64,000 nucleotides of DNA, from NCBI GenBank assembly GCA_955652395.1, contig CATPBJ010000184.1, forward strand, positions 1-64,000, given 5' to 3'. The notes beneath the pieces were generated by a model. The model was given only the letters and a program-made list of their open reading frames with translations. It had not been told where the DNA came from and did no database searches. The translations under genes and the position numbers were made by a program. This document shows positions 1 to 64,000 of this stretch, piece after piece; position 1 is the first letter of the stretch; each line of letters opens with the position of its first letter. This DNA is from an uncultured Terriglobales bacterium. GTDB taxonomy: Bacteria; Acidobacteriota; Terriglobia; Terriglobales; Acidobacteriaceae.

Positions 1-32
1 AACGAAATGGTGCCTGCTAGCCCGGCTCCAAT

Positions 33-81
33 GTGCACAGTCATGATGCAGTAACCGTATTCGTGCACAGTTCGTGCACAG
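33..81. repeat. Three copies of GTGCACAG
   Basis: The octamer GTGCACAG occurs at 33-40, 63-70 and 74-81, the last two only three bases apart. It lies upstream of the tRNA gene in a stretch with no recognisable coding potential. TGTGCACA-like palindromes can be regulator sites, but nothing here identifies a binding protein. Confidence 0.4.
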
Positions 82-155
82 TCCGGGCCCTGAAAACGAG
101 GTCTGGAGTGGAATATGAATGGAAGGTCTTTTAGAATCAATCGTGCAGTACTTGT

Positions 156-232
156 CGGGGCGTAGCGCAGCCTGGTAGCGCACCTGCCTTGGGCGCAGGG
201 GGTCGTAGGTTCAAATCCTATCGCCCCGACCA
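156..232 (+). tRNA. tRNA-Pro (anticodon UGG)
   Basis: The sequence folds as a full cloverleaf. The acceptor stem CGGGGCG pairs with CGCCCCG, the D-arm reads GCGCAGCCTGGTAGCGC, the anticodon stem CCTGC/GCAGG holds the loop CTTGGGC (anticodon TGG), and the T-loop is TTCAAAT. The discriminator A is followed by an encoded CCA. The C1 start and the D-arm are typical of bacterial tRNA-Pro. The gene stands alone, with no second tRNA nearby. Confidence 0.97.
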
Positions 233-289
233 AAGCTTTTATGCTTGGCGGGTTGACATCGCTAAAGGAGCACGAGGAATGCAGCATTT

Positions 290-436
290 ATGAACACGTT
301 AGTTGCCATCCTGATTCGCATCATCGAAGTCATGTTTGTCGCCGGCGTGATTGGGTCGGCGATCGTGGTGCTTCTCACTTCGATTGAAGACTTTAAAATG
401 CTGTTTGAGAAAGAGACCTCAGCGGGCCGAAACTAG
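290..436 (+). CDS. Small single-pass membrane protein, 48 aa
   Basis: This ORF is below the length cut of the supplied track. It starts MNTLVAILIRIIEVMFVAG and continues with a hydrophobic stretch at about residues 3-31, followed by a charged tail (EDFKMLFEKE). A purine-rich AAAGGAG sits 20 bases upstream and GAGGAA lies closer. A four-codon mini-ORF (279-293) overlaps the start in an ATGA arrangement, possibly by chance. It lies directly after the tRNA gene. I do not recognise a function; clean hydrophobic composition and position make it a plausible real gene. Confidence 0.5.
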   Translation: MNTLVAILIRIIEVMFVAGVIGSAIVVLLTSIEDFKMLFEKETSAGRN

Positions 437-457
437 GAGCGGAATCCTGCCGCTGGA

Positions 458-679
458 TCAGGCTGACTTCGCTGCCAGCCACCAGCGCCGCAGCGCCACG
501 ACCGCCCAGATAACTTCCACAATTCCAAATGGCCAGGCTCCCTGCAGGAATCCGTAAACCGAGCCCAGCACGCAGGCCACGCTGAAGGCCAGAATGAACC
601 AGCGGCTCCGGTTCTCGAGGGCGTAGCACACCAGCATCGCGGTTACGGCGAACAGTCCGAAGAGCGTGAGGCGGCTCAC
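458..679 (-). CDS. Small membrane protein, 73 aa, distal to kdpC
   Basis: The protein begins at a GTG codon (MSRLTLFGLFAVTAMLV) and has about three hydrophobic segments (residues 3-18, 25-45, 48-66), so it is probably an integral inner-membrane protein. It is the last gene in the minus-strand kdp direction, 68 bp beyond kdpC, and could be cotranscribed with it. No catalytic motif is visible and I do not recognise the family. The longer overlapping ORF 393-767 is a shadow. Confidence 0.55.
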   Translation of the reverse strand: MSRLTLFGLFAVTAMLVCYALENRSRWFILAFSVACVLGSVYGFLQGAWPFGIVEVIWAVVALRRWWLAAKSA

Positions 680-747
680 GCCTGCGCTCTGCCGATAGGT
701 AGGATTGGAAATCTGTGCCTGAGGTCGTGGATTTTTCTATCTCACCA

Positions 748-1314
748 CTACCTGGAAGTGGAATCAAGACTCAAGTTCAGTTCCAGCACGTTGACGCGCG
801 GCTCTCCGAAGAAGCCCCATTGCCGTCCCTGGGTGTGCTGGGCGACCAGTGCCCGTACCGCTTCTTCGCTCAGCCCGCGGGCTTTCGCAATGCGCGGGAC
901 CTGGAATTCTGCGGAGGCGGGCGTGATGTCGGGGTCAAGTCCTGAAGCGGAGGTGGTCACCAGATCGACCGGGACCAGCTTGCCCGGATTCTCGGCCTGG
1001 GCGCTGGCAACGTCGGCGTTCACGCGATCGATGAGCTTCTGATTTGTCGGCCCAAGATTCGTTCCCCCTGAACTGGTGGCGTCGTAGCCGTTGCCGGCCG
1101 CGGAAGGCCGCGGGTGAAAATATCCGGCGCCCACGAAGGGTTGGGCGATGATGCGCGACGCTACTAGGGTCCCGTTGCGCTGGACCAGTTGTCCGTTGGC
1201 CTTGTCGCGGAAGAAAAGCTGTGCGAGCGCGGTGACCATCAGGGGATAGATGAGGCCGAGCAGCGCCGTGGTGACGACTGTCATGAGTACGGAAATCAGA
1301 AAATTCTTCTTCAT
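748..1314 (-). CDS. kdpC: K+-transporting ATPase subunit C
   Basis: KdpC is the single-pass subunit that stabilises the KdpFABC potassium pump. The 188 aa match the usual length. There is one N-terminal membrane helix (LISVLMTVVTTALLGLIYPL), then the periplasmic part with the family signature FHPRPSAAGNGYDATSSGG and TNQKLIDRV, and the C-terminal LDPDITPASAEFQVPRIA. It follows kdpB with an 85 bp gap in the same direction. Confidence 0.97.
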   Translation of the reverse strand: MKKNFLISVLMTVVTTALLGLIYPLMVTALAQLFFRDKANGQLVQRNGTLVASRIIAQPFVGAGYFHPRPSAAGNGYDATSSGGTNLGPTNQKLIDRVNADVASAQAENPGKLVPVDLVTTSASGLDPDITPASAEFQVPRIAKARGLSEEAVRALVAQHTQGRQWGFFGEPRVNVLELNLSLDSTSR

Positions 1315-1399
1315 GGTGTTTCTCGTTTTCGGTAACTCGTAATCTTTTGTTACTCGTAGTCTGTAGTTCTTAAAGCGTAATTCTCAAAGTCGTAAATTA

Positions 1400-3442
1400 T
1401 CAGGCCATCCCGATACGCGTGATGAGCATGTCTATCAGCTTGATCCCGATGAACGGAACGATGATGCCGCCCACACCGTAGATCAGCAGGTTGTTGCGCA
1501 AGAGCGCGGCTGCGCCCATGGCGCGATATTTCACGCCGCGCAGTGCCAGCGGGATCAGGGCGACGATGATCAGCGCATTGAAAATTACGGCCGATAAAAT
1601 CGCCGACCCGGGCGTTTTGAGATGCATGATGTTGAGCGCGTTGAGCACCGGGAAAGTCCCGGCAAACATCGCCGGGATGATGGCGAAATATTTCGCCACG
1701 TCATTAGCGATGGAAAATGTGGTGAGCGCGCCGCGAGTCATCAGCAATTGCTTGCCAATTTCGACGATCTCAATCAGCTTGGTGGGATTGGAATCCAGGT
1801 CCACCATGTTTCCTGCTTCCTTGGCTGCCTGCGTGCCGGTGTTCATGGCTACGCCGACATCGGCCTGTGCCAGCGCGGGAGCGTCGTTGGTGCCATCTCC
1901 GGTCATGGCCACCAGTTTGCCGTCAGCCTGTTCCCGGCGGATCAAGTCCATCTTCTCCTTGGGAGTGGCCTGGGCGAGAAAGTCATCGACTCCGGCTTCG
2001 CGGGCAATGGCGGCGGCAGTCAGCGGATTGTCGCCCGTGATCATGACCGTGCGAATGCCCATGGAGCGAAGCTGGCTGAAGCGTTCGCGAATGCCGCCTT
2101 TCACGATGTCCTTGAGATAGATCACGCCCAGCGCGCGCTTATTCTCCGAGACTACCAGAGGCGTACCCCCGGAGCGGGCGATCTGCTCAACCGTCGCCTG
2201 CACTTCTTTGGGCAGACCGTTGCCGCTCACCACGGAAATATATTTTGCGATCGCGTCCGATGCGCCCTTGCGGATCTCGCGGCCATCCAGATTGACTCCT
2301 GACATTCTCGTCTGCGCGGTGAAGGGGACAAAGCGTGCTTCGTGCGCGGCCAGGTCGCGTCCGCGGAGGCCGTATCTTTCCTTTGCCAGAACCACAATCG
2401 AGCGTCCTTCCGGAGTTTCATCTGGAAGCGATGACAACTGTGCGGCATCGGCGAGTTGGGTTTCGGTCACTCCAGCGGCGCAGACAAACTCCGCGGCCTG
2501 GCGATTTCCCAAAGTGATGGTGCCAGTTTTATCCAGAAGTAGAGTGTTGACGTCGCCGGCTGCTTCGACCGCGCGTCCCGACATGGCCAGCACGTTGTGC
2601 TGCACCAGTCGGTCCATGCCGGCAATGCCAATCGCGGAAAGAAGACCACCGATGGTGGTTGGAATCAGGCAGACCAGCAGCGACACCAGTACGAAAACTG
2701 TCTGAGGCGATCCGGAATAAATCGCGAACGGTTGCAGCGTGACCACTGCCAGCAGAAAGATAATTGTCAAGCCCGCCAGCAGGATGTTCAGCGCGATTTC
2801 GTTCGGCGTCTTCTGGCGCTCGGCGCCTTCGACCAGCGCGATCATGCGATCGAGGAACGTTTCTCCGGGATTGGAAGTGATCTTGATCTTAATGTAGTCG
2901 GAGAGAACGCGCGTGCCGCCGGTGACGGCCGAGCGATCTCCACCCGCCTCGCGGATTACGGGCGCGGACTCACCTGTGATCGCGGATTCGTCTACCGACG
3001 CCACACCTTCCACGATTTCGCCGTCGCCCGGGATGAATTCGCCTGCGGATACTGACACCAGGTCGCCGGAGCGCAGCTTTGAGCTGGCGATCTTTTCGAT
3101 CTTGCCATCAGGCAGGACGCGATTCGCGACCGTCTCAGACCTCGCCTTTCGCAGGGCCTCCGCTTGGGCTTTGCCGCGCCCTTCCGCCATGGCTTCCGCG
3201 AAATTGGCGAACAGCACCGTGAACCATAGCCAGAGCGTGATCTGGAGGTTGAATCCAAACTGGCCCTGGTGGCGCAGTACATCTCGCACCAGCAGGACGC
3301 TGGTCAACACGCTGCCGACTTCCACCACGAACATGACGGGGTTGCCCATCATCTTGCGGGGATGCAGCTTCAGCACCGACTCCGAGATCGCGCCTTTTAC
3401 GATCTTCAAATCCCAAATTGCTTTGCCTTTTTTTTCTGACAT
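1400..3442 (-). CDS. kdpB: K+-transporting ATPase subunit B (P-type ATPase)
   Basis: KdpB is the ATP-hydrolysing subunit of the high-affinity K+ pump. The 680 aa show the P-type hallmarks: the TGES loop ([11 protein letters not shown]), the phosphorylated aspartate in [11 protein letters not shown], and the hinge [18 protein letters not shown]. There are about seven membrane segments. A good Shine-Dalgarno (AGGAG) precedes the ATG, and only six bases separate it from kdpA, as in kdp operons generally. Confidence 0.98.
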
Positions 3443-3448
3443 ATCTCC

Positions 3449-5242
3449 TCAGAATGTCTTTCCGGCCTGCATCAACAGGTGCTCAAGAATGGGGCCCAGG
3501 CTCAGTGCGGGAAAGAAGGTCAGCGCGCCCACAATTACAATCACGCCCACCAGCAGCACGCTGAACAGCGGCGTCGTTACCGGGAACGTGCCCAGCGACG
3601 GCGGAACATACTTCTTCTTTGCCAGGTTCCCGGCAATCGCCAGCATGGGCAGAATCATGAAGAAGCGCCCGATCAGCATGGTGGCCCCGCCGGCGATGTT
3701 GTACCAGGGCGTATTGCCGTTCAGCCCGCCGAAAGCGGAACCGTTATTACCCGCCATCGATGTAAATGCATACAGAATCTGGGTGAGGCCGTGCGGACCT
3801 GCATTGCTGATGCTGGAGGTGCCGAATCCCTTCACCGACGAAATACCCGCAAGCACCAGAATGACCAGCGGAAAAACCAGCGTCACCAGCATGGCCATCT
3901 TCACGTCGTAGGCTTCGATCTTCTTTCCCAGATATTCCGGGGTACGACCCACCATGAGCCCGGCGATGAATACGGAAAGCACCACGTAGATGAGGATGCC
4001 GTACATGCCCGCGCCCACCCCGCCAAATACGGTTTCGCTGAGCATGATGTTGGCCAGAGGTACCATCCCGCCCAGAGGAGTGTAGGAATCGTGCCAGCCG
4101 TTGATGGCGCCGCAGCTGGCGTCAGTGGTGATGGTGGCAAACAGGGTGGAGTCCGCAATGCCGAAGCGGACCTCTTTGCCTTCCATGTTGCCGCCGGATT
4201 GCATCAGGCTGGCATGCTGATCAACTCCTTTGAGCAATGGGTTACCTCTTGCTTCCGCCCAGTACGCGGTGGTCACGCCGGCCGCGAACAGAATCGCCAT
4301 CGCCGCCCAGACTGCCCAGCCATGACGCTGCGATCCCGTCATCCGGCCCAGGGTGTAGGTAAGGCCGGCGGGGATCACAAATATGGAAATCATTTGCAGG
4401 TAGTTACTCAGCGGCGTGGGATTCTCGAAGGGATGCGCGCTGTTGGCATTAAAGAACCCGCCGCCGTTAGTGCCGAGCATCTTGATCGCTTCCTGGGATG
4501 CGACTGGGCCCTGAGCGATCACCTGGTCGGTGACAGTGTCCATCACCGGCTTTCCGTCCGGTCCGACGACAGGCTTCCCATCGGCTACTTTCTGCACCTG
4601 CTGCGGCTCCACCAGCTTAACGGTGTCGTACGGCCTCAAGTTCTGCACTACGCCCTGAGAAACCAGAATCAAGGCGTAAACGATGCAGGCCGGCAGCAGC
4701 ACCCAGAGGGTCGTACGCGTGAGGTCAACCCAGAAATTGCCAATGGTTTCTTTCTCCCGCCGTGCGATGCCGCGGATGAACGCAATCGCCAGCACAATAC
4801 CGACCGCGGCCGAGGCGAAGTTGTGATAGGCCAGTCCCACCATCTGGGTGAGATAGCTCATGGTGGCTTCGCCACTGTAGTTCTGCCAGTTGGTGTTGGT
4901 GGTGAACGAGGCCGCTGTGTTGAAGGCTAGATCGGGAGCTACCGCGGCGAATTTTTGCGGATTCCAAGGAAGAATCTGCTGCGTGCGTTCAATCAGATAC
5001 AGCATCAGCATGGAAACGCAGCTGAACAGCAACATGGCGAACCCGTATTCCGTCCAGCGCATCTCGTGTTCTTCATCCACCAGGGTCAGGCGGTATAAAA
5101 GGCGCTCAATCGGACGCAACACCGGGTCGAGAAAGGTGCGCTCGCGGTTGAACACGCGCGCCATGAACACGCCCATCGGCTTGGTCACAGCCAATATGAC
5201 GGCGAGATATACGATGATCTGGAGCCAGCCATTCACGGTCAT
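3449..5242 (-). CDS. kdpA: K+-transporting ATPase subunit A
   Basis: KdpA is the channel-like subunit that binds and conducts K+. The 597 aa contain the pore-loop signatures [43 protein letters not shown] and [17 protein letters not shown], and about ten membrane spans. A loop near residues 190-235 ([14 protein letters not shown]) appears longer than in the E. coli protein. It starts [16 protein letters not shown] directly downstream of kdpF. Confidence 0.98.
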
Positions 5243-5261
5243 TTTAATTAGAACCTCAGAA

Positions 5262-5351
5262 CTAGAACCTCTCCGGCCTCAGCAGGGCATACAGCAGATA
5301 GACCATCAGTCCTGCACTCACAATCAACATGATGATCGATTCAGCATCCAT
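5262..5351 (-). CDS. kdpF: KdpF small subunit, 29 aa
   Basis: This ORF is too short for the supplied track. It encodes [20 protein letters not shown] followed by YALLRPERF. That is a single membrane helix with the terminal ALLRPE(R)F motif characteristic of KdpF. It ends 19 bp before kdpA, in the canonical F-A-B-C order. KdpF stabilises the assembled pump. Confidence 0.93.
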
Positions 5352-5369
5352 GGCATTTCACCTCTCACC

Positions 5370-5456
5370 TCAGCGAATGCGATCGCAGAACCTTACGTAC
5401 GCGATGGAAATCAGAAAGAAGGCAATTGTTACCGCTACGAAAATGATGTCTCGCAT
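5370..5456 (-). CDS. 28-aa membrane peptide upstream of kdpF
   Basis: The ORF encodes MRDIIFVAVTIAFFLISIAY then VRFCDRIR, one membrane helix ending in a short Cys-Asp-Arg tail. It ends 18 bp before kdpF and has GGAG in front of its ATG. From memory, similar unannotated peptides with a Y-V-x-x-C-(D/E)-R end precede kdpF in other bacteria, which suggests a real pump-associated micropeptide. That is family recollection, not something this sequence proves. Confidence 0.7.
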   Translation of the reverse strand: MRDIIFVAVTIAFFLISIAYVRFCDRIR

Positions 5457-5481
5457 CTTTGTGCTCCGTTTCTGCTCAGCT

Positions 5482-5856
5482 TCAGCCTGAGCGATAACCA
5501 CGCTCAGCTGTGAAATCAAGTTCTTGCTTCGGCCTGCCGGGTGACACCCCATGAAGATGGTCAACCGAGGGGTGCCGGTTCGTGAGGCCACCATTGGAGG
5601 TGAGAGCGGTGGTGATTCTGACCACTCCAATCGCAAGATGGGCTGCCGAACCCAAGGCCGTTTGTCGGCACGGAACCTCGACGCAGGCCATGTCTGCCGC
5701 GTAGTGTACGCCCTCGGGACGAGCGTGCCAGGCACGCATGGTCCTCCCATCAAGCGTCAGCGCTACCAGAAAGCAGACCATGAATCCCAGGCCAAGAATG
5801 CACGCCAACAGCATGATGACGGTTGCAGGACTCGCGACTGTCTCCAAGTGGGGCAT
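5482..5856 (-). CDS. Possible 124-aa leader ORF of the kdp operon
   Basis: The first 38 residues (MPHLETVASPATVIMLLACI onward) look like a real membrane-anchored N-terminus. After LDGR the composition changes and covers a perfect palindrome (GCGTGCCAGGCACGC at 5723-5737) of the dispersed hairpin kind. The remainder could be non-coding leader read through by chance. It lies between the KdpE-like site and the micropeptide gene, so it would be the first ORF of the kdp transcript. Function unknown. Confidence 0.35.
   Translation of the reverse strand: MPHLETVASPATVIMLLACILGLGFMVCFLVALTLDGRTMRAWHARPEGVHYAADMACVEVPCRQTALGSAAHLAIGVVRITTALTSNGGLTNRHPSVDHLHGVSPGRPKQELDFTAERGYRSG
5483..5510 (-). promoter_or_regulatory. 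Hairpin ahead of the kdp micropeptide/kdpF genes
   Basis: CTGAGCG (5487-5493) and CGCTCAG (5501-5507) form a perfect 7-bp stem around a 7-base loop, extended by CAG/CTG with one bulged base. It overlaps the stop of the preceding ORF and lies 27 bases before the 28-aa gene, so it would be in the kdp mRNA. It could be a processing or attenuation element. I see no U-tract and no match to the c-di-AMP riboswitch core. Confidence 0.4.
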
Positions 5857-5910
5857 TGTGATCGCTCACAAGCATTGGATAGTTTCGACCATAAAGTTTG
5901 TATAAGAAGA

Positions 5911-5929
5911 ACGTAAAAAAACCATAAAG
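5911..5929 (-). promoter_or_regulatory. Candidate KdpE operator
   Basis: Read on the minus strand the site is CTTTATGGTTTTTTTACGT. The E. coli KdpE site, as I recall it, is TTTATACTTTTTTTACACC, so the TTTAT-N2-TTTTTTTAC core is shared. It lies in the 205-bp gap between kdpE and the first kdp leader ORF, oriented towards kdpFABC. Regulation of the transport genes by the adjacent KdpE is inferred. Confidence 0.6.
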
Positions 5930-6061
5930 AGCCCATCACTTTGAACAGACACGACTTAGTGGATGTAGGCGCGAGCGTCCCGCTCGTGCGGCAGTCCCAC
6001 AAACCCAACCTGTTTCTGCAAGTTGTTCAAATGGGGGGGCGACTACGGACAGGAATTAAGA

Positions 6062-6760
6062 TCAGGCTTCGCCGGCAGGTTCGAAGCGGTACCCAACCCA
6101 AGGTTCGGTGATGATATAGCGGGGCGTGTCCGTGGCGTCGATTTTCTTGCGGAGCTGCCCAACCAGCACCCGCAAGTGTTCCGGTTGCTCCAGACTGTTG
6201 GGGCCCCAGATGGCAAGAAGAAGGGTGCGATGCGTAACCACCCGGCCGGCGTGCCTGGCCAGGTAAAGCAGTAGTTCGAATTCCTTGGGAGTAAGCCGGA
6301 CTTCCCGGTCCTTCAACAGAACCCGGAATGCATCCGCATCAATCTTGAAGTCGCCGATGGCAATGGTTCGCGTTGCCGCATCCTCGGTGGGCTGGGTCCG
6401 CGCCAGGTTCCGTCGCACCCTCGCCAGCAGTTCGTCCATGCCAATCGGCTTGGTGACATAGTCGTCGGCGCCGGCATCGAGCGCCTCGACTTTGGTTTTT
6501 TCCTCGCCCTTGACGGACAGCACGATGATCGGCAACGTGGACTCCGCGCGGAGTTGCCGGCACAGATCAATGCCACTCATGTTCGGCATGGAAACGTCAG
6601 TGATGACCAGATCCGGCTGCCACTCGCGCGCTGACCGAAGGCCGCTGTGACCGTCGTCGGCGGACCGGACCTCGTAGCCGCTGCCGGTCAGAGCAGTGCG
6701 CAAGACACGCGTGATCTGCGGTTCATCATCCACCACCAGGATGCGTTTCTTGTCGGCCAT
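6062..6760 (-). CDS. kdpE: Response regulator KdpE (OmpR family)
   Basis: KdpE activates kdpFABC when phosphorylated by KdpD. The 232 aa have a receiver domain (residues 5-118) with the acidic pair VVDDE, the phospho-acceptor in DLVITDVSMPNMSG and the lysine in VTKPIG. A winged-helix DNA-binding domain follows (LTPKEFELLLYLARH, HRTLLLAIWG, RVLVGQLRKKI). It starts six bases after the stop of the kdpD-like gene, implying cotranscription. Confidence 0.95.
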   Translation of the reverse strand: MADKKRILVVDDEPQITRVLRTALTGSGYEVRSADDGHSGLRSAREWQPDLVITDVSMPNMSGIDLCRQLRAESTLPIIVLSVKGEEKTKVEALDAGADDYVTKPIGMDELLARVRRNLARTQPTEDAATRTIAIGDFKIDADAFRVLLKDREVRLTPKEFELLLYLARHAGRVVTHRTLLLAIWGPNSLEQPEHLRVLVGQLRKKIDATDTPRYIITEPWVGYRFEPAGEA

Positions 6761-6766
6761 GGGAGT

Positions 6767-7888
6767 CTAAGAAGTTTGCTGGGTGACGATGTGGACATCC
6801 ACCGGTGGCGCGTCCCGGAGAAACTTGTGGATGGCATTCAGATAGAGGTATCGCTTCCAGCCTTTCACCGCGGAGTGGCCGAACACGACCTGGGTGATGT
6901 GCTTCTCCCGCACAAAGCCGGCGACCGCTTTGGCAACTGTTGGTGATTTCAATTTGACCACTTGGGCGCCAACTGCTTCGGCAAAGCGAATGTTGGAGGC
7001 GAGAGACCGCTGGTTGGCTTCGTTGTCGTCCACTCCAATGTCCACGTAGACGACGTACAACTCTCCGTCCAGTCTCTTCGCCATTCGGGCTGCGCGAGCG
7101 ATCAGTTGCTGCGCCGCAGGATTGGAGCTGATCGCGACCGCAAATCTTTCCCGTACCCCAAGTTTGCGGTCGCCGCCCTCCTGGTCGAGGTAGGTTTCGA
7201 GACTGCGGTCGACTTCCTGCGCAACCTCCTGCAGAGCCAGCTCGCGGAGAGCAATCAGAGTGCCGGGACGGAAAAAATTCGAGAGCGCCTTGTCCACCCG
7301 ATCCAGAGGATAAATATCCCCGCGCCGCATGCGGGTCTGCAGCGCCTCTGGGGTAAGATCCGCCATGACTACCTCGCGCACCCGCTTCATCACCCAATCA
7401 GGAACAGTCTCCCGCACCGTGACGCCGCTGATTCTCTGCACGCTGGGAGCGACGCTTTCCAGGTGCTGGATATTCATGGTCGTCAGAACGCAAATGTCGT
7501 GGTCCAGTAACTCCAGAACATCTTCATAACGTTTGCGATGCCGGCTGCCGTCGATGTTGGTGTGGGCCAGTTCGTCGACCAGCACTACCGCCGGCCTGCG
7601 GGCCAGAATTCCATCCAGGTTCATCTCCTCGAACACGGTGCCTTTGTATTCAATTTTTTTTCTGGGGACGGTTTCGAGCTTCTCGGCGAGTTCAACCACT
7701 CCCTTGCGGCCGTGGGTCTCCACGATGCCGATGACTACATCTTCGCCCCGGCTCTTCCGCCGGATGGCTTCGCTCAGCATGTTGTAGGTCTTTCCCACGC
7801 CGGGCGCATAGCCAAGAAACAGCTTGAGCGTGCCGTCTTTTTTTTCCGGCGCGGTTTCTTCAAGCCATTGTTCAGGAGTCTTGGTCAT
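6767..7888 (-). CDS. kdpD: KdpD sensory half (KdpD-N plus USP), no kinase domain
   Basis: This 373-aa protein is only the cytoplasmic N-terminal part of KdpD. The KdpD domain (residues 18-230) contains a Walker A motif GYAPGVGKTYNML, VIGIVETHGRK and LVDELAHTN. A universal-stress-type nucleotide-binding domain fills residues 240-370 (AVAISSNPAAQQLI, VVFGHSA). Membrane, dimerisation and ATPase segments are absent; they are encoded by the divergent kinase gene at 7947. Short KdpD proteins are known in some cyanobacteria and Deinococcus. Confidence 0.93.
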   Translation of the reverse strand: MTKTPEQWLEETAPEKKDGTLKLFLGYAPGVGKTYNMLSEAIRRKSRGEDVVIGIVETHGRKGVVELAEKLETVPRKKIEYKGTVFEEMNLDGILARRPAVVLVDELAHTNIDGSRHRKRYEDVLELLDHDICVLTTMNIQHLESVAPSVQRISGVTVRETVPDWVMKRVREVVMADLTPEALQTRMRRGDIYPLDRVDKALSNFFRPGTLIALRELALQEVAQEVDRSLETYLDQEGGDRKLGVRERFAVAISSNPAAQQLIARAARMAKRLDGELYVVYVDIGVDDNEANQRSLASNIRFAEAVGAQVVKLKSPTVAKAVAGFVREKHITQVVFGHSAVKGWKRYLYLNAIHKFLRDAPPVDVHIVTQQTS

Positions 7889-7932
7889 TGCCGCCTATTG
7901 TCGCGGACGGCGTTCAATTTGTCGAGATCGGC

Positions 7933-7938
7933 TACAAT
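7933..7938 (+). promoter_or_regulatory. -10 box (TACAAT) of the kdp kinase gene
   Basis: TACAAT ends eight bases before the GTG start at 7947, so transcription would begin at or next to the start codon. No Shine-Dalgarno fits, and no convincing -35 box is seen at 16-18 bp. This favours a leaderless mRNA. Confidence 0.5.
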
Positions 7939-7946
7939 CGCTGATC

Positions 7947-9383
7947 GTGAATCGGTCAGCGATCAGAGCGGCGCTGCGTTTCGCAGCTTGTGCGGCAGTT
8001 CTCTTTGTTGTCGTGTACCTCTATACCGTGGTGATCCGCGTGAATCCCACCACGGTCGCACTGACCCTGCTGATCTGGGTATTGATCGTCTCTGCTCTGT
8101 GGGGTTTGCGCTACGCGCTGTTCACGGCGTTGTTCGCCACCGCGGTTTTCAACTATTACTTTCTTCCCCCGATTGGCACATTCACAATTGCGGGCACGCA
8201 GAACTGGATCGCTCTTTTTGCTTTTCTCATCACTGCCGTGATTGCCAGTCAATTGTCAGACCGGGCACGAAAGCAAACCGAGGAGGCGGTGGGCCGGCGT
8301 CGTGAGCTGGAACGGCTGTACAGCTTCAGCCAGCATTTGCTGACGTCTGACAATGTTCTGCAACTACTGAATGCGGTACCGCATCATGTGGTCGAATCAT
8401 TCGGGGTGTCCGCGGCGGCGGTCTATGTTCCGGACAAGGGCAACCTCTATCGCTCCGGAATCGAAGTGCCCGATCTGGATGTAGACCAGCTCAAGTCCAT
8501 CATCGCGCGCGGCGAGCCCATGGTGGACAGCGCCCGCAACCTGAGTTACACGCCGCTCAAGATGGGCGTCAGGACGGTCGGTGCCATCGGCGTGGCTGGA
8601 AATTTTTCCCGGCAAACGCTGGCGGCCATGGGAAGCCTGATCGCCATCGCGGTCGAGCGGGCCAATGCGGTGGAGACCCTGGCGCGTTCCGAAGCGGCGC
8701 GCGAAGGTGAACGTTTGCGCTCCGCGATTCTGGACTCCGTTACCCACGAGTTTCGAACTCCTCTGACCTCGATCAAAGCCTCGATTACCAGCCTGCTCTC
8801 CACCCCCGGCCTGAGTTCCGAGGATCGGCAGGAGCTGATGACGGTCATCAACGAAGAAAGCGATCGCTTGAACCGGCTGGTCGGTGAAGCCGCAGAGGTG
8901 GCGCAACTCGAGTCCCACGAATTTCAGCTCGACCTAAAAGACTGTCGCGTACTTGATCTGGTTCAGGCCGCCGTGGGTGATGTCAGACAGATTCTGGGCA
9001 AGCATCCGATAGAGATCAGGGTGCCCCAAGAGACCACCGTGCGCTTGGACGCGGATCGCATCAAGGAAGTCCTGGTCCAGTTGCTGGAGAACGCCGCCAA
9101 ATACTCGGCACCCGAATCTCCCATCCGGATCACGGCGGAGTTGAAGGATGCCAGCCTCGAAGTGAGCGTCGCCGACCAGGGCGCGGGTATAGATGACATG
9201 GAGCAGGTGCTGATTTTTGACAAGTTCTATCGCGGCAAGAATCAACGATACCGAGTGCAGGGTACTGGCATGGGTTTGGCTATCGCGAGGGCGATTGTCG
9301 AAGCCCATGGCGGCAAAATAGGTGTCACCAGTCAGTTGGGGTGCGGTTCAGTGTTTTATTTTCAGTTGCCGGTACGGCCGTAG
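7947..9383 (+). CDS. KdpD-like membrane histidine kinase half (DUF4118-GAF-HisKA-HATPase)
   Basis: The 478-aa protein supplies what the truncated KdpD lacks. Four membrane helices with the DUF4118 signature (FATAVFNYYFLPPIGTFTI) cover residues 10-110, a GAF-like domain 130-240, the H-box VTHEFRTPLTSI about 270, and the ATPase N-box LLENAAKYS and G-boxes ADQGAGID and GTGMGLAIA at the end. The track's start at 7824 would overlap the divergent kdpD, so I prefer the GTG at 7947. It probably phosphorylates KdpE in partnership with the separate sensory half. Confidence 0.9.
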   Translation: MNRSAIRAALRFAACAAVLFVVVYLYTVVIRVNPTTVALTLLIWVLIVSALWGLRYALFTALFATAVFNYYFLPPIGTFTIAGTQNWIALFAFLITAVIASQLSDRARKQTEEAVGRRRELERLYSFSQHLLTSDNVLQLLNAVPHHVVESFGVSAAAVYVPDKGNLYRSGIEVPDLDVDQLKSIIARGEPMVDSARNLSYTPLKMGVRTVGAIGVAGNFSRQTLAAMGSLIAIAVERANAVETLARSEAAREGERLRSAILDSVTHEFRTPLTSIKASITSLLSTPGLSSEDRQELMTVINEESDRLNRLVGEAAEVAQLESHEFQLDLKDCRVLDLVQAAVGDVRQILGKHPIEIRVPQETTVRLDADRIKEVLVQLLENAAKYSAPESPIRITAELKDASLEVSVADQGAGIDDMEQVLIFDKFYRGKNQRYRVQGTGMGLAIARAIVEAHGGKIGVTSQLGCGSVFYFQLPVRP

Positions 9384-10224
9384 CGGGCCGCTTTTCGTCC
9401 TGAAGTGCGGGATCCGGGCGAACCTGTGTGGTAGCGGAGCAGCGCCAGCGCGCTGACGTCGTTGTGCGCGGGGGGAGCCTCCATAAACTGCTCGGCGGAT
9501 TGGAGAATGGCCAGACACAAGTCCTGTGCGGTGAGGGCCACGCGATTCCGCGGGACACAATCAAAAGTGCCGCCCCCGGCCCCAGGTCGAAGCGCTGTGG
9601 GTGGCGTGGGAAAGATGCCGAGCGGCCGCGCCGCTCGCCTCCAGTTGCGTGATTCCGCAATCGTCGCGGAGCAGTGCCGGTGTGTGACCGGCGTTGGTGT
9701 AGCAGACCGTACCCAGGTCCTCGTTGTAGCAGCCTATAAATGCGGGACATCTGCGAATGCCGCCGGCAACCTGCAGGATGGTGCGGTTCACTTCGTGGCC
9801 GAGCGCAACCATCGCTTCGGCCTCGTTGAAGTCCTTTCCCGCAAACGGCTTGGGCGCAAGCATACGAAAAGTGTTTTGAGCGGCGATCAGGATCTCGCGC
9901 GTGTCCCCTCGGCGGCCAGTCAGGTCGAACCGCCCGAAGAGCACACGAGACGGACCTACACGCAGGAATTCATAGAAATCCCCCGCCACGCGCTGGTTGT
10001 GATACACAGTTGCGATCTCCGCACAGCGCAGCAGAGACCTCAGAATGCGTGGGTCGGCAGGGAACGCCGCCTTCGCGCGGGGGCTTGAACAGGGAGCGGA
10101 CAAAATCCGCCGGCGGCAAAGTCAATGCGCGGATGATTTCTGCTCTCGTGTCATAGTTCACTCGCCACTCGACCTTCGCCCAGGCTTTCGAGCGGGGACC
10201 AGCGTAGCGCACCTCTGCGAACAT
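9362..10224 (-). pseudogene. Decayed SpoIIE/PP2C-type phosphatase
   Basis: Family text is spread over three frames. The N-terminal part (AEIIRALTLPPADFVRSLF) is in one. The core (VAGDFYEFLRVG, VCYTNAGHTPALLRDD) is in a second. LGPGAALLIVSRGI then switches frame, and the C-terminus (AQDLCLAILQSAEQFMEAPP, NDVSALALLRYH) follows in the remaining frame. At least three frameshifts are needed. Its 3' end overlaps the convergent kinase gene by 22 bp. Sequencing errors cannot be excluded, but the number of breaks favours decay. Confidence 0.75.
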
Positions 10225-11152
10225 GGTGTGTTGCCTCGAACAGGTTAATCGGCACTTCTTCCTGAGAGCGTTCGCAATGCCGGATCGGCGGCACATTCGT
10301 AAAGGGCGGGTTGGTTCAATCTCTGGAACCGTTTGCCAGCCAGGCAGTCTTCGTCGTCGACGTCGGTAAACCGACTTTAACAATTCTTTAGACTTCGGAA
10401 TTCCTAGCGATGACACAATGGCTCAGTGGTCCTGGCTTGAGGCTCTACATGCAAGATGCTGGGAGATGTGGAGCCTCAGCAGCCTGAAATCCCAATTTCA
10501 TCGGTCCTCTTGGCGTTCTTTGTGGACTCCTTTGCGACCTTGGCGCTGCAAGAGTTTGACTTTGGCCGCAAAAGCGCACCAAGGCGCCGCCAAGTTGGCG
10601 AGGAAACCTCCGAGAAAGAATTGGAACCCCTCGCTAAACCGGTGTAGCCCGCTCGTGCCAGCTGCTGGCACAACGGAGCCATTTACGCGAATCCGAAAGA
10701 AATCTAGGCTGCGGTTGAGCAGTTCTGGGGGAGGGCTGTTCGACGGGCGTCCCAAGACCCGAACCTGGGTCTGGGGCGCTTTCGTTTTCCGGCCGGGAGC
10801 GGACGGACCAGGTTGTCTTGCTCCCTCTAAACGTTTCGCCCCGGGGGGAAACTCGGCACAAAACGTATTCATTTCCTCGGCCTTCTAGGCAGCGAACATT
10901 AGGCCAGTGTCCCTCCATATGTGCAAATCCCAAAGCTTCTAAAAATCCGTTGGCAGCGGCCCATCCCTTGGATCCAAAGATGTGTTCGGTACTAAGTTGC
11001 GCCATCCACTCGGGTTACGAGTATTTTTTTCTTCGCTTAGGAATGCGCCAATTGGCATTGAGCTTGTCCCAAAATGGAACAGACCATCGGTTCCACAAGC
11101 TTTCCACAGGATGTGGCAGCGGATTTGTAGCTGGAGGTTAACGGAGCATCCC
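10225..11152. other. Gene-poor spacer between the phosphatase remnant and dnaB
   Basis: None of the ORFs here carries family signatures or a plausible start. A diffuse inverted pair of CTTGGCG/TTTGCGG text lies at about 10505-10600, and CGTGCCAGCTGCTGGCAC near 10655 is a palindrome. Two TCCACA words occur at 11092 and 11103. A minus-strand open stretch (10634-11005) might be a gene fragment, but I cannot identify it. No tRNA, tmRNA or RNase P pattern was seen. Confidence 0.5.
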
Positions 11153-12520
11153 CTATTCCGGTAGCCCCATTCCATCCTGGGCAATGGTCTCGAAGCGGGT
11201 GGATCGCTTGACGAAAGCCAGCTTGATTCTGCCGGTGGGTCCGTTGCGCTGCTTGGCGATGATGATCTCGGCGATTCCGTCCAGTTCTGGCTCGTCAGGC
11301 TTGTAGACTTCTTCGCGGAAGATGAACGCGACCACATCCGCGTCCTGCTCGATCGATCCCGATTCGCGCAGGTCAGCGAGTTGGGGACGGTGGTCGCCGC
11401 CCCGACTTTCCGGCGCGCGGCTCAACTGGGAGAGCGCCACCACCGGTACCTTAAGCTCCTTGGCCAGGCCCTTCAGTCCGCGCGAGATCGCGGACACTTC
11501 CTGGGTCCGGTTTTCGTAACGCCTGCTTCCGCCCGACATAAGCTGCAGGTAGTCCACGATAATCAGATCGAGTCTGCCCTGCGACTGTTGCAGGCGCCGT
11601 GCCTTGGCGCGCATTTCGCTGAGGCTGATGCCTGCTGTGTCATCAATGAAGATAGGCGCGTGCGCCAATTGCTCCATAGCGTGGACGACTTTGTCCATAT
11701 CGTCACGCCACAGCGAACCGGTGCGCATCTTGTGCGAGTCCACCCGCGCCTTCGAACACAGCAGCCGAAGCAGCAGCGCCTCCCGCGACATTTCGAGCGA
11801 GAACATGCCGACCACTTTCTGGTCTTCGATGGAAGCGTTCTCAGCAATGTTCATGGCGAAGGCGGTTTTCCCCATGGAGGGCCGGGCAGCGATGATGATT
11901 AGGTCTGACCGCTGCAGGCCACTGGTCATCTCGTCCAGATCGGTGTAATGCGTGGCCAGGCCGGTGATGCGCTGCCCGCGTTGCAGCAGAGCATCCACCG
12001 ATCCGAAGGATTCCTTGACGATTTCCTGCACGCCCATGAAACCGCGGCCAATACGTTTTTCGGAGAGCTGGAGGATGGCCGCTTCGACGTCATTGAGAAC
12101 TTCCTCGGCGGGATCGCTCTGATCGGCGGCGCGGGCGATGGCCGAATTGGCAGCGTGGATCAGTCCGCGCAACAGCGCTTTGTCGCGAACGATCTTGATG
12201 TAGTGCTCGATGCTGGGCCGGTCGGGCACGCCATCCACCAGGCCGGAAATGTAGCCAACGTCCCCGATAGCTTCGAGTTCCTTGTGCCGGTCGAACTCTT
12301 CGACCAGGGTGATCATGTCGATGGGCCGGGAAGACTCGGCCAAATCCATCATGCGGGTGTAAATGCGGCGATGGGAGTCGAGAGAAAAGTCTTCCGGCTT
12401 GAGATGTTCAGCCGCCTGATTGTAGGAGAAGTTGTCCAGCAGGATGGCGCCGAGAATGGACCGCTCTGCCTCAACGTTGGCGGGCAGGCTGTGCGCGACA
12501 CTGTAGTCGGTAGTTGCCAA
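11153..12520 (-). CDS. dnaB: Replicative DNA helicase DnaB
   Basis: DnaB is the hexameric 5'-3' helicase that opens the replication fork and binds primase. The 455 aa have the N-terminal collar domain (ANVEAERSILGAILLDN), the linker, and a RecA-type motor with Walker A AARPSMGKTAFAMNIA, Walker B LIIVDYLQLMSG and the arginine-finger region QLSRAPESRGGDHRPQLADL. It starts at a TTG codon. dnaG, encoding its partner primase, lies about 3 kb upstream on the same strand. Confidence 0.98.
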   Translation of the reverse strand: MATTDYSVAHSLPANVEAERSILGAILLDNFSYNQAAEHLKPEDFSLDSHRRIYTRMMDLAESSRPIDMITLVEEFDRHKELEAIGDVGYISGLVDGVPDRPSIEHYIKIVRDKALLRGLIHAANSAIARAADQSDPAEEVLNDVEAAILQLSEKRIGRGFMGVQEIVKESFGSVDALLQRGQRITGLATHYTDLDEMTSGLQRSDLIIIAARPSMGKTAFAMNIAENASIEDQKVVGMFSLEMSREALLLRLLCSKARVDSHKMRTGSLWRDDMDKVVHAMEQLAHAPIFIDDTAGISLSEMRAKARRLQQSQGRLDLIIVDYLQLMSGGSRRYENRTQEVSAISRGLKGLAKELKVPVVALSQLSRAPESRGGDHRPQLADLRESGSIEQDADVVAFIFREEVYKPDEPELDGIAEIIIAKQRNGPTGRIKLAFVKRSTRFETIAQDGMGLPE

Positions 12521-13356
12521 TGTCTTGTTATCTGAAAAGAAAATTAGCTTCGCAGCGATATTAGTCGCCAGGCGCTTGTGGACGCCCAGCGACGTCTTCG
12601 GAAAACCGGGAACAAGCCGATTTTTTTCGGCCGCATACGTGCTGTATAAGTATAGGAGAATAAAAAGCGAATAATCAAGGCCGAGATGGTAGAAGGCCCT
12701 GGCCTTCGTGGACGTTGCATCTTTTCCGGTCCGTGTCGATCCGCGACAGTCCGTGGCAAGACGAAGTCCAAATAAATGCGGCCCAGGCCAGCCACCTGGG
12801 CCGCATTGCTCGTGAGTGCGAGGCTCGCAGGTTTCACCACGTTAAGCGGCGAATTGTGAACTCAGAAAACCGCACTCTCGAAGGAGCGCACGTCTGCCGG
12901 TACACCCTGCAAGCGATCCATCCGCGAATACTAGATTCGCCGACACTGACCCGCAGGCGACTGGGGAAGCGGGCGGCGCCAGTCCTAGCTTTTTAGGGAA
13001 GGACTCTCTGAGGAGGCCGCAACGCCTGAGTTTCCTGAAAAGCACCGAAGCGCATTTTTTGAAAACCCTCCCGGTGGTTCACCCTCGAGAACCGCCGGTC
13101 ACCGCCAGCTCTGTTACAGTCGCGAGCAGGCTCAATGCATCTCACGTTTGCACTGAAAGCACTTTGCGCGAATTCGGAATCAATCGCAACGGAAAATTGA
13201 TCCTCAGTTGTGCAGAAGCTGTGGAGGACACGACTTCCTTGTGGAAAGAGAAGGAAAAAGCGGAGAAAATTCCTAGCCACTACGCGGATCAACACGGATA
13301 AGTCTTTTTCTTATTTGTCCAGGGACTTAGTTCCTGGCCACGCCTTATGCGTTCTA
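12521..13356. other. Gene-poor spacer upstream of dnaB
   Basis: No ORF in this stretch is convincing. It contains a perfect inverted repeat (AATGCGGCCCAGG and its complement at 12775-12807, 13-bp stem, 7-base loop) without a U-tract. It also holds dispersed CCGTGTCGATCCGCGACAG-type repeat text near 12740 and two TGTGGA words at 13220 and 13240. The dnaB promoter should lie close to 12530-12560. Confidence 0.5.
12775..12807. repeat. Perfect 13-bp hairpin upstream of dnaB
   Basis: AATGCGGCCCAGG is followed after CCAGCCA by its exact reverse complement. A T-rich tail is missing on the plus strand and weak on the minus strand, so a terminator role is uncertain. Confidence 0.6.
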
Positions 13357-13413
13357 GAAAACAAAAGGGCACGACCGAAGCCATGCCCGTAATCCGTGAA
13401 AATCCGCGGCTAG
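13273..13413. repeat. Imperfect inverted repeat around the rpoD terminator
   Basis: The left arm begins CCTAGCC and continues with ACGCGGATCAACACGGAT. The right arm reads ATCCGTGAAAATCCGCGG then CTAGG, so the two can pair over most of their length. This ACGCGGAT/CACGGAT text also appears near 12740, 31925 and 60840, making it a dispersed intergenic family. Confidence 0.55.
13357..13388 (-). terminator. Intrinsic terminator of rpoD
   Basis: On the minus strand GGGCATGGC-TTCG-GTCGTGCCC forms a 9-bp stem (two wobble pairs) closed by a UUCG tetraloop and followed by TTTTGTTTTC. It begins 29 bases after the rpoD stop codon. Confidence 0.85.
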
Positions 13414-13416
13414 GTT

Positions 13417-15111
13417 TTAGTCCCGCACTCCATCCAAAAACGCCCGCAACTTCCGCGAACGTGACGGATGCCGCAGCTTCCGCAATGCCTTCGCCTCGAT
13501 TTGGCGAATGCGTTCGCGAGTTACGGCAAACGATTGGCCTACTTCCTCCAGCGTGTGCTCCGAACCGTCTTCCAGACCAAAGCGCATCTTGATAACCTTC
13601 TCCTCGCGCGGCGTGAGCGTGCGCAGCACCTGCGAAGTCTGGTCTTTCAAGTTGACGTTGATCACCGCTTCGGCCGGCGACACCACGGCGCGGTCTTCGA
13701 TGAAGTCGCCCAGATGCGAATCTTCCTCTTCGCCGATCGGCGTTTCGAGAGAGATGGGTTCCTGTGCGATCTTCAGCACCTTGCGCACCTTGGCCACCGG
13801 AATGTCCATGCGCTTGGCGATTTCTTCCGACGTCGGTTCGCGCCCCAGTTCCTGTACCAACTGCCGCGAAGTGCGGATCAGCTTGTTGATGGTTTCGATC
13901 ATGTGCACCGGAATACGAATGGTGCGGGCCTGATCGGCAATGGCGCGGGTGATAGCCTGCCGAATCCACCACGTGGCATAAGTCGAGAACTTGTAGCCCC
14001 GGCGGTATTCGAACTTGTCAACGGCCTTCATCAATCCGATGTTGCCTTCCTGGATCAGATCGAGGAACTGCAAACCGCGGTTGGTGTATTTCTTGGCAAT
14101 GGAAACCACCAGGCGCAGGTTGGCCTCGATCAGCTCTCGCTTGGCCTGCTCCGCATCCATGTCCCCCTGGATGATTTCCCGTTGGGTCCGCTTGAGTTCC
14201 TGAAAAGAAACCCCAGCTTCGCCCTCCAGTTTCTCCAGCTCAGAGCGGACGGAGCGCGACTGGCGACGATATTCCTTCTTCTGGTCCTCGCTGCGGGTCG
14301 CTTCGGCCTTGCGTTCCAGGTTCTGGGATTGTCGGTCGAGCGACCGCATGGTGTCGACCGTCTTGTTTACTCGATCGATCAGCCGCTTGCGCTCGGCGTT
14401 GGTGAAACCCAACTTGCGGACGCACAGCGAAACCGCCACTACCGCGCGCGCCAGATTCAGGCGATAGCGGCGATAGTCTTTCGGACGCTTCTTCTGCGAG
14501 ACCGTGGCGAACTTCTCGATCAACTGCCCGGCCTTTTTGTAAGCCTTGGCCAGGTCATCGATTTTCCCGGTGAACTCCTTCAGACGATTCTGGAGGATTT
14601 CATCGGTGATCTCCTCCTCGTCGAAGGTGACCACTTCTTTGATGGAGCGGACGCCCTTCTTAAGATCCTCTCCCATCGCCAGCAATTCGTTAATGACAAT
14701 CGGCGACCGCGAGAGCGCTTTCAACACCCGCAGTTGCCCGCGCTCGATGCGCTTGGCGATTTCCACTTCGCCTTCGCGGGTGAGCAGCGGCACTGTTCCC
14801 ATCTCGCGCAAATACATGCGGACGGGGTCGTTGGTTTTTTCCAGGGCGCCGGGCGTGAGGTCGAGTTCGACGTCCTCGCCGGCTTCTCCTTCTTCTTCGA
14901 ACTTCTTATCGAGTGCGGAGGAGGGAAGTTTCGGTCCCTCCAGCACATCGATTCCCTGCGTACCAATGGTGGTCAGCAGATCGTCCAGGTCCTCGGGAGA
15001 ATGCACGTCGTGCGGGATAAGGTCGTTGACCTGGTCATAGGTCAGATATCCCTTCTCTTTACCTGTGTCGATCAGCTTTTTGATATCGTCATACTTGTCG
15101 TCAAGAGCCAA
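13417..15111 (-). CDS. rpoD: RNA polymerase primary sigma factor (sigma-70)
   Basis: This 564-aa protein is the housekeeping sigma factor. It has region 1.1 at the N-terminus ([14 protein letters not shown]), an acidic linker, region 1.2 ([11 protein letters not shown]), a non-conserved insert, region 2 ([33 protein letters not shown]), region 3 ([11 protein letters not shown]) and region 4 ([20 protein letters not shown]). The start is a TTG codon. It lies between dnaG and dnaB in the same direction, a variant of the classical dnaG-rpoD pairing. Confidence 0.98.
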
Positions 15112-15338
15112 GACGGATTACCCTCTATTCGTCCTACGGAAAGGACAGAGAACGTTTTTTAGCGGTGGGAACGTGAAGCGGCGGAGCTGCGCGCCGGGCA
15201 CAAACCTACAAATTATAGCATCGGATGGGTTTCGTGGAAATCAGAGTTTTGCTGATTTGTGACACACCCCGTCCCTGTTCCCGTCAACTGTTAGCTTAGA
15301 TGTCAGCGACCCCCTTTTAGCTTCAGAGTGTTTGGCCC

Positions 15339-17333
15339 TTATGCGGGCCGTGCCGTCGGACCTTCACCGGCCAGAGCCGGGTCCATAAGTGCGCGCTTGA
15401 GGCGCATCTTTTCCTCCAATAGGGCCTGTAATCGGCCCGTTTGCTGCCCGCACGCGACCTGCAGTTCTCTCTGGACCCGCTCCAACTTGCGCCTGAGCTG
15501 GATCCGCCGCAGGGCCCGCACCGCCCCCTCCAGCCGCTCGGCGGTAAGTTCCTCGTCATCCTTCATAAGGATGGAAGCCAGCAGGCTGCGGTCGCCATCG
15601 CGCAGGGGCAGATCCGTGACGTGGGTCGCCTCAGACCCAAGCAGGACTTCGATTAACGACTCGGCAGCCACCCCTAGGTGCAGGCCCTCGCTCTTCAGGG
15701 CGAACTGGGCCTGGCGGGCCGGGTCGAATTCCTCCTCCGCGCCGTCGCGGGCAGACAGATGCCCTTCAGAGGTTTGCATCTCGGTGGCCGAGGCCAGGGC
15801 CCGAATCAGTATTTTTTCGGCGTCAGTGATCTGAACATCCGCAGCCGCCTTCAGGGTGGCCGTGGATCGGTTGGCAGCGGCATGCTTCAACTCCTGCCGC
15901 AGGACCGACGAATCGATGCCCAGCTTTTGCGCCATCTCCCGCGCCAGTTCATCGCGAACGATCCGGCTGGGCACCCGCTGGATGTGGGGCAGCAGATAGT
16001 TCACCGCCTTCACCTTGCCGTCGGCGCTGCGGACAGGGAACTGCGCCCGCGCCCGTTCGATGAGATAGTCGAAGTACTTCTGCGAATTCTTCAGCGCACC
16101 GGCGTAAGCCTCTTTCCCCTTGCGCCGGATGAACAAGTCAGGGTCGAAGCCCGCCTCCAGGCTAAGCACCTTGACCTGAAATTCTTCTTCTACTAGCAGT
16201 CCCAGAGTGCGTTCGGTGGCCTTAGCGCCAGCCGTGTCCGGATCGAAATTGACCACCACGTTCTTCGTGAAGCGCCCCAAAAGCCGAGCCTGAAGCTCGG
16301 TAAAGGCAGTCCCCGAGCTTGCGATCACGTTGTGGAACCCCGCGGCAAAAACCGAAATACAGTCCATCTGTCCTTCCACCAGAATGGCGTAGTCCAGCTT
16401 GCGAATCGCCTCTTTCGCCTGGTCGAGATTGAACAGCAGGCGCGACTTGGAATAGATCGCAGTCTCAGGCGAATTCAAATACTTGGGGCCAGCCTTCTCA
16501 TCGGCCGAGAGAGTACGCCCGGTGAAGGCAATCACGCGTCCGGCTTCGTTGGCGATGGGAAACATCACGCGGTTGCGAAACTTCGAATAGAAAACCGGAC
16601 CGCGGGCGTCGGCCGTCGGAGTTCGGCCCTCCGCCACCGCCGCAGAATCAGGCACCTGCCTTGATTCCACCGGAGACGCCGGATTTTGCTGAGAACTGAG
16701 AACTGAGCGCTGAGCGCTGGTTTCTCGAGGTCTGCGGTCTGCCGCCTGACGTCCGCCTTCGTCCTTCCATGAAAACAGCCCGCTTTCCCGCAGGGTGTCT
16801 TCTTCAAACTGGCCCTTCATCCGGTCACGCAGCACAAACCCCGAATCCGGCGCGTATCCGATCCGAAAGGTTTTGATGACGTCCTCATTCAGCCCACGCC
16901 CCACGAGATATTCCCGCGCATGCGCTCCTTCCGGCCGCTTCAGATATTCCTGAAAGAAGGCGCAGGCACGCTCGTGCGCATCAAGCAGCGCCCGACGGAG
17001 TTGGGCTTCCTTGGCCTCAGCAGGACTCGAGTAGATCACTTTGGGCAGGGCAATCCCCAGCTTCTGTGCAACGGCTCTCACGGCCTCGGGAAAAGTAATG
17101 TTCTCGACCTTCTGGACAAAACTGAAAACGTCGCCGGAAACCCCGCACCCGAAGCAGTGATAAAACTGCCGCGTGGCATGCACCGAGAACGACGGCGTCT
17201 TCTCGTTATGAAAAGGACACAGGCCGCAGTAGTTCTGCGCCCCTGTCTTCTTCAGCTTGACGTAGTCGCCGACTATGCGAACGATGTCCGCCTGCTGCTT
17301 GACGGTTTCCTTGAAGTCGCTGGAGTCGGTCAT
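15339..17333 (-). CDS. dnaG: DNA primase DnaG with repeat-derived insert
   Basis: DnaG makes RNA primers at the replication fork. The 664 aa show the CHC2 zinc-binding domain (YCGLCPFHNEKTPSFSVH, CFGCGVSGD), the catalytic core (YSKFRNRVMFPI, GRVIAFTGR), the TOPRIM motifs (ILVEGQMDCIS, NFDPDTAGAKA) and a C-terminal helicase-binding region. Residues of about 185-230, between FSWKDEGG and RGPVFYSKF, form a low-complexity insert encoded by heptad-repeat DNA (16690-16761). rpoD follows downstream. Confidence 0.97.
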   Translation of the reverse strand: MTDSSDFKETVKQQADIVRIVGDYVKLKKTGAQNYCGLCPFHNEKTPSFSVHATRQFYHCFGCGVSGDVFSFVQKVENITFPEAVRAVAQKLGIALPKVIYSSPAEAKEAQLRRALLDAHERACAFFQEYLKRPEGAHAREYLVGRGLNEDVIKTFRIGYAPDSGFVLRDRMKGQFEEDTLRESGLFSWKDEGGRQAADRRPRETSAQRSVLSSQQNPASPVESRQVPDSAAVAEGRTPTADARGPVFYSKFRNRVMFPIANEAGRVIAFTGRTLSADEKAGPKYLNSPETAIYSKSRLLFNLDQAKEAIRKLDYAILVEGQMDCISVFAAGFHNVIASSGTAFTELQARLLGRFTKNVVVNFDPDTAGAKATERTLGLLVEEEFQVKVLSLEAGFDPDLFIRRKGKEAYAGALKNSQKYFDYLIERARAQFPVRSADGKVKAVNYLLPHIQRVPSRIVRDELAREMAQKLGIDSSVLRQELKHAAANRSTATLKAAADVQITDAEKILIRALASATEMQTSEGHLSARDGAEEEFDPARQAQFALKSEGLHLGVAAESLIEVLLGSEATHVTDLPLRDGDRSLLASILMKDDEELTAERLEGAVRALRRIQLRRKLERVQRELQVACGQQTGRLQALLEEKMRLKRALMDPALAGEGPTARPA
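16690..16761. repeat. Heptad-repeat block inside dnaG
   Basis: On the plus strand four heptads run without a break (TGAGAAC twice, TGAGCGC twice, 16690-16717). Nine bases later come five more (GAGGTCT, GCGGTCT, GCCGCCT, GACGTCC, GCCTTCG, 16727-16761). The same text type fills many spacers in this window. Inside dnaG it falls in the inter-domain segment and the reading frame is preserved. Confidence 0.8.
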
Positions 17334-17487
17334 GGTCGGAGGGACAGCTGTCCGCAGGGATTGTGAGGCTGAAAGCCCCTGATTTGAATATACCGGAAGC
17401 GGATTGCTGTGGAGAAGCTGTGGAAGTCACGCTTATTCCGTTGATCTCCGAGGAAAACTCGCTGTCACGTCCCAGCCGAAGCATTGG

Positions 17488-18202
17488 TTACGGCATTGGG
17501 AAGCTGCCGCTATCGAGGATCTTTGCCGCCCATTCGGCGTACGGGAGTGCGCAAGCGTGAAGAGCCTTGAGCTCCTTTTCGACGTCGTACTCTACGCGCC
17601 GGATTTCTGGCTTGGACTCGCCCAGCAAGAGGTAGGCGGCACGCCGGTCGCCGTCGGAAGAAAGACTGACGCTGCCGGTGTTGGCCACAATCATTCCTGA
17701 GACACTCCGAATATATGAGCGATGGATGTGCGCGTAGACAGCAATCGGCTGGCCGAGGGGTCCGTAAACCGCCTCTAATTCGGCATCGTTTGATTCCGGC
17801 GCGGGTGCGCGCCAGGGGCTCTGGCGTGTACGAGGGCCATCGGGCCGTGGATCAGCCTTCGCGGCAAGCTGCGCAGCCAGGCGAGCCTGTCTTCGCCCAG
17901 GCTTCGCGAGTTGCCCTCACCATTTCTTCGATCACGGCGAAAAGATGCTGCAGCTTGGGCGACTGATCCGCGAACTTTTTGAGCGAATCGGGCGTCGTAA
18001 GCATTTCGTCTGTATTGCCAACCACGCCCTGCCAGCCGAGATCGCGAATGCGATCCACAATCTCAGCGGGACTGGCACCCGCGTCAGCTAGGTCGCCGCC
18101 GTGCAGGATCAAGTCAGGAGAGGTTTGCCGCAGATCCGCTAGGACGGCCTCAAAAGCGGTCAGGTTGCCGTGGATGTCGGATACGATTGCGATCCGCATC
18201 AC
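17488..18202 (-). pseudogene. Frameshifted metallophosphoesterase
   Basis: The N-terminus has the calcineurin-like motifs MRIAIVSDIHGN, LILHGGDLAD and VVGNTDEM. The frame then slips so that RLAWLRSLPRRLIHGPMALV is read in another frame. A second slip precedes AVYAHIHRSYIRSVSG and MIVANTGSVSLSSDGDRRAA, which end the protein. The gene is otherwise full length. Two single-base changes would restore it, so recent inactivation or sequence error are both possible. Confidence 0.75.
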
Positions 18203-18240
18203 CGTCCTCCGTACTCAGTGGCGCACTCGACATAACCACC

Positions 18241-18365
18241 GGGCGTCGGACCCCGCCCCTCGGACGTTAGACGGCGCTTTTCAGACCGCAGCACCCGGTT
18301 TCCGCTCGGGAATCGACTGTCGGTCCTTCCGAATGTGAGGGTCCGCGGGTCCGCGGTCCGACGCC
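18241..18365. repeat. Opposed heptad arrays, phosphoesterase-permease spacer
   Basis: The left array has five heptads from 18241 (GGGCGTC, GGACCCC, GCCCCTC, GGACGTT, AGACGGC). The right arm near 18340-18365 (GGTCCGC, GGGTCCGC, GGTCCGACGCC) is largely complementary to it. Confidence 0.7.
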
Positions 18366-18381
18366 AAGGTTCGCCTTTGTC

Positions 18382-19485
18382 CTACTCGTACGCCAGCGCG
18401 TCGATGGGATCCTTCTGCGCCGCTTTGTAGGCGGGGTACAACGCCCCTAAGATGGCGCCGACGATGGCGATGCCAGTGGATCGCAAAATCCATCCGCCGG
18501 TGACCACCACCGGCAAAGTCGGCAGACGGTAGTGGATACCCGCCTTCGCGACCAGGCTCACCAGGACCCCCACGACAATGCCGCCGATGGCCAGCAGCAC
18601 CGTCTCCCGCAGAATCACGTTCACGATGTATAGCTTCGAGGCGCCAATCGACTTCAGGATCCCGATTTCGCGGGTACGTTCCATCACCGCTGTGTACATG
18701 GCCTGGAAGATGACGATGAAGCCGATGACCACCGAAATGCCGATGACCACATTGATGAACGTCGACAGGCCAGGATAGCTGTTGACGGTCATCATGGAGA
18801 GATATTCGCGCATGGAGCGGACTGAATAGCTCTCCAGTCCCTGCACATTTTTCACTTCTTGCACCACTGCATCGGCGTTCGCCGGGTCGTCCAGCTTTAC
18901 GTAGAATACCGAGGCCTTGCCTTCGCTGCCGATCAGATCCTGGAGCGTGCTTATGGGCAAAAACTTGCGCGCCCCCCGGCCATGTTCCACGATGCCGGCG
19001 ACCCGGAAAGGATGATTGAGAATCTCGATGGTGTCGCCCATTTTCACATGCTGCGACTGGGCAAAAAAGTCATCCACCAGACAATCGTTTGGACCCTGGA
19101 AAGGGCCGCCGTGAAGGTAGTGAAACGGGACCAGCGCCTCGAACGTCTTGAGGTCAATCCCGTAAATGACCTCGAGGTTTTTGGTGGTCGTGAGCTGCCA
19201 GATGACCGGCGACACTTTCTTGACATGGGGCAATTTCTCAATCACACCGCCGATTTTGATCGACATCGGGGCATTGCTTACACCGGCCATGAAAGAAGTG
19301 TTGGGCGGCTGCACGATCACATCGGCGCCGATCCCCGCTTGGCGTTGCCGGGCGTCATTCAGCATGCCGACCGAGAGTCCGACAATCAGCAGGATCAGCG
19401 TCACCTCGAGCGCGATGGCCACGATGCTGATCAGCGAACGGATAGGCCGGTGCACCAGGTTGGCGACGATCATCTTGTTCATCAT
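18382..19485 (-). CDS. ABC transporter permease, MacB/FtsX type
   Basis: The 367-aa protein has an N-terminal membrane helix (SLISIVAIALEVTLILLIVG), a periplasmic MacB-type core domain (residues 45-240) and three C-terminal helices forming the FtsX domain (VIGISVVIGFIVIFQAMYTA, ILRETVLLAIGGIVVGVL, STGIAIVGAILGALYPAYKA). The coupling sequence ERTREIGILKSIGASK is typical. No ATPase gene is adjacent. The lipoprotein gene lies upstream on the same strand, so an envelope or lipoprotein export role is possible. Confidence 0.88.
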   Translation of the reverse strand: MMNKMIVANLVHRPIRSLISIVAIALEVTLILLIVGLSVGMLNDARQRQAGIGADVIVQPPNTSFMAGVSNAPMSIKIGGVIEKLPHVKKVSPVIWQLTTTKNLEVIYGIDLKTFEALVPFHYLHGGPFQGPNDCLVDDFFAQSQHVKMGDTIEILNHPFRVAGIVEHGRGARKFLPISTLQDLIGSEGKASVFYVKLDDPANADAVVQEVKNVQGLESYSVRSMREYLSMMTVNSYPGLSTFINVVIGISVVIGFIVIFQAMYTAVMERTREIGILKSIGASKLYIVNVILRETVLLAIGGIVVGVLVSLVAKAGIHYRLPTLPVVVTGGWILRSTGIAIVGAILGALYPAYKAAQKDPIDALAYE

Positions 19486-19492
19486 GGGACTA

Positions 19493-19617
19493 GGATCTGG
19501 CTTCTAGCTTCTGGCTATTGCACTCAGCATTCAGCACTCGACATTCAGCCGTCAAGCGTCGATCAGATCTTCTGGGCTGGACGCTGAGTGCTGTATGGCA
19601 AATGCTAAGTGCTTGCT
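19493..19617. repeat. Ten-heptad array and opposed arm
   Basis: Ten heptads run in phase from 19493 to 19562, including GGATCTG, GCTTCTA, GCTTCTG, GCTATTG, CACTCAG, CATTCAG, CACTCGA and GCGTCGA. A second block at 19583-19617 (GCTGAGT, GCTAAGT) is complementary to the CACTCAG part. Together they fill the permease-lipoprotein spacer. Confidence 0.75.
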
Positions 19618-19618
19618 C

Positions 19619-20542
19619 TCACTTCGGATCCGTTCCGTTCACCCGGCTGGCTTGGGGTTGGTCCAGGCGCACGATCTGGGCGCCGACGGGTTGATCAAGC
19701 GCGAACTTGTCATCGGCGAGCGACCCATTCAGCTGCAGCTTAACAATGGTCAGGGTGATGTCGTACTCTTCCTGCGGCCTCCAGATTTCGATCTGCGAGG
19801 GAAAATTCAAGCCATCGTAATCCTTATAGCCTTCGTAGCGCGAGTCCGTGGCCAGGTTTCCATCCTGATCGTAAACGAATTGACGGTGAGGCAGGAGGTC
19901 GGTTCGGCTGAAGATGATCTTGCGGGAGAGAAACCAGCCATGGTCGACCCTGCGAATCACTTCAATTTCGTAGTCGGCCTGCTGAACCTGGTGTTTTTTT
20001 CCGTCAGTAATGATTTCAAAGCTGTTTTGCATGACTGCGATTTCATTTTGCGGATCAACCTCCCGCGGAATCAGGGCTTCGTAAATATGTTGAGGACGCA
20101 GGTTTTCCATGGGCTGGTCCGGGTTGTGGGTTTCGACATCATTGCGGCCGATCACGAAGCGGTTTTTGGGCGGAATCCACAGTTTGAAATCGCGCCCGTC
20201 ACTCACCATGTCAAACGCCTTGTTGCGCACAATGGGCAGCAGCCCGATCATCCGTAACATGGCAGGCTTGCGCAGGAGTATGTAGCCCCGGATCTGCTGA
20301 TAATCGGTGACTCTGCCCTTCTTGATCCCGCCCACGGAAGTATCGATATCCACTGTTGCCTGCAAACTCTTGATTTTGGTGGCCTGGGAGTTCATATACT
20401 CGATCAATTCTGCCTGGCTGGCGGACTTCAGCGGGGCGGTGCTGAGCTGCCTCTCAACGCGGCGGGATCGGAACAGACACCCGGTGAGGGGAAGAAAGGC
20501 CAACAGAATGAACAAGGCCCGGCAACGGGAAAATATATACAT
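19619..20542 (-). CDS. LolA-like outer-membrane lipoprotein (DUF4292 type)
   Basis: This 307-aa protein starts with a lipoprotein signal peptide (ALFILLAFLPLTGC, lipobox LTGC), so it should be lipidated at about Cys22. The rest is beta-rich (IKSLQATVDIDT, KPAMLRMIGLLPIVRNKAFD, GRDFKLWIPPKNRFVIG), as in LolA/LolB-like lipoprotein carriers, but I see no diagnostic residue. Together with MltG upstream and the permease downstream it suggests cell-envelope maintenance. Family placement is tentative. Confidence 0.75.
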   Translation of the reverse strand: MYIFSRCRALFILLAFLPLTGCLFRSRRVERQLSTAPLKSASQAELIEYMNSQATKIKSLQATVDIDTSVGGIKKGRVTDYQQIRGYILLRKPAMLRMIGLLPIVRNKAFDMVSDGRDFKLWIPPKNRFVIGRNDVETHNPDQPMENLRPQHIYEALIPREVDPQNEIAVMQNSFEIITDGKKHQVQQADYEIEVIRRVDHGWFLSRKIIFSRTDLLPHRQFVYDQDGNLATDSRYEGYKDYDGLNFPSQIEIWRPQEEYDITLTIVKLQLNGSLADDKFALDQPVGAQIVRLDQPQASRVNGTDPK

Positions 20543-20674
20543 TGAGACTGGATTGGATTCCTTAGAAGACAGTTGGGTTCACCAGTAAGGTAAGTATATG
20601 CGAATACTGGACGTCGAAACTGGCTTGGGGTTGTCAGATTAGCACCCCGCACCCCGTCGGAAGGTTAGAAAACG

Positions 20675-21685
20675 CTATTTTCCCTGCACCGCTTGCCGTA
20701 GCTTGGCCACATTCTGGTTGTGTTCCTCAAGGCTGCTGGAAAAGCGATGATGGCCGTTGCCGTCGCTGACAAAGTAAAAGTACTCCGTTTGCGCCGGATG
20801 CAGTGCGGCTTCGAGCGAGCTGCGGCCGGGATTCCCAATCGGCCCGGGCGGAAGTCCAGGATGTGTGTAGGTGTTGTAAGCGGACTGAAACCCCATGTCG
20901 GAATGATGCAGTGCGCCGGAGTAATTCCCGTTGAGCAGTTCGGCATAGATCACGCTGGGATCGGCCTGGAGCGCAATGTTTCGCGCCAGCCGGTTGTAGT
21001 AGACGCTGGCTACGAGGGAGCGCTCCTCAGGGACGGCAGTCTCCTTCTCGATAATGGACGCCATCGTTACCGTCTTCTGCACGTCCGTTCCGTACCCATT
21101 CGACCCGCGTCCGCCGGTCGTGAGTCCAATCTGGTCCGCGACCTGGCGGAACTGCTTCACCATGGCAGCCGCGATATCCTTCATGCTCTGGGTGCGGGTG
21201 AACTCGTAGGTATTGGGGAACAAGTAGCCTTCCAGGCTTTTCGCTTCCGGGGCCAGGTCTGAAATCAGTTCCACATTGGATTGCGCTACCGCAAGAAATT
21301 CCTGGCCTGATCCCAGGCCCGCCTCCTGTACCGCTTGCGCGATGTCGAACATGGTGAAGCCTTCGGGGACTACCACTGTGTGCACGTAAATATCGCCGCG
21401 CACCAGGCGGTCGTGAACGTCCAACGTTTTCGCGGTCTTGTCGAAGAGATATTCGCCGGCTTTCAGCGACTGCTTGCGATGGATGCGGTGCCAGAGGATA
21501 AAACCAAGCCCACTCCGGATCACTCCTGCAGCCTGGAGTTCAGCCGCGATCCTTCGGGTGGAGTAACCCGGCCGCAGCAGCACGAATTTCTGCCCTGCCG
21601 GCGTAACGGGCGTCAACAGCGCCCACGCCAGCCAGCCGCCGACTCCAAGAACGGCGAGCAGCACGAGTGTCAAAAGCTTGCGCAA
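20675..21685 (-). CDS. mltG: Endolytic murein transglycosylase MltG
   Basis: MltG cleaves nascent peptidoglycan strands at the inner membrane. The 336 aa have one N-terminal helix (LLTLVLLAVLGVGGWLAW), a LysM-like region, and the YceG catalytic region with SLEGYLFPNTYEF, MASIIEKETAVPEERSLVASVYYNRL and the C-terminal AYNTYTHPGLPPGPIGNPG. The catalytic glutamate is in IIEKE. ruvX lies upstream in the same direction. Confidence 0.95.
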   Translation of the reverse strand: MRKLLTLVLLAVLGVGGWLAWALLTPVTPAGQKFVLLRPGYSTRRIAAELQAAGVIRSGLGFILWHRIHRKQSLKAGEYLFDKTAKTLDVHDRLVRGDIYVHTVVVPEGFTMFDIAQAVQEAGLGSGQEFLAVAQSNVELISDLAPEAKSLEGYLFPNTYEFTRTQSMKDIAAAMVKQFRQVADQIGLTTGGRGSNGYGTDVQKTVTMASIIEKETAVPEERSLVASVYYNRLARNIALQADPSVIYAELLNGNYSGALHHSDMGFQSAYNTYTHPGLPPGPIGNPGRSSLEAALHPAQTEYFYFVSDGNGHHRFSSSLEEHNQNVAKLRQAVQGK

Positions 21686-21711
21686 ATTGGAAATAGTTTA
21701 GATGAAGAGTA

Positions 21712-21788
21712 GTCGTAGGTCGCTAGTCGGTGGTCGTTGGACTTCGGGAGACCGGACCTCGGACCTCAGACTTCGGATTCCGGACGCC
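21712..21788. repeat. Eleven consecutive heptads between mltG and ruvX
   Basis: This is the longest array. GTCGTAG, GTCGCTA, GTCGGTG, GTCGTTG, GACTTCG, GGAGACC, GGACCTC, GGACCTC, AGACTTC, GGATTCC and GGACGCC follow each other with no phase break over 77 bp. The unit changes gradually from a GTCG type to a GGAC type. Confidence 0.85.
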
Positions 21789-21807
21789 GGGGCGGTTCAG
21801 CCTGGTG

Positions 21808-22263
21808 CTAGCTTCCCCTCGCATCCATCCATGACTGCAATATCAGGACGGCCGCCATCTTATCTACCACTTCGCCGCGGCGCTTGATCGACATATCTGT
21901 TTCCCGCAATAGGCGGTTAGCTTGGGCGGAGGAGAGGCGCTCATCCCAGAGATGGACCGGCAAGCGAAAACGCCGGCGGATTTCATCGGCAAAGGCTTGC
22001 ATCTTCTGGGCTTGTATTCCTTCGGCACCGGTCATGCGCAGGGGCAGGCCGATCACGATCTCGGCCACCTGGTGCTCGCGAACGACCTGCTGCAGTTGGA
22101 AAAAATCAGATCGCTTGTTTTGCCGGTGCAGGGTTTCCAGTCCCTGCGCCGTTACGCCCAGCGGGTCTGAAATGGCGAGCCCGATCCTTTTCGAGCCCAC
22201 ATCCATGCCTAGAACTCGAGGCGGACGCGGCGCCGCGGAGGCGTCGGTTTGGTGAGAAGGCAC
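21808..22263 (-). CDS. ruvX: Holliday-junction resolvase-like protein RuvX/YqgF
   Basis: The RNase H-fold protein carries the catalytic motifs GMDVGSKRIGLAISD, EIVIGLPLRMTG and VHLWDERLSS; E. coli YqgF acts in 16S rRNA 5' processing. The track starts at 22287, but TATAAT lies within those first codons and ends six bases before the GTG at 22263. I therefore prefer the GTG (151 aa) as a leaderless start. mltG follows downstream. Confidence 0.92.
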   Translation of the reverse strand: MPSHQTDASAAPRPPRVLGMDVGSKRIGLAISDPLGVTAQGLETLHRQNKRSDFFQLQQVVREHQVAEIVIGLPLRMTGAEGIQAQKMQAFADEIRRRFRLPVHLWDERLSSAQANRLLRETDMSIKRRGEVVDKMAAVLILQSWMDARGS

Positions 22264-22269
22264 CTGGCG

Positions 22270-22275
22270 ATTATA
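22270..22275 (-). promoter_or_regulatory. -10 box (TATAAT) of ruvX
   Basis: A perfect TATAAT on the minus strand lies six bases from the GTG codon at 22263, placing the transcription start on the start codon. This decides the start of ruvX. Confidence 0.6.
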
Positions 22276-22315
22276 TGTCGCATACACATTTTTGCGGTTA
22301 GGCTACGATACCGCT

Positions 22316-23395
22316 ATGGCCATCGACGAGGCAGGGATCGATCGACCTCCAGCTCCAGCTTTGGCACTGCCTCCGCCCAAGCCACAGAAGCCTCACTGGG
22401 CGTTCAGCGTGATTGGAATTGCCACGATTTTGGGCCTTTGCTATTGGGGAGAACTAGTGCTGGCGGTGATGCTGGTATCAGTTTTGCTGGCGTTCGTTCT
22501 GGCGCCGGTGATGGAATTGTTTATCCGACTTCACCTGCCCCGCGGTCTGGCCGCTGCTGTCGCCGTGATTTTGTTGCTCACTCTGATTGCCGGGCTGGTG
22601 TACTACTCCTCGAACCAGGCCATTGTTTTTGTCCAGGACCTTTCCCAATACATGCAAACCATTCGACAGGAAATTTCGCAGGTCCGGGAGCGAGCGGAAT
22701 CGCTGGGCAACACTGAGCCGGGCGGGCTCGCGAAATCTGCAGACTCCCGTTCGGGCACCAACTGGGAGGACCTCCTGACGCGCGGTTTCGGGTCCGTCTC
22801 CCAAGCTTTGCTGGCCGCCTCTTTCGTGCCTTTCCTGGTGTATTTCATGCTGAGCTGGCAGCATCATGTTCGCTCGGCAACTGTGATGCTCTTCTCCCTG
22901 GAGAACCGCAACACTGCGTACGTCACCCTGGGCTTGATTTCCGCGATGATTCGCAGCTTTATGGTGGGAAATCTTCTGATCGGCCTTTTTCTGGGGACCG
23001 CCAGCACCATCGCGTTCGCGATTCTGAATTTGCCGTTCTTTTATTTCGTTGGTTTCATCAGCGGATTCCTGAGCCTGGTCCCCTACTTGGGAGTCGTGCT
23101 GGCCATGGCGCCCCCGATCTTTGTCAGCATGGGGCGTATCAATTCAGGAGACGCGGTTGTGATTGTGATGATCGTGCTGGCGCTGCATCTGATCGCGCTC
23201 AACGTGCTCTACCCCAAGTTCCTGGGCAACCGACTGCAGCTTAATCCGCTGGCGGTAACGATGGCACTGCTGGTCTGGGGATGGCTATGGGGCGCAATGG
23301 GACTGGTCCTGGCCGTCCCCATCACGGCCGCCACGAAGATCGTTTTCGACCATATTGAATCGTTGAAGCCTTATGGGGCCTGGATGGGAGAGTAG
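22316..23395 (+). CDS. AI-2E family transporter (permease)
   Basis: The 359-aa protein has about eight membrane helices in the AI-2E/PerM arrangement: two N-terminal pairs, a central soluble segment (residues 95-150) and a C-terminal block. Signatures include FVPFLVYFMLSWQ, GFISGFLSLVPYLGVVLAM and NVLYPKFLGNRLQLNPLAV. The track's 22292 start is a TTG; the ATG at 22316 fits better, with TACGAT seven bases in front. It is divergent from ruvX. The substrate is unknown. Confidence 0.9.
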   Translation: MAIDEAGIDRPPAPALALPPPKPQKPHWAFSVIGIATILGLCYWGELVLAVMLVSVLLAFVLAPVMELFIRLHLPRGLAAAVAVILLLTLIAGLVYYSSNQAIVFVQDLSQYMQTIRQEISQVRERAESLGNTEPGGLAKSADSRSGTNWEDLLTRGFGSVSQALLAASFVPFLVYFMLSWQHHVRSATVMLFSLENRNTAYVTLGLISAMIRSFMVGNLLIGLFLGTASTIAFAILNLPFFYFVGFISGFLSLVPYLGVVLAMAPPIFVSMGRINSGDAVVIVMIVLALHLIALNVLYPKFLGNRLQLNPLAVTMALLVWGWLWGAMGLVLAVPITAATKIVFDHIESLKPYGAWMGE

Positions 23396-23423
23396 GGTCA
23401 TCAGTCTCGGTCGTCGGTCTTCA
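23396..23423. repeat. Short heptad array after the AI-2E gene
   Basis: Four heptads (GGTCATC, AGTCTCG, GTCGTCG, GTCTTCA) follow directly on the stop codon. Confidence 0.6.
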
Positions 23424-23519
23424 GCAAGGCAACCTCCTCCGCCCGCTACTGCGTTTGGTCATTGCTCACAGAGGGGACATGCCCAACCTCCTACAAGCGT
23501 ACGGTTGAGAAAAGCCGGC

Positions 23520-23957
23520 ATGAGCGGTTCTTATCGTGACATCAAGGCTTGGCAAAAGGCCATTGATCTGGTGGTAGACATTTATTCCTGCACACGGGCC
23601 TTCCCGCGTGAGGAAGTGTACGGTTTGGCCCGTCAGTTGAGACGCGCTGCCGTGTCAGTTCCGAGTAATATCGCGGAAGGCAAAGGTCGTCGCACTGACA
23701 AGGAGTGTTTGCTATTTCTGCACCATGCCCGAGGATCGGTCTTCGAAGTGGAGACCCAACTCACCATTGCTGGACTGCTCGGTTACATCCCCCAAGCTGA
23801 AGTCCAGCGCATCGGGAATTCCGTCGGCGAAGCGACAATGACTAGGCCACAAAATCCGAGGCTTCCGGGAAGCGTAGTTTGCTCCTGGAAAGGGCTTTGG
23901 ACAGCATTTCCTCGATCTGGACTTCTTCGCAGTTCTTGGCCATCGCCAGCTCGCTGA
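23520..23957 (+). CDS. S23-like four-helix-bundle protein with abnormal C-terminus
   Basis: The first 105 residues match the four-helix-bundle family first seen in 23S rRNA intervening sequences: SYRDIKAWQKAIDLVVDIY, GLARQLRRAAVSVPSNIAEG, EVETQLTIAGLLGYI. After GNSVGEAT the ORF runs about 40 residues (TMTRPQNPRLPG onward) that are simply the reverse strand of the carD 3' end. The original end appears to have been lost and the reading frame now ends 116 bp into carD. Whether it is still functional is uncertain. Confidence 0.7.
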   Translation: MSGSYRDIKAWQKAIDLVVDIYSCTRAFPREEVYGLARQLRRAAVSVPSNIAEGKGRRTDKECLLFLHHARGSVFEVETQLTIAGLLGYIPQAEVQRIGNSVGEATMTRPQNPRLPGSVVCSWKGLWTAFPRSGLLRSSWPSPAR

Positions 23958-24372
23958 CCAGGAGGTAACGGGCCCGTTCGAGCATCTTCTTTTCGCGGAA
24001 GGATAGGGGCTTGGACTGGTTCAGGAGGAGCAGGCCCTTCAGAACAGCGGACACTTCCAGTAGCGAACCGGTGCGCATGCGCTCTGAGTTTTCCTTGAAG
24101 CGGTACTTCCAGTCGGCATTGTTGTCGCACTCGCCATCTGTAAGAAAATCAACGATTTTTTGAATTTCGCCGTTCTTGACGACTCGCCTGAGGCCCACCG
24201 TGTTCACGTTATGGAATGGAACCATGACCTTAAGGCTGTTGGCCTTGATCTTCAGGAGATAGAACTTTTCCACAGTCTCGCCAATCGTCCGGCTGCTGAT
24301 TTGTTCGATAACTCCAACGCCATGATTGGGATAGACGACCTTATCGCCTATGTGGAAATCGCCGCTGATCAT
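23842..24372 (-). CDS. carD: CarD-family transcription regulator
   Basis: CarD proteins bind RNA polymerase and stabilise open promoter complexes. The 176-aa protein has the N-terminal RNAP-interacting Tudor-like domain (IGDKVVYPNHGVGVIEQI, KFYLLKIKANSLKVMVPFHN) and a C-terminal helical DNA-binding region (LSFREKKMLERARYLLVSELA). The ATG at 24372 begins the family N-terminus; the track's 24399 adds nine unlikely residues. The 3' end is overlapped by the truncated S23-like ORF. Confidence 0.93.
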   Translation of the reverse strand: MISGDFHIGDKVVYPNHGVGVIEQISSRTIGETVEKFYLLKIKANSLKVMVPFHNVNTVGLRRVVKNGEIQKIVDFLTDGECDNNADWKYRFKENSERMRTGSLLEVSAVLKGLLLLNQSKPLSFREKKMLERARYLLVSELAMAKNCEEVQIEEMLSKALSRSKLRFPEASDFVA

Positions 24373-24471
24373 GAGGGAACACCCACGAGGGCAGGGCACT
24401 TAGGGAACTGCACGCAACTATTTTACCTCAAACCGGAAGGGAAAGGCAATTTAGAACGGGCCGCGGGCGGC

Positions 24472-24664
24472 GGACCTCGGACCCCAGACTTCGGACTTCA
24501 GACCCCGGGCGTCAGCCGCCACCGACCTCGGAGGACCATCCGAAGTCGTGGTTCCAAGATGCTGTGCAATTAAAGCTCTGGTGAATGAGCGGCCCAAAGG
24601 CCTACGGCGGGGTAGGCAGCGAGCAGCTCGAGGGCCGAGGTCTGACGTCCGAGGTCCGACGCCG
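24472..24664. repeat. Opposed heptad arrays between carD and greA
   Basis: Six heptads run from 24472 to 24513 (GGACCTC, GGACCCC, AGACTTC, GGACTTC, AGACCCC, GGGCGTC). The opposite arm at 24637-24664 (GAGGTCT, GACGTCC, GAGGTCC, GACGCCG) is complementary in type and ends five bases before the greA -10 box. Confidence 0.75.
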
Positions 24665-24668
24665 GGTT

Positions 24669-24674
24669 TATAAT
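24669..24674 (+). promoter_or_regulatory. -10 box (TATAAT) of greA
   Basis: A perfect TATAAT ends ten bases before the greA ATG, leaving room for only a very short leader. The region where a -35 box would lie is heptad-repeat DNA. Confidence 0.55.
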
Positions 24675-24684
24675 CCTCAAGTAC

Positions 24685-25164
24685 ATGACGGATCAGATCA
24701 AAAGGAAATTGCAGGAAGAAATGAACGTACTCGAACACGAGCTGGTTCATGAGCTTCCCAAGGAAATAAAGAAAGCCGCCGCCTTGGGGGATCTCAGCGA
24801 AAACGCGGAGTATCACATGGCGAAACAGCGCCAGGAGTTCGTCAAAGCACGGCTCCGCCAGCTGGGCGCTCGCATGGCCGAACTTGCCCTTATCAATATG
24901 GAGAATATTCCCAAAGATAAGGTGGGGCTGGGCTCAACCGTTCGGGTTTTCGACAATTCCAAGAACGCAGAAGTGGAGTACAAGCTGGTGACCAGCGAAG
25001 AGTCAGACGTGACTGCAGGCAAGATCTCAACCAGTTCGCCGATCGGCCGCGCCCTGCTCAACAAGAAAGTGGGAGACAGCGCCGTGGTGGTCACGCCCAA
25101 CGGCAACCGCGAGATGGAAATTCTGAATCTGACCACCATCCACGACCAGACAGAAGCCAAGTGA
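24685..25164 (+). CDS. greA: Transcription elongation factor GreA
   Basis: GreA stimulates cleavage of backtracked RNA by RNA polymerase. The 159 aa have the N-terminal coiled coil, with the acidic tip in GDLSENAEYHMAKQRQ, and the C-terminal FKBP-like domain (TSSPIGRALLNKKVGDSAVV). The length is normal. A CDP-alcohol phosphotransferase gene follows 13 bp downstream. Confidence 0.97.
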   Translation: MTDQIKRKLQEEMNVLEHELVHELPKEIKKAAALGDLSENAEYHMAKQRQEFVKARLRQLGARMAELALINMENIPKDKVGLGSTVRVFDNSKNAEVEYKLVTSEESDVTAGKISTSSPIGRALLNKKVGDSAVVVTPNGNREMEILNLTTIHDQTEAK

Positions 25165-25177
25165 CGAGAATTATTAG

Positions 25178-25822
25178 ATGAGCATGACTTGGACCAGCGC
25201 CTTTGGCCGGGGCTGTGGCGTTCTGCTCGACGCGATCGTCCGCTGGCTCGCCCTGGCGCAGATCAATCCCAACGTGCTCACCTTCCTGGGGCTGGTCGTA
25301 AATACCATCGCCGCCTTTCTATTTGGCTACGCCAACGGCGACAGCCAGGCTCGTATGTTTCGCTATGCCGGGCTGGTCATCATCGGCTCCGGTTTCTTCG
25401 ACCTGGTCGACGGACGCGTCGCCCGGGCCAGCAACCAGGTGACTCGCTTCGGCGGCTTCTTCGACTCAGTCATTGACCGCTACAGCGACGCTTCCCAATT
25501 CTTTGGCCTGCTGCTGTTCTACGCTCGCGGCGACCGCTTTTTCTACGTGGTGCTGACGGCTTTCGTGATGGTCAGCGCCATCATGGTGAGCTACACGCGC
25601 GCCCGCGCCGAATCGCTCATCGGCTCTTGCCGCGTCGGCTTCATGGAGCGCCCCGAACGCCTGGTGCTGGTCATCATCGGAGCCCTGTTCAACCGCATGG
25701 CGCCCGTTCTGTGGCTGATTGCTGTACTGTCCACCATCACGGTGATCCACCGCATCCGCTACACCTGGACGCGGACAGAAGGCGTGGATGCGGCGCCGCA
25801 TAAGGCAGGGCAGGCAGCGTAG
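25178..25822 (+). CDS. CDP-alcohol phosphatidyltransferase
   Basis: The enzyme transfers a phosphatidyl group from CDP-diacylglycerol to an alcohol in the inner membrane. The 214 aa have about six helices and the full signature DGRVARASNQVTRFGGFFDS followed by VIDRYSD, matching D-G-x2-A-R-x8-G-x3-D-x3-D. The downstream RARAES and RVGFMERPERLVLV segments resemble phosphatidylinositol-phosphate or archaetidylinositol-phosphate synthases, but the acceptor cannot be fixed from sequence. Probably cotranscribed with greA. Confidence 0.9.
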   Translation: MSMTWTSAFGRGCGVLLDAIVRWLALAQINPNVLTFLGLVVNTIAAFLFGYANGDSQARMFRYAGLVIIGSGFFDLVDGRVARASNQVTRFGGFFDSVIDRYSDASQFFGLLLFYARGDRFFYVVLTAFVMVSAIMVSYTRARAESLIGSCRVGFMERPERLVLVIIGALFNRMAPVLWLIAVLSTITVIHRIRYTWTRTEGVDAAPHKAGQAA

Positions 25823-25842
25823 ATGGGTGCCATGACTGAGTA

Positions 25843-25865
25843 GGGACGGGCCGGAGACCCGTCCC
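25843..25865. repeat. GGGACGGG...CCCGTCCC hairpin
   Basis: An 8-bp stem with a short loop follows the phosphotransferase gene and is trailed by ACACC. The same stem-CACACC text occurs inside lipB and the molybdopterin oxidoreductase gene. There is no U-tract to make it a clear terminator. Confidence 0.55.
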
Positions 25866-25923
25866 ACACCGTTCTTGACGGGGTCCTGCTATCCTACTTT
25901 CCTGTTTCTCCTGAGGATTCTTC

Positions 25924-26838
25924 TTGCCTGATCCCGTTCTGCTAATTCATGGCGGTGCGTGGTCCATTCCGGATGACATGGTCGAGGCCCATCTCAATGG
26001 CGTGCACAATGCCCTGGCTGCGGGTTGGCGGATGCTTGCACGAGGCGGGGCGGCGCTTGACGCGGTTGAGGAAGCTGTAGTCATCATGGAAGACGACGAG
26101 ACCTTTGATGCCGGCCGGGGCAGTTTTCTCAATCGCGATGGCAAAGTGCAACTGGATGCGCTCATCATGGACGGCTCTACTTTGCGTGCCGGCGGGGTTG
26201 GGTGTGTCGAGCGCTTGCGCAATCCGGTTCGTGCCGCGCGCAAGATTCTGAGCGATAGCCCGCATGTTTACTTTGTCGCTGAGGGCGCGGAGCGGTTCGC
26301 GGCGGAACATGGCATTCCGCTATGTCGCAATGAAGATCTGATCATTCCGCGCGAGGTTGAGCGTCTGCGGGGATTTCAGGCGCGGGCTGCGGACGCGAAC
26401 GTTGATCTGTTTGCGCCCACCATTTCTCACGACACCGTCGGCGCGGTGGCATTGGACGGCAGCGGCAACATTTCTGCCGCAACTTCGACCGGGGGCACTC
26501 TTAATAAGGCTCCGGGGCGGCTGGGGGATTCTTCGCTCATTGGATGTGGGTGCTACGCGGACAACCAGACCGCCGCCGCGTCGACCACGGGCTGGGGCGA
26601 GCCAATCATGAAGCTGGTGCTGGCCAAGTGGGCCGCGGACCACGTGGCCACCGGCAGTTTACCGGAGTGGGTGGCGGCGGAGGCGATCAACTATTTGAAA
26701 GACCGGGTCAACGGGCACGGCGGAATGATCCTGCTCGATGCTCTGGGGCGTTTTGGCATCGCGCATAACACGCCGCGCATGGCGTGGGCGCTTAAGACAT
26801 CAAAGCATGAGAGTTACGGGATCGAGAGGAAGAATTGA
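25924..26838 (+). CDS. Isoaspartyl peptidase / L-asparaginase (Ntn hydrolase)
   Basis: This plant-type asparaginase family member is a self-cleaving N-terminal-nucleophile hydrolase. The 304 aa show LLIHGGAWSIPDD, the glycine-rich FDAGRGSFLNRDGKVQLDAL and the autocleavage site HDTVGAVALD, in which Thr would become the nucleophile. ATSTGGTLNKAPGRLGDSSL follows. The start is a TTG with GAGGA eight bases upstream. Confidence 0.93.
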   Translation: MPDPVLLIHGGAWSIPDDMVEAHLNGVHNALAAGWRMLARGGAALDAVEEAVVIMEDDETFDAGRGSFLNRDGKVQLDALIMDGSTLRAGGVGCVERLRNPVRAARKILSDSPHVYFVAEGAERFAAEHGIPLCRNEDLIIPREVERLRGFQARAADANVDLFAPTISHDTVGAVALDGSGNISAATSTGGTLNKAPGRLGDSSLIGCGCYADNQTAAASTTGWGEPIMKLVLAKWAADHVATGSLPEWVAAEAINYLKDRVNGHGGMILLDALGRFGIAHNTPRMAWALKTSKHESYGIERKN

Positions 26839-26843
26839 CTGCC

Positions 26844-26878
26844 GTTCCCGGTTGTCAGTGCCGAGTTGTCAGTGCTAA
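26844..26878. repeat. Five-heptad array after the asparaginase gene
   Basis: GTTCCCG, GTTGTCA, GTGCCGA, GTTGTCA and GTGCTAA follow in phase a few bases after the stop codon. Confidence 0.7.
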
Positions 26879-27047
26879 CTAAGCCAATTACCGTCAGTGA
26901 TTTAGCTTGATTTCGTCTCCCTGTCTGATGTAAAAACCCTGCGGCGTTTGCGTGTCCGAAAACGTGCTCGTTCAATTCCTGCCTACGAAGGGCGATCGCA
27001 GCCAGCTGCGAGAACCCACGGTCCTTCGGTCTTCGGAGATAACTTCT

Positions 27048-30000
27048 ATGGCGGTGCGAAAGCTCGTCTCAGTTGCGTGTCTGGTCGTGATGCTCGCTGC
27101 GCTAGGTTTTGCTCAGGGAGCTTCAACCGGCGATCTGCATATCACCGTCAAGGACCCGAAGGGCGGCCTGGTGACCAACGCCAGCGTCTCGGCGCGAGAT
27201 GAGACCAAAGGACTGGAGCGCGCGACCAACGAGAATACCGACGGCCAGTACCACATTTTGTTGCTGCCTCCCGGACAGTACACGGTGGCGGTACAAGCAC
27301 CTGGTTTTGCTACGGCTACCGTGAAGGACGTTGCCATCACCGTGGGACAACTGGCGGAAATTCCCATCACGCTGTCGGTAGCCGGAACTCAGGAAGTGAT
27401 CGATGTGAGTTCGGCAGCGGAACTGGTGGAAACGCAACGTACCTCTTCGACCGACACCATCGACCAGAAGCGCATCGACAATCTTCCGATCAACGGGCGA
27501 AATTACATTAATTTCGCTCTCACCGACTCGCAGGTGTTGCGCGACAACGCGCCCAGTATTGGGGCGGCTCCCACCTCCGGCCTCAACATGAGCGGGCAGC
27601 GGGCCCGGGCCAACCTGGTGAATGTCGACGGCGCCGATGCCACCGACAACTCCACCAACGGCGTTCGCTCCACGGTTTCGCAAGAGGCGGTGCAGGAGTT
27701 CCAGATCATCACCAACGGCTACGCGCCGGAATATGGCAGGGCGTCCGGGGGCGTAGTGAACATTATTACTCGCTCCGGATCGAACGACTTCCACGGGGAC
27801 GTTTATGGCTATTTGCGCAACCGTAATTTTCAGGCGGTCAATCCGTTCAGCACGGTTCCCGATCCGGCTTATACGCGGGTGCAGGCGGGAACGGCATTTG
27901 GCGGGCCGATCAGGAAAGACAAGACGTTTTATTACTTTTCCTATGAAGTTACGCGGCGCCACGAAACCGGGTTCTCCAGCGTAGGCGCTCCCAATGGAAC
28001 CTTTGGCATGGTGAACTTTGACGCTTCTCAAGTGTTCGTCGCGCCGCCGGGGTCGGGTTTCAACATCCAGGCCACCCCGCAACAGGCGGCATATTTCCAG
28101 CAGACGTTGCCCGCTGCCCTGGCGCAACTAGGGGCCATCAATCCACTTCTGGCCGCCGGTTATGGTAAGGAGGCGGCACTGTACGCGGCGTTTGTGGGGG
28201 GCTCGTCGGGGATCGCACTCAACGGAACCTATCCGGCTTCTTTCGCGGCGCTCGAAGGCAGCGTGATCCCAGGCCTGGCCGATACTCCTACCCCGCTGAC
28301 CCAATTCATCACTTCCTGCAACGTGGCGCCCACTATCGCCAACCCCACCGGAAACCGGTTGTGCCACGGATTGCCGAATACTTTCCTCGGCTTTGTGCCG
28401 CAGGCGGGAAACTATCCGATTTTTGAGGGCACAAGCCTGTACTCGCTGCGTCTGGACCACAACCTGACGAGGAACAACCGGCTGACAATTCGCGCCAACG
28501 TCAGCCCCAGCACGGTCACTGGCATTCAGGTGAACGGCGAAAACCAGACCTACGGGCAGAACGCATTCTCGCGCACCTCCTCGCAAACCTACCGCGACGT
28601 GACCGGCGTGGTGCAGGACACCATGACGATCGGCACCAACAAGGTCAACGAATTTCGCTTCCAGTACGCTCGTCGCGGATTGCAGTATTTCTACTCCGAC
28701 GCGCACGGCGGTTCCAACGTGGCCTCGAACATTCCGGGCTTCGGTTTTGTCGGCCGCGAGCCCTATTCATTCATTCAGCGGGTCGAGCAGCGCTATCAGT
28801 TCACCGACAACTTTTCCTGGACGATTGGCCGGCACGACACCAAGTTCGGTGCGGACTTCAACTATATTCCTCTTTCCGCCACCTTCACCGTGAACTATGG
28901 CGGTGTTTATGGCTTCAGTTCATTGAGCGCGGTAGACGTGGGCTTTTCCAATGCGTGCGCCAACAACGGCGCGCCGGCCGCGCTGTGCCCTGATTTTCCC
29001 GGCTTCACGGGGTTGCAGGCTTTCGGCTTGGGCATTCCCAGCACGCTGGTGCAAGGCATCGGCAATCCGAAGGACAGCTTTTCCAACCGGCCGCTGGGCG
29101 TATTCTGGCAGGATTCCTTCCGGGCCCGACACAATCTGACGTTCAATCTGGGGGTGCGCTATGACATCGAGTTCCCGCCCAAGTTCACCCAACCCGACGC
29201 TCTGGCTCTCGCAGCCTACAACCGGTTAGGCCTGCAGAAAGGCATCCAGACTGACACCAACAACATTCAGCCCCGCTTCGGCGTGGCCTGGGACCCCAGA
29301 GGGGACGGCAAGATGGTGGTGCGCGCCTCCTATGGCCTGTTCTACGATCACCCCCTGCTCGGGTTGTACTTCCTGGGCGACGCTTCCGACGGTTCCAAGA
29401 GCGGACAGTTGCTGTTTCTGGGAGCGGCTCCCTGCGACCTAAATGCGGCGCATGCGGGAGCAGGGAGCCTGAATGCGACCAACATATTCCAGGGTATCCT
29501 GACCACGAATACATGTTTGCCCGTAATTCCCGGGTACCAGCCAAACCAGCAGCGCTTTGATCCCTCAAACGCCAACCTGTTCATCAACCAGAACTATCTG
29601 ACTGCCTCGCCCTTTCCGGTAGCTTTCCAGCCCTTCGGCTATCCCCAAGGCAAAGATTTTGTCTACGCCTATGCCCAGCAGGCAAACCTGACCCTGGAAG
29701 AGGATCTGGGACACAATATGTCATTCAGCCTGGCCTACAACTTCAACGGCGGACGCCACCTGAACCGCCCCATCAATGCCAACACCACGCGTGGCGATCT
29801 GGCTGTGAGAAATTGGCAGGTGGCCCTCAACGATCCAACGTCAAATGCGGCCGCCGGGCCGCTTTCTGTCGGCGCCGGCCCGGCACCATGCGGATTCGTC
29901 GGTGGCGTGCCCTGGGTCTCTGCCGCTCTGACGAATTTCTTTCGGCCAGGCGGCCTGAACCCCGCTATCGCCAGGGCATTGATTGGCACGCCTGCGCAGG

Positions 30001-30866
30001 GCTGCATCAATGCGGCTCTGGCGATTTTGCAGCAGGCAGGGCTTAGCACAGCGTGTGATCCCTCGACCACGGGACTGGCTGGTTGCGTCCCGTTCAGCGA
30101 CATGGATGCTAACTACTCCAATGGGAGCTCGATCTACCACGGGCTGACCGCCAATCTAAAAAAACGCTTTGGCAATCACTACGAATTCCTGGCGTCGTAT
30201 ACCTGGTCGCACGCCATTGACGACTCCACTGACTTGCAATCTCCGCTGGCGCCACAGGACAGTTATTTCCCGAGTCAAGAGCGTTCGACGTCATTGTTTG
30301 ACCAGCGTCACCGCTTGGTATTCAGCGGCGTATACCAGAGCGGCAAGCTCACCGGCTCGGGCTTTGCCAGCCGCTTTTTCAGCAACTGGACCTTCGCGCC
30401 GATCCTGGAAGTCGCTTCCGGCCGGCCGTTCAACATCATCACTGGCAGCCCGGCGGATAACTTCCAGTTTTCGCCCAGCACCAGCCGCCCCAACGTGGTG
30501 GCTGCGGGCGCGCCGCCAACTCCGTGCGGACCGACGGTCGCTTCGAAGTTCTCGCCCACGGGATTTTTCCAGGAGGCGTGCTATGTCCAATTTGCCGCGC
30601 CGGGCACCACGCCGACGCTGCAAGCGCTTGATGGCAATCTCAGCCGCAACGCCGGGGTGAGGCCGTGGACGGTGTACAACGATCTACGGGTGTCCCGGCG
30701 GATCAACTTCGGGGAACGCATAAGCGCGGACTTGATCGCAGACATTTTCAATCTGGCGAACAAGTACAACGTGGCTGACGTGAACCCATTGTTCACCAGT
30801 GCGGGACAGGCGACCGCGGCCTCGGATCCCCGCCAGTTTCAATTCGCGATGAAGCTGAACTGGTAA
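27048..30866 (+). CDS. TonB-dependent receptor with carboxypeptidase-regulatory domain (Oar-like)
   Basis: This is a 1272-aa outer-membrane receptor of the kind amplified in acidobacteria. It has a signal peptide (SVACLVVMLAALGFAQG), a CarboxypepD-regulatory beta-sandwich (residues 25-105; TKGLERATNENTDGQYHILL), a plug (IDNLPINGRNYINFAL, SGGVVNIITRSGSNDFHGDV) and a long C-terminal barrel ending in FQFAMKLNW. The ATG at 27048 has GGAG nine bases upstream and gives the signal peptide; the track start adds 32 unlikely residues. The ligand is unknown. Confidence 0.95.
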   Translation: MAVRKLVSVACLVVMLAALGFAQGASTGDLHITVKDPKGGLVTNASVSARDETKGLERATNENTDGQYHILLLPPGQYTVAVQAPGFATATVKDVAITVGQLAEIPITLSVAGTQEVIDVSSAAELVETQRTSSTDTIDQKRIDNLPINGRNYINFALTDSQVLRDNAPSIGAAPTSGLNMSGQRARANLVNVDGADATDNSTNGVRSTVSQEAVQEFQIITNGYAPEYGRASGGVVNIITRSGSNDFHGDVYGYLRNRNFQAVNPFSTVPDPAYTRVQAGTAFGGPIRKDKTFYYFSYEVTRRHETGFSSVGAPNGTFGMVNFDASQVFVAPPGSGFNIQATPQQAAYFQQTLPAALAQLGAINPLLAAGYGKEAALYAAFVGGSSGIALNGTYPASFAALEGSVIPGLADTPTPLTQFITSCNVAPTIANPTGNRLCHGLPNTFLGFVPQAGNYPIFEGTSLYSLRLDHNLTRNNRLTIRANVSPSTVTGIQVNGENQTYGQNAFSRTSSQTYRDVTGVVQDTMTIGTNKVNEFRFQYARRGLQYFYSDAHGGSNVASNIPGFGFVGREPYSFIQRVEQRYQFTDNFSWTIGRHDTKFGADFNYIPLSATFTVNYGGVYGFSSLSAVDVGFSNACANNGAPAALCPDFPGFTGLQAFGLGIPSTLVQGIGNPKDSFSNRPLGVFWQDSFRARHNLTFNLGVRYDIEFPPKFTQPDALALAAYNRLGLQKGIQTDTNNIQPRFGVAWDPRGDGKMVVRASYGLFYDHPLLGLYFLGDASDGSKSGQLLFLGAAPCDLNAAHAGAGSLNATNIFQGILTTNTCLPVIPGYQPNQQRFDPSNANLFINQNYLTASPFPVAFQPFGYPQGKDFVYAYAQQANLTLEEDLGHNMSFSLAYNFNGGRHLNRPINANTTRGDLAVRNWQVALNDPTSNAAAGPLSVGAGPAPCGFVGGVPWVSAALTNFFRPGGLNPAIARALIGTPAQGCINAALAILQQAGLSTACDPSTTGLAGCVPFSDMDANYSNGSSIYHGLTANLKKRFGNHYEFLASYTWSHAIDDSTDLQSPLAPQDSYFPSQERSTSLFDQRHRLVFSGVYQSGKLTGSGFASRFFSNWTFAPILEVASGRPFNIITGSPADNFQFSPSTSRPNVVAAGAPPTPCGPTVASKFSPTGFFQEACYVQFAAPGTTPTLQALDGNLSRNAGVRPWTVYNDLRVSRRINFGERISADLIADIFNLANKYNVADVNPLFTSAGQATAASDPRQFQFAMKLNW

Positions 30867-30869
30867 GGC

Positions 30870-31191
30870 GGACGCCGGACCTCGGACATGAACTTCTCTA
30901 TGTCATGGTGAGCGGAGGTTGAGTGGCCGCTTACGGCCGCTCATCCGCAGTCGAAGCACCCCTATTCCCTTCTCGAGTGCCTTCTGGCGCGAAGCTGATC
31001 CTCATTCCGATATGTGAGCGGCCGGATTGGACCCATTTATCTTTATGCCGCTTGCTCTGTCGCCCAGTCGCATAAGGGAACAGGGGTCGTTCGACTCTCC
31101 GCTTCTTCCCAAGCGAAGAAGCGGCTTCGCTCAGGATGACATGGAGAGCTGGGGCCGAGGTCTGACGTCCGACGCCCGACCTCCGGCGTCT
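30870..31191. repeat. Repeat-filled spacer after the TonB receptor
   Basis: This 370-bp gap holds no gene. Three heptads (GGACGCC, GGACCTC, GGACATG) start at 30870 and five (GAGGTCT, GACGTCC, GACGCCC, GACCTCC, GGCGTCT) end at 31191, in opposed orientation. Between them are two copies of a dispersed family recognisable by GCAGTCGAAGCACCCCTATT (about 30952) and TTCGACTCTCCGC...CTCAGGATGACA (about 31089-31142). Confidence 0.7.
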
Positions 31192-31237
31192 GCTAGACTG
31201 GTTTTCTATTCTTGGCGCTTGCCGGAGACTCCCTCAA

Positions 31238-31897
31238 ATGTCTGAAACCCATGCACCCACGGCGCGGACGCGTGTCGTCCGCGAGGCTCATCGTGGGGTT
31301 TATGAGCGCGCGGCCGCTTACCAGATTCTCGATGAAGGCTTCATCTGTCACGTCGGTTTCACAGTGGACGAGCAGCCGTTTGTGATTCCGACCGCTTACG
31401 GACGATCGGGGGACAATCTCTATATTCACGGCTCGGCGGCCAGCCGGATGCTGCGCAATCTCGACAAGGGCATTCCAATGTGCATCACCGTGACGCTTCT
31501 CGAGGGCCTGGTGCTGGCTCGCTCGATTTTCAATCACTCGATGAATTATCGTTCGGTGGTCGTACTGGGCACGGCGGTTGCAGTGCAAGACGTGAAAGAA
31601 AAACTTGAAGCTTTGAAACTGCTTTCTGAGCATATCTTGCCCGGGCGCTGGGCGGAATCACGTCAGCCCAACGAGAGAGAACTCAAGCAGACGCTGGTGA
31701 TGCGGTTGCCGATCGAGGAATTTTCCGCGAAAGTGAGGCAAGGGCCGCCGATTGACGACGAAGATGACTACGCGTTCCCAACCTGGGCCGGAGTGATTCC
31801 GCTGGAGATGGTCCCGGGTGCGGCGATCGACGATCCGCGGCTGGATCCGAACAGACCGGTGCCTGCCTATGCGCGCGCGTATTCGCGCAAGCGGTAG
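31238..31897 (+). CDS. Pyridoxamine-5'-phosphate-oxidase-like flavin-binding protein
   Basis: The 219-aa protein resembles the NimA/FMN-binding split-barrel family: RAAAYQILDEGFICHVGF, QPFVIPTAYGRSGDNLYIHG, SAASRMLRNL, and the C-terminal WAGVIPLEM. Such proteins bind FMN or a related cofactor and often act as reductases; the substrate cannot be told. GGAGA precedes the ATG. Confidence 0.85.
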   Translation: MSETHAPTARTRVVREAHRGVYERAAAYQILDEGFICHVGFTVDEQPFVIPTAYGRSGDNLYIHGSAASRMLRNLDKGIPMCITVTLLEGLVLARSIFNHSMNYRSVVVLGTAVAVQDVKEKLEALKLLSEHILPGRWAESRQPNERELKQTLVMRLPIEEFSAKVRQGPPIDDEDDYAFPTWAGVIPLEMVPGAAIDDPRLDPNRPVPAYARAYSRKR

Positions 31898-32010
31898 CTC
31901 GAAGGCCAAAAAAATCAACCACGCGTTTCGCGGATTTACGCGGATCAAATCTGATTCGATGGTTGAAACGCGCCAAATCGAAAATCTACAATCAAGAATC
32001 TGAAATCTTT

Positions 32011-32430
32011 TTAGTTCGTGGGGTGGGTTTCGTATTCTGAGGTTGTCATGTCGGGTTCGTTTTGTTCGCACTGCCGAATTTCCAAAATACGTGACGTCAC
32101 GATCGGTGTGCGATAACCAGGATGCCGGAATTCCAGGTGCATTCCTCGGCCGACAAAACCTATCTTAAGCATCGAGCCGCCCCAGGAGGAACCTTCGATT
32201 CTCACCAGCACGGGCTCGGGACAGAATGCAGGATGACCCCAAATCCAAGCCTCGCCCCGCCCGCGATGCACCACCGTATACCAGCGATGCTGCGTCTGAA
32301 TCTGCAGCATGGCCCGGGCAGGAATATCCTCGAGAAAGGCGCCACCTTGAATCTCCGACTCAACGATGTTGCGGTTCACGGCATCGTCGAGATTGGGATG
32401 ACAACGAAAGAACTGCGGGCAGGTGTCCAC
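32011..32430 (-). CDS. Conserved-looking hypothetical protein, about 139 aa
   Basis: The protein is beta-rich with [40 protein letters not shown] and [19 protein letters not shown]. No signal peptide or membrane helix is visible. Codon use looks normal for the window, so I take it as a real gene. The first residues are uncertain and the function is not recognised. Confidence 0.55.
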
Positions 32431-32489
32431 CGAGTCCCCCTGTACCTAGATCGAGTATAAACCTGCGATGCAAAATGAAAAGCGTCATT

Positions 32490-32638
32490 GGTACTAGTCT
32501 GCCCGGGTACTAGTCTGCCGGTTCCCGGTTCAAACCTCTTGCATGGTGGGAGGGGCCGCGAGTATCATGCCGCCCCTGTCCCTAAAGTAACGGAGAGTAC
32601 CTCATTACGGATTGACCCTTCAAATTCGTGGAGAGTAC
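32490..32638. repeat. Two direct-repeat pairs upstream of the lytic transglycosylase
   Basis: GGTACTAGTCTGCC occurs at 32490-32503 and 32506-32519. A second pair shares GGAGAGTAC followed by TCATTA, at 32592-32600 and 32630-32638. Both lie in the leader region of the gene at 32719. Confidence 0.6.
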
Positions 32639-32718
32639 GATTCATTATCTCAGGAGGCTGCGCTGCCCGAAGTAACCCCGGACAGGCAGTGCAATGGGCT
32701 TGTAAGTCATAGATAAAT

Positions 32719-34653
32719 ATGGGGACGAAGAAGCTCAACCTGTTGACTACGACCCTGGTGGCGCTGCTTCTGGCCGGCACGGCCTGTCATACCGAGCAGG
32801 GCCAGGCGAAGCTCCCAGCACCCCAAGCTAATGCTCCGGCGCTGACTGCCGCAGTTCCAGCAGTTCCAGCGTCCGGGCCTCAGGAACTATCGGATTCGAA
32901 GCCAGCTACTCCCGAACCAGTCCAAACTGCTCCCCAGCCCAAGCCCGATCCTGTGGCTAATGTGATTGCGAATGCTGAGAAGGAATATCGGGCGGGAGAG
33001 GATAAGTTTAAGGCCGGAGACCTGGAAGCAGCCAAGCGGAATTTTGATCACGCGGTTGACCTGCTGCTGCAAAGTCCTGCCGAGATTCGCTCGGATGAAC
33101 GGGTGCAGCATGAACTGGAGCGAGTTCTCGAAGGTGTAAACCGCCCGGAACTGGCTGCCCTGCAGTCGGACAACCCGGCACCGCAACAGAAAGCGCAGCC
33201 TGCGCCGATTGATGAAGTCAACGAGGTCACGCCTCCGGTTGACCCCAACGTCAAAGCGCGTGCCGAAGCCGAGATCAAGGCTACGCACTCAGACCTGCCG
33301 CTCATGTTGACTGACCAAGTGGCAGGCTACATCAATTATTTTTCCACCACCAAGGGACACGAGACGCTGCAGCATGCCCTGGAGCGCGGCGGGCGCTATC
33401 GAGAAATGATTGAGAGCACGCTGCGGGAGCAGGGCGTTCCCCAGGAACTGATCTATCTGGCCCAGGCAGAGTCCGGTTTCCACCCTCTTGCGCTATCGCG
33501 GGTAGGGGCCCGCGGCATGTGGCAGTTCATGTCCAGTCGCGCGCGGGGCTATGGTTTGCAGCACAATTTATGGGTTGATGAGCGCCAGGACCCGGAAAAA
33601 TCCACTCGCGCCGCTGCCCATCATCTGAAAGATCTGTACAACCAGTTTGGCGACTGGTATCTGGCCATGGCCGCGTACAATTCCGGACCGGGCACGGTGC
33701 AGAGTGCGGTCAAACGCACTGGATACGCCGATTTCTGGGAGCTCTACAGGCGCAATGTGCTGCCCAAGGAAACGCGCAACTACGTGCCAATCATTCTGGC
33801 CGTCACTATCATGGCCAAGAACCCGGCGCAGTATGGATTGGACGACGTCGTTCCGGAGCAGCCGGTTCCCTATGACGCGGTGAAGATCGACTATTCGGTC
33901 GACCTTCGTCTGGTCGCTCAGTGCGTCGATGTTTCGCCCGCCACCCTGCAGGACCTGAATCCCAGCCTGCTGCGTCTGACCACTCCCAAGGACCAGACCT
34001 TTGAGCTTCGTTTGCCGGTTGGCACCAGCGACCGCTACCTAGCGGCGATCGAACCCATCCCTCCGCAGATGCGGGTGTGGTGGCGCTATCATGAGGTGAC
34101 CGCAGGGGACACGCTGGCCTCGATTGCCCGCACCTATCGCACCAGCCCAAAGGCCATCGAAAAAGAGAACCATCTGCTGGGCGACGATGAAATGAAACCG
34201 GACAGCAAGCTTATTATCCCGATTCCGCCGGGCCAACATGCGGCCACCGAAGACGGCGCCAGCTACGCCCGCCACACTTCCCGTTACAAAGTGCGCCGGG
34301 GCGACACGGTTCAGACGGTGGCCGACAATTTCAGTCTTCCGCCCACCATGATCCGCCGCTGGAATCACCTCAGGGGAGACAGCTTGCGCGGCCGCCGTAT
34401 TGTGTACGTTCACCTGCCGGTAACCCCGAGCGCCCTGGCCAGCCAACCAGCGCCAGGGTCTAAGTCTAAATCCAATAGAGGCTTACACCCGACCACTTCA
34501 AAGACGGTACAGCGTTACAAAGTGCAGCCCGGCGAGACTCTGATCTCCATTGCCAGCACTCACCACACTACGGTCGAAGCCTTGAAGCGGGACAATGGCG
34601 GCTTGGCGATGCTGCGCCCCGGCATGGTTCTGGTAATCAAAGACGTCCGATAA
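32719..34653 (+). CDS. Lipoprotein lytic transglycosylase with three LysM domains (MltD-like)
   Basis: The 644-aa protein cleaves peptidoglycan glycan strands. It has a lipobox (LLAGTAC, Cys23), a proline-rich linker, and an SLT domain at about residues 215-340 with the catalytic Glu in YLAQAESGFHPLALS, GARGMWQFM and AMAAYNSGPG. LysM repeats start near 455 (EVTAGDTLASIARTY), 520 (KVRRGDTVQTVADNF) and 595 (KVQPGETLISIAST). The architecture matches E. coli MltD. Confidence 0.94.
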   Translation: MGTKKLNLLTTTLVALLLAGTACHTEQGQAKLPAPQANAPALTAAVPAVPASGPQELSDSKPATPEPVQTAPQPKPDPVANVIANAEKEYRAGEDKFKAGDLEAAKRNFDHAVDLLLQSPAEIRSDERVQHELERVLEGVNRPELAALQSDNPAPQQKAQPAPIDEVNEVTPPVDPNVKARAEAEIKATHSDLPLMLTDQVAGYINYFSTTKGHETLQHALERGGRYREMIESTLREQGVPQELIYLAQAESGFHPLALSRVGARGMWQFMSSRARGYGLQHNLWVDERQDPEKSTRAAAHHLKDLYNQFGDWYLAMAAYNSGPGTVQSAVKRTGYADFWELYRRNVLPKETRNYVPIILAVTIMAKNPAQYGLDDVVPEQPVPYDAVKIDYSVDLRLVAQCVDVSPATLQDLNPSLLRLTTPKDQTFELRLPVGTSDRYLAAIEPIPPQMRVWWRYHEVTAGDTLASIARTYRTSPKAIEKENHLLGDDEMKPDSKLIIPIPPGQHAATEDGASYARHTSRYKVRRGDTVQTVADNFSLPPTMIRRWNHLRGDSLRGRRIVYVHLPVTPSALASQPAPGSKSKSNRGLHPTTSKTVQRYKVQPGETLISIASTHHTTVEALKRDNGGLAMLRPGMVLVIKDVR

Positions 34654-34816
34654 AGGCGCGCTCCTGGGCGCAGGCTACCGGCTTCCAGCTCATCCCGGTA
34701 CAGGAAATTCCTGAAATGAAATACACTCGACCTCTGCTATTCCACTTTGCCGACTCGGTGTAATATGCAACCTGCGAACAGCTGGTTCTCTCTACGGTCT
34801 TGCGAAAACGCTGTGC

Positions 34817-34822
34817 TATAAT
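34817..34822 (+). promoter_or_regulatory. -10 box (TATAAT) upstream of the histone-like gene
   Basis: A perfect TATAAT lies 120 bp before the gene at 34943. TTGCGA upstream is only 11 bases away, too close for a normal -35 box. A short heptad-like run (GTTGTCA, GTTGTCT) lies near 34857. Confidence 0.45.
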
Positions 34823-34942
34823 CGCGCCCCGTTCAGCCAGCACGGTAGTCTTTCAGTTGTCAGTTGTCTTTATTATTCCCTTAGTACCCGCAGCGCTTGC
34901 CCAGCGGCCCGCGCCCGGCGCGGCCCAAAACCAGGAGGAAAG

Positions 34943-35335
34943 ATGATCTTTGACGATACCCTCTACGCACGTGACAACGAGATGGATGAATTCGGCGACA
35001 GCGGAGCCTACGGCGATTCGCTGGAAGAAGACTACGAGGAGGAAGAAGAGGAAGAGGAAGCTGAAATAGCGGGCGTGATCGAGCCGCAGCCGGAGCCGGT
35101 TACGCCAGCTCCAGCCGCCCCCCGACCCTCCGGTGGCGGAGGCTCGCCGAAGCCGCCGCGCAAACCAGCGGCAAAAAAACCTGCCAGGAAGAAGCCGGCC
35201 CGAAAAGTTGCCAAGAAGAAGCCGGCCAAGAAGAAGGCGGCGCGCAAGCCCGCAAAGAAAAAAGTCGCGAAAAAGCGGCCCGCACGCAAGGCTAAAAAGT
35301 CAGCCGGTCGCAAAGGCAAACGCGGTCGCCGGTAG
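34943..35335 (+). CDS. Histone H1-like protein with acidic N-terminus
   Basis: This 130-aa protein has two opposite halves. Residues 1-42 are strongly acidic, including the run EDYEEEEEEEEAE. After a Pro/Gly linker, residues 66-130 are a Lys/Ala/Arg/Pro tail (KKPARKKPARKVAKKKPAKK) like the C-terminus of histone H1 and bacterial AlgP or Hc1 proteins. The tail should bind DNA non-specifically and the acidic part may modulate it; that role is inferred. AGGAGG precedes the ATG. Confidence 0.85.
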   Translation: MIFDDTLYARDNEMDEFGDSGAYGDSLEEDYEEEEEEEEAEIAGVIEPQPEPVTPAPAAPRPSGGGGSPKPPRKPAAKKPARKKPARKVAKKKPAKKKAARKPAKKKVAKKRPARKAKKSAGRKGKRGRR

Positions 35336-35431
35336 GCGCAAACTCCGGTCCTCGCACTGATCGGGAGATTCGAGCAGGCGAGGACCACCTCAGCTTCCTG
35401 CAAATCGGTAGCGCTGCGGTCGATACCGACG

Positions 35432-36004
35432 CTATGCGGCTTTGGGCAGCGTCGTCGTTCCGGTCAGCTTGCGTATCCCCAGCGACATCATCACTCGCGC
35501 GACTCCGCTCATGATCATGCTCACACCCACGAGCGTGCCGATCGCCCAGGCCGAACTGGAAGGCCAGTGGAAACCGATGAACAGCGCCAGCAGCAGCGTC
35601 ACCAGCCCATCGAACAGCACCCATCCCGCCCCTCGCGCGGGGCGCAGGTTGAAGTAAAGTACGACATCCAGTACGCCTTCGATGAGAAACAGAGACGCCA
35701 GCAAGAGGGTCAATGAGGCCACTCCCAAAAGCGGATGCAGGAGCAGATATCCGCCAAAAGCGAAGTAGGCCAGACCCACCAGCAACTTCCAGATCATGCT
35801 ACCCGCGCCGTGAGCGTGAAATGCTACCACCAGATGAACGACACCGGCCAGAATGATCAGCCAGGCGATGAGCGCATTGACCGCTACCGCCGCGAGGAGC
35901 GGCGTGCCGAGGGCCACCACCCCAAACAGAATAAGCAGGACTCCCCATAGAATCGACCAGCCGGAAGCCTGCCGTAACAGTGAGCCCGGTGATTGTGCGA
36001 CCAT
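35432..36004 (-). CDS. HdeD-family membrane protein (DUF308)
   Basis: The 190-aa protein has six membrane helices in three DUF308 pairs, e.g. SILWGVLLILFGVVALGTP, LIAWLIILAGVVHLVVAF and LLGVASLTLLLASLFLIEGV. E. coli HdeD is linked to acid resistance; the role here is unknown. The start was moved to 36004 because AAGGAGG sits seven bases in front of that ATG; the track adds 31 unlikely residues. Confidence 0.9.
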   Translation of the reverse strand: MVAQSPGSLLRQASGWSILWGVLLILFGVVALGTPLLAAVAVNALIAWLIILAGVVHLVVAFHAHGAGSMIWKLLVGLAYFAFGGYLLLHPLLGVASLTLLLASLFLIEGVLDVVLYFNLRPARGAGWVLFDGLVTLLLALFIGFHWPSSSAWAIGTLVGVSMIMSGVARVMMSLGIRKLTGTTTLPKAA

Positions 36005-36169
36005 TGGTGCCTCCTTGGTCCAGTCTAGCGACGGCACATTTGACGGCACATTCTGCTCCCTGGGCACGATTTTCGCAAGCGGGACTCTGGCACCCATCCT
36101 GGGGCATCCATGCAGTGACGTGGCAACTCTTCGCTCTCGCTGGATTGCGATTTGGGTCCGGCGGATGGC

Positions 36170-36388
36170 TTACTTCTTCCCCGCAACCGCGTGCAGGCAC
36201 TTGGCGTAAAGCTCCAGCAGATGTCCAGCGTACTCTTCCGGCTTGGCCGCCGCTCCGGTACCCTGGAACCCCACTCCTGACGAACTCGTGCGGCCGTAAC
36301 CAGTGGTCATGGCGACAAACTTCATGAGATCCAGTGCGATATCTTCATTGCGGCGCCATCCAGTTGCCGCGCCTGCTACTTCCTCCAT
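36170..36388 (-). CDS. Small hypothetical protein, 72 aa
   Basis: The protein begins MEEVAGAATGWRRNEDIALD and ends YAGHLLELYAKCLHAVAGKK. It is soluble and partly helical. GGAGG lies seven bases before the ATG. The family is not recognised, but start signal, length and composition support a real gene. Confidence 0.6.
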   Translation of the reverse strand: MEEVAGAATGWRRNEDIALDLMKFVAMTTGYGRTSSSGVGFQGTGAAAKPEEYAGHLLELYAKCLHAVAGKK

Positions 36389-36448
36389 GAAATTCCTCCG
36401 TGTCGTAGCTGATGATAGCAGAAGGCTTTCGATGGCAGTGGTGGGGCA

Positions 36449-36633
36449 GTTTCAAGTTTCCAGTTTCCGCTTTCGAAACTGGCGGACACTCTCGTCCGCC
36501 GCCTTTGACCTGGACTCTGCATTGCGACGGCAGGGATTGCCTAGTGTGACCACACAGTCCGCGCAAAATTCCCCACGCCAAACGATTACGTCGGACAAGT
36601 CAACTTCAGAAGCGGCGGACAACAGTGTCCGCC
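36449..36633. repeat. Heptads and GGCGGAC hairpins before the DUF4397 3' end
   Basis: Four heptads (GTTTCAA, GTTTCCA, GTTTCCG, CTTTCGA) lie at 36449-36476. Next comes GGCGGAC-N6-GTCCGCC (36481-36500) and, 110 bp further, the perfect hairpin GGCGGACA-ACAG-TGTCCGCC (36614-36633). The rest of the spacer holds no gene. Confidence 0.65.
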
Positions 36634-36647
36634 CCACTCGGGTCGGC

Positions 36648-37334
36648 TCAGTTCACATCCTGCAAGATAGTGTAAGAAAAACCGCCGGACGGGTTGTTCA
36701 ACCCCACGAATGTCCGAACTTGGCCCGAACTCAAGGGGAGCGAGCCGGTGTCAATGACGGCGAATTTCTGGCCCACCGACGTGAGCTCGATCTCGTAGGT
36801 GCCCGCCGCCAAAGACTGGTAGCTGGCGATCGCGCCAAAGCCCAAATTGGTTAGCGTAGGGCTCACGGTAGTCAGAGCGGTTCCTGGGGTAACAATGTAG
36901 ACATCGGCTGGTCCCAGGTTCGGCGAAGCATTGACCAGGCGAATTTTGAAATCGCCCGAGGCTGGCGCCGAGTTGTTGTCGGTAAGCACGAGGTTGGCGA
37001 TTGATGAAGAAAAGTTGGAAGAAATGACAGTCGTGTCCGAACCCGAGATGAGACTGATGGATTGTTGCAGGAGCGTAGTGCTTGATCCCGAAGGCTCAAT
37101 TCCAATCTGACGGGACCCGGATTTCACAGATAGATAGCCGGTGCTGGTGCCATAAGCGAGGTTGTTCGACACCGATTTACTGTCCACCAGCACGTCGAGA
37201 CTGGATTCGTCCGGCACCGCATTCATCAGGCGGAAGCGAGTGTCTCCTGCTGAACCACATCCCGCCATGAGAAGGATTGTTGCCAGACCCAGGATGCCGG
37301 CACACAACGACATCAAGCGCAAGATTCGTCCCAC
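36648..37334 (-). CDS. DUF4397-domain lipoprotein
   Basis: The 228-aa protein has a lipoprotein signal (LGLATILLMAGC) and then two DUF4397-type halves: FRLMNAVPDESSLDVLVDSK with YLSVKSGSRQIGIEPSGS, and IRLVNASPNLGPADVYIV with YQSLAAGTYEIELTSVG. It is probably anchored at the outer membrane or periplasm. It is divergent from the Spy/CpxP-like gene and shares the spacer containing the CpxR-box-like array. Confidence 0.85.
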   Translation of the reverse strand: MGRILRLMSLCAGILGLATILLMAGCGSAGDTRFRLMNAVPDESSLDVLVDSKSVSNNLAYGTSTGYLSVKSGSRQIGIEPSGSSTTLLQQSISLISGSDTTVISSNFSSSIANLVLTDNNSAPASGDFKIRLVNASPNLGPADVYIVTPGTALTTVSPTLTNLGFGAIASYQSLAAGTYEIELTSVGQKFAVIDTGSLPLSSGQVRTFVGLNNPSGGFSYTILQDVN

Positions 37335-37427
37335 GATTTCACCCCTTGGATTTTGAAAGTTTGGAATTTACGCGCTGAACAAAAACTGACTGATGCAGAG
37401 GGTTCAATCCGGAGTTGCAACCGCTGC

Positions 37428-37518
37428 GTAAAGAGTGCGTCAAGACAGGTAAAGACGTGCAAAGCAGTCGTCGGTCGATTGCTTTACGAACTTTTACGTG
37501 ACTTTACCAAGTCTTTAC
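37428..37518. promoter_or_regulatory. Phased GTAAA/TTTAC array resembling CpxR boxes
   Basis: TTTAC occurs at 37483, 37493, 37503 and 37514, separated by five, five and six bases. On the other strand this is GTAAA-N5-GTAAA, the CpxR box pattern. Two GTAAA words in the other orientation lie at 37428 and 37449. The array is about 100 bp upstream of the Spy/CpxP-like start and within 180 bp of the divergent lipoprotein start. Binding by a Cpx-type OmpR-family regulator is inferred. Confidence 0.65.
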
Positions 37519-37619
37519 TTTATTGCTGATCGCGAAGTGTTCTAACTAGTAGATACATTTTTCCTCCGGGAGTCGAAAGCTTCCAGCAATCGCATGAATA
37601 TGAATTGGAGTGTACCTAC

Positions 37620-38180
37620 ATGTGGAATTCAATAGTCCCCAAGGGATTTTATTTCAGTCGGAGCGAGCGCCGATCGTTGGTTGCCACTCCGGTTGCCACT
37701 GCCTTTCTTGCAGCGTTGCTTAGCCTGGGCTTCGGTGCGGGGAATGCCTTTGGGCAGGATGCACAGGATGCGCCGCCACCTCCGCCGCAGCAAACCGGTC
37801 AGCAACCAGACCAGCAATCCGGCGCGGGGATAGGACGGGGCATGGGTCATCGTCCAATGCCGAGTGTGGACGATCAGATCAAGCACTTAACCAAGAAGTT
37901 GAAACTGAGCGATGACCAGCAGGCGAAGCTGAAACCCATCCTCGAAGACCAGCGCAAACAAATGGAACAGATTCACAACGACTCGTCGCTTTCCCGCGAA
38001 GACCGGTTCAGCAAGATGCAGGAGCTTCGGCAAAGTTCCGACACTCAGATCAAGAGTGTGCTGAACGATGACCAGCAGAAGAGTTTCGACAAGATGCGCG
38101 AAGAGCAACGAGACCGGATGAAGCAATGGCGCGGAGGCGGCAACGCTCCTCCCGCCGGTGCCAGCCCGGACAATCAGTAA
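37620..38180 (+). CDS. Spy/CpxP-like periplasmic protein
   Basis: The 186-aa protein has an N-terminal signal (TPVATAFLAALLSLGFGAGNAFG), a proline/glutamine-rich linker and a helical domain with two LTxxQ-like motifs (LSDDQQAKL, LNDDQQKSF), as in the Spy/CpxP envelope-stress chaperones. The ATG at 37620 has GGAG nine bases upstream; the track's start at 37605 is a TTG. Regulation by the upstream GTAAA array is likely. Confidence 0.85.
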   Translation: MWNSIVPKGFYFSRSERRSLVATPVATAFLAALLSLGFGAGNAFGQDAQDAPPPPPQQTGQQPDQQSGAGIGRGMGHRPMPSVDDQIKHLTKKLKLSDDQQAKLKPILEDQRKQMEQIHNDSSLSREDRFSKMQELRQSSDTQIKSVLNDDQQKSFDKMREEQRDRMKQWRGGGNAPPAGASPDNQ

Positions 38181-38188
38181 GACGGCGC

Positions 38189-38250
38189 CGGACGTCGGAC
38201 CTCAGACCTCAGCTACAACCGAACCCCTGAGGTCTGAAGTCCGACGTCCG
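38189..38250. repeat. Opposed heptad arrays forming a 24-bp hairpin
   Basis: CGGACGTCGGACCTCAGACC plus TCAG (38189-38212) pairs with 38227-38250 at 23 of 24 positions around a 14-base loop. Both arms are built of heptads (GTCGGAC, CTCAGAC, CTGAGGT, CCGACGT). It starts nine bases after the Spy-like stop codon. Confidence 0.85.
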
Positions 38251-38269
38251 AGGTAAGATTTTTCTCCCA

Positions 38270-38336
38270 AGCCTCTGGGCCCGGCAACTCTTTCGCGTCG
38301 CCCGCAAGAGTTGACTGGTTCAGAGGCTCCCTTTTT
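38270..38336 (+). terminator. Large hairpin with T-run after the Spy-like gene
   Basis: AGCCTCTG pairs with CAGAGGCT (38321-38328) and, inside it, AACTCTTTCGCG pairs with CGCAAGAGTT. The structure is followed by CCC and TTTTT (38332-38336). It would end plus-strand transcription before the convergent TPR gene. Confidence 0.6.
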
Positions 38337-38353
38337 GCGGCCGCCTGTACATC

Positions 38354-39067
38354 TTATTTGCTTTGGACCGCCCCCGTTGCTTTGGCGAAGGCGCTGCGCG
38401 GATTGAGCTGCACCGCCTGTTGCAACGCCTTCTCAGCGTTTGCGGCGTTCCCGTTCTTGCGACAGGCGATGGCAAGCCAGACGAAATCCTCGTCGGAGCT
38501 TGGGTCAAGCTGGGTAGCCTTGCGAAAATTCTCGATGGCCTTGTTGATATCTCCGCCGAACATCTTTGGCGCATAGAAGTATTGCCTTCCCAGACTTGCA
38601 TATACCCGAGGATTACCGGGCGCAAGCTCCAATGCTTTCTTGTTTTCCGCGACTATCTTCGGGCCGAAACGCGGACCAGCAAGAAATCCGCCCAGACCGA
38701 TTTTGCGGCCGTAGAGGTCGGCGAGCAGGCTGTGCGCATCCGCGGATTTGTCATCCAATCCGATCGAGTGTTGTACGGCAGTGATGGCCTCCTCAAGCGC
38801 CTGCTCAGCGGGTTTGTTCTCGTGACGGGCTGCATAAGACTCCACCAGATAGGAATCCACTCGCGCCAGCTGATAGAAGTAGACCGGGCTGCCGCTGGTC
38901 TGCACCAGGCGGCTGAAGTAGTTTTTGGCGTCGGCGAGGGGTTTCTCCTCCAACGTCGTGCGGCCCTCTTCGAGAAGACGCAAGGCGTCGGCCAGGACGG
39001 GATCTGGCGCTTGAGCCAGGCTCAGGCAGGAGGACAGGAGAAGAAGCAAAATTGTTTGCAGCCGCAT
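38354..39067 (-). CDS. TPR-repeat periplasmic protein
   Basis: The 237-aa protein has a signal peptide (TILLLLLSSCLSLAQ) and tetratricopeptide helices, clearest at AEQALEEAITAVQHSIGLDD, AENKKALELAPGNPRVYASL and AIENFRKATQLDPSSDEDFV. It likely scaffolds protein contacts in the periplasm; the partner is unknown. The track's ORF (to 39559) runs through the upstream VOC gene in another frame; the ATG at 39067 gives the signal peptide. Confidence 0.85.
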   Translation of the reverse strand: MRLQTILLLLLSSCLSLAQAPDPVLADALRLLEEGRTTLEEKPLADAKNYFSRLVQTSGSPVYFYQLARVDSYLVESYAARHENKPAEQALEEAITAVQHSIGLDDKSADAHSLLADLYGRKIGLGGFLAGPRFGPKIVAENKKALELAPGNPRVYASLGRQYFYAPKMFGGDINKAIENFRKATQLDPSSDEDFVWLAIACRKNGNAANAEKALQQAVQLNPRSAFAKATGAVQSK

Positions 39068-39141
39068 CCTGCTGGGTATTGTAGCGCCCGGGGAAACGGA
39101 GGCGTGCGCATCGAGGCATCCCGCGCGGCCTAGGGCTGACT

Positions 39142-39537
39142 CTACTTTGCCTGGGGCATTTCGCACATCAGGGCCAGCAGATTCTTTTCGGGATCGCGGA
39201 AGAAAGTCATCCACAGATCGTGGGTCGGCATTTTCGCGATCAGATGAGGCGTGTCTTCGAAGTGCACGCCACGGCTGAGCATTTGCCGGTGTGCGCTTAC
39301 GATGTCGGGTACTGTAAAGTACAGAACTGAGCTGGGATGGTCGAACTCCGGCTTCTCGGGACGGCTGAGCATAAGGCGAACTCCGCCACAGTCGAAGAAC
39401 GCCAGGGCGCCGGTGGTGAACAACAGGGGTAGGCCGAGGATGTCCCGGTAAAACGCGGTGGCACGGTCGACATCGTAAACGTTGATCGCGATCTGGCCGA
39501 GTCGCGAAATCCTGACAGGCAGGGTTGCGGAAGTCAT
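39142..39537 (-). CDS. VOC (glyoxalase/bleomycin-resistance fold) protein
   Basis: The 131-aa protein has a vicinal-oxygen-chelate fold: RLGQIAINVYDVDRATAFYR, DILGLPLLF, GVRLMLSRPE, VLYFTVPDI and FFRDPEKNLLALMCE. Metal ligands are probably the conserved His/Glu positions, but the substrate is unknown. GGAGG precedes the ATG. It is divergent from the MarR gene and is probably repressed by it. Confidence 0.9.
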   Translation of the reverse strand: MTSATLPVRISRLGQIAINVYDVDRATAFYRDILGLPLLFTTGALAFFDCGGVRLMLSRPEKPEFDHPSSVLYFTVPDIVSAHRQMLSRGVHFEDTPHLIAKMPTHDLWMTFFRDPEKNLLALMCEMPQAK

Positions 39538-39561
39538 GGCGGTCAGCCTCCAAGCTCAATC

Positions 39562-39576
39562 GTTAGTACAGCTAAC
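39562..39576. promoter_or_regulatory. MarR-type operator between VOC and MarR genes
   Basis: GTTAG-TACAG-CTAAC is a perfect 5-bp-arm palindrome in the 47-bp spacer. On the minus strand TATAGT overlaps its edge as a -10 box for the VOC gene. On the plus strand the palindrome is within ten bases of the MarR ATG. Autoregulation and control of the VOC gene are inferred. Confidence 0.65.
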
Positions 39577-39584
39577 TATATTTC

Positions 39585-40052
39585 ATGGGTGAACGCAAAC
39601 CAAAAAAAAGGCCTTTGCCGGAGACGAGCGCCATCGCCGACCGGCTGCATTCGACAGCCATACACCTGCTGCGCCGGGTGCGCAAACAGGATGCCGCCAC
39701 GGGCGAAGGCCCGGCCCGGCTCTCGGCATTGTCGGTGCTGGTCTTCGGCGGTCCGATGACGCTGGGCCAGCTGGCGGCCGCCGAACAGGTGAAACCCCCC
39801 ACCATGAGTCGCATCGTGACCGGACTGGAGCACAGCCGGTTGGCGGAGCGTAGGACGGATTCGAAAGATGCGCGGCGGGTGCGAATTCACGCCACCGCGA
39901 GCGGCGAGCACCTCCTGCATCAGGGCAGGCGGCGCAGAATTGAATATCTGGCGCGCTACCTCGACGGGCTGACCGGGCAGGAGTTGGCCACTCTCGATGA
40001 AGGGGTCCAAGTGTTGGAAAGGGTTCTGCGTGACTGGCCGTCGGAAGGATGA
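39585..40052 (+). CDS. MarR-family transcription regulator
   Basis: The 155-aa protein has a winged helix with LSALSVLVFGGPMTLGQLAA, AEQVKPPTMSRIVTGLEHSR (recognition helix) and RRTDSKDARRVRIHATASGE (wing), then C-terminal dimer helices. MarR regulators usually respond to phenolic or oxidant ligands and repress a divergent gene. Here that is the VOC protein. Confidence 0.92.
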   Translation: MGERKPKKRPLPETSAIADRLHSTAIHLLRRVRKQDAATGEGPARLSALSVLVFGGPMTLGQLAAAEQVKPPTMSRIVTGLEHSRLAERRTDSKDARRVRIHATASGEHLLHQGRRRRIEYLARYLDGLTGQELATLDEGVQVLERVLRDWPSEG

Positions 40053-40079
40053 CCAGCCGAATTTCAATCAACAATCTGG

Positions 40080-40607
40080 CTAGGTCTCAATTCCCACGTG
40101 GCCAATGCGCCCGATCAAGTAGTCATGGACTTTCTTGCCCGACTCCATGGCCATCACTTCGACCGGATAGGCGTGGTTGTGAGGGCGCAAAACCAGGTGA
40201 TTCCCGGCAACCTACACGTATTTCACGGTGCAGTTTCCGTTGCGGGCAACCGCGTACATATTGGATTCGCCCTTGCGATAGGGCTTGAGTGAATTGTAGT
40301 GGCGGTCAATCAGGACAAGTGCCCCGGGCAGGAGGCGAGGATACATGCTCATGCCCTCGCGCCCGTCGGCCCGGATGATTACGAAACGCTCCCAGCCTTC
40401 GCGGTCACCCTCCATTTCGGGGCGCAGCTTGCACAGGAAACTTTTCTTGAGCTTCAGAATGTCTTTTACCTTCATGCTCATGATCAGAGGCTGACGCGCT
40501 GCGACAGCCCCGTCGACCAGAAGGACATTGTCGAACTCATCCTCACTGGGGGGACCGATGCTGGCGCGCTTGTTGATTTCGCTGGGATCGGTATAGCGTA
40601 TTGCTAT
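40080..40607 (-). pseudogene. Decayed XRE/S24 (LexA-like) regulator with internal stop
   Basis: The S24 fold is readable in one frame: REGWERFVIIRADGREGMSM, YPRLLPGALVLIDRHYNSL and NMYAVARNGNCTVKYV. A TAG stop at 40209-40211 then interrupts, and the frame continues with VAGNHLVLRPHNHAYPVEVM to a natural end at 40080. Upstream, DPSEINKRASIGPPSEDEFD is open but has no start codon, and no helix-turn-helix is present. So both the N-terminus and one internal codon are damaged. Confidence 0.75.
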
Positions 40608-41091
40608 TCAAAAACACGAAGGAACATCTGAGAGGAAATATTTCTTTCGACTTTTTTGGGGAAATCAGGAGCTATACGATGAGCGCCTGGTATAGCCATT
40701 TTCCTTGAGGGGGATTTCATTTACCAGAGCACAGCAACTCACCATCCGCGAGCGAGGAAAACAGTTTCGGGGAATTTCGGCGCAAGGTGCGAGCCGCGGA
40801 AATGCTTTCTTCCGCCATGGAGCGGCTATTGCGAGAGCTCCAGTTTACGGGCCGGCTCAGCGTCGTGGTGTAGAATAGCCGCGTGCCGACATCCGGCTAT
40901 GAGGAGGGTTATTTCCGCCGGCCTACAGTTTCTTAGTTGAGGTTCAGGCCAACATTTCCCCATTCAAACATTACCACGCACTCATAACTACTAGTCCCGA
41001 CAGGTCGTCGTACGAGAAACGAGCCCTGTGACCGAGCAATCGGCACGGGGCCTTTTAGTTTGCTTGCAGCGAGTCAGCGATGGAGGCAATC
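40608..41091. other. Spacer with a possible ORF fragment
   Basis: A plus-strand open stretch ending at a TAG near 40873 reads EFRRKVRAAEMLSSAMERLL then RELQFTGRLSVVV. It looks protein-like but has no credible start in frame. Nothing else is recognisable apart from the Shine-Dalgarno of the next gene. Confidence 0.35.
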
Positions 41092-41337
41092 ATGAAGATC
41101 GAAGATCCGGAAGTGATCCAGTTGGAGCTGAAGTATTGTGAACGTTGTGGGGCGCTGTGGTTGCGACTCCGCGGGGCGCAGCAGGTCTATTGCGCTCCGT
41201 GCGATCTGGAAATGCTGGACCTGTTCTGTCCGCGCCAAGTGAGCAGCAGACCGCGCTTGCCGGCAAACCATAAGATCGAAGTCAAGGCGCAGCCTGGCGA
41301 TCTATCGGCCATTTGCGGAAAGGGAGGAACGGCATGA
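41092..41337 (+). CDS. Small zinc-ribbon-like protein, 81 aa
   Basis: Two CxxC pairs (YCERCGALW and YCAPCDLEML, 22 residues apart) suggest one bound zinc. The start at 41092 has GGAGG five bases upstream; the track's ATG at 41080 lies before that site. The stop overlaps an ATG (ATGA), hinting at coupling to the next, now broken, gene. Function unknown. Confidence 0.75.
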   Translation: MKIEDPEVIQLELKYCERCGALWLRLRGAQQVYCAPCDLEMLDLFCPRQVSSRPRLPANHKIEVKAQPGDLSAICGKGGTA

Positions 41338-41347
41338 CTCTCATTCC

Positions 41348-41812
41348 GTGTTTTTCGCCAAAGCTGCGATCGTCAGGAAGTCAGATGAAGTTGCGGACCC
41401 ATTGGGCCCTTACCGTGCGAATACGAGGACGGGGCCAAGGTCGCGGCGGAGCTATGTACCTCAAGTCAGGGGGCGCGATCCCGATTTGTGGTTGTATCGG
41501 GAGCGAACTCCCGCCATGCTGAGACGGTATCAGCGCCTGTCGGTGGAAGTGGGACGACTACCATCGCTGTTGGGGCGGGAATTTTTCCGGACCCGAGTGA
41601 CCTCGTATCACGGCCGGAACCTTTGAAGATTCTGCTGGGTTGCTGGCGGCGTGGGACGGCGCTTCCCGGAAGCGCTGGACCGGCTGACGGAAATCTTTCT
41701 GGAAGCTGGTTTGTTGATTCGGCTGCCGGCAACCGATGTCGCCCGGGCGAACCACTGTCAAGAGCGAAGAATCGAAGAAATTCCTGCAAGTGCTTCTGCC
41801 CACAGGGAATAA
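41348..41812 (+). pseudogene. Remnant of an acidobacterial sigma-like/HTH protein
   Basis: The N-terminal part is intact in one frame (RERTPAMLRRYQRLSVEVGR, GREFFRTRVTSYH). FED text then follows in another frame, about 60 residues appear deleted, and the end (RRFPEALDRLTEIFLEAGLL, ARANHCQERRIEEIPASASA) is in the third frame. I remember intact relatives in acidobacteria with a sigma region-4-like HTH (LLGCWRRTVGRR). Frameshifts plus deletion make it a pseudogene. Confidence 0.65.
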
Positions 41813-41950
41813 ATTTTGGGAAAGCATGTACCATTTCCCCAATCGACTTGCTATTCTAGATTCAGAGTTTGAGAAACAGGAAGCTGGCGGCGCGCTGCAG
41901 AGCGCGCCCTTTTTTCTTGGCGACAAAATGGGTCGGGGACGAACGCGAGC

Positions 41951-42322
41951 ATGAAGAAAGCGAAACTGCGAACGGGAACGGCACAATCGAAAGGGCCTTT
42001 GTCAGCGAAGGCAGCCCCGCGGAAACCGCTGGACCTGGCGGAAATCCGGCGGCAGATCACGGACCTCGTGGGCAATGGCGCCGTGGGCATGGTCGAGACC
42101 ACGATGGAAGAAGTCGGGAAGGGCCACTATCTGGGGATGAAATACCTTTTCGAGATGATTGGACTTTATCCAGCGACCTCCACAGACGACACGCTCATCC
42201 AGGATTCGATGGCAGCAACGCTGTTGCGAAGGCAGGGGCTTGCCGAAGCGCCAATGGCGGAATCAAAAGTTACCAAAGACTCTGGAAGACCCGTTGCGGC
42301 CACCGAGGATGTTTTAGAATGA
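41951..42322 (+). CDS. Conserved hypothetical protein, 123 aa
   Basis: The core reads PRKPLDLAEIRRQITDLVGN, GMVETTMEEVGKGHYLGMKY and LFEMIGLYPATS, a helical soluble protein after a basic N-terminus. I recall similar proteins next to phage- or accessory-type genes in acidobacteria but no function. Its TGA overlaps an in-frame ATG of the phosphatase ORF, suggesting translational coupling. Confidence 0.65.
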   Translation: MKKAKLRTGTAQSKGPLSAKAAPRKPLDLAEIRRQITDLVGNGAVGMVETTMEEVGKGHYLGMKYLFEMIGLYPATSTDDTLIQDSMAATLLRRQGLAEAPMAESKVTKDSGRPVAATEDVLE

Positions 42323-42459
42323 AAGTCAGTAGTTGGGCGATAGCAGCCAACCGTTGGTCGCAGGCGGCGGGCCGCTTGTCCGCGACCTTCAGCGGCTGCG
42401 CCGGTACGCGGACAGGACGGTCGGTGGCATATCAGCCTTTACTGCACGGGGCTTTCAGA

Positions 42460-42912
42460 ATGGACATGACTTGGGTGACCGGCCGAATCGCGGTCGGCGG
42501 TGGCATCTGGACGGCAGAGAACATGGCGGCGGTGGCACAGGCGGGCATAACCCACATCATCGACATGCAGATCGAATTTGACGACACCCAGCTGGCCGGT
42601 CCGTATGCCATCGAAGTGCTGTGGAACCCTATTGACGATGATTTTCAACCCAAGCCCCCCGAGGTATTTCAGCGCGGAGTGGAATTCGCGATCGAAGCGC
42701 TCGAACAGGATGAAACGAAGCTTTTCATTCATTGCGCGGCTGGGGTGCACCGGGCGCCGATGATGACCCTGGCGGTGTTGTGCTCGCTGGGCTGGACGCC
42801 AACGGCGGCACAGGACTTGATCGAGAAAGAACGTCCGGTAGTGGATTTCGCGGATGTCTACTTGCGCAGTGTGGAGAGGTTTCTGGATCAGCAGGTGAGA
42901 GCGGGAAAATAG
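42460..42912 (+). CDS. Dual-specificity/tyrosine phosphatase-like protein
   Basis: The 150-aa protein has the cysteine phosphatase loop HCAAGVHRAPMM (C-x5-R) and the upstream general-acid loop region (VLWNPIDDDF). It starts MDMTWVTGRIAVGGGI. An alternative in-frame ATG at 42319, overlapping the previous stop, would add 47 residues of low similarity to the family, so I prefer 42460. It removes phosphate from an unknown protein or small molecule. Confidence 0.85.
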   Translation: MDMTWVTGRIAVGGGIWTAENMAAVAQAGITHIIDMQIEFDDTQLAGPYAIEVLWNPIDDDFQPKPPEVFQRGVEFAIEALEQDETKLFIHCAAGVHRAPMMTLAVLCSLGWTPTAAQDLIEKERPVVDFADVYLRSVERFLDQQVRAGK

Positions 42913-42919
42913 AACACCA

Positions 42920-42992
42920 GTTCTTGGTTGCCAGTTCCCGGTTGTCAGTCACTTTCTTAATCGATCGGGAGCTGAAAGATCGGGAGCTGAAA
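42920..42992. repeat. Heptad array plus a tandem 15-mer
   Basis: GTTCTTG, GTTGCCA, GTTCCCG and GTTGTCA run in phase from 42920 to 42947. Shortly after, GATCGGGAGCTGAAA is repeated twice head to tail (42963-42977, 42978-42992). Confidence 0.75.
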
Positions 42993-43081
42993 AGAAGAAC
43001 GCGGCGATGTCGTTTGTGTCTGCTGCGTTGCAGTTGACCGATGCCGTGACTTGACGCCACATTGTTGACCCGAAGAAGTTC

Positions 43082-43128
43082 AAGCACGGCCTGAGTACGG
43101 TGATCGATGGCACCGTGCTTTGTTTGAA
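43082..43128. terminator. Hairpin between convergent genes
   Basis: AAGCACGG (43082-43089) pairs with CCGTGCTT (43113-43120), followed on the plus strand by TGTTTG. It lies between the convergent phosphatase and E2 genes. The tail is weak, so the call is tentative. Confidence 0.35.
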
Positions 43129-43163
43129 TCCCTCGACGTGGGCCAAACCTACTCAGCCGTGAA

Positions 43164-44477
43164 TCAGCCGATTTCTTCGGACCAGTTCTCAAGCGTCTTC
43201 TTGACCTGGGCCATGAACTGGTCGGCGACCGCGCCGTCGATGAGCCTGTGGTCGTAGCCCAAAGTCAGATGGACGATGGAACGGATCGCGATCGAGTCGT
43301 TGCCATCGTCGTCGGTAACCACCATCGGCGCCTTGGTAATTCCACCTACGCCCATGATGGCCGAGTTCGGCTGGTTGATGATGGGCAATCCGAAGACCGC
43401 GCCAAACTGGCCTGGGTTGGTGATGGTGAAGGTCGAACCCTCGACTTCTTCCGGCTTGAGTTTCTTGTTGCGGGCGCGCTCGCCCAGATCGCTGATGCCG
43501 CGCTGCAGGCCGAGGAAGTTGAGGTCGTCGGCGTTCTTCAGCACCGGAACGATCAGTCCCCAGTCAAGCGCGACCGCGATTCCGAGATTAACGTGGCGAT
43601 GATAACGGATGCTCTCGCCTTCGACCGAGGCATTCACGATGGGAAACTGTTGCAGCGTGATGATGGCCGCACGCGAGAAAAATGGCATGAAAGTGAGGCG
43701 GGCGCCGTGTCGTTTTTCAAAGCCGGACTTGGTCTTATTGCGCAACTGAACGATGCGAGTCAGATCCACTTCGAACATGCAGTGGACGTGGGCGCTGGTG
43801 CGCCGCGACTCGATCATGCGATGGGCAATGATCTTGCGCATCTGGTTCATAGGCACCAGGTCGCCGGGAATGGATGCTGGGGCGGGAGAGCTGCCATCCG
43901 ATTTCGCCGGAGGTGCAGGTCTGGCAGGAGTAGCCGAGACCGCCGCGTTCGGCGCACTCTTCTCCAGAAAAGCAGTGATGTCTTGTTTGGTGATGCGTCC
44001 GCCCAGTCCGGTTCCGGGAACTTGCGCGAGATTAATGTTGTGCTCGCGCGCGATCTTGCGGACCAACGGGGACGAGCGAGCGTGGTCTTCGTCCTCATGC
44101 GAAACCTGGGGTTGTGAAGGTTGGGCATCGGCCCTGGGTTCAATAACCGGGGCAGACGTTTTCGCTGGAACTGATTCTTTTTTTGCCGGCGGAGGCGGAG
44201 TCGCAGCTGCGGCCGCTGGTTTGGCGGCGGCGCTCTCGCCATCCGCGGAAATCGTGCCCACGACCGTGTTCACCTGAACGGTTGCGCCTTCGGCAACTTT
44301 AATGTCCTGGAGGACTCCCGAAGCTGGTGCAGGAATTTCGGCATCCACCTTGTCGGTAGAGATCTCGAACAGGGGTTCGTCGCGCTGCACCTTGTCACCG
44401 GGCTTTTTCAACCATTTGGTGATGGTCCCTTCAAAGATCGATTCGCCCATCTGGGGCATGACAATATCAGTCGGCAT
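43164..44477 (-). CDS. 2-oxoacid dehydrogenase E2 component (acyltransferase)
   Basis: E2 carries the lipoyl arm and transfers the acyl group to CoA. The 437-aa protein has one lipoyl domain (FEISTDKVDAEI, Lys about 43), a linker rich in Ala/Pro, a peripheral-subunit-binding domain (SSPLVRKIAREHNINLAQVP) and the catalytic domain ending in GYDHRLIDGAVADQFM. The ATG at 44477 begins the canonical MPTDIVMPQMGESI; the track adds 77 spurious residues. Pyruvate versus branched-chain substrate cannot be decided. Confidence 0.95.
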   Translation of the reverse strand: MPTDIVMPQMGESIFEGTITKWLKKPGDKVQRDEPLFEISTDKVDAEIPAPASGVLQDIKVAEGATVQVNTVVGTISADGESAAAKPAAAAATPPPPAKKESVPAKTSAPVIEPRADAQPSQPQVSHEDEDHARSSPLVRKIAREHNINLAQVPGTGLGGRITKQDITAFLEKSAPNAAVSATPARPAPPAKSDGSSPAPASIPGDLVPMNQMRKIIAHRMIESRRTSAHVHCMFEVDLTRIVQLRNKTKSGFEKRHGARLTFMPFFSRAAIITLQQFPIVNASVEGESIRYHRHVNLGIAVALDWGLIVPVLKNADDLNFLGLQRGISDLGERARNKKLKPEEVEGSTFTITNPGQFGAVFGLPIINQPNSAIMGVGGITKAPMVVTDDDGNDSIAIRSIVHLTLGYDHRLIDGAVADQFMAQVKKTLENWSEEIG

Positions 44478-44565
44478 AAATCCCTTCCCCGCAGCTCTGC
44501 TCTGGCCCGCGCAACTGTACATTATATATATCGGCCAGGATATCCTGGCTGCACGGCCAGTATCT

Positions 44566-45123
44566 CTAATCGTGGTGCCCGTGTTCTTGCCCTTCGGGAT
44601 TGACAGCGGGCGCGACGCCCGTGGACTTCTTCCAATAATCCTGCACCGCCGGGGGGAGCTTTTCGATGCGCGATAGGAAGGCCGTGACTTTCCACATGTC
44701 TTGTTCACTCAACACCTTGTTCCAGGCCGGCATGCCGGTATAGCGGACGCCCGTGCGAACGGCGTAGTAGATGTGCCACTCGGGATCATCCATGGGGTGG
44801 ATGATCAGTTGCGGAACCGGAGGGTAGAAGGATGCTCCGAAGGGGCTGGGTTTGTTGTCGAGGTTGCCATGACACCCGGCGCAGTTCATGGTGTAGATTT
44901 TCATTCCGTCGATGAGGTTTTCGTCCGTCGGTGGCACCGGATTGGTCAGGCGCGGTGCGTGGCGCTCCATCGACGCATCCAGGGCGGACATGGCGACGCG
45001 GCGCTCGATTTTCGGCGGAACGGAGTCAGCATTCGTGGGCAGAAAGCCGAGCGTGGCGATGGCCAGCCCTCCCAGGAAGAGCAGGACCAAGGTGGCCACG
45101 ACGCCGAGGATGAAATCACGCAT
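44566..45123 (-). CDS. Membrane-anchored c-type cytochrome
   Basis: The 185-aa protein has an N-terminal helix (ILGVVATLVLLFLGGLAIA) and one haem site NCAGCHG with the distal methionine region YTGMPAWNKVLSEQDMWKVT. It belongs to the mono-haem cytochrome c class exposed to the periplasm. AAGGAGG precedes the ATG. It sits inside the 2-oxoacid dehydrogenase operon between DUF2007 and E2 genes, an odd place for an electron carrier. Confidence 0.92.
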   Translation of the reverse strand: MRDFILGVVATLVLLFLGGLAIATLGFLPTNADSVPPKIERRVAMSALDASMERHAPRLTNPVPPTDENLIDGMKIYTMNCAGCHGNLDNKPSPFGASFYPPVPQLIIHPMDDPEWHIYYAVRTGVRYTGMPAWNKVLSEQDMWKVTAFLSRIEKLPPAVQDYWKKSTGVAPAVNPEGQEHGHHD

Positions 45124-45166
45124 TCTTGCCTCCTTAAGACTTCACTCATGCTTTTAGAAGACGCAG

Positions 45167-45400
45167 CTACTGATGGTCGGGCGGAGCTGTGTGGTGCAGG
45201 ATGGCGCGGGCGTCCTGCGCCTCTGATTCTCTCACTCGCAGCTTGATCCCGCCGAGTATGTGCGAATGCCAGCCGCCGATGCGAAGCATGTTTTCATCAT
45301 ACGCGAAGCACTCGATATCCGCGGATTCCAGGCGGGTGCGGGCCAGAAGGAATTCCGTCTGGCTGTGAAAGACCGCGATGGTTACGAGATTTTCGTGCAT
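45167..45400 (-). CDS. DUF2007-domain protein, 77 aa
   Basis: The small protein has the signal-transducing DUF2007 pattern TIAVFHSQTEFLLARTRLES, ECFAYDENMLRIGG and IKLRVRESEAQDARAIL. The fold resembles PII-like ferredoxin folds, but its role is unknown. It starts 22 bp after E1 beta on the same strand. Confidence 0.85.
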   Translation of the reverse strand: MHENLVTIAVFHSQTEFLLARTRLESADIECFAYDENMLRIGGWHSHILGGIKLRVRESEAQDARAILHHTAPPDHQ

Positions 45401-45422
45401 GGTCCCAACTGACGATGGAACC

Positions 45423-46397
45423 TCAATAAGACTTCAGTCGCCGGGCTTCGCGCAGCACGTTGCTCACCTGGGGCAGGAAATATTCCTCCTGCGGCGGCGA
45501 AAACGGCACTGGAGAATCCTTGGCGGCAATGCGAACGATGGGGCCGTCGAGATCGTCGAAAGCTTCTTCATTGATGATGGCCGCAATTTCGCCGGCGAGG
45601 CCTCCAGTGCGGGAATGCTCGTGAAGAATGATGACCTTGCTGGTCTTGCGGACGGTCGCGGCAATAGCTTCGCGATCGAGGGGCAAGACGGTTCGCAAGT
45701 CAACGATTTCGACGTCGATCCCTTCCTTGCTTAAGGTCTCAGCGGCTTCTTGCGCGGTGTACACCATGGCGGCGTAAGTAATGATGCTCAGGTCGCGGCC
45801 TTCACGGGCGATGCGCGCCTTGCCCAGCGGCACAATGTAATCTTCCTCCGGCACTTCTTCCTTGATGCGGCGATAAAGATACTTGTGCTCGAAGAAAATG
45901 ACCGGGTTGTTGTCGCGGATCGCCGCTTTGATCAGACCCTTGGCATCGTAGGCGCTGGCCGGACAAACCACTTTCAGGCCGGGCGTGTGTACGAACCACA
46001 TCTCCGGATTCTGCGAGTGAAAGGGGCCGCCGTGGACCTTGCCGCCGCTGGGCCCGCGGATGACCAGCGGTGCCGGAGCTCCCCAGCGATAGTGAGCTTT
46101 GGCCACCATGTTGACGATCTGGTTGAAAGCGCAGCCGATGAAATCCATAAACTGGAATTCGGCTACCGGGCGCATACCGATGAGCGAGGCGCCGAAGGCC
46201 GCGCCCACGATGGCCGACTCGGCGATCGGTGTGTCGATGACGCGCTCGGGGCCGAAGCGGTCAATGAAGCCGTCGGTGACTTTGAAAGCCCCGCCGTAGA
46301 TGCCGATGTCTTCGCCCAGGCAGAAGACGGCGGGATCGCGCTCCATTTCCTCCCAGATGCCCTGGCGGATGGCTTCGAGATAGGTCAGTTGGGACAT
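45423..46397 (-). CDS. 2-oxoacid dehydrogenase E1 beta subunit
   Basis: The 324-aa protein is the beta half of the heterotetrameric thiamine-diphosphate E1. It has MERDPAVFCLGEDIGIYGGA, DRFGPERVIDTPIAESAIVG, FHSQNPEMWFVHTPGLKVVC and the C-terminal transketolase domain with GIDVEIVDLRTVLPLD and HEHSRTGGLAGE. AAGGAGA lies upstream. It follows E1 alpha by 69 bp. Confidence 0.95.
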   Translation of the reverse strand: MSQLTYLEAIRQGIWEEMERDPAVFCLGEDIGIYGGAFKVTDGFIDRFGPERVIDTPIAESAIVGAAFGASLIGMRPVAEFQFMDFIGCAFNQIVNMVAKAHYRWGAPAPLVIRGPSGGKVHGGPFHSQNPEMWFVHTPGLKVVCPASAYDAKGLIKAAIRDNNPVIFFEHKYLYRRIKEEVPEEDYIVPLGKARIAREGRDLSIITYAAMVYTAQEAAETLSKEGIDVEIVDLRTVLPLDREAIAATVRKTSKVIILHEHSRTGGLAGEIAAIINEEAFDDLDGPIVRIAAKDSPVPFSPPQEEYFLPQVSNVLREARRLKSY

Positions 46398-46466
46398 TGC
46401 TCTTACTTGTTCTCCTTAATCGTTGGAGAGCATAACTCGCTTGCGATGGGAAGAACGTGACAGACG

Positions 46467-47801
46467 TCACTTCAAATGCACTGCTGCCTCCACTTCCCCG
46501 GGACCGCCAGCGAGCCCCTTTCTGGCTTTTGGTGTTCCGTACTTCGGCTTGATTTCGTGGCATCCATCTTCGCAATACACACCGCCCGCTGCGGATTCTG
46601 GTTCCGGCATCGGACTGGCGACTGCGAAATTGCGGTCGGCTTCCAGTTGTTGATCAACACCAGCGGTCAGGTCTCGGTGCTCAGTTGGAGTCAGCCACTT
46701 TTTTACGTTTAACAGGTAATTTTCGATGCGGGTAATTGGGTCGCGTTTGCGCCAGTATTCGAACAGCGGTTTGGGAACGTAATCGGCGGCGTCGTGGATG
46801 GCGTGGCCTTTCATGCGCATCATCTTGGCTTCGATCAAGGTGGGGCCTTCTCCGCGGCGAGCCCGTTCGCAGGCTTCGTGGGCGGCGTCGTAGACCTGAC
46901 AGGCGTCGGTGCCGTCAACGATCACGCCGGGAATGCCATAGGCGATGGCGCGCTCGGCGAGATCTTTCACGCGGAACTGCATGTCGGCGGGTGTGGAGTA
47001 TGCCCAGAGATTATTTTCAACAATGAGCACGAGCCCAAGGTCCTGTACCGCGGCGAAATTCAAGCCTTCGTAGGTGACGCCGGTGGACTGGCCGCCGTCG
47101 CCGATGTAAGTCATGACGGCGATGTTGCGTCCCTGGAGACGCGCGCCGAGAGCCACGCCCGCGAGAACGGGGAGGAGGTCGCCCAGAGTCGAAACGGGAG
47201 CAACGATGTTGCGATCTTTGATGTCTCCGAAGTGTGACGAAGCGTCGCGGCCCCGGGTCGGCGAATCGGCTTTGGCCAAGTACTGCATCATGATGTCGCG
47301 AGGGGAGAAACCGCGGACCAGGGTCGAGCCCTGATTGCGGATCATGGGGCCCAGCCAGTCGTCCTTATGCAACGCATATGCGGAAGCGCAAGAGCAGGCT
47401 TCCTGACCTAGTCCGAAGTAAACGCCGCCGACTACCTTTCCCTGTTTGTAGAGATTTTCGAGCGCGGCCTCCATCTTCCGATTGAGCAGCATCCAGCGGT
47501 AGATCTCAATGCATCGCTTTTTGTTCAGATATTTTGATTCGCGGATGGGCGGGACTGGAGCGCTGAGGTCGCCGGTGACTTCGTAGCTGACTTTGCCGCC
47601 TTTGCGCCCCTGCCGGATCGAGAAGTTTGGCCTTTCGAGGCGATGATCAGGGATGGTGTAGGTACGTTGGTCGGGGCTGACGCCATTGCGCGTGGATTTG
47701 ACGGCGAGTGGTTTGTTTTGTTTCTTGGCCATGTGCGGCTCGGCGCTATCCATGCTAACGCGGACAGCTGAATTCTGTCGCGTCGCAGGCTTCGCCGTCA
47801 T
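46467..47801 (-). CDS. 2-oxoacid dehydrogenase E1 alpha subunit
   Basis: The 444-aa protein binds thiamine diphosphate through YIGDGGQSTGVTYEGLNFAA ending at IVENN. Other E1 alpha marks are GLGQEACSCASAYAL, RGRDASSHFG and EAKMMRMKGHAIHDAADYVP. An N-terminal extension of about 80 residues precedes the core. Its ATG directly follows the lipB stop codon, so translation is probably coupled. Substrate specificity is open. Confidence 0.94.
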   Translation of the reverse strand: MTAKPATRQNSAVRVSMDSAEPHMAKKQNKPLAVKSTRNGVSPDQRTYTIPDHRLERPNFSIRQGRKGGKVSYEVTGDLSAPVPPIRESKYLNKKRCIEIYRWMLLNRKMEAALENLYKQGKVVGGVYFGLGQEACSCASAYALHKDDWLGPMIRNQGSTLVRGFSPRDIMMQYLAKADSPTRGRDASSHFGDIKDRNIVAPVSTLGDLLPVLAGVALGARLQGRNIAVMTYIGDGGQSTGVTYEGLNFAAVQDLGLVLIVENNLWAYSTPADMQFRVKDLAERAIAYGIPGVIVDGTDACQVYDAAHEACERARRGEGPTLIEAKMMRMKGHAIHDAADYVPKPLFEYWRKRDPITRIENYLLNVKKWLTPTEHRDLTAGVDQQLEADRNFAVASPMPEPESAAGGVYCEDGCHEIKPKYGTPKARKGLAGGPGEVEAAVHLK

Positions 47802-48641
47802 TTATGCGCGGAATGTATCGGCTTTTTTGTGCAGCTGACGCAATTCTTCTGGCACCGAAAGGGGCACTCCCACGGAGTTTCCTAGTAGCGCATCCAGACT
47901 CTCCAGCCAGAGCATCTGGCTCTCGAAGACTACCCCGAAGTTGCGGGAGATGGAGTGGGCAACGTCTTGTAACGGAACCGGTCGGCTCAGCTCTTTCGCC
48001 ATGGAAGTCACGGGCTTGGTGGTGATCCCACAGGGGATGATCAGGCTGAAGTAGTCGAGGTCGATGTTCACGTTGAGGGCGAAACCATGCGAGGTCACGG
48101 CGCGGGAAATGTGGACTCCGATGGCGGCCAGCTTTGCTTCTTCTTTGACTGTGTGGAGGCGGGTCTCAGACCCGCCCGGCCCGGGTGGAAGATCCGGGCC
48201 CACATGGTCTGTGTTGGTCCAGACGCCTGTGAGGCCGCAGATGCGGGCGGCAGAAATTCCAAAATCAGCGCAGGTGCGGATTAGGACTTCTTCGAGGCGG
48301 CGCACGTAATCGACTGCGCCTAGAGTCTTACGCTTCGCGTCGGGCGTTGCAATGGCGCGGAGATCGAAGATGGGGTAGCCGACCAGCTGGCCGGGGCCGT
48401 GGAAGGTGACATCGCCGCCGCGGTCGCACTCGAATACTTGCACACCGCGCTGGGCCAGCAGTTCGGGCGAAGCCACAATGTTTTTCTGCTTCGCATTGCG
48501 GCCGAGAGTAATGACTGGTGAATGTTCGAGCAGCAGCAGGACATCGCCGATGCGGCATTCTTTTCGGAGATCGACGAGGCGTTGTTGCAGGCTGAGGCCG
48601 GTGGCGTAGTCGACGGTGCCGAGTTGGAGGACGGAGATCAT
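47802..48641 (-). CDS. lipB: Octanoyltransferase LipB with in-frame insert
   Basis: LipB moves octanoyl groups from ACP to lipoyl domains such as that of the E2 in this operon. The 279 aa show LLLLEHSPVITLGRNAKQKN, GGDVTFHGPGQLVGYPIFDL, the catalytic Cys in ARICGLTGVW and the Lys in EAKLAAIGVHISRAVTSHGF. Between GVW and EEAKLAAIG lie about 24 extra residues (HVGPDLPPGPGGSETRLHTV) encoded by two DNA hairpins. lipA is not in the window. Confidence 0.94.
   Translation of the reverse strand: MISVLQLGTVDYATGLSLQQRLVDLRKECRIGDVLLLLEHSPVITLGRNAKQKNIVASPELLAQRGVQVFECDRGGDVTFHGPGQLVGYPIFDLRAIATPDAKRKTLGAVDYVRRLEEVLIRTCADFGISAARICGLTGVWTNTDHVGPDLPPGPGGSETRLHTVKEEAKLAAIGVHISRAVTSHGFALNVNIDLDYFSLIIPCGITTKPVTSMAKELSRPVPLQDVAHSISRNFGVVFESQMLWLESLDALLGNSVGVPLSVPEELRQLHKKADTFRA
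48158..48200. repeat. Double-hairpin element inside lipB
   Basis: GGCGGGTC-TCA-GACCCGCC (48158-48176) is a perfect 8-bp hairpin, followed by GGCCCGG...CCGGGCC (48178-48200). Read on the minus strand, GGATCTTC precedes a CGGG-TCTGAG-ACCCG stem and then CACAC. The element in the molybdopterin oxidoreductase gene has the same order. Confidence 0.75.
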
Positions 48642-48749
48642 TGAGTCATTGTGTAATTTAGTAATTGGATAATTGAGCTACGTTCTGGTTGAGAACACTG
48701 GTCGCGTTTCAAATTTCTCAATTACCAAATTTCTCCATTACGCAATCCG

Positions 48750-50186
48750 TCACGCGTTGATCGCCATTCCATACACGCTGTTCGAGGCATCCAACATGGC
48801 TTCGGCGAGCGTGGGGTGGGCGTGAATCGTCCAGATGAGATCTTCTACCGTGGCTTCGAGTTCGATCGCTGCTACCGCTTCGGCGATGAGCTCGGTGGCT
48901 TGCGGGCCGATGATGTGCACGCCAAGAATTTCGCCATAATCGGCGTCAGAGACGATCTTGATGAAGCCCTCGTGCTGGCCGACGATTGAGGCTCGCGAGT
49001 TCGCGGTGAAGGGAAACTTGCCCACTTTGACGTTGTAACCGGCCTCTCCGGCTTTCGCTTCGGTCAAGCCGACGCTGCCAATTTCAGGATGACAGTAGGT
49101 CGCGTTGGGAATATGCTCCGGGTTGATCGGCTTGCCCTTTTTGCCGGCAATTTTGGTTACAGCCACGATGCCTTCCATCGCGCCGACGTGGGCGAGTTGC
49201 GGCGTCCCGAGCACGACGTCGCCGATGGCGTAGACGCCGGGCTCGGCGGTCTGCATCCAGCTGTCGGTTTTGACGAAGCCGCGGTCGGGCTTGATCTTCG
49301 TCTTTTCCAGGCCAATATTTTCAGTCCGCGGCTTGCGGCCGACTGCGATCAGGATTCGCTCGGTCTCGATTTTCTCCGGCTTGCCATTCACGCTGAAGTT
49401 GACGGTGATTCCTGATTTGCCCTTTTCGATGTTATCGACCTTGGCACCGGTGTGGAAAGCGATACCGCGCTTGCGGTAAACCCGCGCCAGTTCCTTGGAG
49501 ATTTCTTCGTCTTCAATGGGAACCAGTCGGGGCAGCATTTCGATGACGGTGACTTCTGTGCCGAAGGAACGGAAGATGGAAGCGAATTCAACGCCCACCG
49601 CTCCGGCTCCGACAATCACCAAGGACTTGGGAATCTCCTTGAGCGCGAGAATCTCGATGTTGGTCAGGACCTGGTCGCCGGGCTCGAGGCCGGGAAGCAT
49701 GCGCGCTTCCGAGCCGGTGCAAAGGATTACGTTTTTGGCTTTGACCTGGGTGGCTTTGCTGTCGGCGGTGACCTCGACGGTCAGCACACCGTTTTGCGCC
49801 GGGCCGGTCAGCTTGCCGTATCCCCGGATGGTTTCCACCTTGTTCTTCTTCATCAGGAACTCGAGACCCTTGGCGTGTTTGGCCACGATCTTCGACTTGC
49901 GTTCCTGGACCGCGGCCCAATTCAGCTTGCGGGCGTCCACGCCTTCGATGCCGAATTCCTTGGCGTCTTTCAGGTGGTCCCAGAGTTCGGCATTGAACAG
50001 GAGAGCTTTGGTCGGGATGCAGCCTACGTGCAGGCAGGTGCCGCCGAGCACGTTGTCTTTCTCGATGAGAGCAGTTTTCAGGCCGTACTGACCGGCGCGG
50101 ATGGCGGCGGTGTAGCCGGCCGGTCCGCTGCCTATGATGGCAATGTCATAAATGGTTTCTGGCAAAGAAGTGGTCCTCACTATCAA
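48750..50186 (-). CDS. lpdA: Dihydrolipoyl dehydrogenase (E3)
   Basis: E3 reoxidises the lipoyl arm with NAD+. The 478 aa show the FAD-binding IIGSGPAGYTAAIRAGQYG, the redox disulfide GGTCLHVGCIPTKALL, the NAD-binding IVGAGAVGVEFASIF, the second FAD motif GVYAIGDV, and the C-terminal His-Glu pair in WTIHAHPTLAEA. The start is uncertain (TTG at 50186 or GTG at 50180). It is the first gene of the operon. Confidence 0.96.
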   Translation of the reverse strand: MIVRTTSLPETIYDIAIIGSGPAGYTAAIRAGQYGLKTALIEKDNVLGGTCLHVGCIPTKALLFNAELWDHLKDAKEFGIEGVDARKLNWAAVQERKSKIVAKHAKGLEFLMKKNKVETIRGYGKLTGPAQNGVLTVEVTADSKATQVKAKNVILCTGSEARMLPGLEPGDQVLTNIEILALKEIPKSLVIVGAGAVGVEFASIFRSFGTEVTVIEMLPRLVPIEDEEISKELARVYRKRGIAFHTGAKVDNIEKGKSGITVNFSVNGKPEKIETERILIAVGRKPRTENIGLEKTKIKPDRGFVKTDSWMQTAEPGVYAIGDVVLGTPQLAHVGAMEGIVAVTKIAGKKGKPINPEHIPNATYCHPEIGSVGLTEAKAGEAGYNVKVGKFPFTANSRASIVGQHEGFIKIVSDADYGEILGVHIIGPQATELIAEAVAAIELEATVEDLIWTIHAHPTLAEAMLDASNSVYGMAINA

Positions 50187-50339
50187 GAGATGCCCGATGG
50201 CAAACCTTTGATTCTAGAACAGAGAGACGCGAAGTTGCGATAGCGGTCGTGCTGGTGGGCTCATTTTCCGGATTCCGAAAAATAATCGACGGGAACTTTC
50301 ATCCCACGTTGGACGTAATATTGACGGTAGGAGCTCTCT

Positions 50340-50561
50340 ATGCACGTCTTTGGGTTCTTCCTTTTCCCGTTCTTTGGATTTGGGTTTGTCCTCTATTTCC
50401 TGCCCACGATTATCGCCCTGCTGCGCGAAAGGCACGACAAGCTTTCCATCTTCCTGCTCAATTTCTTTTTAGGATGGAGTTTGATTGGATGGATCGTAGC
50501 CCTGGTTTGGGCGTGCAAGAATGACCGAGTCATCTACATCCAGAATCCTCAGCGCTACTAG
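50340..50561 (+). CDS. Superinfection-immunity-like membrane protein, 73 aa
   Basis: Two hydrophobic helices flank a basic loop: [20 protein letters not shown] then [19 protein letters not shown]. This matches the Imm-type superinfection immunity family named after phage T4 Imm, which is widespread in chromosomes and often not phage-linked. GGAG precedes the ATG. The stop overlaps the convergent hemB stop by four bases. No phage gene is near. Confidence 0.8.
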
Positions 50562-51658
50562 CCCAGCAGCTTCGCCGCTTCTTTCGCGTAGTACGTGACG
50601 ATGATGCTGGCTCCAGCCCGGCGGATCGAGACTAGAGACTCCATCATGACGCGTTCGCGATCGATCCAGTTGTTGCGGGCGGCGGCTTCGATCATGGCGT
50701 ACTCGCCGGAAACCTGGTAGGCGGCCAGTGGGACGTCGAAGCGCTCGCGGGCGGCGGCGATCACGTCCAGATACGGCATCGCGGGCTTGATCATGATCAT
50801 GTCCGCGCCTTCTTCGATATCAGCTTCAATCTCGCGCATGGCCTCGCGCAGGTTTGCGCCATCCATCTGGTAGGAGCGGCGATCGCCGAACTGGGGCGTT
50901 GAATCGGCGGCCTCACGAAACGGGCCATAAAAGCCGGACGCGAACTTGGCGGCATAAGAAAGGATAGGCCTGTTAGAAAGCCCGGCATGATCGAGCGCCT
51001 GGCGGATGGCGGCTACGCGGCCGTCCATCATGTCGGACGGGGCGATGATGTCGACACCGGCGCGGGCCAGTGAGACTGCGGTGCGGGCCAGTAGCTCAAG
51101 CGTGGCGTCGTTGACGATTTCGAATTCCGGTCCGGCAGGGCGAGCGGCAACTTCCGCCGCCGCTTCAATAGCCTTCATTGTTTCTTCGGGCTTTACCGCA
51201 ACTGCCGTAATGGCGTTCCTCGCAGCCGCTCCGAGCGACTGCGGAGTATGTTCCTTGCGCACTACACCGCAGTGCCCATGAGACGTGTACTCGCAAAGGC
51301 AAACATCCCCAGTAATGATGAGGTTGGGGACCTCGCGCTTGATGGCGCGGGCGGCCTGCTGCACGATTCCGTTTTCCGCCCAGGCGCCGGTGGCGACTTC
51401 GTCTTTCGTTTCGGGCAGACCGAACAAGATGATCGCCGGAACCCCCAGCGAGGCGGTCTCGCGCGCGGCTTTCACCGCTGCATCCACGGAAAGATTGAAG
51501 ACGCCCGGCATGGACCGGACTTCCTTGCGCACACCTTCGCCCGGACAGACAAACAAGGGGTAAACAAAGGCCTCGGGAGTGAGCCGGGTCTCGCGTACCA
51601 GCGTCCGCAATTGGTCATTTTGGCGGAGGCGGCGGAGGCGTGTGACCGGGAAGTTCAT
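50558..51658 (-). CDS. hemB: Porphobilinogen synthase (delta-aminolevulinate dehydratase)
   Basis: HemB condenses two 5-aminolevulinate molecules to porphobilinogen in haem synthesis. The 366 aa show [28 protein letters not shown] (metal-site cysteines), [38 protein letters not shown] with the Schiff-base lysine, and [14 protein letters not shown] with the second catalytic lysine. TAGAAT lies six bases before the ATG, suggesting a leaderless transcript. Confidence 0.97.
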
Positions 51659-51664
51659 GGGTTG

Positions 51665-51670
51665 ATTCTA
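51665..51670 (-). promoter_or_regulatory. -10 box (TAGAAT) of hemB
   Basis: On the minus strand TAGAAT ends six bases before the hemB ATG, leaving no space for a Shine-Dalgarno. Confidence 0.55.
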
Positions 51671-51842
51671 GCAGAGCCTCCGGCGGGCAGGGCCACGGTC
51701 AGTGGTATAGCCGATGAGCGCGGGGTTCGGCTCGAAAAGCATGGTGGAAGCGTTCAAGATCGGCGCGCCATCGTTGCTCTGGAGTACTAAAGTAACGCTT
51801 TGTATATCCCGAAACCTAACCGGTGCAAGCGCAACCACTAGA

Positions 51843-53609
51843 ATGCGGGATATCGATTTTAATAATTTCATGACCTCATGGCGCCATTGGCGGATTGCCG
51901 GTATCGTCGGCATACCTCTGATCTACGCTGGCGTATCGCTGAGCCGGTCTGCCGGTTTCGGGTTGCTGGCCTTTGGTGATATCGCTCAATTCTCACTCCT
52001 GTTTCTCGCCTTCCTGCTCATGCTGGCAAACGCGGTTTCGGCGCGTGGCCAGGCCCGGTTGTTTTGGGGTCTTATGGCCTTGGGCTGCCTGTTGTGGTCG
52101 GCCGATCTGGCCTTGTGGATGCTCTATGAGGTGATCCTGCGCCGGAGCATCCCTGAACCGTTTATCGGAGATGCCATCCTCTTTGTTCACGTGGTGCCGT
52201 TCATGGCGGCGGTAGCGCTGCGTCCCCACCAGTCCGAGGAAAGGAAACTGTATTTCAGCACATTGAACTTTTTGATGCTGCTGGTGTGGTGGATTTTCCT
52301 CTACGCATTCATCGTGTTCCCGGACGAGTATGTCGTGCTCAATGTTGCGGTTTACAGCCCGCATTACGATCTGCTTTATCTGGTGGAGAATCTGGCGTTC
52401 CTGGTCGTGCTCGGCGTGCTGGCGTGGAACGCGCGGGGCGCATGGAAAGAAATTTACCGGAATCTCTTTGTCGCTTCGGGGCTTTACGCTGTTAGTTCGC
52501 TGGCGCTGAACACCGCCATCGCTCGCGGTCAGTATCATACGGGGAGCCTCTATGACATCCCGTTCATTGCTTCGGTTTGCTGGATGATCTGGGCCACCCT
52601 GCTGGCGCGCGAGTTGAAGCCGCCTTCCCAGCCCGCGCCGTCAGAACTCTCGCGCTGGCAGATGATGGCTCCCATGCTGGCGATGCTTTCTCTTCCGGCG
52701 ATGGGATATTGGGCATGGTTTCGGGACACGGCGCCGTCCCATCTTCGGCAGTTCCGGCTGCTGGTTACGCTGGCCGCGACACTGGTCCTGGGCTTGTTCG
52801 TATTTCTTCGTCAATTCCTGATGGATCGGGAACTGGTGCGTCTGCTGGAAGAGTCGCGTTCCAGTCTGGAAAACATGAAGCGCCTGCAGACCGAACTAGT
52901 GCAGAGAGAAAAGCTGGCATCGCTGGCCCAACTGGTGTCGGGAGCGGCCCACGAGATCAACAATCCTCTGGCTGCAATCCTCGGATACTCCGAGCTGTTG
53001 GCGGCCCAGGCCGATTTGGAATCGAATCAGGCTAACATGGCGCGCAAGATCGGCCAGCAGGCAAGACGAACCAGGGAACTGGTTTCCAGCCTGCTCAGCT
53101 TTGCCCAGCAGTCGCCCGGAGAAAAAACCCTGCTGGATATGGGTTCCGTCGTGCAACGAGCTCTGCAGATGAAAATGTTGCGCACAGAAAACAAGAACAT
53201 TCACTTAGAGAGCCGGATTGAGCCCGACCTCCCGCAGATATGGGGCAACGTCAACCAGCTCTTTCAGTGTTGCGTGGAAATTATCGGAAACGCGACCGAC
53301 GCATTGGAAGAAGTAGGGGGTGGGACATTTTCTGTGAGCGTGCTTCAAGAAGGGGATGAACTGGTGATGGAGTTTTCGGACTCTGGTCCCGGCGTACGCG
53401 ATCCCCAGCGCATCTTCGATCCTTTCTATACGACCAAGCCCGTCGGCAAGGGTATGGGACTGGGATTGAGCGTCACGTACGGAGTTGTGCAGGACCACCA
53501 GGGACAAATCAGCTGCGAGAACCTGCCCGAGGGAGGCGCTGTTTTCGAACTACGTTTTCCGGTGGCCAAGCAGTCGGTGCCGAAGATGGTTGAGGCGGCC
53601 CAGGCGTAG
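51843..53609 (+). CDS. Membrane sensor histidine kinase
   Basis: The 588-aa protein has about eight or nine N-terminal membrane helices (residues 15-340), then a short coiled coil (LLEESRSSLENMKRLQTELV), the H-box VSGAAHEINNPLAAILGYSE and the ATPase N-box EIIGNATDALEEVG with G-boxes FSDSGPGVRDP and GKGMGLGLSVTYG. It resembles NtrB/ZraS-type kinases. No response regulator is adjacent, so its partner is unknown. The ATG at 51843 begins the clean N-terminus; the track start is 43 codons earlier. Confidence 0.9.
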   Translation: MRDIDFNNFMTSWRHWRIAGIVGIPLIYAGVSLSRSAGFGLLAFGDIAQFSLLFLAFLLMLANAVSARGQARLFWGLMALGCLLWSADLALWMLYEVILRRSIPEPFIGDAILFVHVVPFMAAVALRPHQSEERKLYFSTLNFLMLLVWWIFLYAFIVFPDEYVVLNVAVYSPHYDLLYLVENLAFLVVLGVLAWNARGAWKEIYRNLFVASGLYAVSSLALNTAIARGQYHTGSLYDIPFIASVCWMIWATLLARELKPPSQPAPSELSRWQMMAPMLAMLSLPAMGYWAWFRDTAPSHLRQFRLLVTLAATLVLGLFVFLRQFLMDRELVRLLEESRSSLENMKRLQTELVQREKLASLAQLVSGAAHEINNPLAAILGYSELLAAQADLESNQANMARKIGQQARRTRELVSSLLSFAQQSPGEKTLLDMGSVVQRALQMKMLRTENKNIHLESRIEPDLPQIWGNVNQLFQCCVEIIGNATDALEEVGGGTFSVSVLQEGDELVMEFSDSGPGVRDPQRIFDPFYTTKPVGKGMGLGLSVTYGVVQDHQGQISCENLPEGGAVFELRFPVAKQSVPKMVEAAQA

Positions 53610-53782
53610 GACTTCATTTTAGATTTGGGATCTTAGACTTCAGATGGGCCGACTCTTTGGTACAGGCCGTTGGTGCACAACAAAAGTACGCAAAGAATAG
53701 CCCTCGCAGACATTCGAATTTTATTCCCTTATTGCATCCTCTTTCCGAGTCCTCTATAGCGAGTCGGGCCGCTTCTTGTAAC

Positions 53783-56302
53783 ATGAACCCGATGCCATCC
53801 TCTCTCTCCCACACCAGCGCTCGCGTGCTGGAATTCGAGTCTCTGCGAGATTTGGTTCGGGGATACGCTTCCTCGCCGCTTGGGCAATGGTGGATTGCAG
53901 CGCTGGCTCCATCCGTCGATAGCCGATGGATTGAAAATCAGCACCAGCTCACCGGTGAGATTCGAGAGTTCCGCCGGGTGGGAGGCCGCTTCGAGTTCTC
54001 CGGGCTACTGGATATTTCAACGACCGTCGCAAAGGCACGCATTCACGGGGCGGTCCTTGAAAGCACAGAGATTCACGACGTGGTGCTGGTGGTAGACCGC
54101 GCGGCAGAATGGCGGGAGATTGCCCTGAGTCCGCCGGCAGCAATGAAAGTGCAGTGGACCGCGGTGGCCGAGCTTTCTTCCGGCATCGCCGACTTCACCG
54201 AGTTTCTGCGGGCATTTCGCAACAAGATCCAGCCCGACGGAACACTCGAGGACCGGGCCTCGCCGGAACTGGCTCGAATCCGACGCGAGATCGAGCGGCA
54301 AAGAAGAGCAATCCAGGAGTCGCTCCGCGGCTATCTACGCCGGCTGGCCGAAGGCGGCGCGGTGCGGGATGAGCTGATCACCATCCGGGGCGAGCGCTTC
54401 GTGATCCCGATCAAGATTGAGCAGAAGCGCCGAGTGCAGGGTGTGGTCCACGGAGCAAGCTCCAGCGGACAGACCGTGTTTGTCGAGCCGCTCGAGACCA
54501 TCGACCAGAACAACGAACTGGTGCGACTGCTCGATGAAGAAAGGGCGGAGACCCACCGCATCCTGCTCGAGATGACGCAACGCATCGGCCAGAGCTCCGA
54601 GCTCATCCTGAAGGCGGCAGGCGCGTTGGGTGAACTGGAGTTGCAGTTCGCCAAGGCCCGTTTTGCTGAAGATTACAGCTGTGTACCGGCGAGGTTTTAC
54701 GGAGGGCGTGACGGAGTAGAACAGGGCTTCAGCCCTGCACCTCGAGACGCCACAACTTTGGGGGCCTCAACGCCTGAGAAACCGGCACGCGGGCTGATCC
54801 TGCGGGAAGCGCGTCACCCGTTGCTGGAGCGAAACCTGAAGGCCAAGGGCGGGCAGGTCATTCCCATCAGCATCGAACTCGAAGACGAACGCTTTGAACT
54901 TGTTATCACTGGTCCGAACACAGGCGGAAAAACGGTTGCCTTGAAAACAGTTGGGCTGCTGGGTTTGATGGCGCAGTCCGGCATTCCAGTCCCAGCGGAC
55001 CGCGCGGAGCTACCCGTGTTCGATGCCGTGCTGGCCGATATTGGCGACTACCAGTCCATCGAGCAGAATCTTTCGACGTTCTCGGCCCACGTGATCAACA
55101 TTGACTTCATTTCGCGCGCGGCGACTCCAAAATCGCTGGTGCTGTTGGATGAACTGGGCTCGGCCACCGACCCGGAGGAAGGTGCGGCGCTGGCGGTCGC
55201 GATCGCAGAGCACTTCCGGAGGATCGGGTGCATCACGGTAATCTCCACGCATCACACTTCGCTGAAAGTCTTTGGTACAAATACGCCGGGAGTGGTGAAC
55301 TCCTCGGTCGGATTCGATGAAGCCACATTGCAGCCAACCTATGAGCTGAGGATCGGTGTGCCGGGAGCGTCGGCGGGCATCAACATCGCGCAGCGCCTGG
55401 GGCTGAATCCATCGATCATCGAGGCCGCGCGGTCGAAGCTGGGCACGCAGGCGCGTGATGTTGGTCAATTTCTCGACAGCCTGCATGCCGACTTGCGCGA
55501 GGCGGCGGCGGAACGGCTTCGCCTCAAGGCCCGCGAGCAGGAACTGGAGCGGGAGTGGACGAGCCTTGCCGCCGAGGGGCGGAAAGGGCAGCAGGCGAAA
55601 ATTATAGAGATGGAGAAAAAGCTCGATGCCCTGTTGCGGGATTTTGAGTATCAGGCACGGGAGATGGTAAATGCGGTCCAGGACCGGGCCGCATCGCAAA
55701 AGCTCTCAAAAGACGCCGAACGGCGCATTTCCAAACTGCGGCGGGAATTCCGTGAGCAGTTTGATTCAACCGTGGTCGCGCACAGAACCGGGGCCGATCA
55801 GGGCGACCCCGATGCGCAGCCGCAGGTCGTTAAGCATGTCTCCGAGGGCGATACGGTGAAACTCAAGTCTGTGGGCCGCCCGGCGGTCGTCAGCCGGCGC
55901 GTCGATGAGAATCATTTCGAAGTCGAAATAGGCGCTATGAAGATGAAGATCGCGCGCGACGATATTGCAGAAGTGCTGTCGCGAGCGGCCGATTCGCCGG
56001 TCAAAGCCGCGCGGGCGCGCGGAATCTCGATTTCGCTGCAGAAAGAAAGCGCGAACGTGCCCTCGGAAATCAACGTCATCGGCCGCACCGTGGACGACGC
56101 TACCCGCGAAGTGGAAAAGTTCGTAGACCGGGCGTTTCTGGCCGGACTGCCGCGGGTACGCGTGGTGCACGGCAGCGGCATGGGCATTTTGCGGAAAGCG
56201 TTGCGGCAATATTTGCAGAAGCATCCGCATGTGGAGTCAGTGACCGAGCCTCCTCAGAATGAGGGCGGTGGCGGGGCGACGGTGGTGGAGTTACGCGTGT
56301 AG
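53783..56302 (+). CDS. mutS2: Endonuclease MutS2 with repeat-derived insert
   Basis: MutS2 acts on branched DNA and colliding ribosomes. The 839 aa show ILREARHPLLERNL, Walker A ITGPNTGGKTVALKTVGLLG, Walker B VLLDELGSATDPEEGAALAV, a coiled coil and a C-terminal Smr domain (RVRVVHGSGMGILRKALRQY). Between VPARFYGG and ARGLILREA lie about 28 residues (GVEQGFSPAPRDATTLG) encoded by a hairpin element. The start at 53783 (MNPMPSSLSH) is preferred over the track's. Confidence 0.95.
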   Translation: MNPMPSSLSHTSARVLEFESLRDLVRGYASSPLGQWWIAALAPSVDSRWIENQHQLTGEIREFRRVGGRFEFSGLLDISTTVAKARIHGAVLESTEIHDVVLVVDRAAEWREIALSPPAAMKVQWTAVAELSSGIADFTEFLRAFRNKIQPDGTLEDRASPELARIRREIERQRRAIQESLRGYLRRLAEGGAVRDELITIRGERFVIPIKIEQKRRVQGVVHGASSSGQTVFVEPLETIDQNNELVRLLDEERAETHRILLEMTQRIGQSSELILKAAGALGELELQFAKARFAEDYSCVPARFYGGRDGVEQGFSPAPRDATTLGASTPEKPARGLILREARHPLLERNLKAKGGQVIPISIELEDERFELVITGPNTGGKTVALKTVGLLGLMAQSGIPVPADRAELPVFDAVLADIGDYQSIEQNLSTFSAHVINIDFISRAATPKSLVLLDELGSATDPEEGAALAVAIAEHFRRIGCITVISTHHTSLKVFGTNTPGVVNSSVGFDEATLQPTYELRIGVPGASAGINIAQRLGLNPSIIEAARSKLGTQARDVGQFLDSLHADLREAAAERLRLKAREQELEREWTSLAAEGRKGQQAKIIEMEKKLDALLRDFEYQAREMVNAVQDRAASQKLSKDAERRISKLRREFREQFDSTVVAHRTGADQGDPDAQPQVVKHVSEGDTVKLKSVGRPAVVSRRVDENHFEVEIGAMKMKIARDDIAEVLSRAADSPVKAARARGISISLQKESANVPSEINVIGRTVDDATREVEKFVDRAFLAGLPRVRVVHGSGMGILRKALRQYLQKHPHVESVTEPPQNEGGGGATVVELRV
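54722..54780. repeat. Hairpin element inside mutS2
   Basis: CAGGGCT-TC-AGCCCTG (54722-54737) is a 7-bp hairpin, followed by GGGGGCCTCAACGCC text. Similar GGCTTCAGCC and GGGCTTTAGCCC hairpins lie at about 59126-59180 in the rpsB-tsf spacer. The insert keeps the mutS2 frame. Confidence 0.7.
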
Positions 56303-56318
56303 TTTCGTGGAGGGAATA

Positions 56319-56388
56319 AGGGTTCTTCGACGGCGGATGAGCGGCCGCGTTCGACCGCTCATCCTTCGCTCAGAGTCGAAGGACCCCT
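56319..56388. repeat. Nested inverted repeat after mutS2
   Basis: AGGGTTCTTCGAC (56319) pairs with GTCGAAGGACCCCT (56375-56388). Inside, GATGAGCGG (56336) pairs with CCGCTCATC (56355-56363). It belongs to the TTCGAC/CTCAGxATGACA family also seen near 30952, 31089 and 56699. Confidence 0.75.
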
Positions 56389-56398
56389 GATAGCATTT

Positions 56399-56738
56399 AT
56401 GCGCGCTCGGCGAAGCAGCATTTCCGGCACGATTTACATTGGAATGACCGGCAACATGCACAAGCGAGCATTCGGGCACAAGTTCCATCGCATGAAGGCT
56501 TCACTGATGATTACGATGTCGAGGGTCTTCTTTACTGGGAGTCTTACGATGACGTTCACAGGGCCATCGGGCGCGAAAAACAGCTTAAGGGTTGGCGGCG
56601 GGAGAAGAAGGTATGTTGATCGAGTCCGTGAACCCTCAGTGGCTCGATTTGAGCAAGGACTGGTACCCAGCGATCAAGGATGGTGGAGGGTATAGGGGTG
56701 CTTCGACTGCATCCTCCGCTCAGCATGACAGGGGTTAA
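56399..56738 (+). pseudogene. Frameshifted GIY-YIG nuclease-like gene
   Basis: SGTIYIGMTGNMHKRAFGHK is in frame one, then GFTDDYDVEGLLYWESYDDV and HRAIGREKQLKGWRREKKV in a second frame, and LIESVNPQWLDLSKDWYPAI in a third. These are the successive blocks of the small GIY-YIG (UPF0213-like) protein. Its end runs into the flanking TTCGAC repeat. Two frameshifts and a poor start make it a pseudogene. Confidence 0.75.
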
Positions 56739-56969
56739 AGAGAGGTGAAGAGGACGGATCGAAGCAGGGTCGAAGTCCCGAGGCCCGAGGCCCGGTGGCG
56801 CCGTCCAACGCCTGATGTCCCCAGTCTTCGTTGACAATATCCTCTACCGTACGTTATCTTTAACTCTTTAGCAGTCCTGCGGTTGCCCGCCTGGTACCCT
56901 GCGCCATCGGCGCTGAATTGGATACTCAGCGGTCTTCTTTAGCTTTTTTAAATATCTGGGAGACTCGTA
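56739..56969. other. Leader region of the ribosomal-protein cluster
   Basis: No gene is seen. The stretch should contain the rplM promoter; TTGACAATATCC near 56831 offers a TTGACA -35-like word. GGGAG lies just before the rplM ATG. I see no clear ribosomal-protein autoregulatory structure. Confidence 0.4.
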
Positions 56970-57410
56970 ATGTCAACCTATTTCCCCAAAGCGGGGGAAA
57001 TTGTGCGCAAGTGGTACGTCGTGGATGCCTCGGGGCAGACGCTCGGCCGGCTGGCTTCACAAGTCGCCCGCATCCTCATGGGGAAAGAGAACCCGAAATA
57101 CACACCATTTCTGGACACCGGCGATCACGTGATCGTGATCAACGCCGAAAAGGTGAAGGTGACGGGAATGAAAGCCGAGCAGAAGGTGTATCAGCATTAC
57201 ACGGGATATCCCGGTGGGTTGCGCTCGGAGGACTTTAACAAACGTTTCGTTCGGAAACCGGAGCTGATTGTCGAACAGGCGATCAAGCGCATGCTGCCCA
57301 AAACAAAACTGGGTGGCCACATGATCACCAAGCTGCAGGTTTACCGCGGCGACAAGCATCCCCACGAAGCCCAGAAGCCGGAAATGCGGGCACTGGAGAC
57401 GCGAGCGTAG
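56970..57410 (+). CDS. rplM: 50S ribosomal protein L13
   Basis: The 146-aa protein has the L13 pattern: [40 protein letters not shown], the signature [20 protein letters not shown] and [15 protein letters not shown]. rpsI follows, the usual L13-S9 pair. Confidence 0.98.
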
Positions 57411-57483
57411 CCAGTCGAGTTTCTGGTTTCTGGATTGAGGATGAACAGGTTGGAATTCTTTGAAAGGTTGAGCGCACCGGTTA

Positions 57484-57518
57484 GCTGAATGCTGACGGCT
57501 GAGTGCTAAGAGCTAAAT
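57484..57518. repeat. Heptad array running into the rpsI start codon
   Basis: GCTGAAT, GCTGACG, GCTGAGT, GCTAAGA and GCTAAAT follow in phase, and the last unit contains the A and T of the rpsI ATG (57517). A partial opposed set (GTTTCTG GTTTCTG) lies near 57419. Confidence 0.75.
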
Positions 57519-57912
57519 GGCAGAGCTAGTGCAATATTACGGTACGGGACGCCGCAAGTCGGCAATTGCGCGCGTCTATCTGCGTCCGGGCAGCGGCGAT
57601 TTCAAAGTCAACGGGCGTCCTTTCGAGCAATATTTCGTGACCGAGTCGCAGCGCTCGAGCGCGCGACAACCGTTGCTTTCGACCGAGACGGCGGCCACTT
57701 TCAATGTTCTCGCCCGGGTCAGCGGCGGAGGGGTCAACGGCCAGGCCGATGCGGTCAAACTGGGTATCGCTCGCGCCCTGATGCTGTTCAACATTGAGTT
57801 GCGCAAGAAGCTGAAAGCGGAAGGCATGGTCAGCCGCGACTCGCGCTCCAAGGAACGCAAGAAGTACGGACAGAAGGGCGCTCGGAAGCGGTTCCAGTAC
57901 TCGAAGAGATAG
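57517..57912 (+). CDS. rpsI: 30S ribosomal protein S9
   Basis: The 131-aa protein shows [40 protein letters not shown] and the basic C-terminus [24 protein letters not shown], which reaches the P-site tRNA. No Shine-Dalgarno is clear because the upstream DNA is heptad repeat. Confidence 0.98.
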
Positions 57913-57916
57913 GGCA

Positions 57917-58097
57917 GTTTCCAGTTTCTGGTTTCTAGTTTCTAGACTACGAGGGCAGCTTGCTCGAACCGGAAACTTCAGACTGGAAACTGCAAGGTGT
58001 TCAATTCATCCCGTGCCTCGCGGTGCGGGGCGGGAATGGCAATCCGGAAGGGCTATTTCAGTTTCCGGTTTCCAGTTTCTGGTTTCGAAACCAGAAA
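57917..58097. repeat. GTTTC-type heptad arrays between rpsI and rpsB
   Basis: GTTTCCA, GTTTCTG, GTTTCTA, GTTTCTA (57917-57944) face GGAAACT, TCAGACT, GGAAACT (57971-57991). A second set (GTTTCCG, GTTTCCA, GTTTCTG, GTTTCGA, 58061-58088) contains the perfect 22-bp palindrome TTTCTGGTTTC/GAAACCAGAAA (58076-58097). Confidence 0.85.
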
Positions 58098-58150
58098 CGC
58101 GAAACTAAAAACCGAGGTCAAGCCGGATGCAGACCAAATGAGGAGGTTGA

Positions 58151-59062
58151 TTGGCTAACATCACCATGAAGGAGTTGCTCGAAGCGGGGGTTCACTTCGG
58201 GCATCAGACCAAGCGCTGGAATCCCAAGATGAAGGAATACATCTTCGGAGAGCGCAACGGGATTTACATCATCGACCTGCAAAAGACGCTGAAGATGTTC
58301 AAGGAAGCGTCGAAATTCGTGGCCGACCTGGCCGCGGCGGGCAAAATTGTTTTGTTCGTGGGCACTAAGCGCCAAGCCCAGGACGCGATTGCCGAAGAGG
58401 CCACGCGCTGCGGTGGCTTCTATGTGAACCAGCGCTGGCTGGGCGGATTGCTCACCAACTGGGTGACGGTGCAGAAGTCGGTCAAGCGACTCAAGGAACT
58501 CGACGAGATGGCCACGGATGGCCGCTACGAGTTGCTGCCCAAGAAAGAAGTCATCAAGCTGGAGCGCGAACGCAAGCATCTGCAAGCCAACCTGGCCGGC
58601 ATCAAGAACATGAGCCGCTTGCCGGATGCGATCTTCGTGATCGATTCGAACAAAGAGCAGATTGCGGTGCGCGAGGCCCGCAAGCTGGGCATTCCAGTAG
58701 TCGCGGTGGTGGATACGAACTGCGACCCCAGCGAAGTGGACTACGTGATTCCGGGCAACGACGACGCATTACGCGCGATTCGTTTGTTCGCCTCTAAGAT
58801 TTCCGATTCGGTCGCCGAGGGTGCGCAGTTGATGACGGACAAGCAGGCCGCTGATCTGGCCGCGGCCGTCTACACCGAACCCGAGGCGGTTCCGGCGGCA
58901 GAGACTGCGGCGGACGACGGCGAAACCGCTGCCGCGCCCGACGCTGGATCTGAGGACATCAGCATGGAAGATGTCCTGGGCAAGGGAGTACGCAAGCAGC
59001 CCCCGCCCGCCAACGAAGCCGTGGAAGACGACGTTCCGCAGGTTGAAACCCAGACGTATTGA
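58151..59062 (+). CDS. rpsB: 30S ribosomal protein S2
   Basis: The 303-aa protein starts at TTG with AGGAGG just upstream. S2 signatures are [60 protein letters not shown] and [17 protein letters not shown]. An Ala/Glu/Asp-rich C-terminal extension of about 60 residues follows the S2 core, longer than in E. coli. tsf follows as usual. Confidence 0.98.
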
Positions 59063-59066
59063 GACC

Positions 59067-59313
59067 GTCGTTGTTCGTTTGGCCATCGGTCGTTTGCCAT
59101 TGGTCGTTGGCTAAACCGGGAGGGCACGGCTTCAGCCGTGCCGAGTCAAGGTCATAGAACGCGGGCTTTAGCCCCTGAGGGAAAATCAGACCCGCGCGGG
59201 TCGTCCGGCGCGGGTCAAAGTTTGTAAGGACAGTTTTGTAACGACAGTTTGGAGTTTCTGGCTTCCCGTTTCGCGCTCGCGGCGAATGCACTGGAAACAC
59301 GAAACTGGAAACT
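59067..59313. repeat. Repeat-filled rpsB-tsf spacer
   Basis: Six heptads (GTCGTTG, TTCGTTT, GGCCATC, GGTCGTT, TGCCATT, GGTCGTT) start at 59067. Hairpins of the GGCTTCAGCC/GGGCTTTAGCCC type lie at about 59126-59180. GTTTGGA, GTTTCTG, GCTTCCC, GTTTCGC (59247-59274) then face GGAAACA, CGAAACT, GGAAACT (59293-59313), which ends two bases before the tsf ATG. Confidence 0.8.
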
Positions 59314-59315
59314 TT

Positions 59316-59999
59316 ATGATGAGCACAACTACCGTGAATATTTCTGCTACCCAGGTGAAAGAGCTCCGGGATAAGACCGGGGCGCCGATGATGGACTGCA
59401 AGCATGCCCTGACCGAAGCCAAGGGGGATCTAGAGCAGGCAGTCGTGCTGCTGCGCAAGAAGGGTATCTCTGTGGCCGGCAAGAAAGCGAGTCGTGTGAC
59501 AAAAGAGGGCGCGGTCGCCAGCTACATTCACGCCGGAGGCAAGATCGGCGTTCTCGTGGAAGTTAATTGCGAGAGTGACTTTGTCGCCCGCACCGACGAT
59601 TTCAAGGAACTGGTGCACGACATCGCGATGCATATCGCGGCCAGCGACCCGAAATTCGTGCGCAAGGAAGACGTTACGCCAGAAGCCTTCGAGCGCGAAA
59701 AGGACATCTACCGTGCTCAGGCCGCCGCGACCGGCAAGCCACTCCAGGTTGTGGAAAAGATCGTGGAAGGCAAGATGAGCAAGTTTTACGAAGAAGTATG
59801 CCTGCTGGAGCAGCCCTTTATCCGCGACCAGACCATCAGCATCGGCCAGCTCGTTGCCACCAAAATTGGCAAGCTGGGCGAGAACATCGCGGTGCGCCGC
59901 TTTGCGCGGTTTAAGGTAGGAGAAGTAGGAGCGACGGTTGCGTTTACTACTTCGAACCCTGAGGATGGCGGCGAGGCCGCCGCTCCGGTCGCGACGTAA
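59316..59999 (+). CDS. tsf: Elongation factor Ts
   Basis: EF-Ts recharges EF-Tu with GTP. The 227-aa protein has the UBA-like N-terminus (KELRDKTGAPMMDCKHALTE), the signature GKIGVLVEVNCESDFVARTD and the C-terminal subdomain (LLEQPFIRDQTISIGQLVAT). It is the shorter EF-Ts type. The ATG at 59316 (or 59319) is preferred; the track adds ten residues from repeat DNA. Confidence 0.97.
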   Translation: MMSTTTVNISATQVKELRDKTGAPMMDCKHALTEAKGDLEQAVVLLRKKGISVAGKKASRVTKEGAVASYIHAGGKIGVLVEVNCESDFVARTDDFKELVHDIAMHIAASDPKFVRKEDVTPEAFEREKDIYRAQAAATGKPLQVVEKIVEGKMSKFYEEVCLLEQPFIRDQTISIGQLVATKIGKLGENIAVRRFARFKVGEVGATVAFTTSNPEDGGEAAAPVAT

Positions 60000-60107
60000 G
60001 GTATTGCGCTCTGTTTGTTTGGATACGCCCGGGTTTTGATACCGTACACGCCGCGGGCAGGGATGCCCTCGGGACAGCCGGCGGGACGCCGGCGCTACAA
60101 ACCACTG
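60000..60107. repeat. Hairpin text between tsf and pyrH
   Basis: GCCGGC-GGGA-CGCCGGC followed by GCTAC lies at about 60082-60104. The 11-mer GCCCTCGGGAC at about 60069 also occurs at 5709-5719 in the kdp leader ORF. No gene is present. Confidence 0.5.
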
Positions 60108-60824
60108 ATGCCGACTCCGGTCTTCAAACGCATTCTGCTCAAACTCTCCGGCGAGGCCCTGGCTGCGAACCAGGGCTTCGGCGTGGACCCCTTGCGCATC
60201 CACGAAATCGCCGCCGAACTTGCGGACGTCCACTCTCTCGACATCCAGATTGCGATCGTAGTCGGGGGCGGAAATTTCTTTCGCGGCGTGGCCCAGCAGG
60301 CGCGGGAGATGGATCGCGTCTCGGCCGACCATATGGGCATGCTGGCCACCGTGATCAACGCCCTGGCCCTGCAGGACGCTCTGGAAAAGCAGGGCATTCA
60401 CACCCGGGTGCAGTCGGCGATCGAGATGAATCAGGTGGCCGAGCCTTTTATCCGCCGCCGCGCCATTCGTCACATGGAAAAGGGGCGGATCGTCATTTTT
60501 GCCGGCGGCACCGGTAACCCTTATTTCTCGACCGACACCGCCGCATCTCTGCGCGCCATGGAGATCAAGGCCGACGCGATTCTGAAAGCCACAAAAGTGG
60601 ATGGCATTTACGATGCCGATCCCATGCTGGTCAAGGACGCCAAGAAATTTACCGAAATCAGCTACATGGAAGTCCTGAAACAGGGACTCAAAGTCATGGA
60701 CTCAACCGCCATCTCGCTGTGCAAGGACAACAACCTGCCCATCATCATTTTCAATCTCAACCAGCGGGGAAATATCCGGAAAGTGGTCATCGGCGAGAAA
60801 ATAGGGTCGCTGGTGAGCGCCTAG
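60108..60824 (+). CDS. pyrH: Uridylate kinase (UMP kinase)
   Basis: PyrH phosphorylates UMP to UDP. The 238-aa protein has [73 protein letters not shown] and [19 protein letters not shown]. The ATG at 60108 begins the canonical N-terminus; the track's 31 extra residues come from the hairpin repeat. Confidence 0.97.
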
Positions 60825-60856
60825 AACCTCAGCCACGGATTCTCACGGATTTGACC

Positions 60857-60968
60857 ATTGCGATCTTTGCGGCCGTCTTTGCGTACTTGCGGTTTAAGAT
60901 TTTTCTGACCTGCCGCGAGATCGAACCCATTTGCAAAGTGCGCCAAGACGGCCGCAAAGATCGCAAAG
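60857..60968. repeat. Long inverted repeat between pyrH and frr
   Basis: The left arm contains TTGCGATCTTTGCGGCCGTC followed by TTTGCG. The right arm (about 60933-60968) is its complement with 22 exact pairs and three mismatches beyond. TTTGCG-type text also occurs near 10505-10600. The spacer holds no gene. Confidence 0.8.
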
Positions 60969-61011
60969 AACCCCAACACCATCCGTGACCTGCTTTTCCG
61001 GTTGGAAGGTT

Positions 61012-61017
61012 TATAAT
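61012..61017 (+). promoter_or_regulatory. -10 box (TATAAT) of frr
   Basis: A perfect TATAAT lies 37 bp before the frr ATG, so frr probably has its own promoter behind the inverted repeat. No good -35 box is evident. Confidence 0.5.
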
Positions 61018-61054
61018 TCAGCGTTTTGACTTTGAACCATCAACGGAGTTGATC

Positions 61055-61627
61055 ATGGCTGATGCCGGTCCGCTTAGAGATATCCGCAGTCAACTCAAAA
61101 CCCGCATGGACAAAGCAGTGGAAGATTTTCGCAAGGCGATGGCTGCAACCCGCACCGGGCGGGCCTCGGTGCACATGCTGGATGCGGTCAGCGTGGACTA
61201 CTACGGTTCGCAGATGCCGCTGAACCAGATTGCCCAGGTGCACGCGCCGGAGCCGCAGCTCATTACGGTGCAGCCGTTTGATCCGTCGTCGTTGGCGGCG
61301 ATTGAGAAGGCGATTCGCGGCGCCGACCTCGGGCTCAACCCGATGAACGACGGCAAGATTATCCGCGTGCCGGTGCCGCCGCTGACGGAAGAACGCCGCA
61401 AAGACATGGTCAAACACCTGCACAAGATGTTGGAGGAACACCGGACTGCGGTGCGCAATATCCGCCGCGATGGGAACGACGCCATTAAGAAGGCCAGCAA
61501 GGACAAGAAAATCGCTGAAGACGACGAAAAACGGGCCATGGACGAAATCCAGAAACTGACGGATGACGAAATTAAGAAGATGGAAGACATGAGCAAAGGG
61601 AAGGAGAAGGAAGTGATGGAGATCTAG
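61055..61627 (+). CDS. frr: Ribosome recycling factor
   Basis: The 190-aa protein splits post-termination ribosomes together with EF-G. It shows DKAVEDFRKAMAATRTGRAS, VDYYGSQMPLNQIAQVHAPE, the signature VPVPPLTEERRKDMVKHLHK and the C-terminal helix DEIKKMEDMSKGKEKEVMEI. The ATG at 61055 has GGAG nearby; the track's start is a TTG six bases earlier. Confidence 0.97.
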   Translation: MADAGPLRDIRSQLKTRMDKAVEDFRKAMAATRTGRASVHMLDAVSVDYYGSQMPLNQIAQVHAPEPQLITVQPFDPSSLAAIEKAIRGADLGLNPMNDGKIIRVPVPPLTEERRKDMVKHLHKMLEEHRTAVRNIRRDGNDAIKKASKDKKIAEDDEKRAMDEIQKLTDDEIKKMEDMSKGKEKEVMEI

Positions 61628-61631
61628 GGGG

Positions 61632-61680
61632 CCTCGGACCTCGGACTTCAGACCTCCAAAATTCGGACCTTCGCTCGCAA
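61632..61680. repeat. Heptad array after frr
   Basis: CCTCGGA, CCTCGGA, CTTCAGA and CCTCCAA run in phase from 61632, four bases after the stop codon; ATTCGGACCTT follows. Confidence 0.7.
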
Positions 61681-61841
61681 TTATCAAAAGCCAGGACGAG
61701 GAATTTCCAACCTCACTTCCATAGCCTCAAACGCTCATTTCTTCATCAGTAACCCGCTTTTATAACCTCCAGAACCAGCGTCCAGAGCGGGAATTACTTA
61801 AATACTCTGTCCGAGAGTAACGCAACTTCTCTAAGCTGAGA

Positions 61842-62364
61842 GTGTTTTCATCCCAGTACCACGAATACCCAACTTCTAGCCTGGTTGACACAGTACAGAC
61901 CGTGGATGTCAGCAGCGTATCGAACTATGCCATCTGCTTCTTCAACAACAGCTGGTTCAGTCCGAACAGCCTGTTGGGCAATTCCTCGATGGAGGTGGGA
62001 CAGCGAATCTTCGGGGGCACGGTCAGCGGCAGCACCTTTACTCCGGATTTCATCTCGTTGCGACGGCAGGGCGTGTACGGGCTTGTCGTCCCCGGCAGCG
62101 TGACGGTCACCAACGGTAACGCGGGCAACTTCCAGTTGCCTGAACACCGGGCTTCTGGGGCTGTCGCTCGGCGGACCCCTAACCGTGAATACGGGTGCGG
62201 GAACTCTGTTCTTCCCGGGCAACAGCAACACCCTGACTCTCACGGATCTGCAGCCCGCAAGCGCTACGGCCTCGGTTGGGGTGGTGGCACGCGGGCTTGT
62301 TCTGAAAGACACGACCAGCGGCGATGCTGTGCTGTGGGCGCATCGCGTTCGGAAAGTGCAGTAG
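61842..62364 (+). pseudogene. Frameshifted C-terminal remnant of a beta-rich secreted protein
   Basis: One frame reads VDTVQTVDVSSVSNYAICFF, SMEVGQRIFGGTVSGSTFTP and VVPGSVTVTNGNAGNFQLP. The sequence then continues only in another frame with NTGLLGLSLGGPLTVNTGAG, LTLTDLQPASATASVGVVAR and AVLWAHRVRKVQ before a TAG. The N-terminus and signal peptide are missing. It resembles acidobacterial DUF4382/DUF5666-type proteins, but the family is tentative. Confidence 0.6.
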
Positions 62365-62427
62365 CAGAGGGTCGCAGATGTTGCAGCGGGCGGCCACAGG
62401 CCGTCCGCTTTTTTCTGTTCGAAGCCT

Positions 62428-62433
62428 TATAAT
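62428..62433 (+). promoter_or_regulatory. -10 box (TATAAT) of the molybdopterin oxidoreductase gene
   Basis: A perfect TATAAT ends nine bases before the ATG at 62443. There is no Shine-Dalgarno, so a leaderless mRNA is likely. Confidence 0.6.
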
Positions 62434-62442
62434 CGTTCGACC

Positions 62443-64000
62443 ATGATGAAGGTTGTGCATGCGGCCTGTCCGCACGATTGCCCTGATGCTTGCGGCGTTC
62501 TGATCACGGTTGAAAATGACCGCGCTACCAGGATCCAGGGCGACCCCGCGCATCCGGTGACTCGCGGTTTCCTGTGCGCCAAGGTGGCCAAGTATCTGGA
62601 TCGCGTGTATTCGCCGGATCGGGTGCTCTATCCCATGCGGCGGGTGCGGCCGAAGGGTTCATTGGCGAACGGCAAGACGGATCTTCGATCCATCCGGACG
62701 GGGTTGAGCCCCGTCCCGACACCGTCGGTGCCGATGCATGGGGCCGGGGATTTTGTGCGCATTTCCTGGGATGAAGCGCTCGACGAAATTGGCTCGCGAT
62801 TCCGAAAGATCGCTTCAGATTTTGGCAGCGAGGCTATTCTGCCTTACTCCTACGGGGGCACGCTGGGCGCCCTCAATGGCGCGTCTATGGACAGGCGTTT
62901 CTTCCATCGGCTGGGCGCGTCGCAACTGGCCCGTAACATTTGCTCCGCGGCGGGCGAGGCGGGGCTGAAGTCTGTGATCGGCATCAAGCTGGGCACTGAC
63001 CCGGAGCAGTTCACGCACTCGCGCTATATCATTGCGTGGGCCGCGAATATTCACGGCAACAACGTCCATCTGTGGCCTTTCATCGCGGAAGCGCGTCGCA
63101 AAGGCGCCAAGCTGGTCGTGATTGATCCGTATCGCACGCGCACTGCGGCCTGTGCGGACTGGTATCTTCCCATCAATCCCGGAACCGACGCGGCGCTGGC
63201 GCTGGGCATGATGCATGTCATCTTCAACGATGGACTGCACGACGCCGACTATCTTGCCCGCTACACTTTGGGCTCCGACCAGCTGCGCGAAAAGGTGCAG
63301 GAATACTCGCCGGAGCGGGTGGAGAAGTGGACGGGCATTGCGGCGTCTGACATCGTCAAGCTGGCCCGCGAGTACGCGACCACGCACCCGGCGGTGATCC
63401 GGTTGAACTATGGCGTGCAGCGCTCCGAGGGTGGTGGCATGGCTACGCGCGCCATTACCATGCTGCCTTGCGTCATCGGCTCCTGGAAGGAAGTTGGCGG
63501 CGGGCTTCAGCTTTCCACCAGCGGCGCTTTTGGGCTGAATAAGGACGCCCTGGAGCGGACCGACCTCATTGAAAAGGCGCTGGGCCGGCCCGCGCGCACG
63601 GTCAACATGGTAGAACTGGGCACGGCGCTCAACACGCTGGGAGATCCGCCAGTCAAAGCGCTCTTCGTCTACAACTCGAATCCCGCTGCGGTTTGTCCGA
63701 ATCACAACCTGGTGATTCAAGGCCTGCGTCGTCCGGACTTGTTCACCGTGGTGCATGAGCAGTTCTTTACCGATACCGTCGACTATGCTGACATCGTGCT
63801 TCCGGCGACCACGTACTTTGAGCACAAGGACCTGCAGGGTGCGTATGGGCACTACTATCTGCAAATGTCGGATGCGGCCATCGAACCGCTGGGCGAATGC
63901 CGTTCCAACGTCGAAGTGTTTCGCGCCCTGGCCGGACGCATGGGATTTGAGGAGGACTGTTTCCATGAATCCGTCGACCAGATGATCGATGCGGCGCTGC
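62443..64000 (+). CDS. Molybdopterin oxidoreductase, 3' end outside the window
   Basis: The ORF stays open to the window edge and is missing from the ORF track. It starts MMKVVHAACPHDCPDACGVL with a CxxC-x3-C iron-sulfur ligand set and a further Cys in GFLCAKVAKY. RISWDEALDEIGSRF, IAWAANIHGNN, KLVVIDPYRTRTA and HEQFFTDTVDYADIVLPATT are DMSO-reductase-family molybdopterin marks. About 30 residues (SLANGKTDLRSIRTGLSPVP) between VRPKG and FVRISWDEA come from a hairpin element. The substrate is unknown. Confidence 0.93.
   Translation, partial: MMKVVHAACPHDCPDACGVLITVENDRATRIQGDPAHPVTRGFLCAKVAKYLDRVYSPDRVLYPMRRVRPKGSLANGKTDLRSIRTGLSPVPTPSVPMHGAGDFVRISWDEALDEIGSRFRKIASDFGSEAILPYSYGGTLGALNGASMDRRFFHRLGASQLARNICSAAGEAGLKSVIGIKLGTDPEQFTHSRYIIAWAANIHGNNVHLWPFIAEARRKGAKLVVIDPYRTRTAACADWYLPINPGTDAALALGMMHVIFNDGLHDADYLARYTLGSDQLREKVQEYSPERVEKWTGIAASDIVKLAREYATTHPAVIRLNYGVQRSEGGGMATRAITMLPCVIGSWKEVGGGLQLSTSGAFGLNKDALERTDLIEKALGRPARTVNMVELGTALNTLGDPPVKALFVYNSNPAAVCPNHNLVIQGLRRPDLFTVVHEQFFTDTVDYADIVLPATTYFEHKDLQGAYGHYYLQMSDAAIEPLGECRSNVEVFRALAGRMGFEEDCFHESVDQMIDAAL
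62679..62716. repeat. Double-hairpin element inside the oxidoreductase gene
   Basis: GGATC-TTC-GATCC (62679-62691) is followed by GGACGGGG-TTGAG-CCCCGTCC (62696-62716) and then CGACACC. The order GGATCTTC, CGGGG-TGAG-CCCCG, CACC matches the minus strand of the lipB element and the hairpin at 25843. Confidence 0.75.

Follow-up and report, generated by a model that had tools for sequence, protein, structure and literature searches.

The Cpx system is the textbook envelope-stress response and has been studied almost solely in proteobacteria. Throughout the OmpR/PhoB family, regulators typically recognize direct repeats at 10-11 bp, of the kind considered here. In E. coli, cpxP is strongly induced by Cpx (PMC9600279). 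In Pseudomonas aeruginosa, CpxR targets include cpxP and RND efflux genes, and GTCAA is a selected half-site variant that is accepted in place of GTAAA (PMC12802237). The literature searched, mostly without subscription journals, yielded no relevant paper on Cpx or LTXXQ proteins in Acidobacteria.

The window analysed here, a whole stretch of 64,000 nucleotides from an uncultured bacterium of the order Terriglobales, carries two tandem-repeat arrays that are very probably CpxR-type operators, at which a CpxR-like regulator would bind and activate envelope genes under stress. Judged by its sequence, the operator is of a known type, and the phylum Acidobacteriota is new for it.

Two back-to-back arrays in the window

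The arrays share a gap of about 270 bp between divergent LTXXQ and DUF4397 genes, one four-box array per gene. Two means of recognition were used: a four-box pattern and model R1, whose training set was 13 arrays from other genera, with the source genome (G000) and the same-genus genome G001 left out. The features are as follows.

36648-37334, - strand: divergent DUF4397 lipoprotein gene (Pfam PF14344, E=1.3e-34; lipobox-like LLMAGCGS in the translation)
37428-37464, - strand: second predicted four-box operator, facing the DUF4397 gene (pattern, and R1 match at 37423-37454, E=1.4e-5); boxes 37464-37459 (CTTTGC), 37454-37449, 37444-37439 (CTTGAC) and 37433-37428
37482-37518, + strand: predicted CpxR-type operator of four boxes, oriented toward the LTXXQ gene (pattern, model R1 and conservation); boxes 37482-37487, 37492-37497, 37502-37507 and 37513-37518
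37538-37546, + strand: TG-T-TCTAAC, a probable extended -10 element that begins 19 nt past the array; the offset and the TGTT core recur in relatives
37605-38180, + strand: gene for an LTXXQ/Spy-CpxP-like secreted protein, likely start ATG at 37620, GGAG at 37608-37611

The LTXXQ-side array reads CTTTACGAACTTTTACGTGACTTTACCAAGTCTTTAC (37482-37518), successive boxes beginning at intervals of 10, 10 and 11 bp. The four TTTAC words at 10-11 bp spacing that the first-pass annotation had described start exactly at 37483, 37493, 37503 and 37514 on the + strand, giving TTTAC-N5-TTTAC-N5-TTTAC-N6-TTTAC. The same annotation had raised the possibility that the DUF4397 lipoprotein belongs to the same regulon, and this has gained ground, since the gene has an array of its own, CTTTGCACGTCTTTACCTGTCTTGACGCACTCTTTAC (37464-37428; CTTTGC-N4-CTTTAC-N4-CTTGAC-N5-CTTTAC), which falls inside the interval annotated at the time and had been overlooked. 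Within the window, the three-word TTTAC pattern is unique to the LTXXQ-side array, and it is absent from all 100 dinucleotide-preserving shuffles of the window; TTTACN4-6TTTACN4-6TTTAC has a single additional site in the 4.4 Mb source genome. With up to three mismatches allowed, the four-box pattern has 17 matches across 26 related genomes, compared with 1 for the reversed-pattern control. In the 64 kb, R1 matches nothing but the two window arrays; the E value of the LTXXQ-side array is 1.6e-6 when the window is searched and 1.1e-4 for the whole genome.

Loss of the arrays in close relatives that retain the gene was looked for and not seen: both are kept in G001, whose LTXXQ protein is 77% identical, and in an acidobacterial MAG contig (L004), where identity is 54-56%. 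That contig also carries a third four-box array (L004:3653-3690). It lies a short way past the LTXXQ gene, ahead of a gene for a 204-aa outer-membrane beta-barrel protein, which may be a further envelope target. More distant LTXXQ homologues were found as well; those from genomes that lack a close CpxR homologue are all without upstream sites of this kind, and of those in CpxR-bearing genomes, one (G004) has a two-box site and several have no site. The window also encodes, at 34943-35335, a short protein whose Lys/Ala/Pro-rich tail resembles histone H1 (KKPAKKKAARKPAKKK); this protein is likewise kept beside the corresponding L004 locus (836-1237).

The product of the gene at 37605-38180 had been annotated as a signal-peptide protein with LTxxQ motifs. 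Signal-peptide-like features and the LTXXQ-like motifs LSDDQQ and LNDDQQ are present, but the protein scores 20.6 bits with Pfam LTXXQ, under the curated/gathering cutoff of 24.3. Homologues in relatives align to it across the LTXXQ region, and it is best regarded as a divergent LTXXQ member. Its predicted structure has four confident helices (88-176), and PDB searches by sequence and by fold gave no significant match.

A standard sigma-70 promoter scan found no promoter, and the extended -10 element emerged only from cross-promoter comparison. When the promoters of relatives are aligned, most arrays facing LTXXQ genes are followed, at a distance of about 19 nt from the last box, by a TGTT core and then a -10-like hexamer. 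With this fixed offset to the extended -10, the LTXXQ-side array would end adjoining the -35 position, as an activator would sit. The DUF4397-side array has no TGTT -10 element at the usual offset.

The regulator locus and its association with the arrays

A search of the source genome for a CpxA/CpxR-like pair located one on contig C25, away from the window locus. There, an array with 0 mismatches to the pattern (C25:12789-12825) separates an LTXXQ gene from a divergent operon in which the gene for an OmpR-family regulator of 241 aa is followed by that for a HAMP-HisKA-HATPase kinase of 476 aa. The regulator has receiver and Trans_reg_C domains (Pfam E=1.1e-26 and 4.8e-22), and its best match of all NCBIfam families is CpxR at 237.7 bits, with OmpR only 4 bits less (233.9). 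Because 237.7 bits is under the CpxR equivalog cutoff of 341, the protein is termed CpxR-like, a member of the CpxR clade rather than a CpxR equivalog. In a tree of 41 rows, small and with long outgroup branches, the regulator and its relatives group with E. coli CpxR and with Aeromonas, Neisseria, Sinorhizobium and Novosphingobium homologues (support 100/88), while OmpR, BaeR, CreB, RstA, PhoB and others lie outside this clade. The C25 regulator has SPFDRSIDMHVSKIRKKL as its DNA-binding helix, where E. coli CpxR has TPFDRAIDMHISNLRRKL and OmpR has SAMERSIDVQISRLRRMV. The two best NCBIfam matches of the kinase are both CpxA (345 and 258 bits, under the equivalog cutoffs), the next family scoring 164. 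The LTXXQ protein at this locus, secreted and divergent from cpxRA, reaches 45.2 bits with Pfam LTXXQ (cutoff 24.3) and 61.7 bits with the CpxP family model, under that model's cutoff. The pair, the shared operator, the CpxR-clade regulator and its near-CpxR recognition helix all support the earlier suggestion of a Cpx-like circuit in this lineage.

In relatives with a close CpxR homologue, the regulator gene and a divergent LTXXQ gene usually flank a four-box array; no array is present at nine paralogous regulator loci. Exact GTAAA-N5-GTAAA sites occur in 27 of 48 CpxR-homologue loci of the phylum, counted in 420 bp upstream with some genera over-represented, as against 0 in shuffles and 0 of 9 paralogues. 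A two-box TTGACAATTCTTTAC site is oriented toward some of the cpxR genes, which suggests autoregulation. R1 matches occur in 9 of 25 genomes, all nine of which also encode a close homologue of CpxR (E no higher than 1e-77); one of the ten genomes with a homologue lacks a match (G002, 56% identity), and none of the 15 without one is matched. The Fisher probability of this co-occurrence, computed by hand, is near 5e-6, a figure that ignores shared ancestry and is partly circular because many of the R1 matches are those at the cpxR locus. In G010, an array is kept at the LTXXQ gene though cpxRA sits on another contig; the site therefore follows the target, as expected for a trans-acting regulator.

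Two candidates were set aside along the way. L174, the best full-length CpxR-like match in the L004 genome (51%), was rejected as operon partner, having neither an array nor a divergent LTXXQ gene; the partner CpxR of that MAG is represented only by its N-terminus, cut by contig ends, beside two arrays (L177, L178). A three-box site (L001) was rejected as the same operator on account of its other spacing and unrelated genes.

At good R1 scores, the predicted regulon of the source genome comprises about three loci: the cpxP-like/cpxRA locus, the window pair and a CarboxypepD_reg protein on contig C183. The C183 array (16101-16137, L128) precedes a large secreted CarboxypepD_reg/SdrD_B-like protein and is conserved in G001 (L126) and G446 (L179). 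Further candidate targets matched by R1 in other genomes are MacA-like adaptors and DUF2846 and DUF5666 proteins, and most array-associated proteins look exported or envelope-bound. In G158 and G111 (L147, L148), the array faces a MacA-like adaptor gene instead of an LTXXQ gene. An array also faces a MacA-like efflux adaptor gene next to or near a cpxR-like gene in G004 (contig C171, L125), and in Novosphingobium (L114) a macrolide-transporter pair is divergent from a CpxR-like regulator. Two similar sites of another type, at C35:24730-24765 and C39:1358-1393 of the source genome, consist of GTTCACAA(C/T)TTTTTAC followed by TTTTTAC or GGTTTTAC repeats and possibly belong to a different tandem-repeat regulator.

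Proposed mechanism and competing explanations

We infer the following sequence of events. An acidobacterial CpxA-like kinase would sense envelope stress and phosphorylate the CpxR-like OmpR-family regulator, two phosphorylated dimers of which would bind in tandem to the four GTAAA/GTCAA half-sites, one helical turn apart and next to the -35 region on its upstream side, and would activate the extended -10 promoter. Its target at the cpxRA locus would be the CpxP/Spy-like gene; in trans, it would act on the window LTXXQ and DUF4397 genes and on the CarboxypepD_reg protein.

The words are short and AT-rich, and the repeats might be a chance or compositional feature of an AT-rich promoter; this origin, to which we assign a negligible probability, is excluded by the shuffles (0/100), the reversed-pattern control (17 vs 1 in 26 genomes) and the independent model R1 (E=1.6e-6), and conservation at 54-77% protein identity also speaks against it. 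A different member of the OmpR/PhoB family, rather than the CpxR-like protein of C25, could bind the arrays, given that one-turn direct repeats are common to the family and that the genome encodes further OmpR-family regulators; such a binder is improbable, however, as the arrays stand at the cpxR-like locus and are absent at nine paralogous regulator loci, their presence tracks the CpxR homologue among 25 genomes, and the half-site is the CpxR word GTAAA/GTCAA.

The direction of control is a separate matter. CpxR bound at the arrays may instead repress, or do so on the DUF4397 side, stress then lowering expression; this would be a variant of the preferred explanation and compatible with CpxR binding. 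E. coli CpxR is annotated as a dual regulator, and the DUF4397-side array is without a recognizable -10 at the usual offset, but the LTXXQ-side array, just upstream of -35 and at a fixed offset to the extended -10, has the geometry of an activator, and the E. coli counterpart cpxP is induced by Cpx (PMC9600279), making repression unlikely, if somewhat less so than a different binder. Activation by the CpxR-like regulator remains the preferred reading.

Comparison with described Cpx systems

If this reading is correct, the matched set of operator, regulator, kinase and CpxP-like protein extends Cpx to an abundant, little-studied soil phylum and offers testable functions for DUF4397 and other uncharacterized envelope proteins. 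It would also be a case of a regulator and its DNA site that have remained matched through a very long period or, alternatively, moved jointly by transfer. A broader proposal is that the circuit, the operator and the cpxP|cpxRA layout form an ancient cross-phylum system which Acidobacteriota have in common with Proteobacteria, that protein and DNA site were retained as a unit, and that the acidobacterial version controls lineage-specific envelope proteins such as DUF4397 lipoproteins; we consider it as likely as not.

The E. coli cpxR-cpxP gap, CTTTACGTTGTTTTACACCCCCTGACGCATGTTTGC, was compared by eye, since R1 run against the E. coli cpxP locus found no match there. Like the acidobacterial site, it has a GTAAA-N5-GTAAA core and a position between cpxP and cpxRA. 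Its boxes, spaced almost as in the acidobacterium, are CTTTAC, TTTTAC and CTGAC, the third thus including TGAC, and a weak fourth, TTTGC. The four-box array of the acidobacterium is cleaner, its third box being TTGAC and its spacing 10-10-11, and the window arrays stand at genes unlinked to cpxRA. P. aeruginosa CpxR sites are alike in accepting both GTAAA and GTCAA half-sites and unlike in that many have N6 spacing and mostly two boxes are listed (PMC12802237). Because of the boxes in the E. coli gap and the acceptance of GTCAA in P. aeruginosa, the acidobacterial array may be read as a cleaner version of a known operator. Set against the CpxARP envelope-stress system as a whole, the detectable regulon is small here (about three loci in the source genome), with no DegP-type target among the R1 matches, and includes DUF4397 and CarboxypepD_reg proteins, whereas the C25 locus has the kinase, the regulator and the divergent LTXXQ protein in the same cpxP|cpxRA layout.
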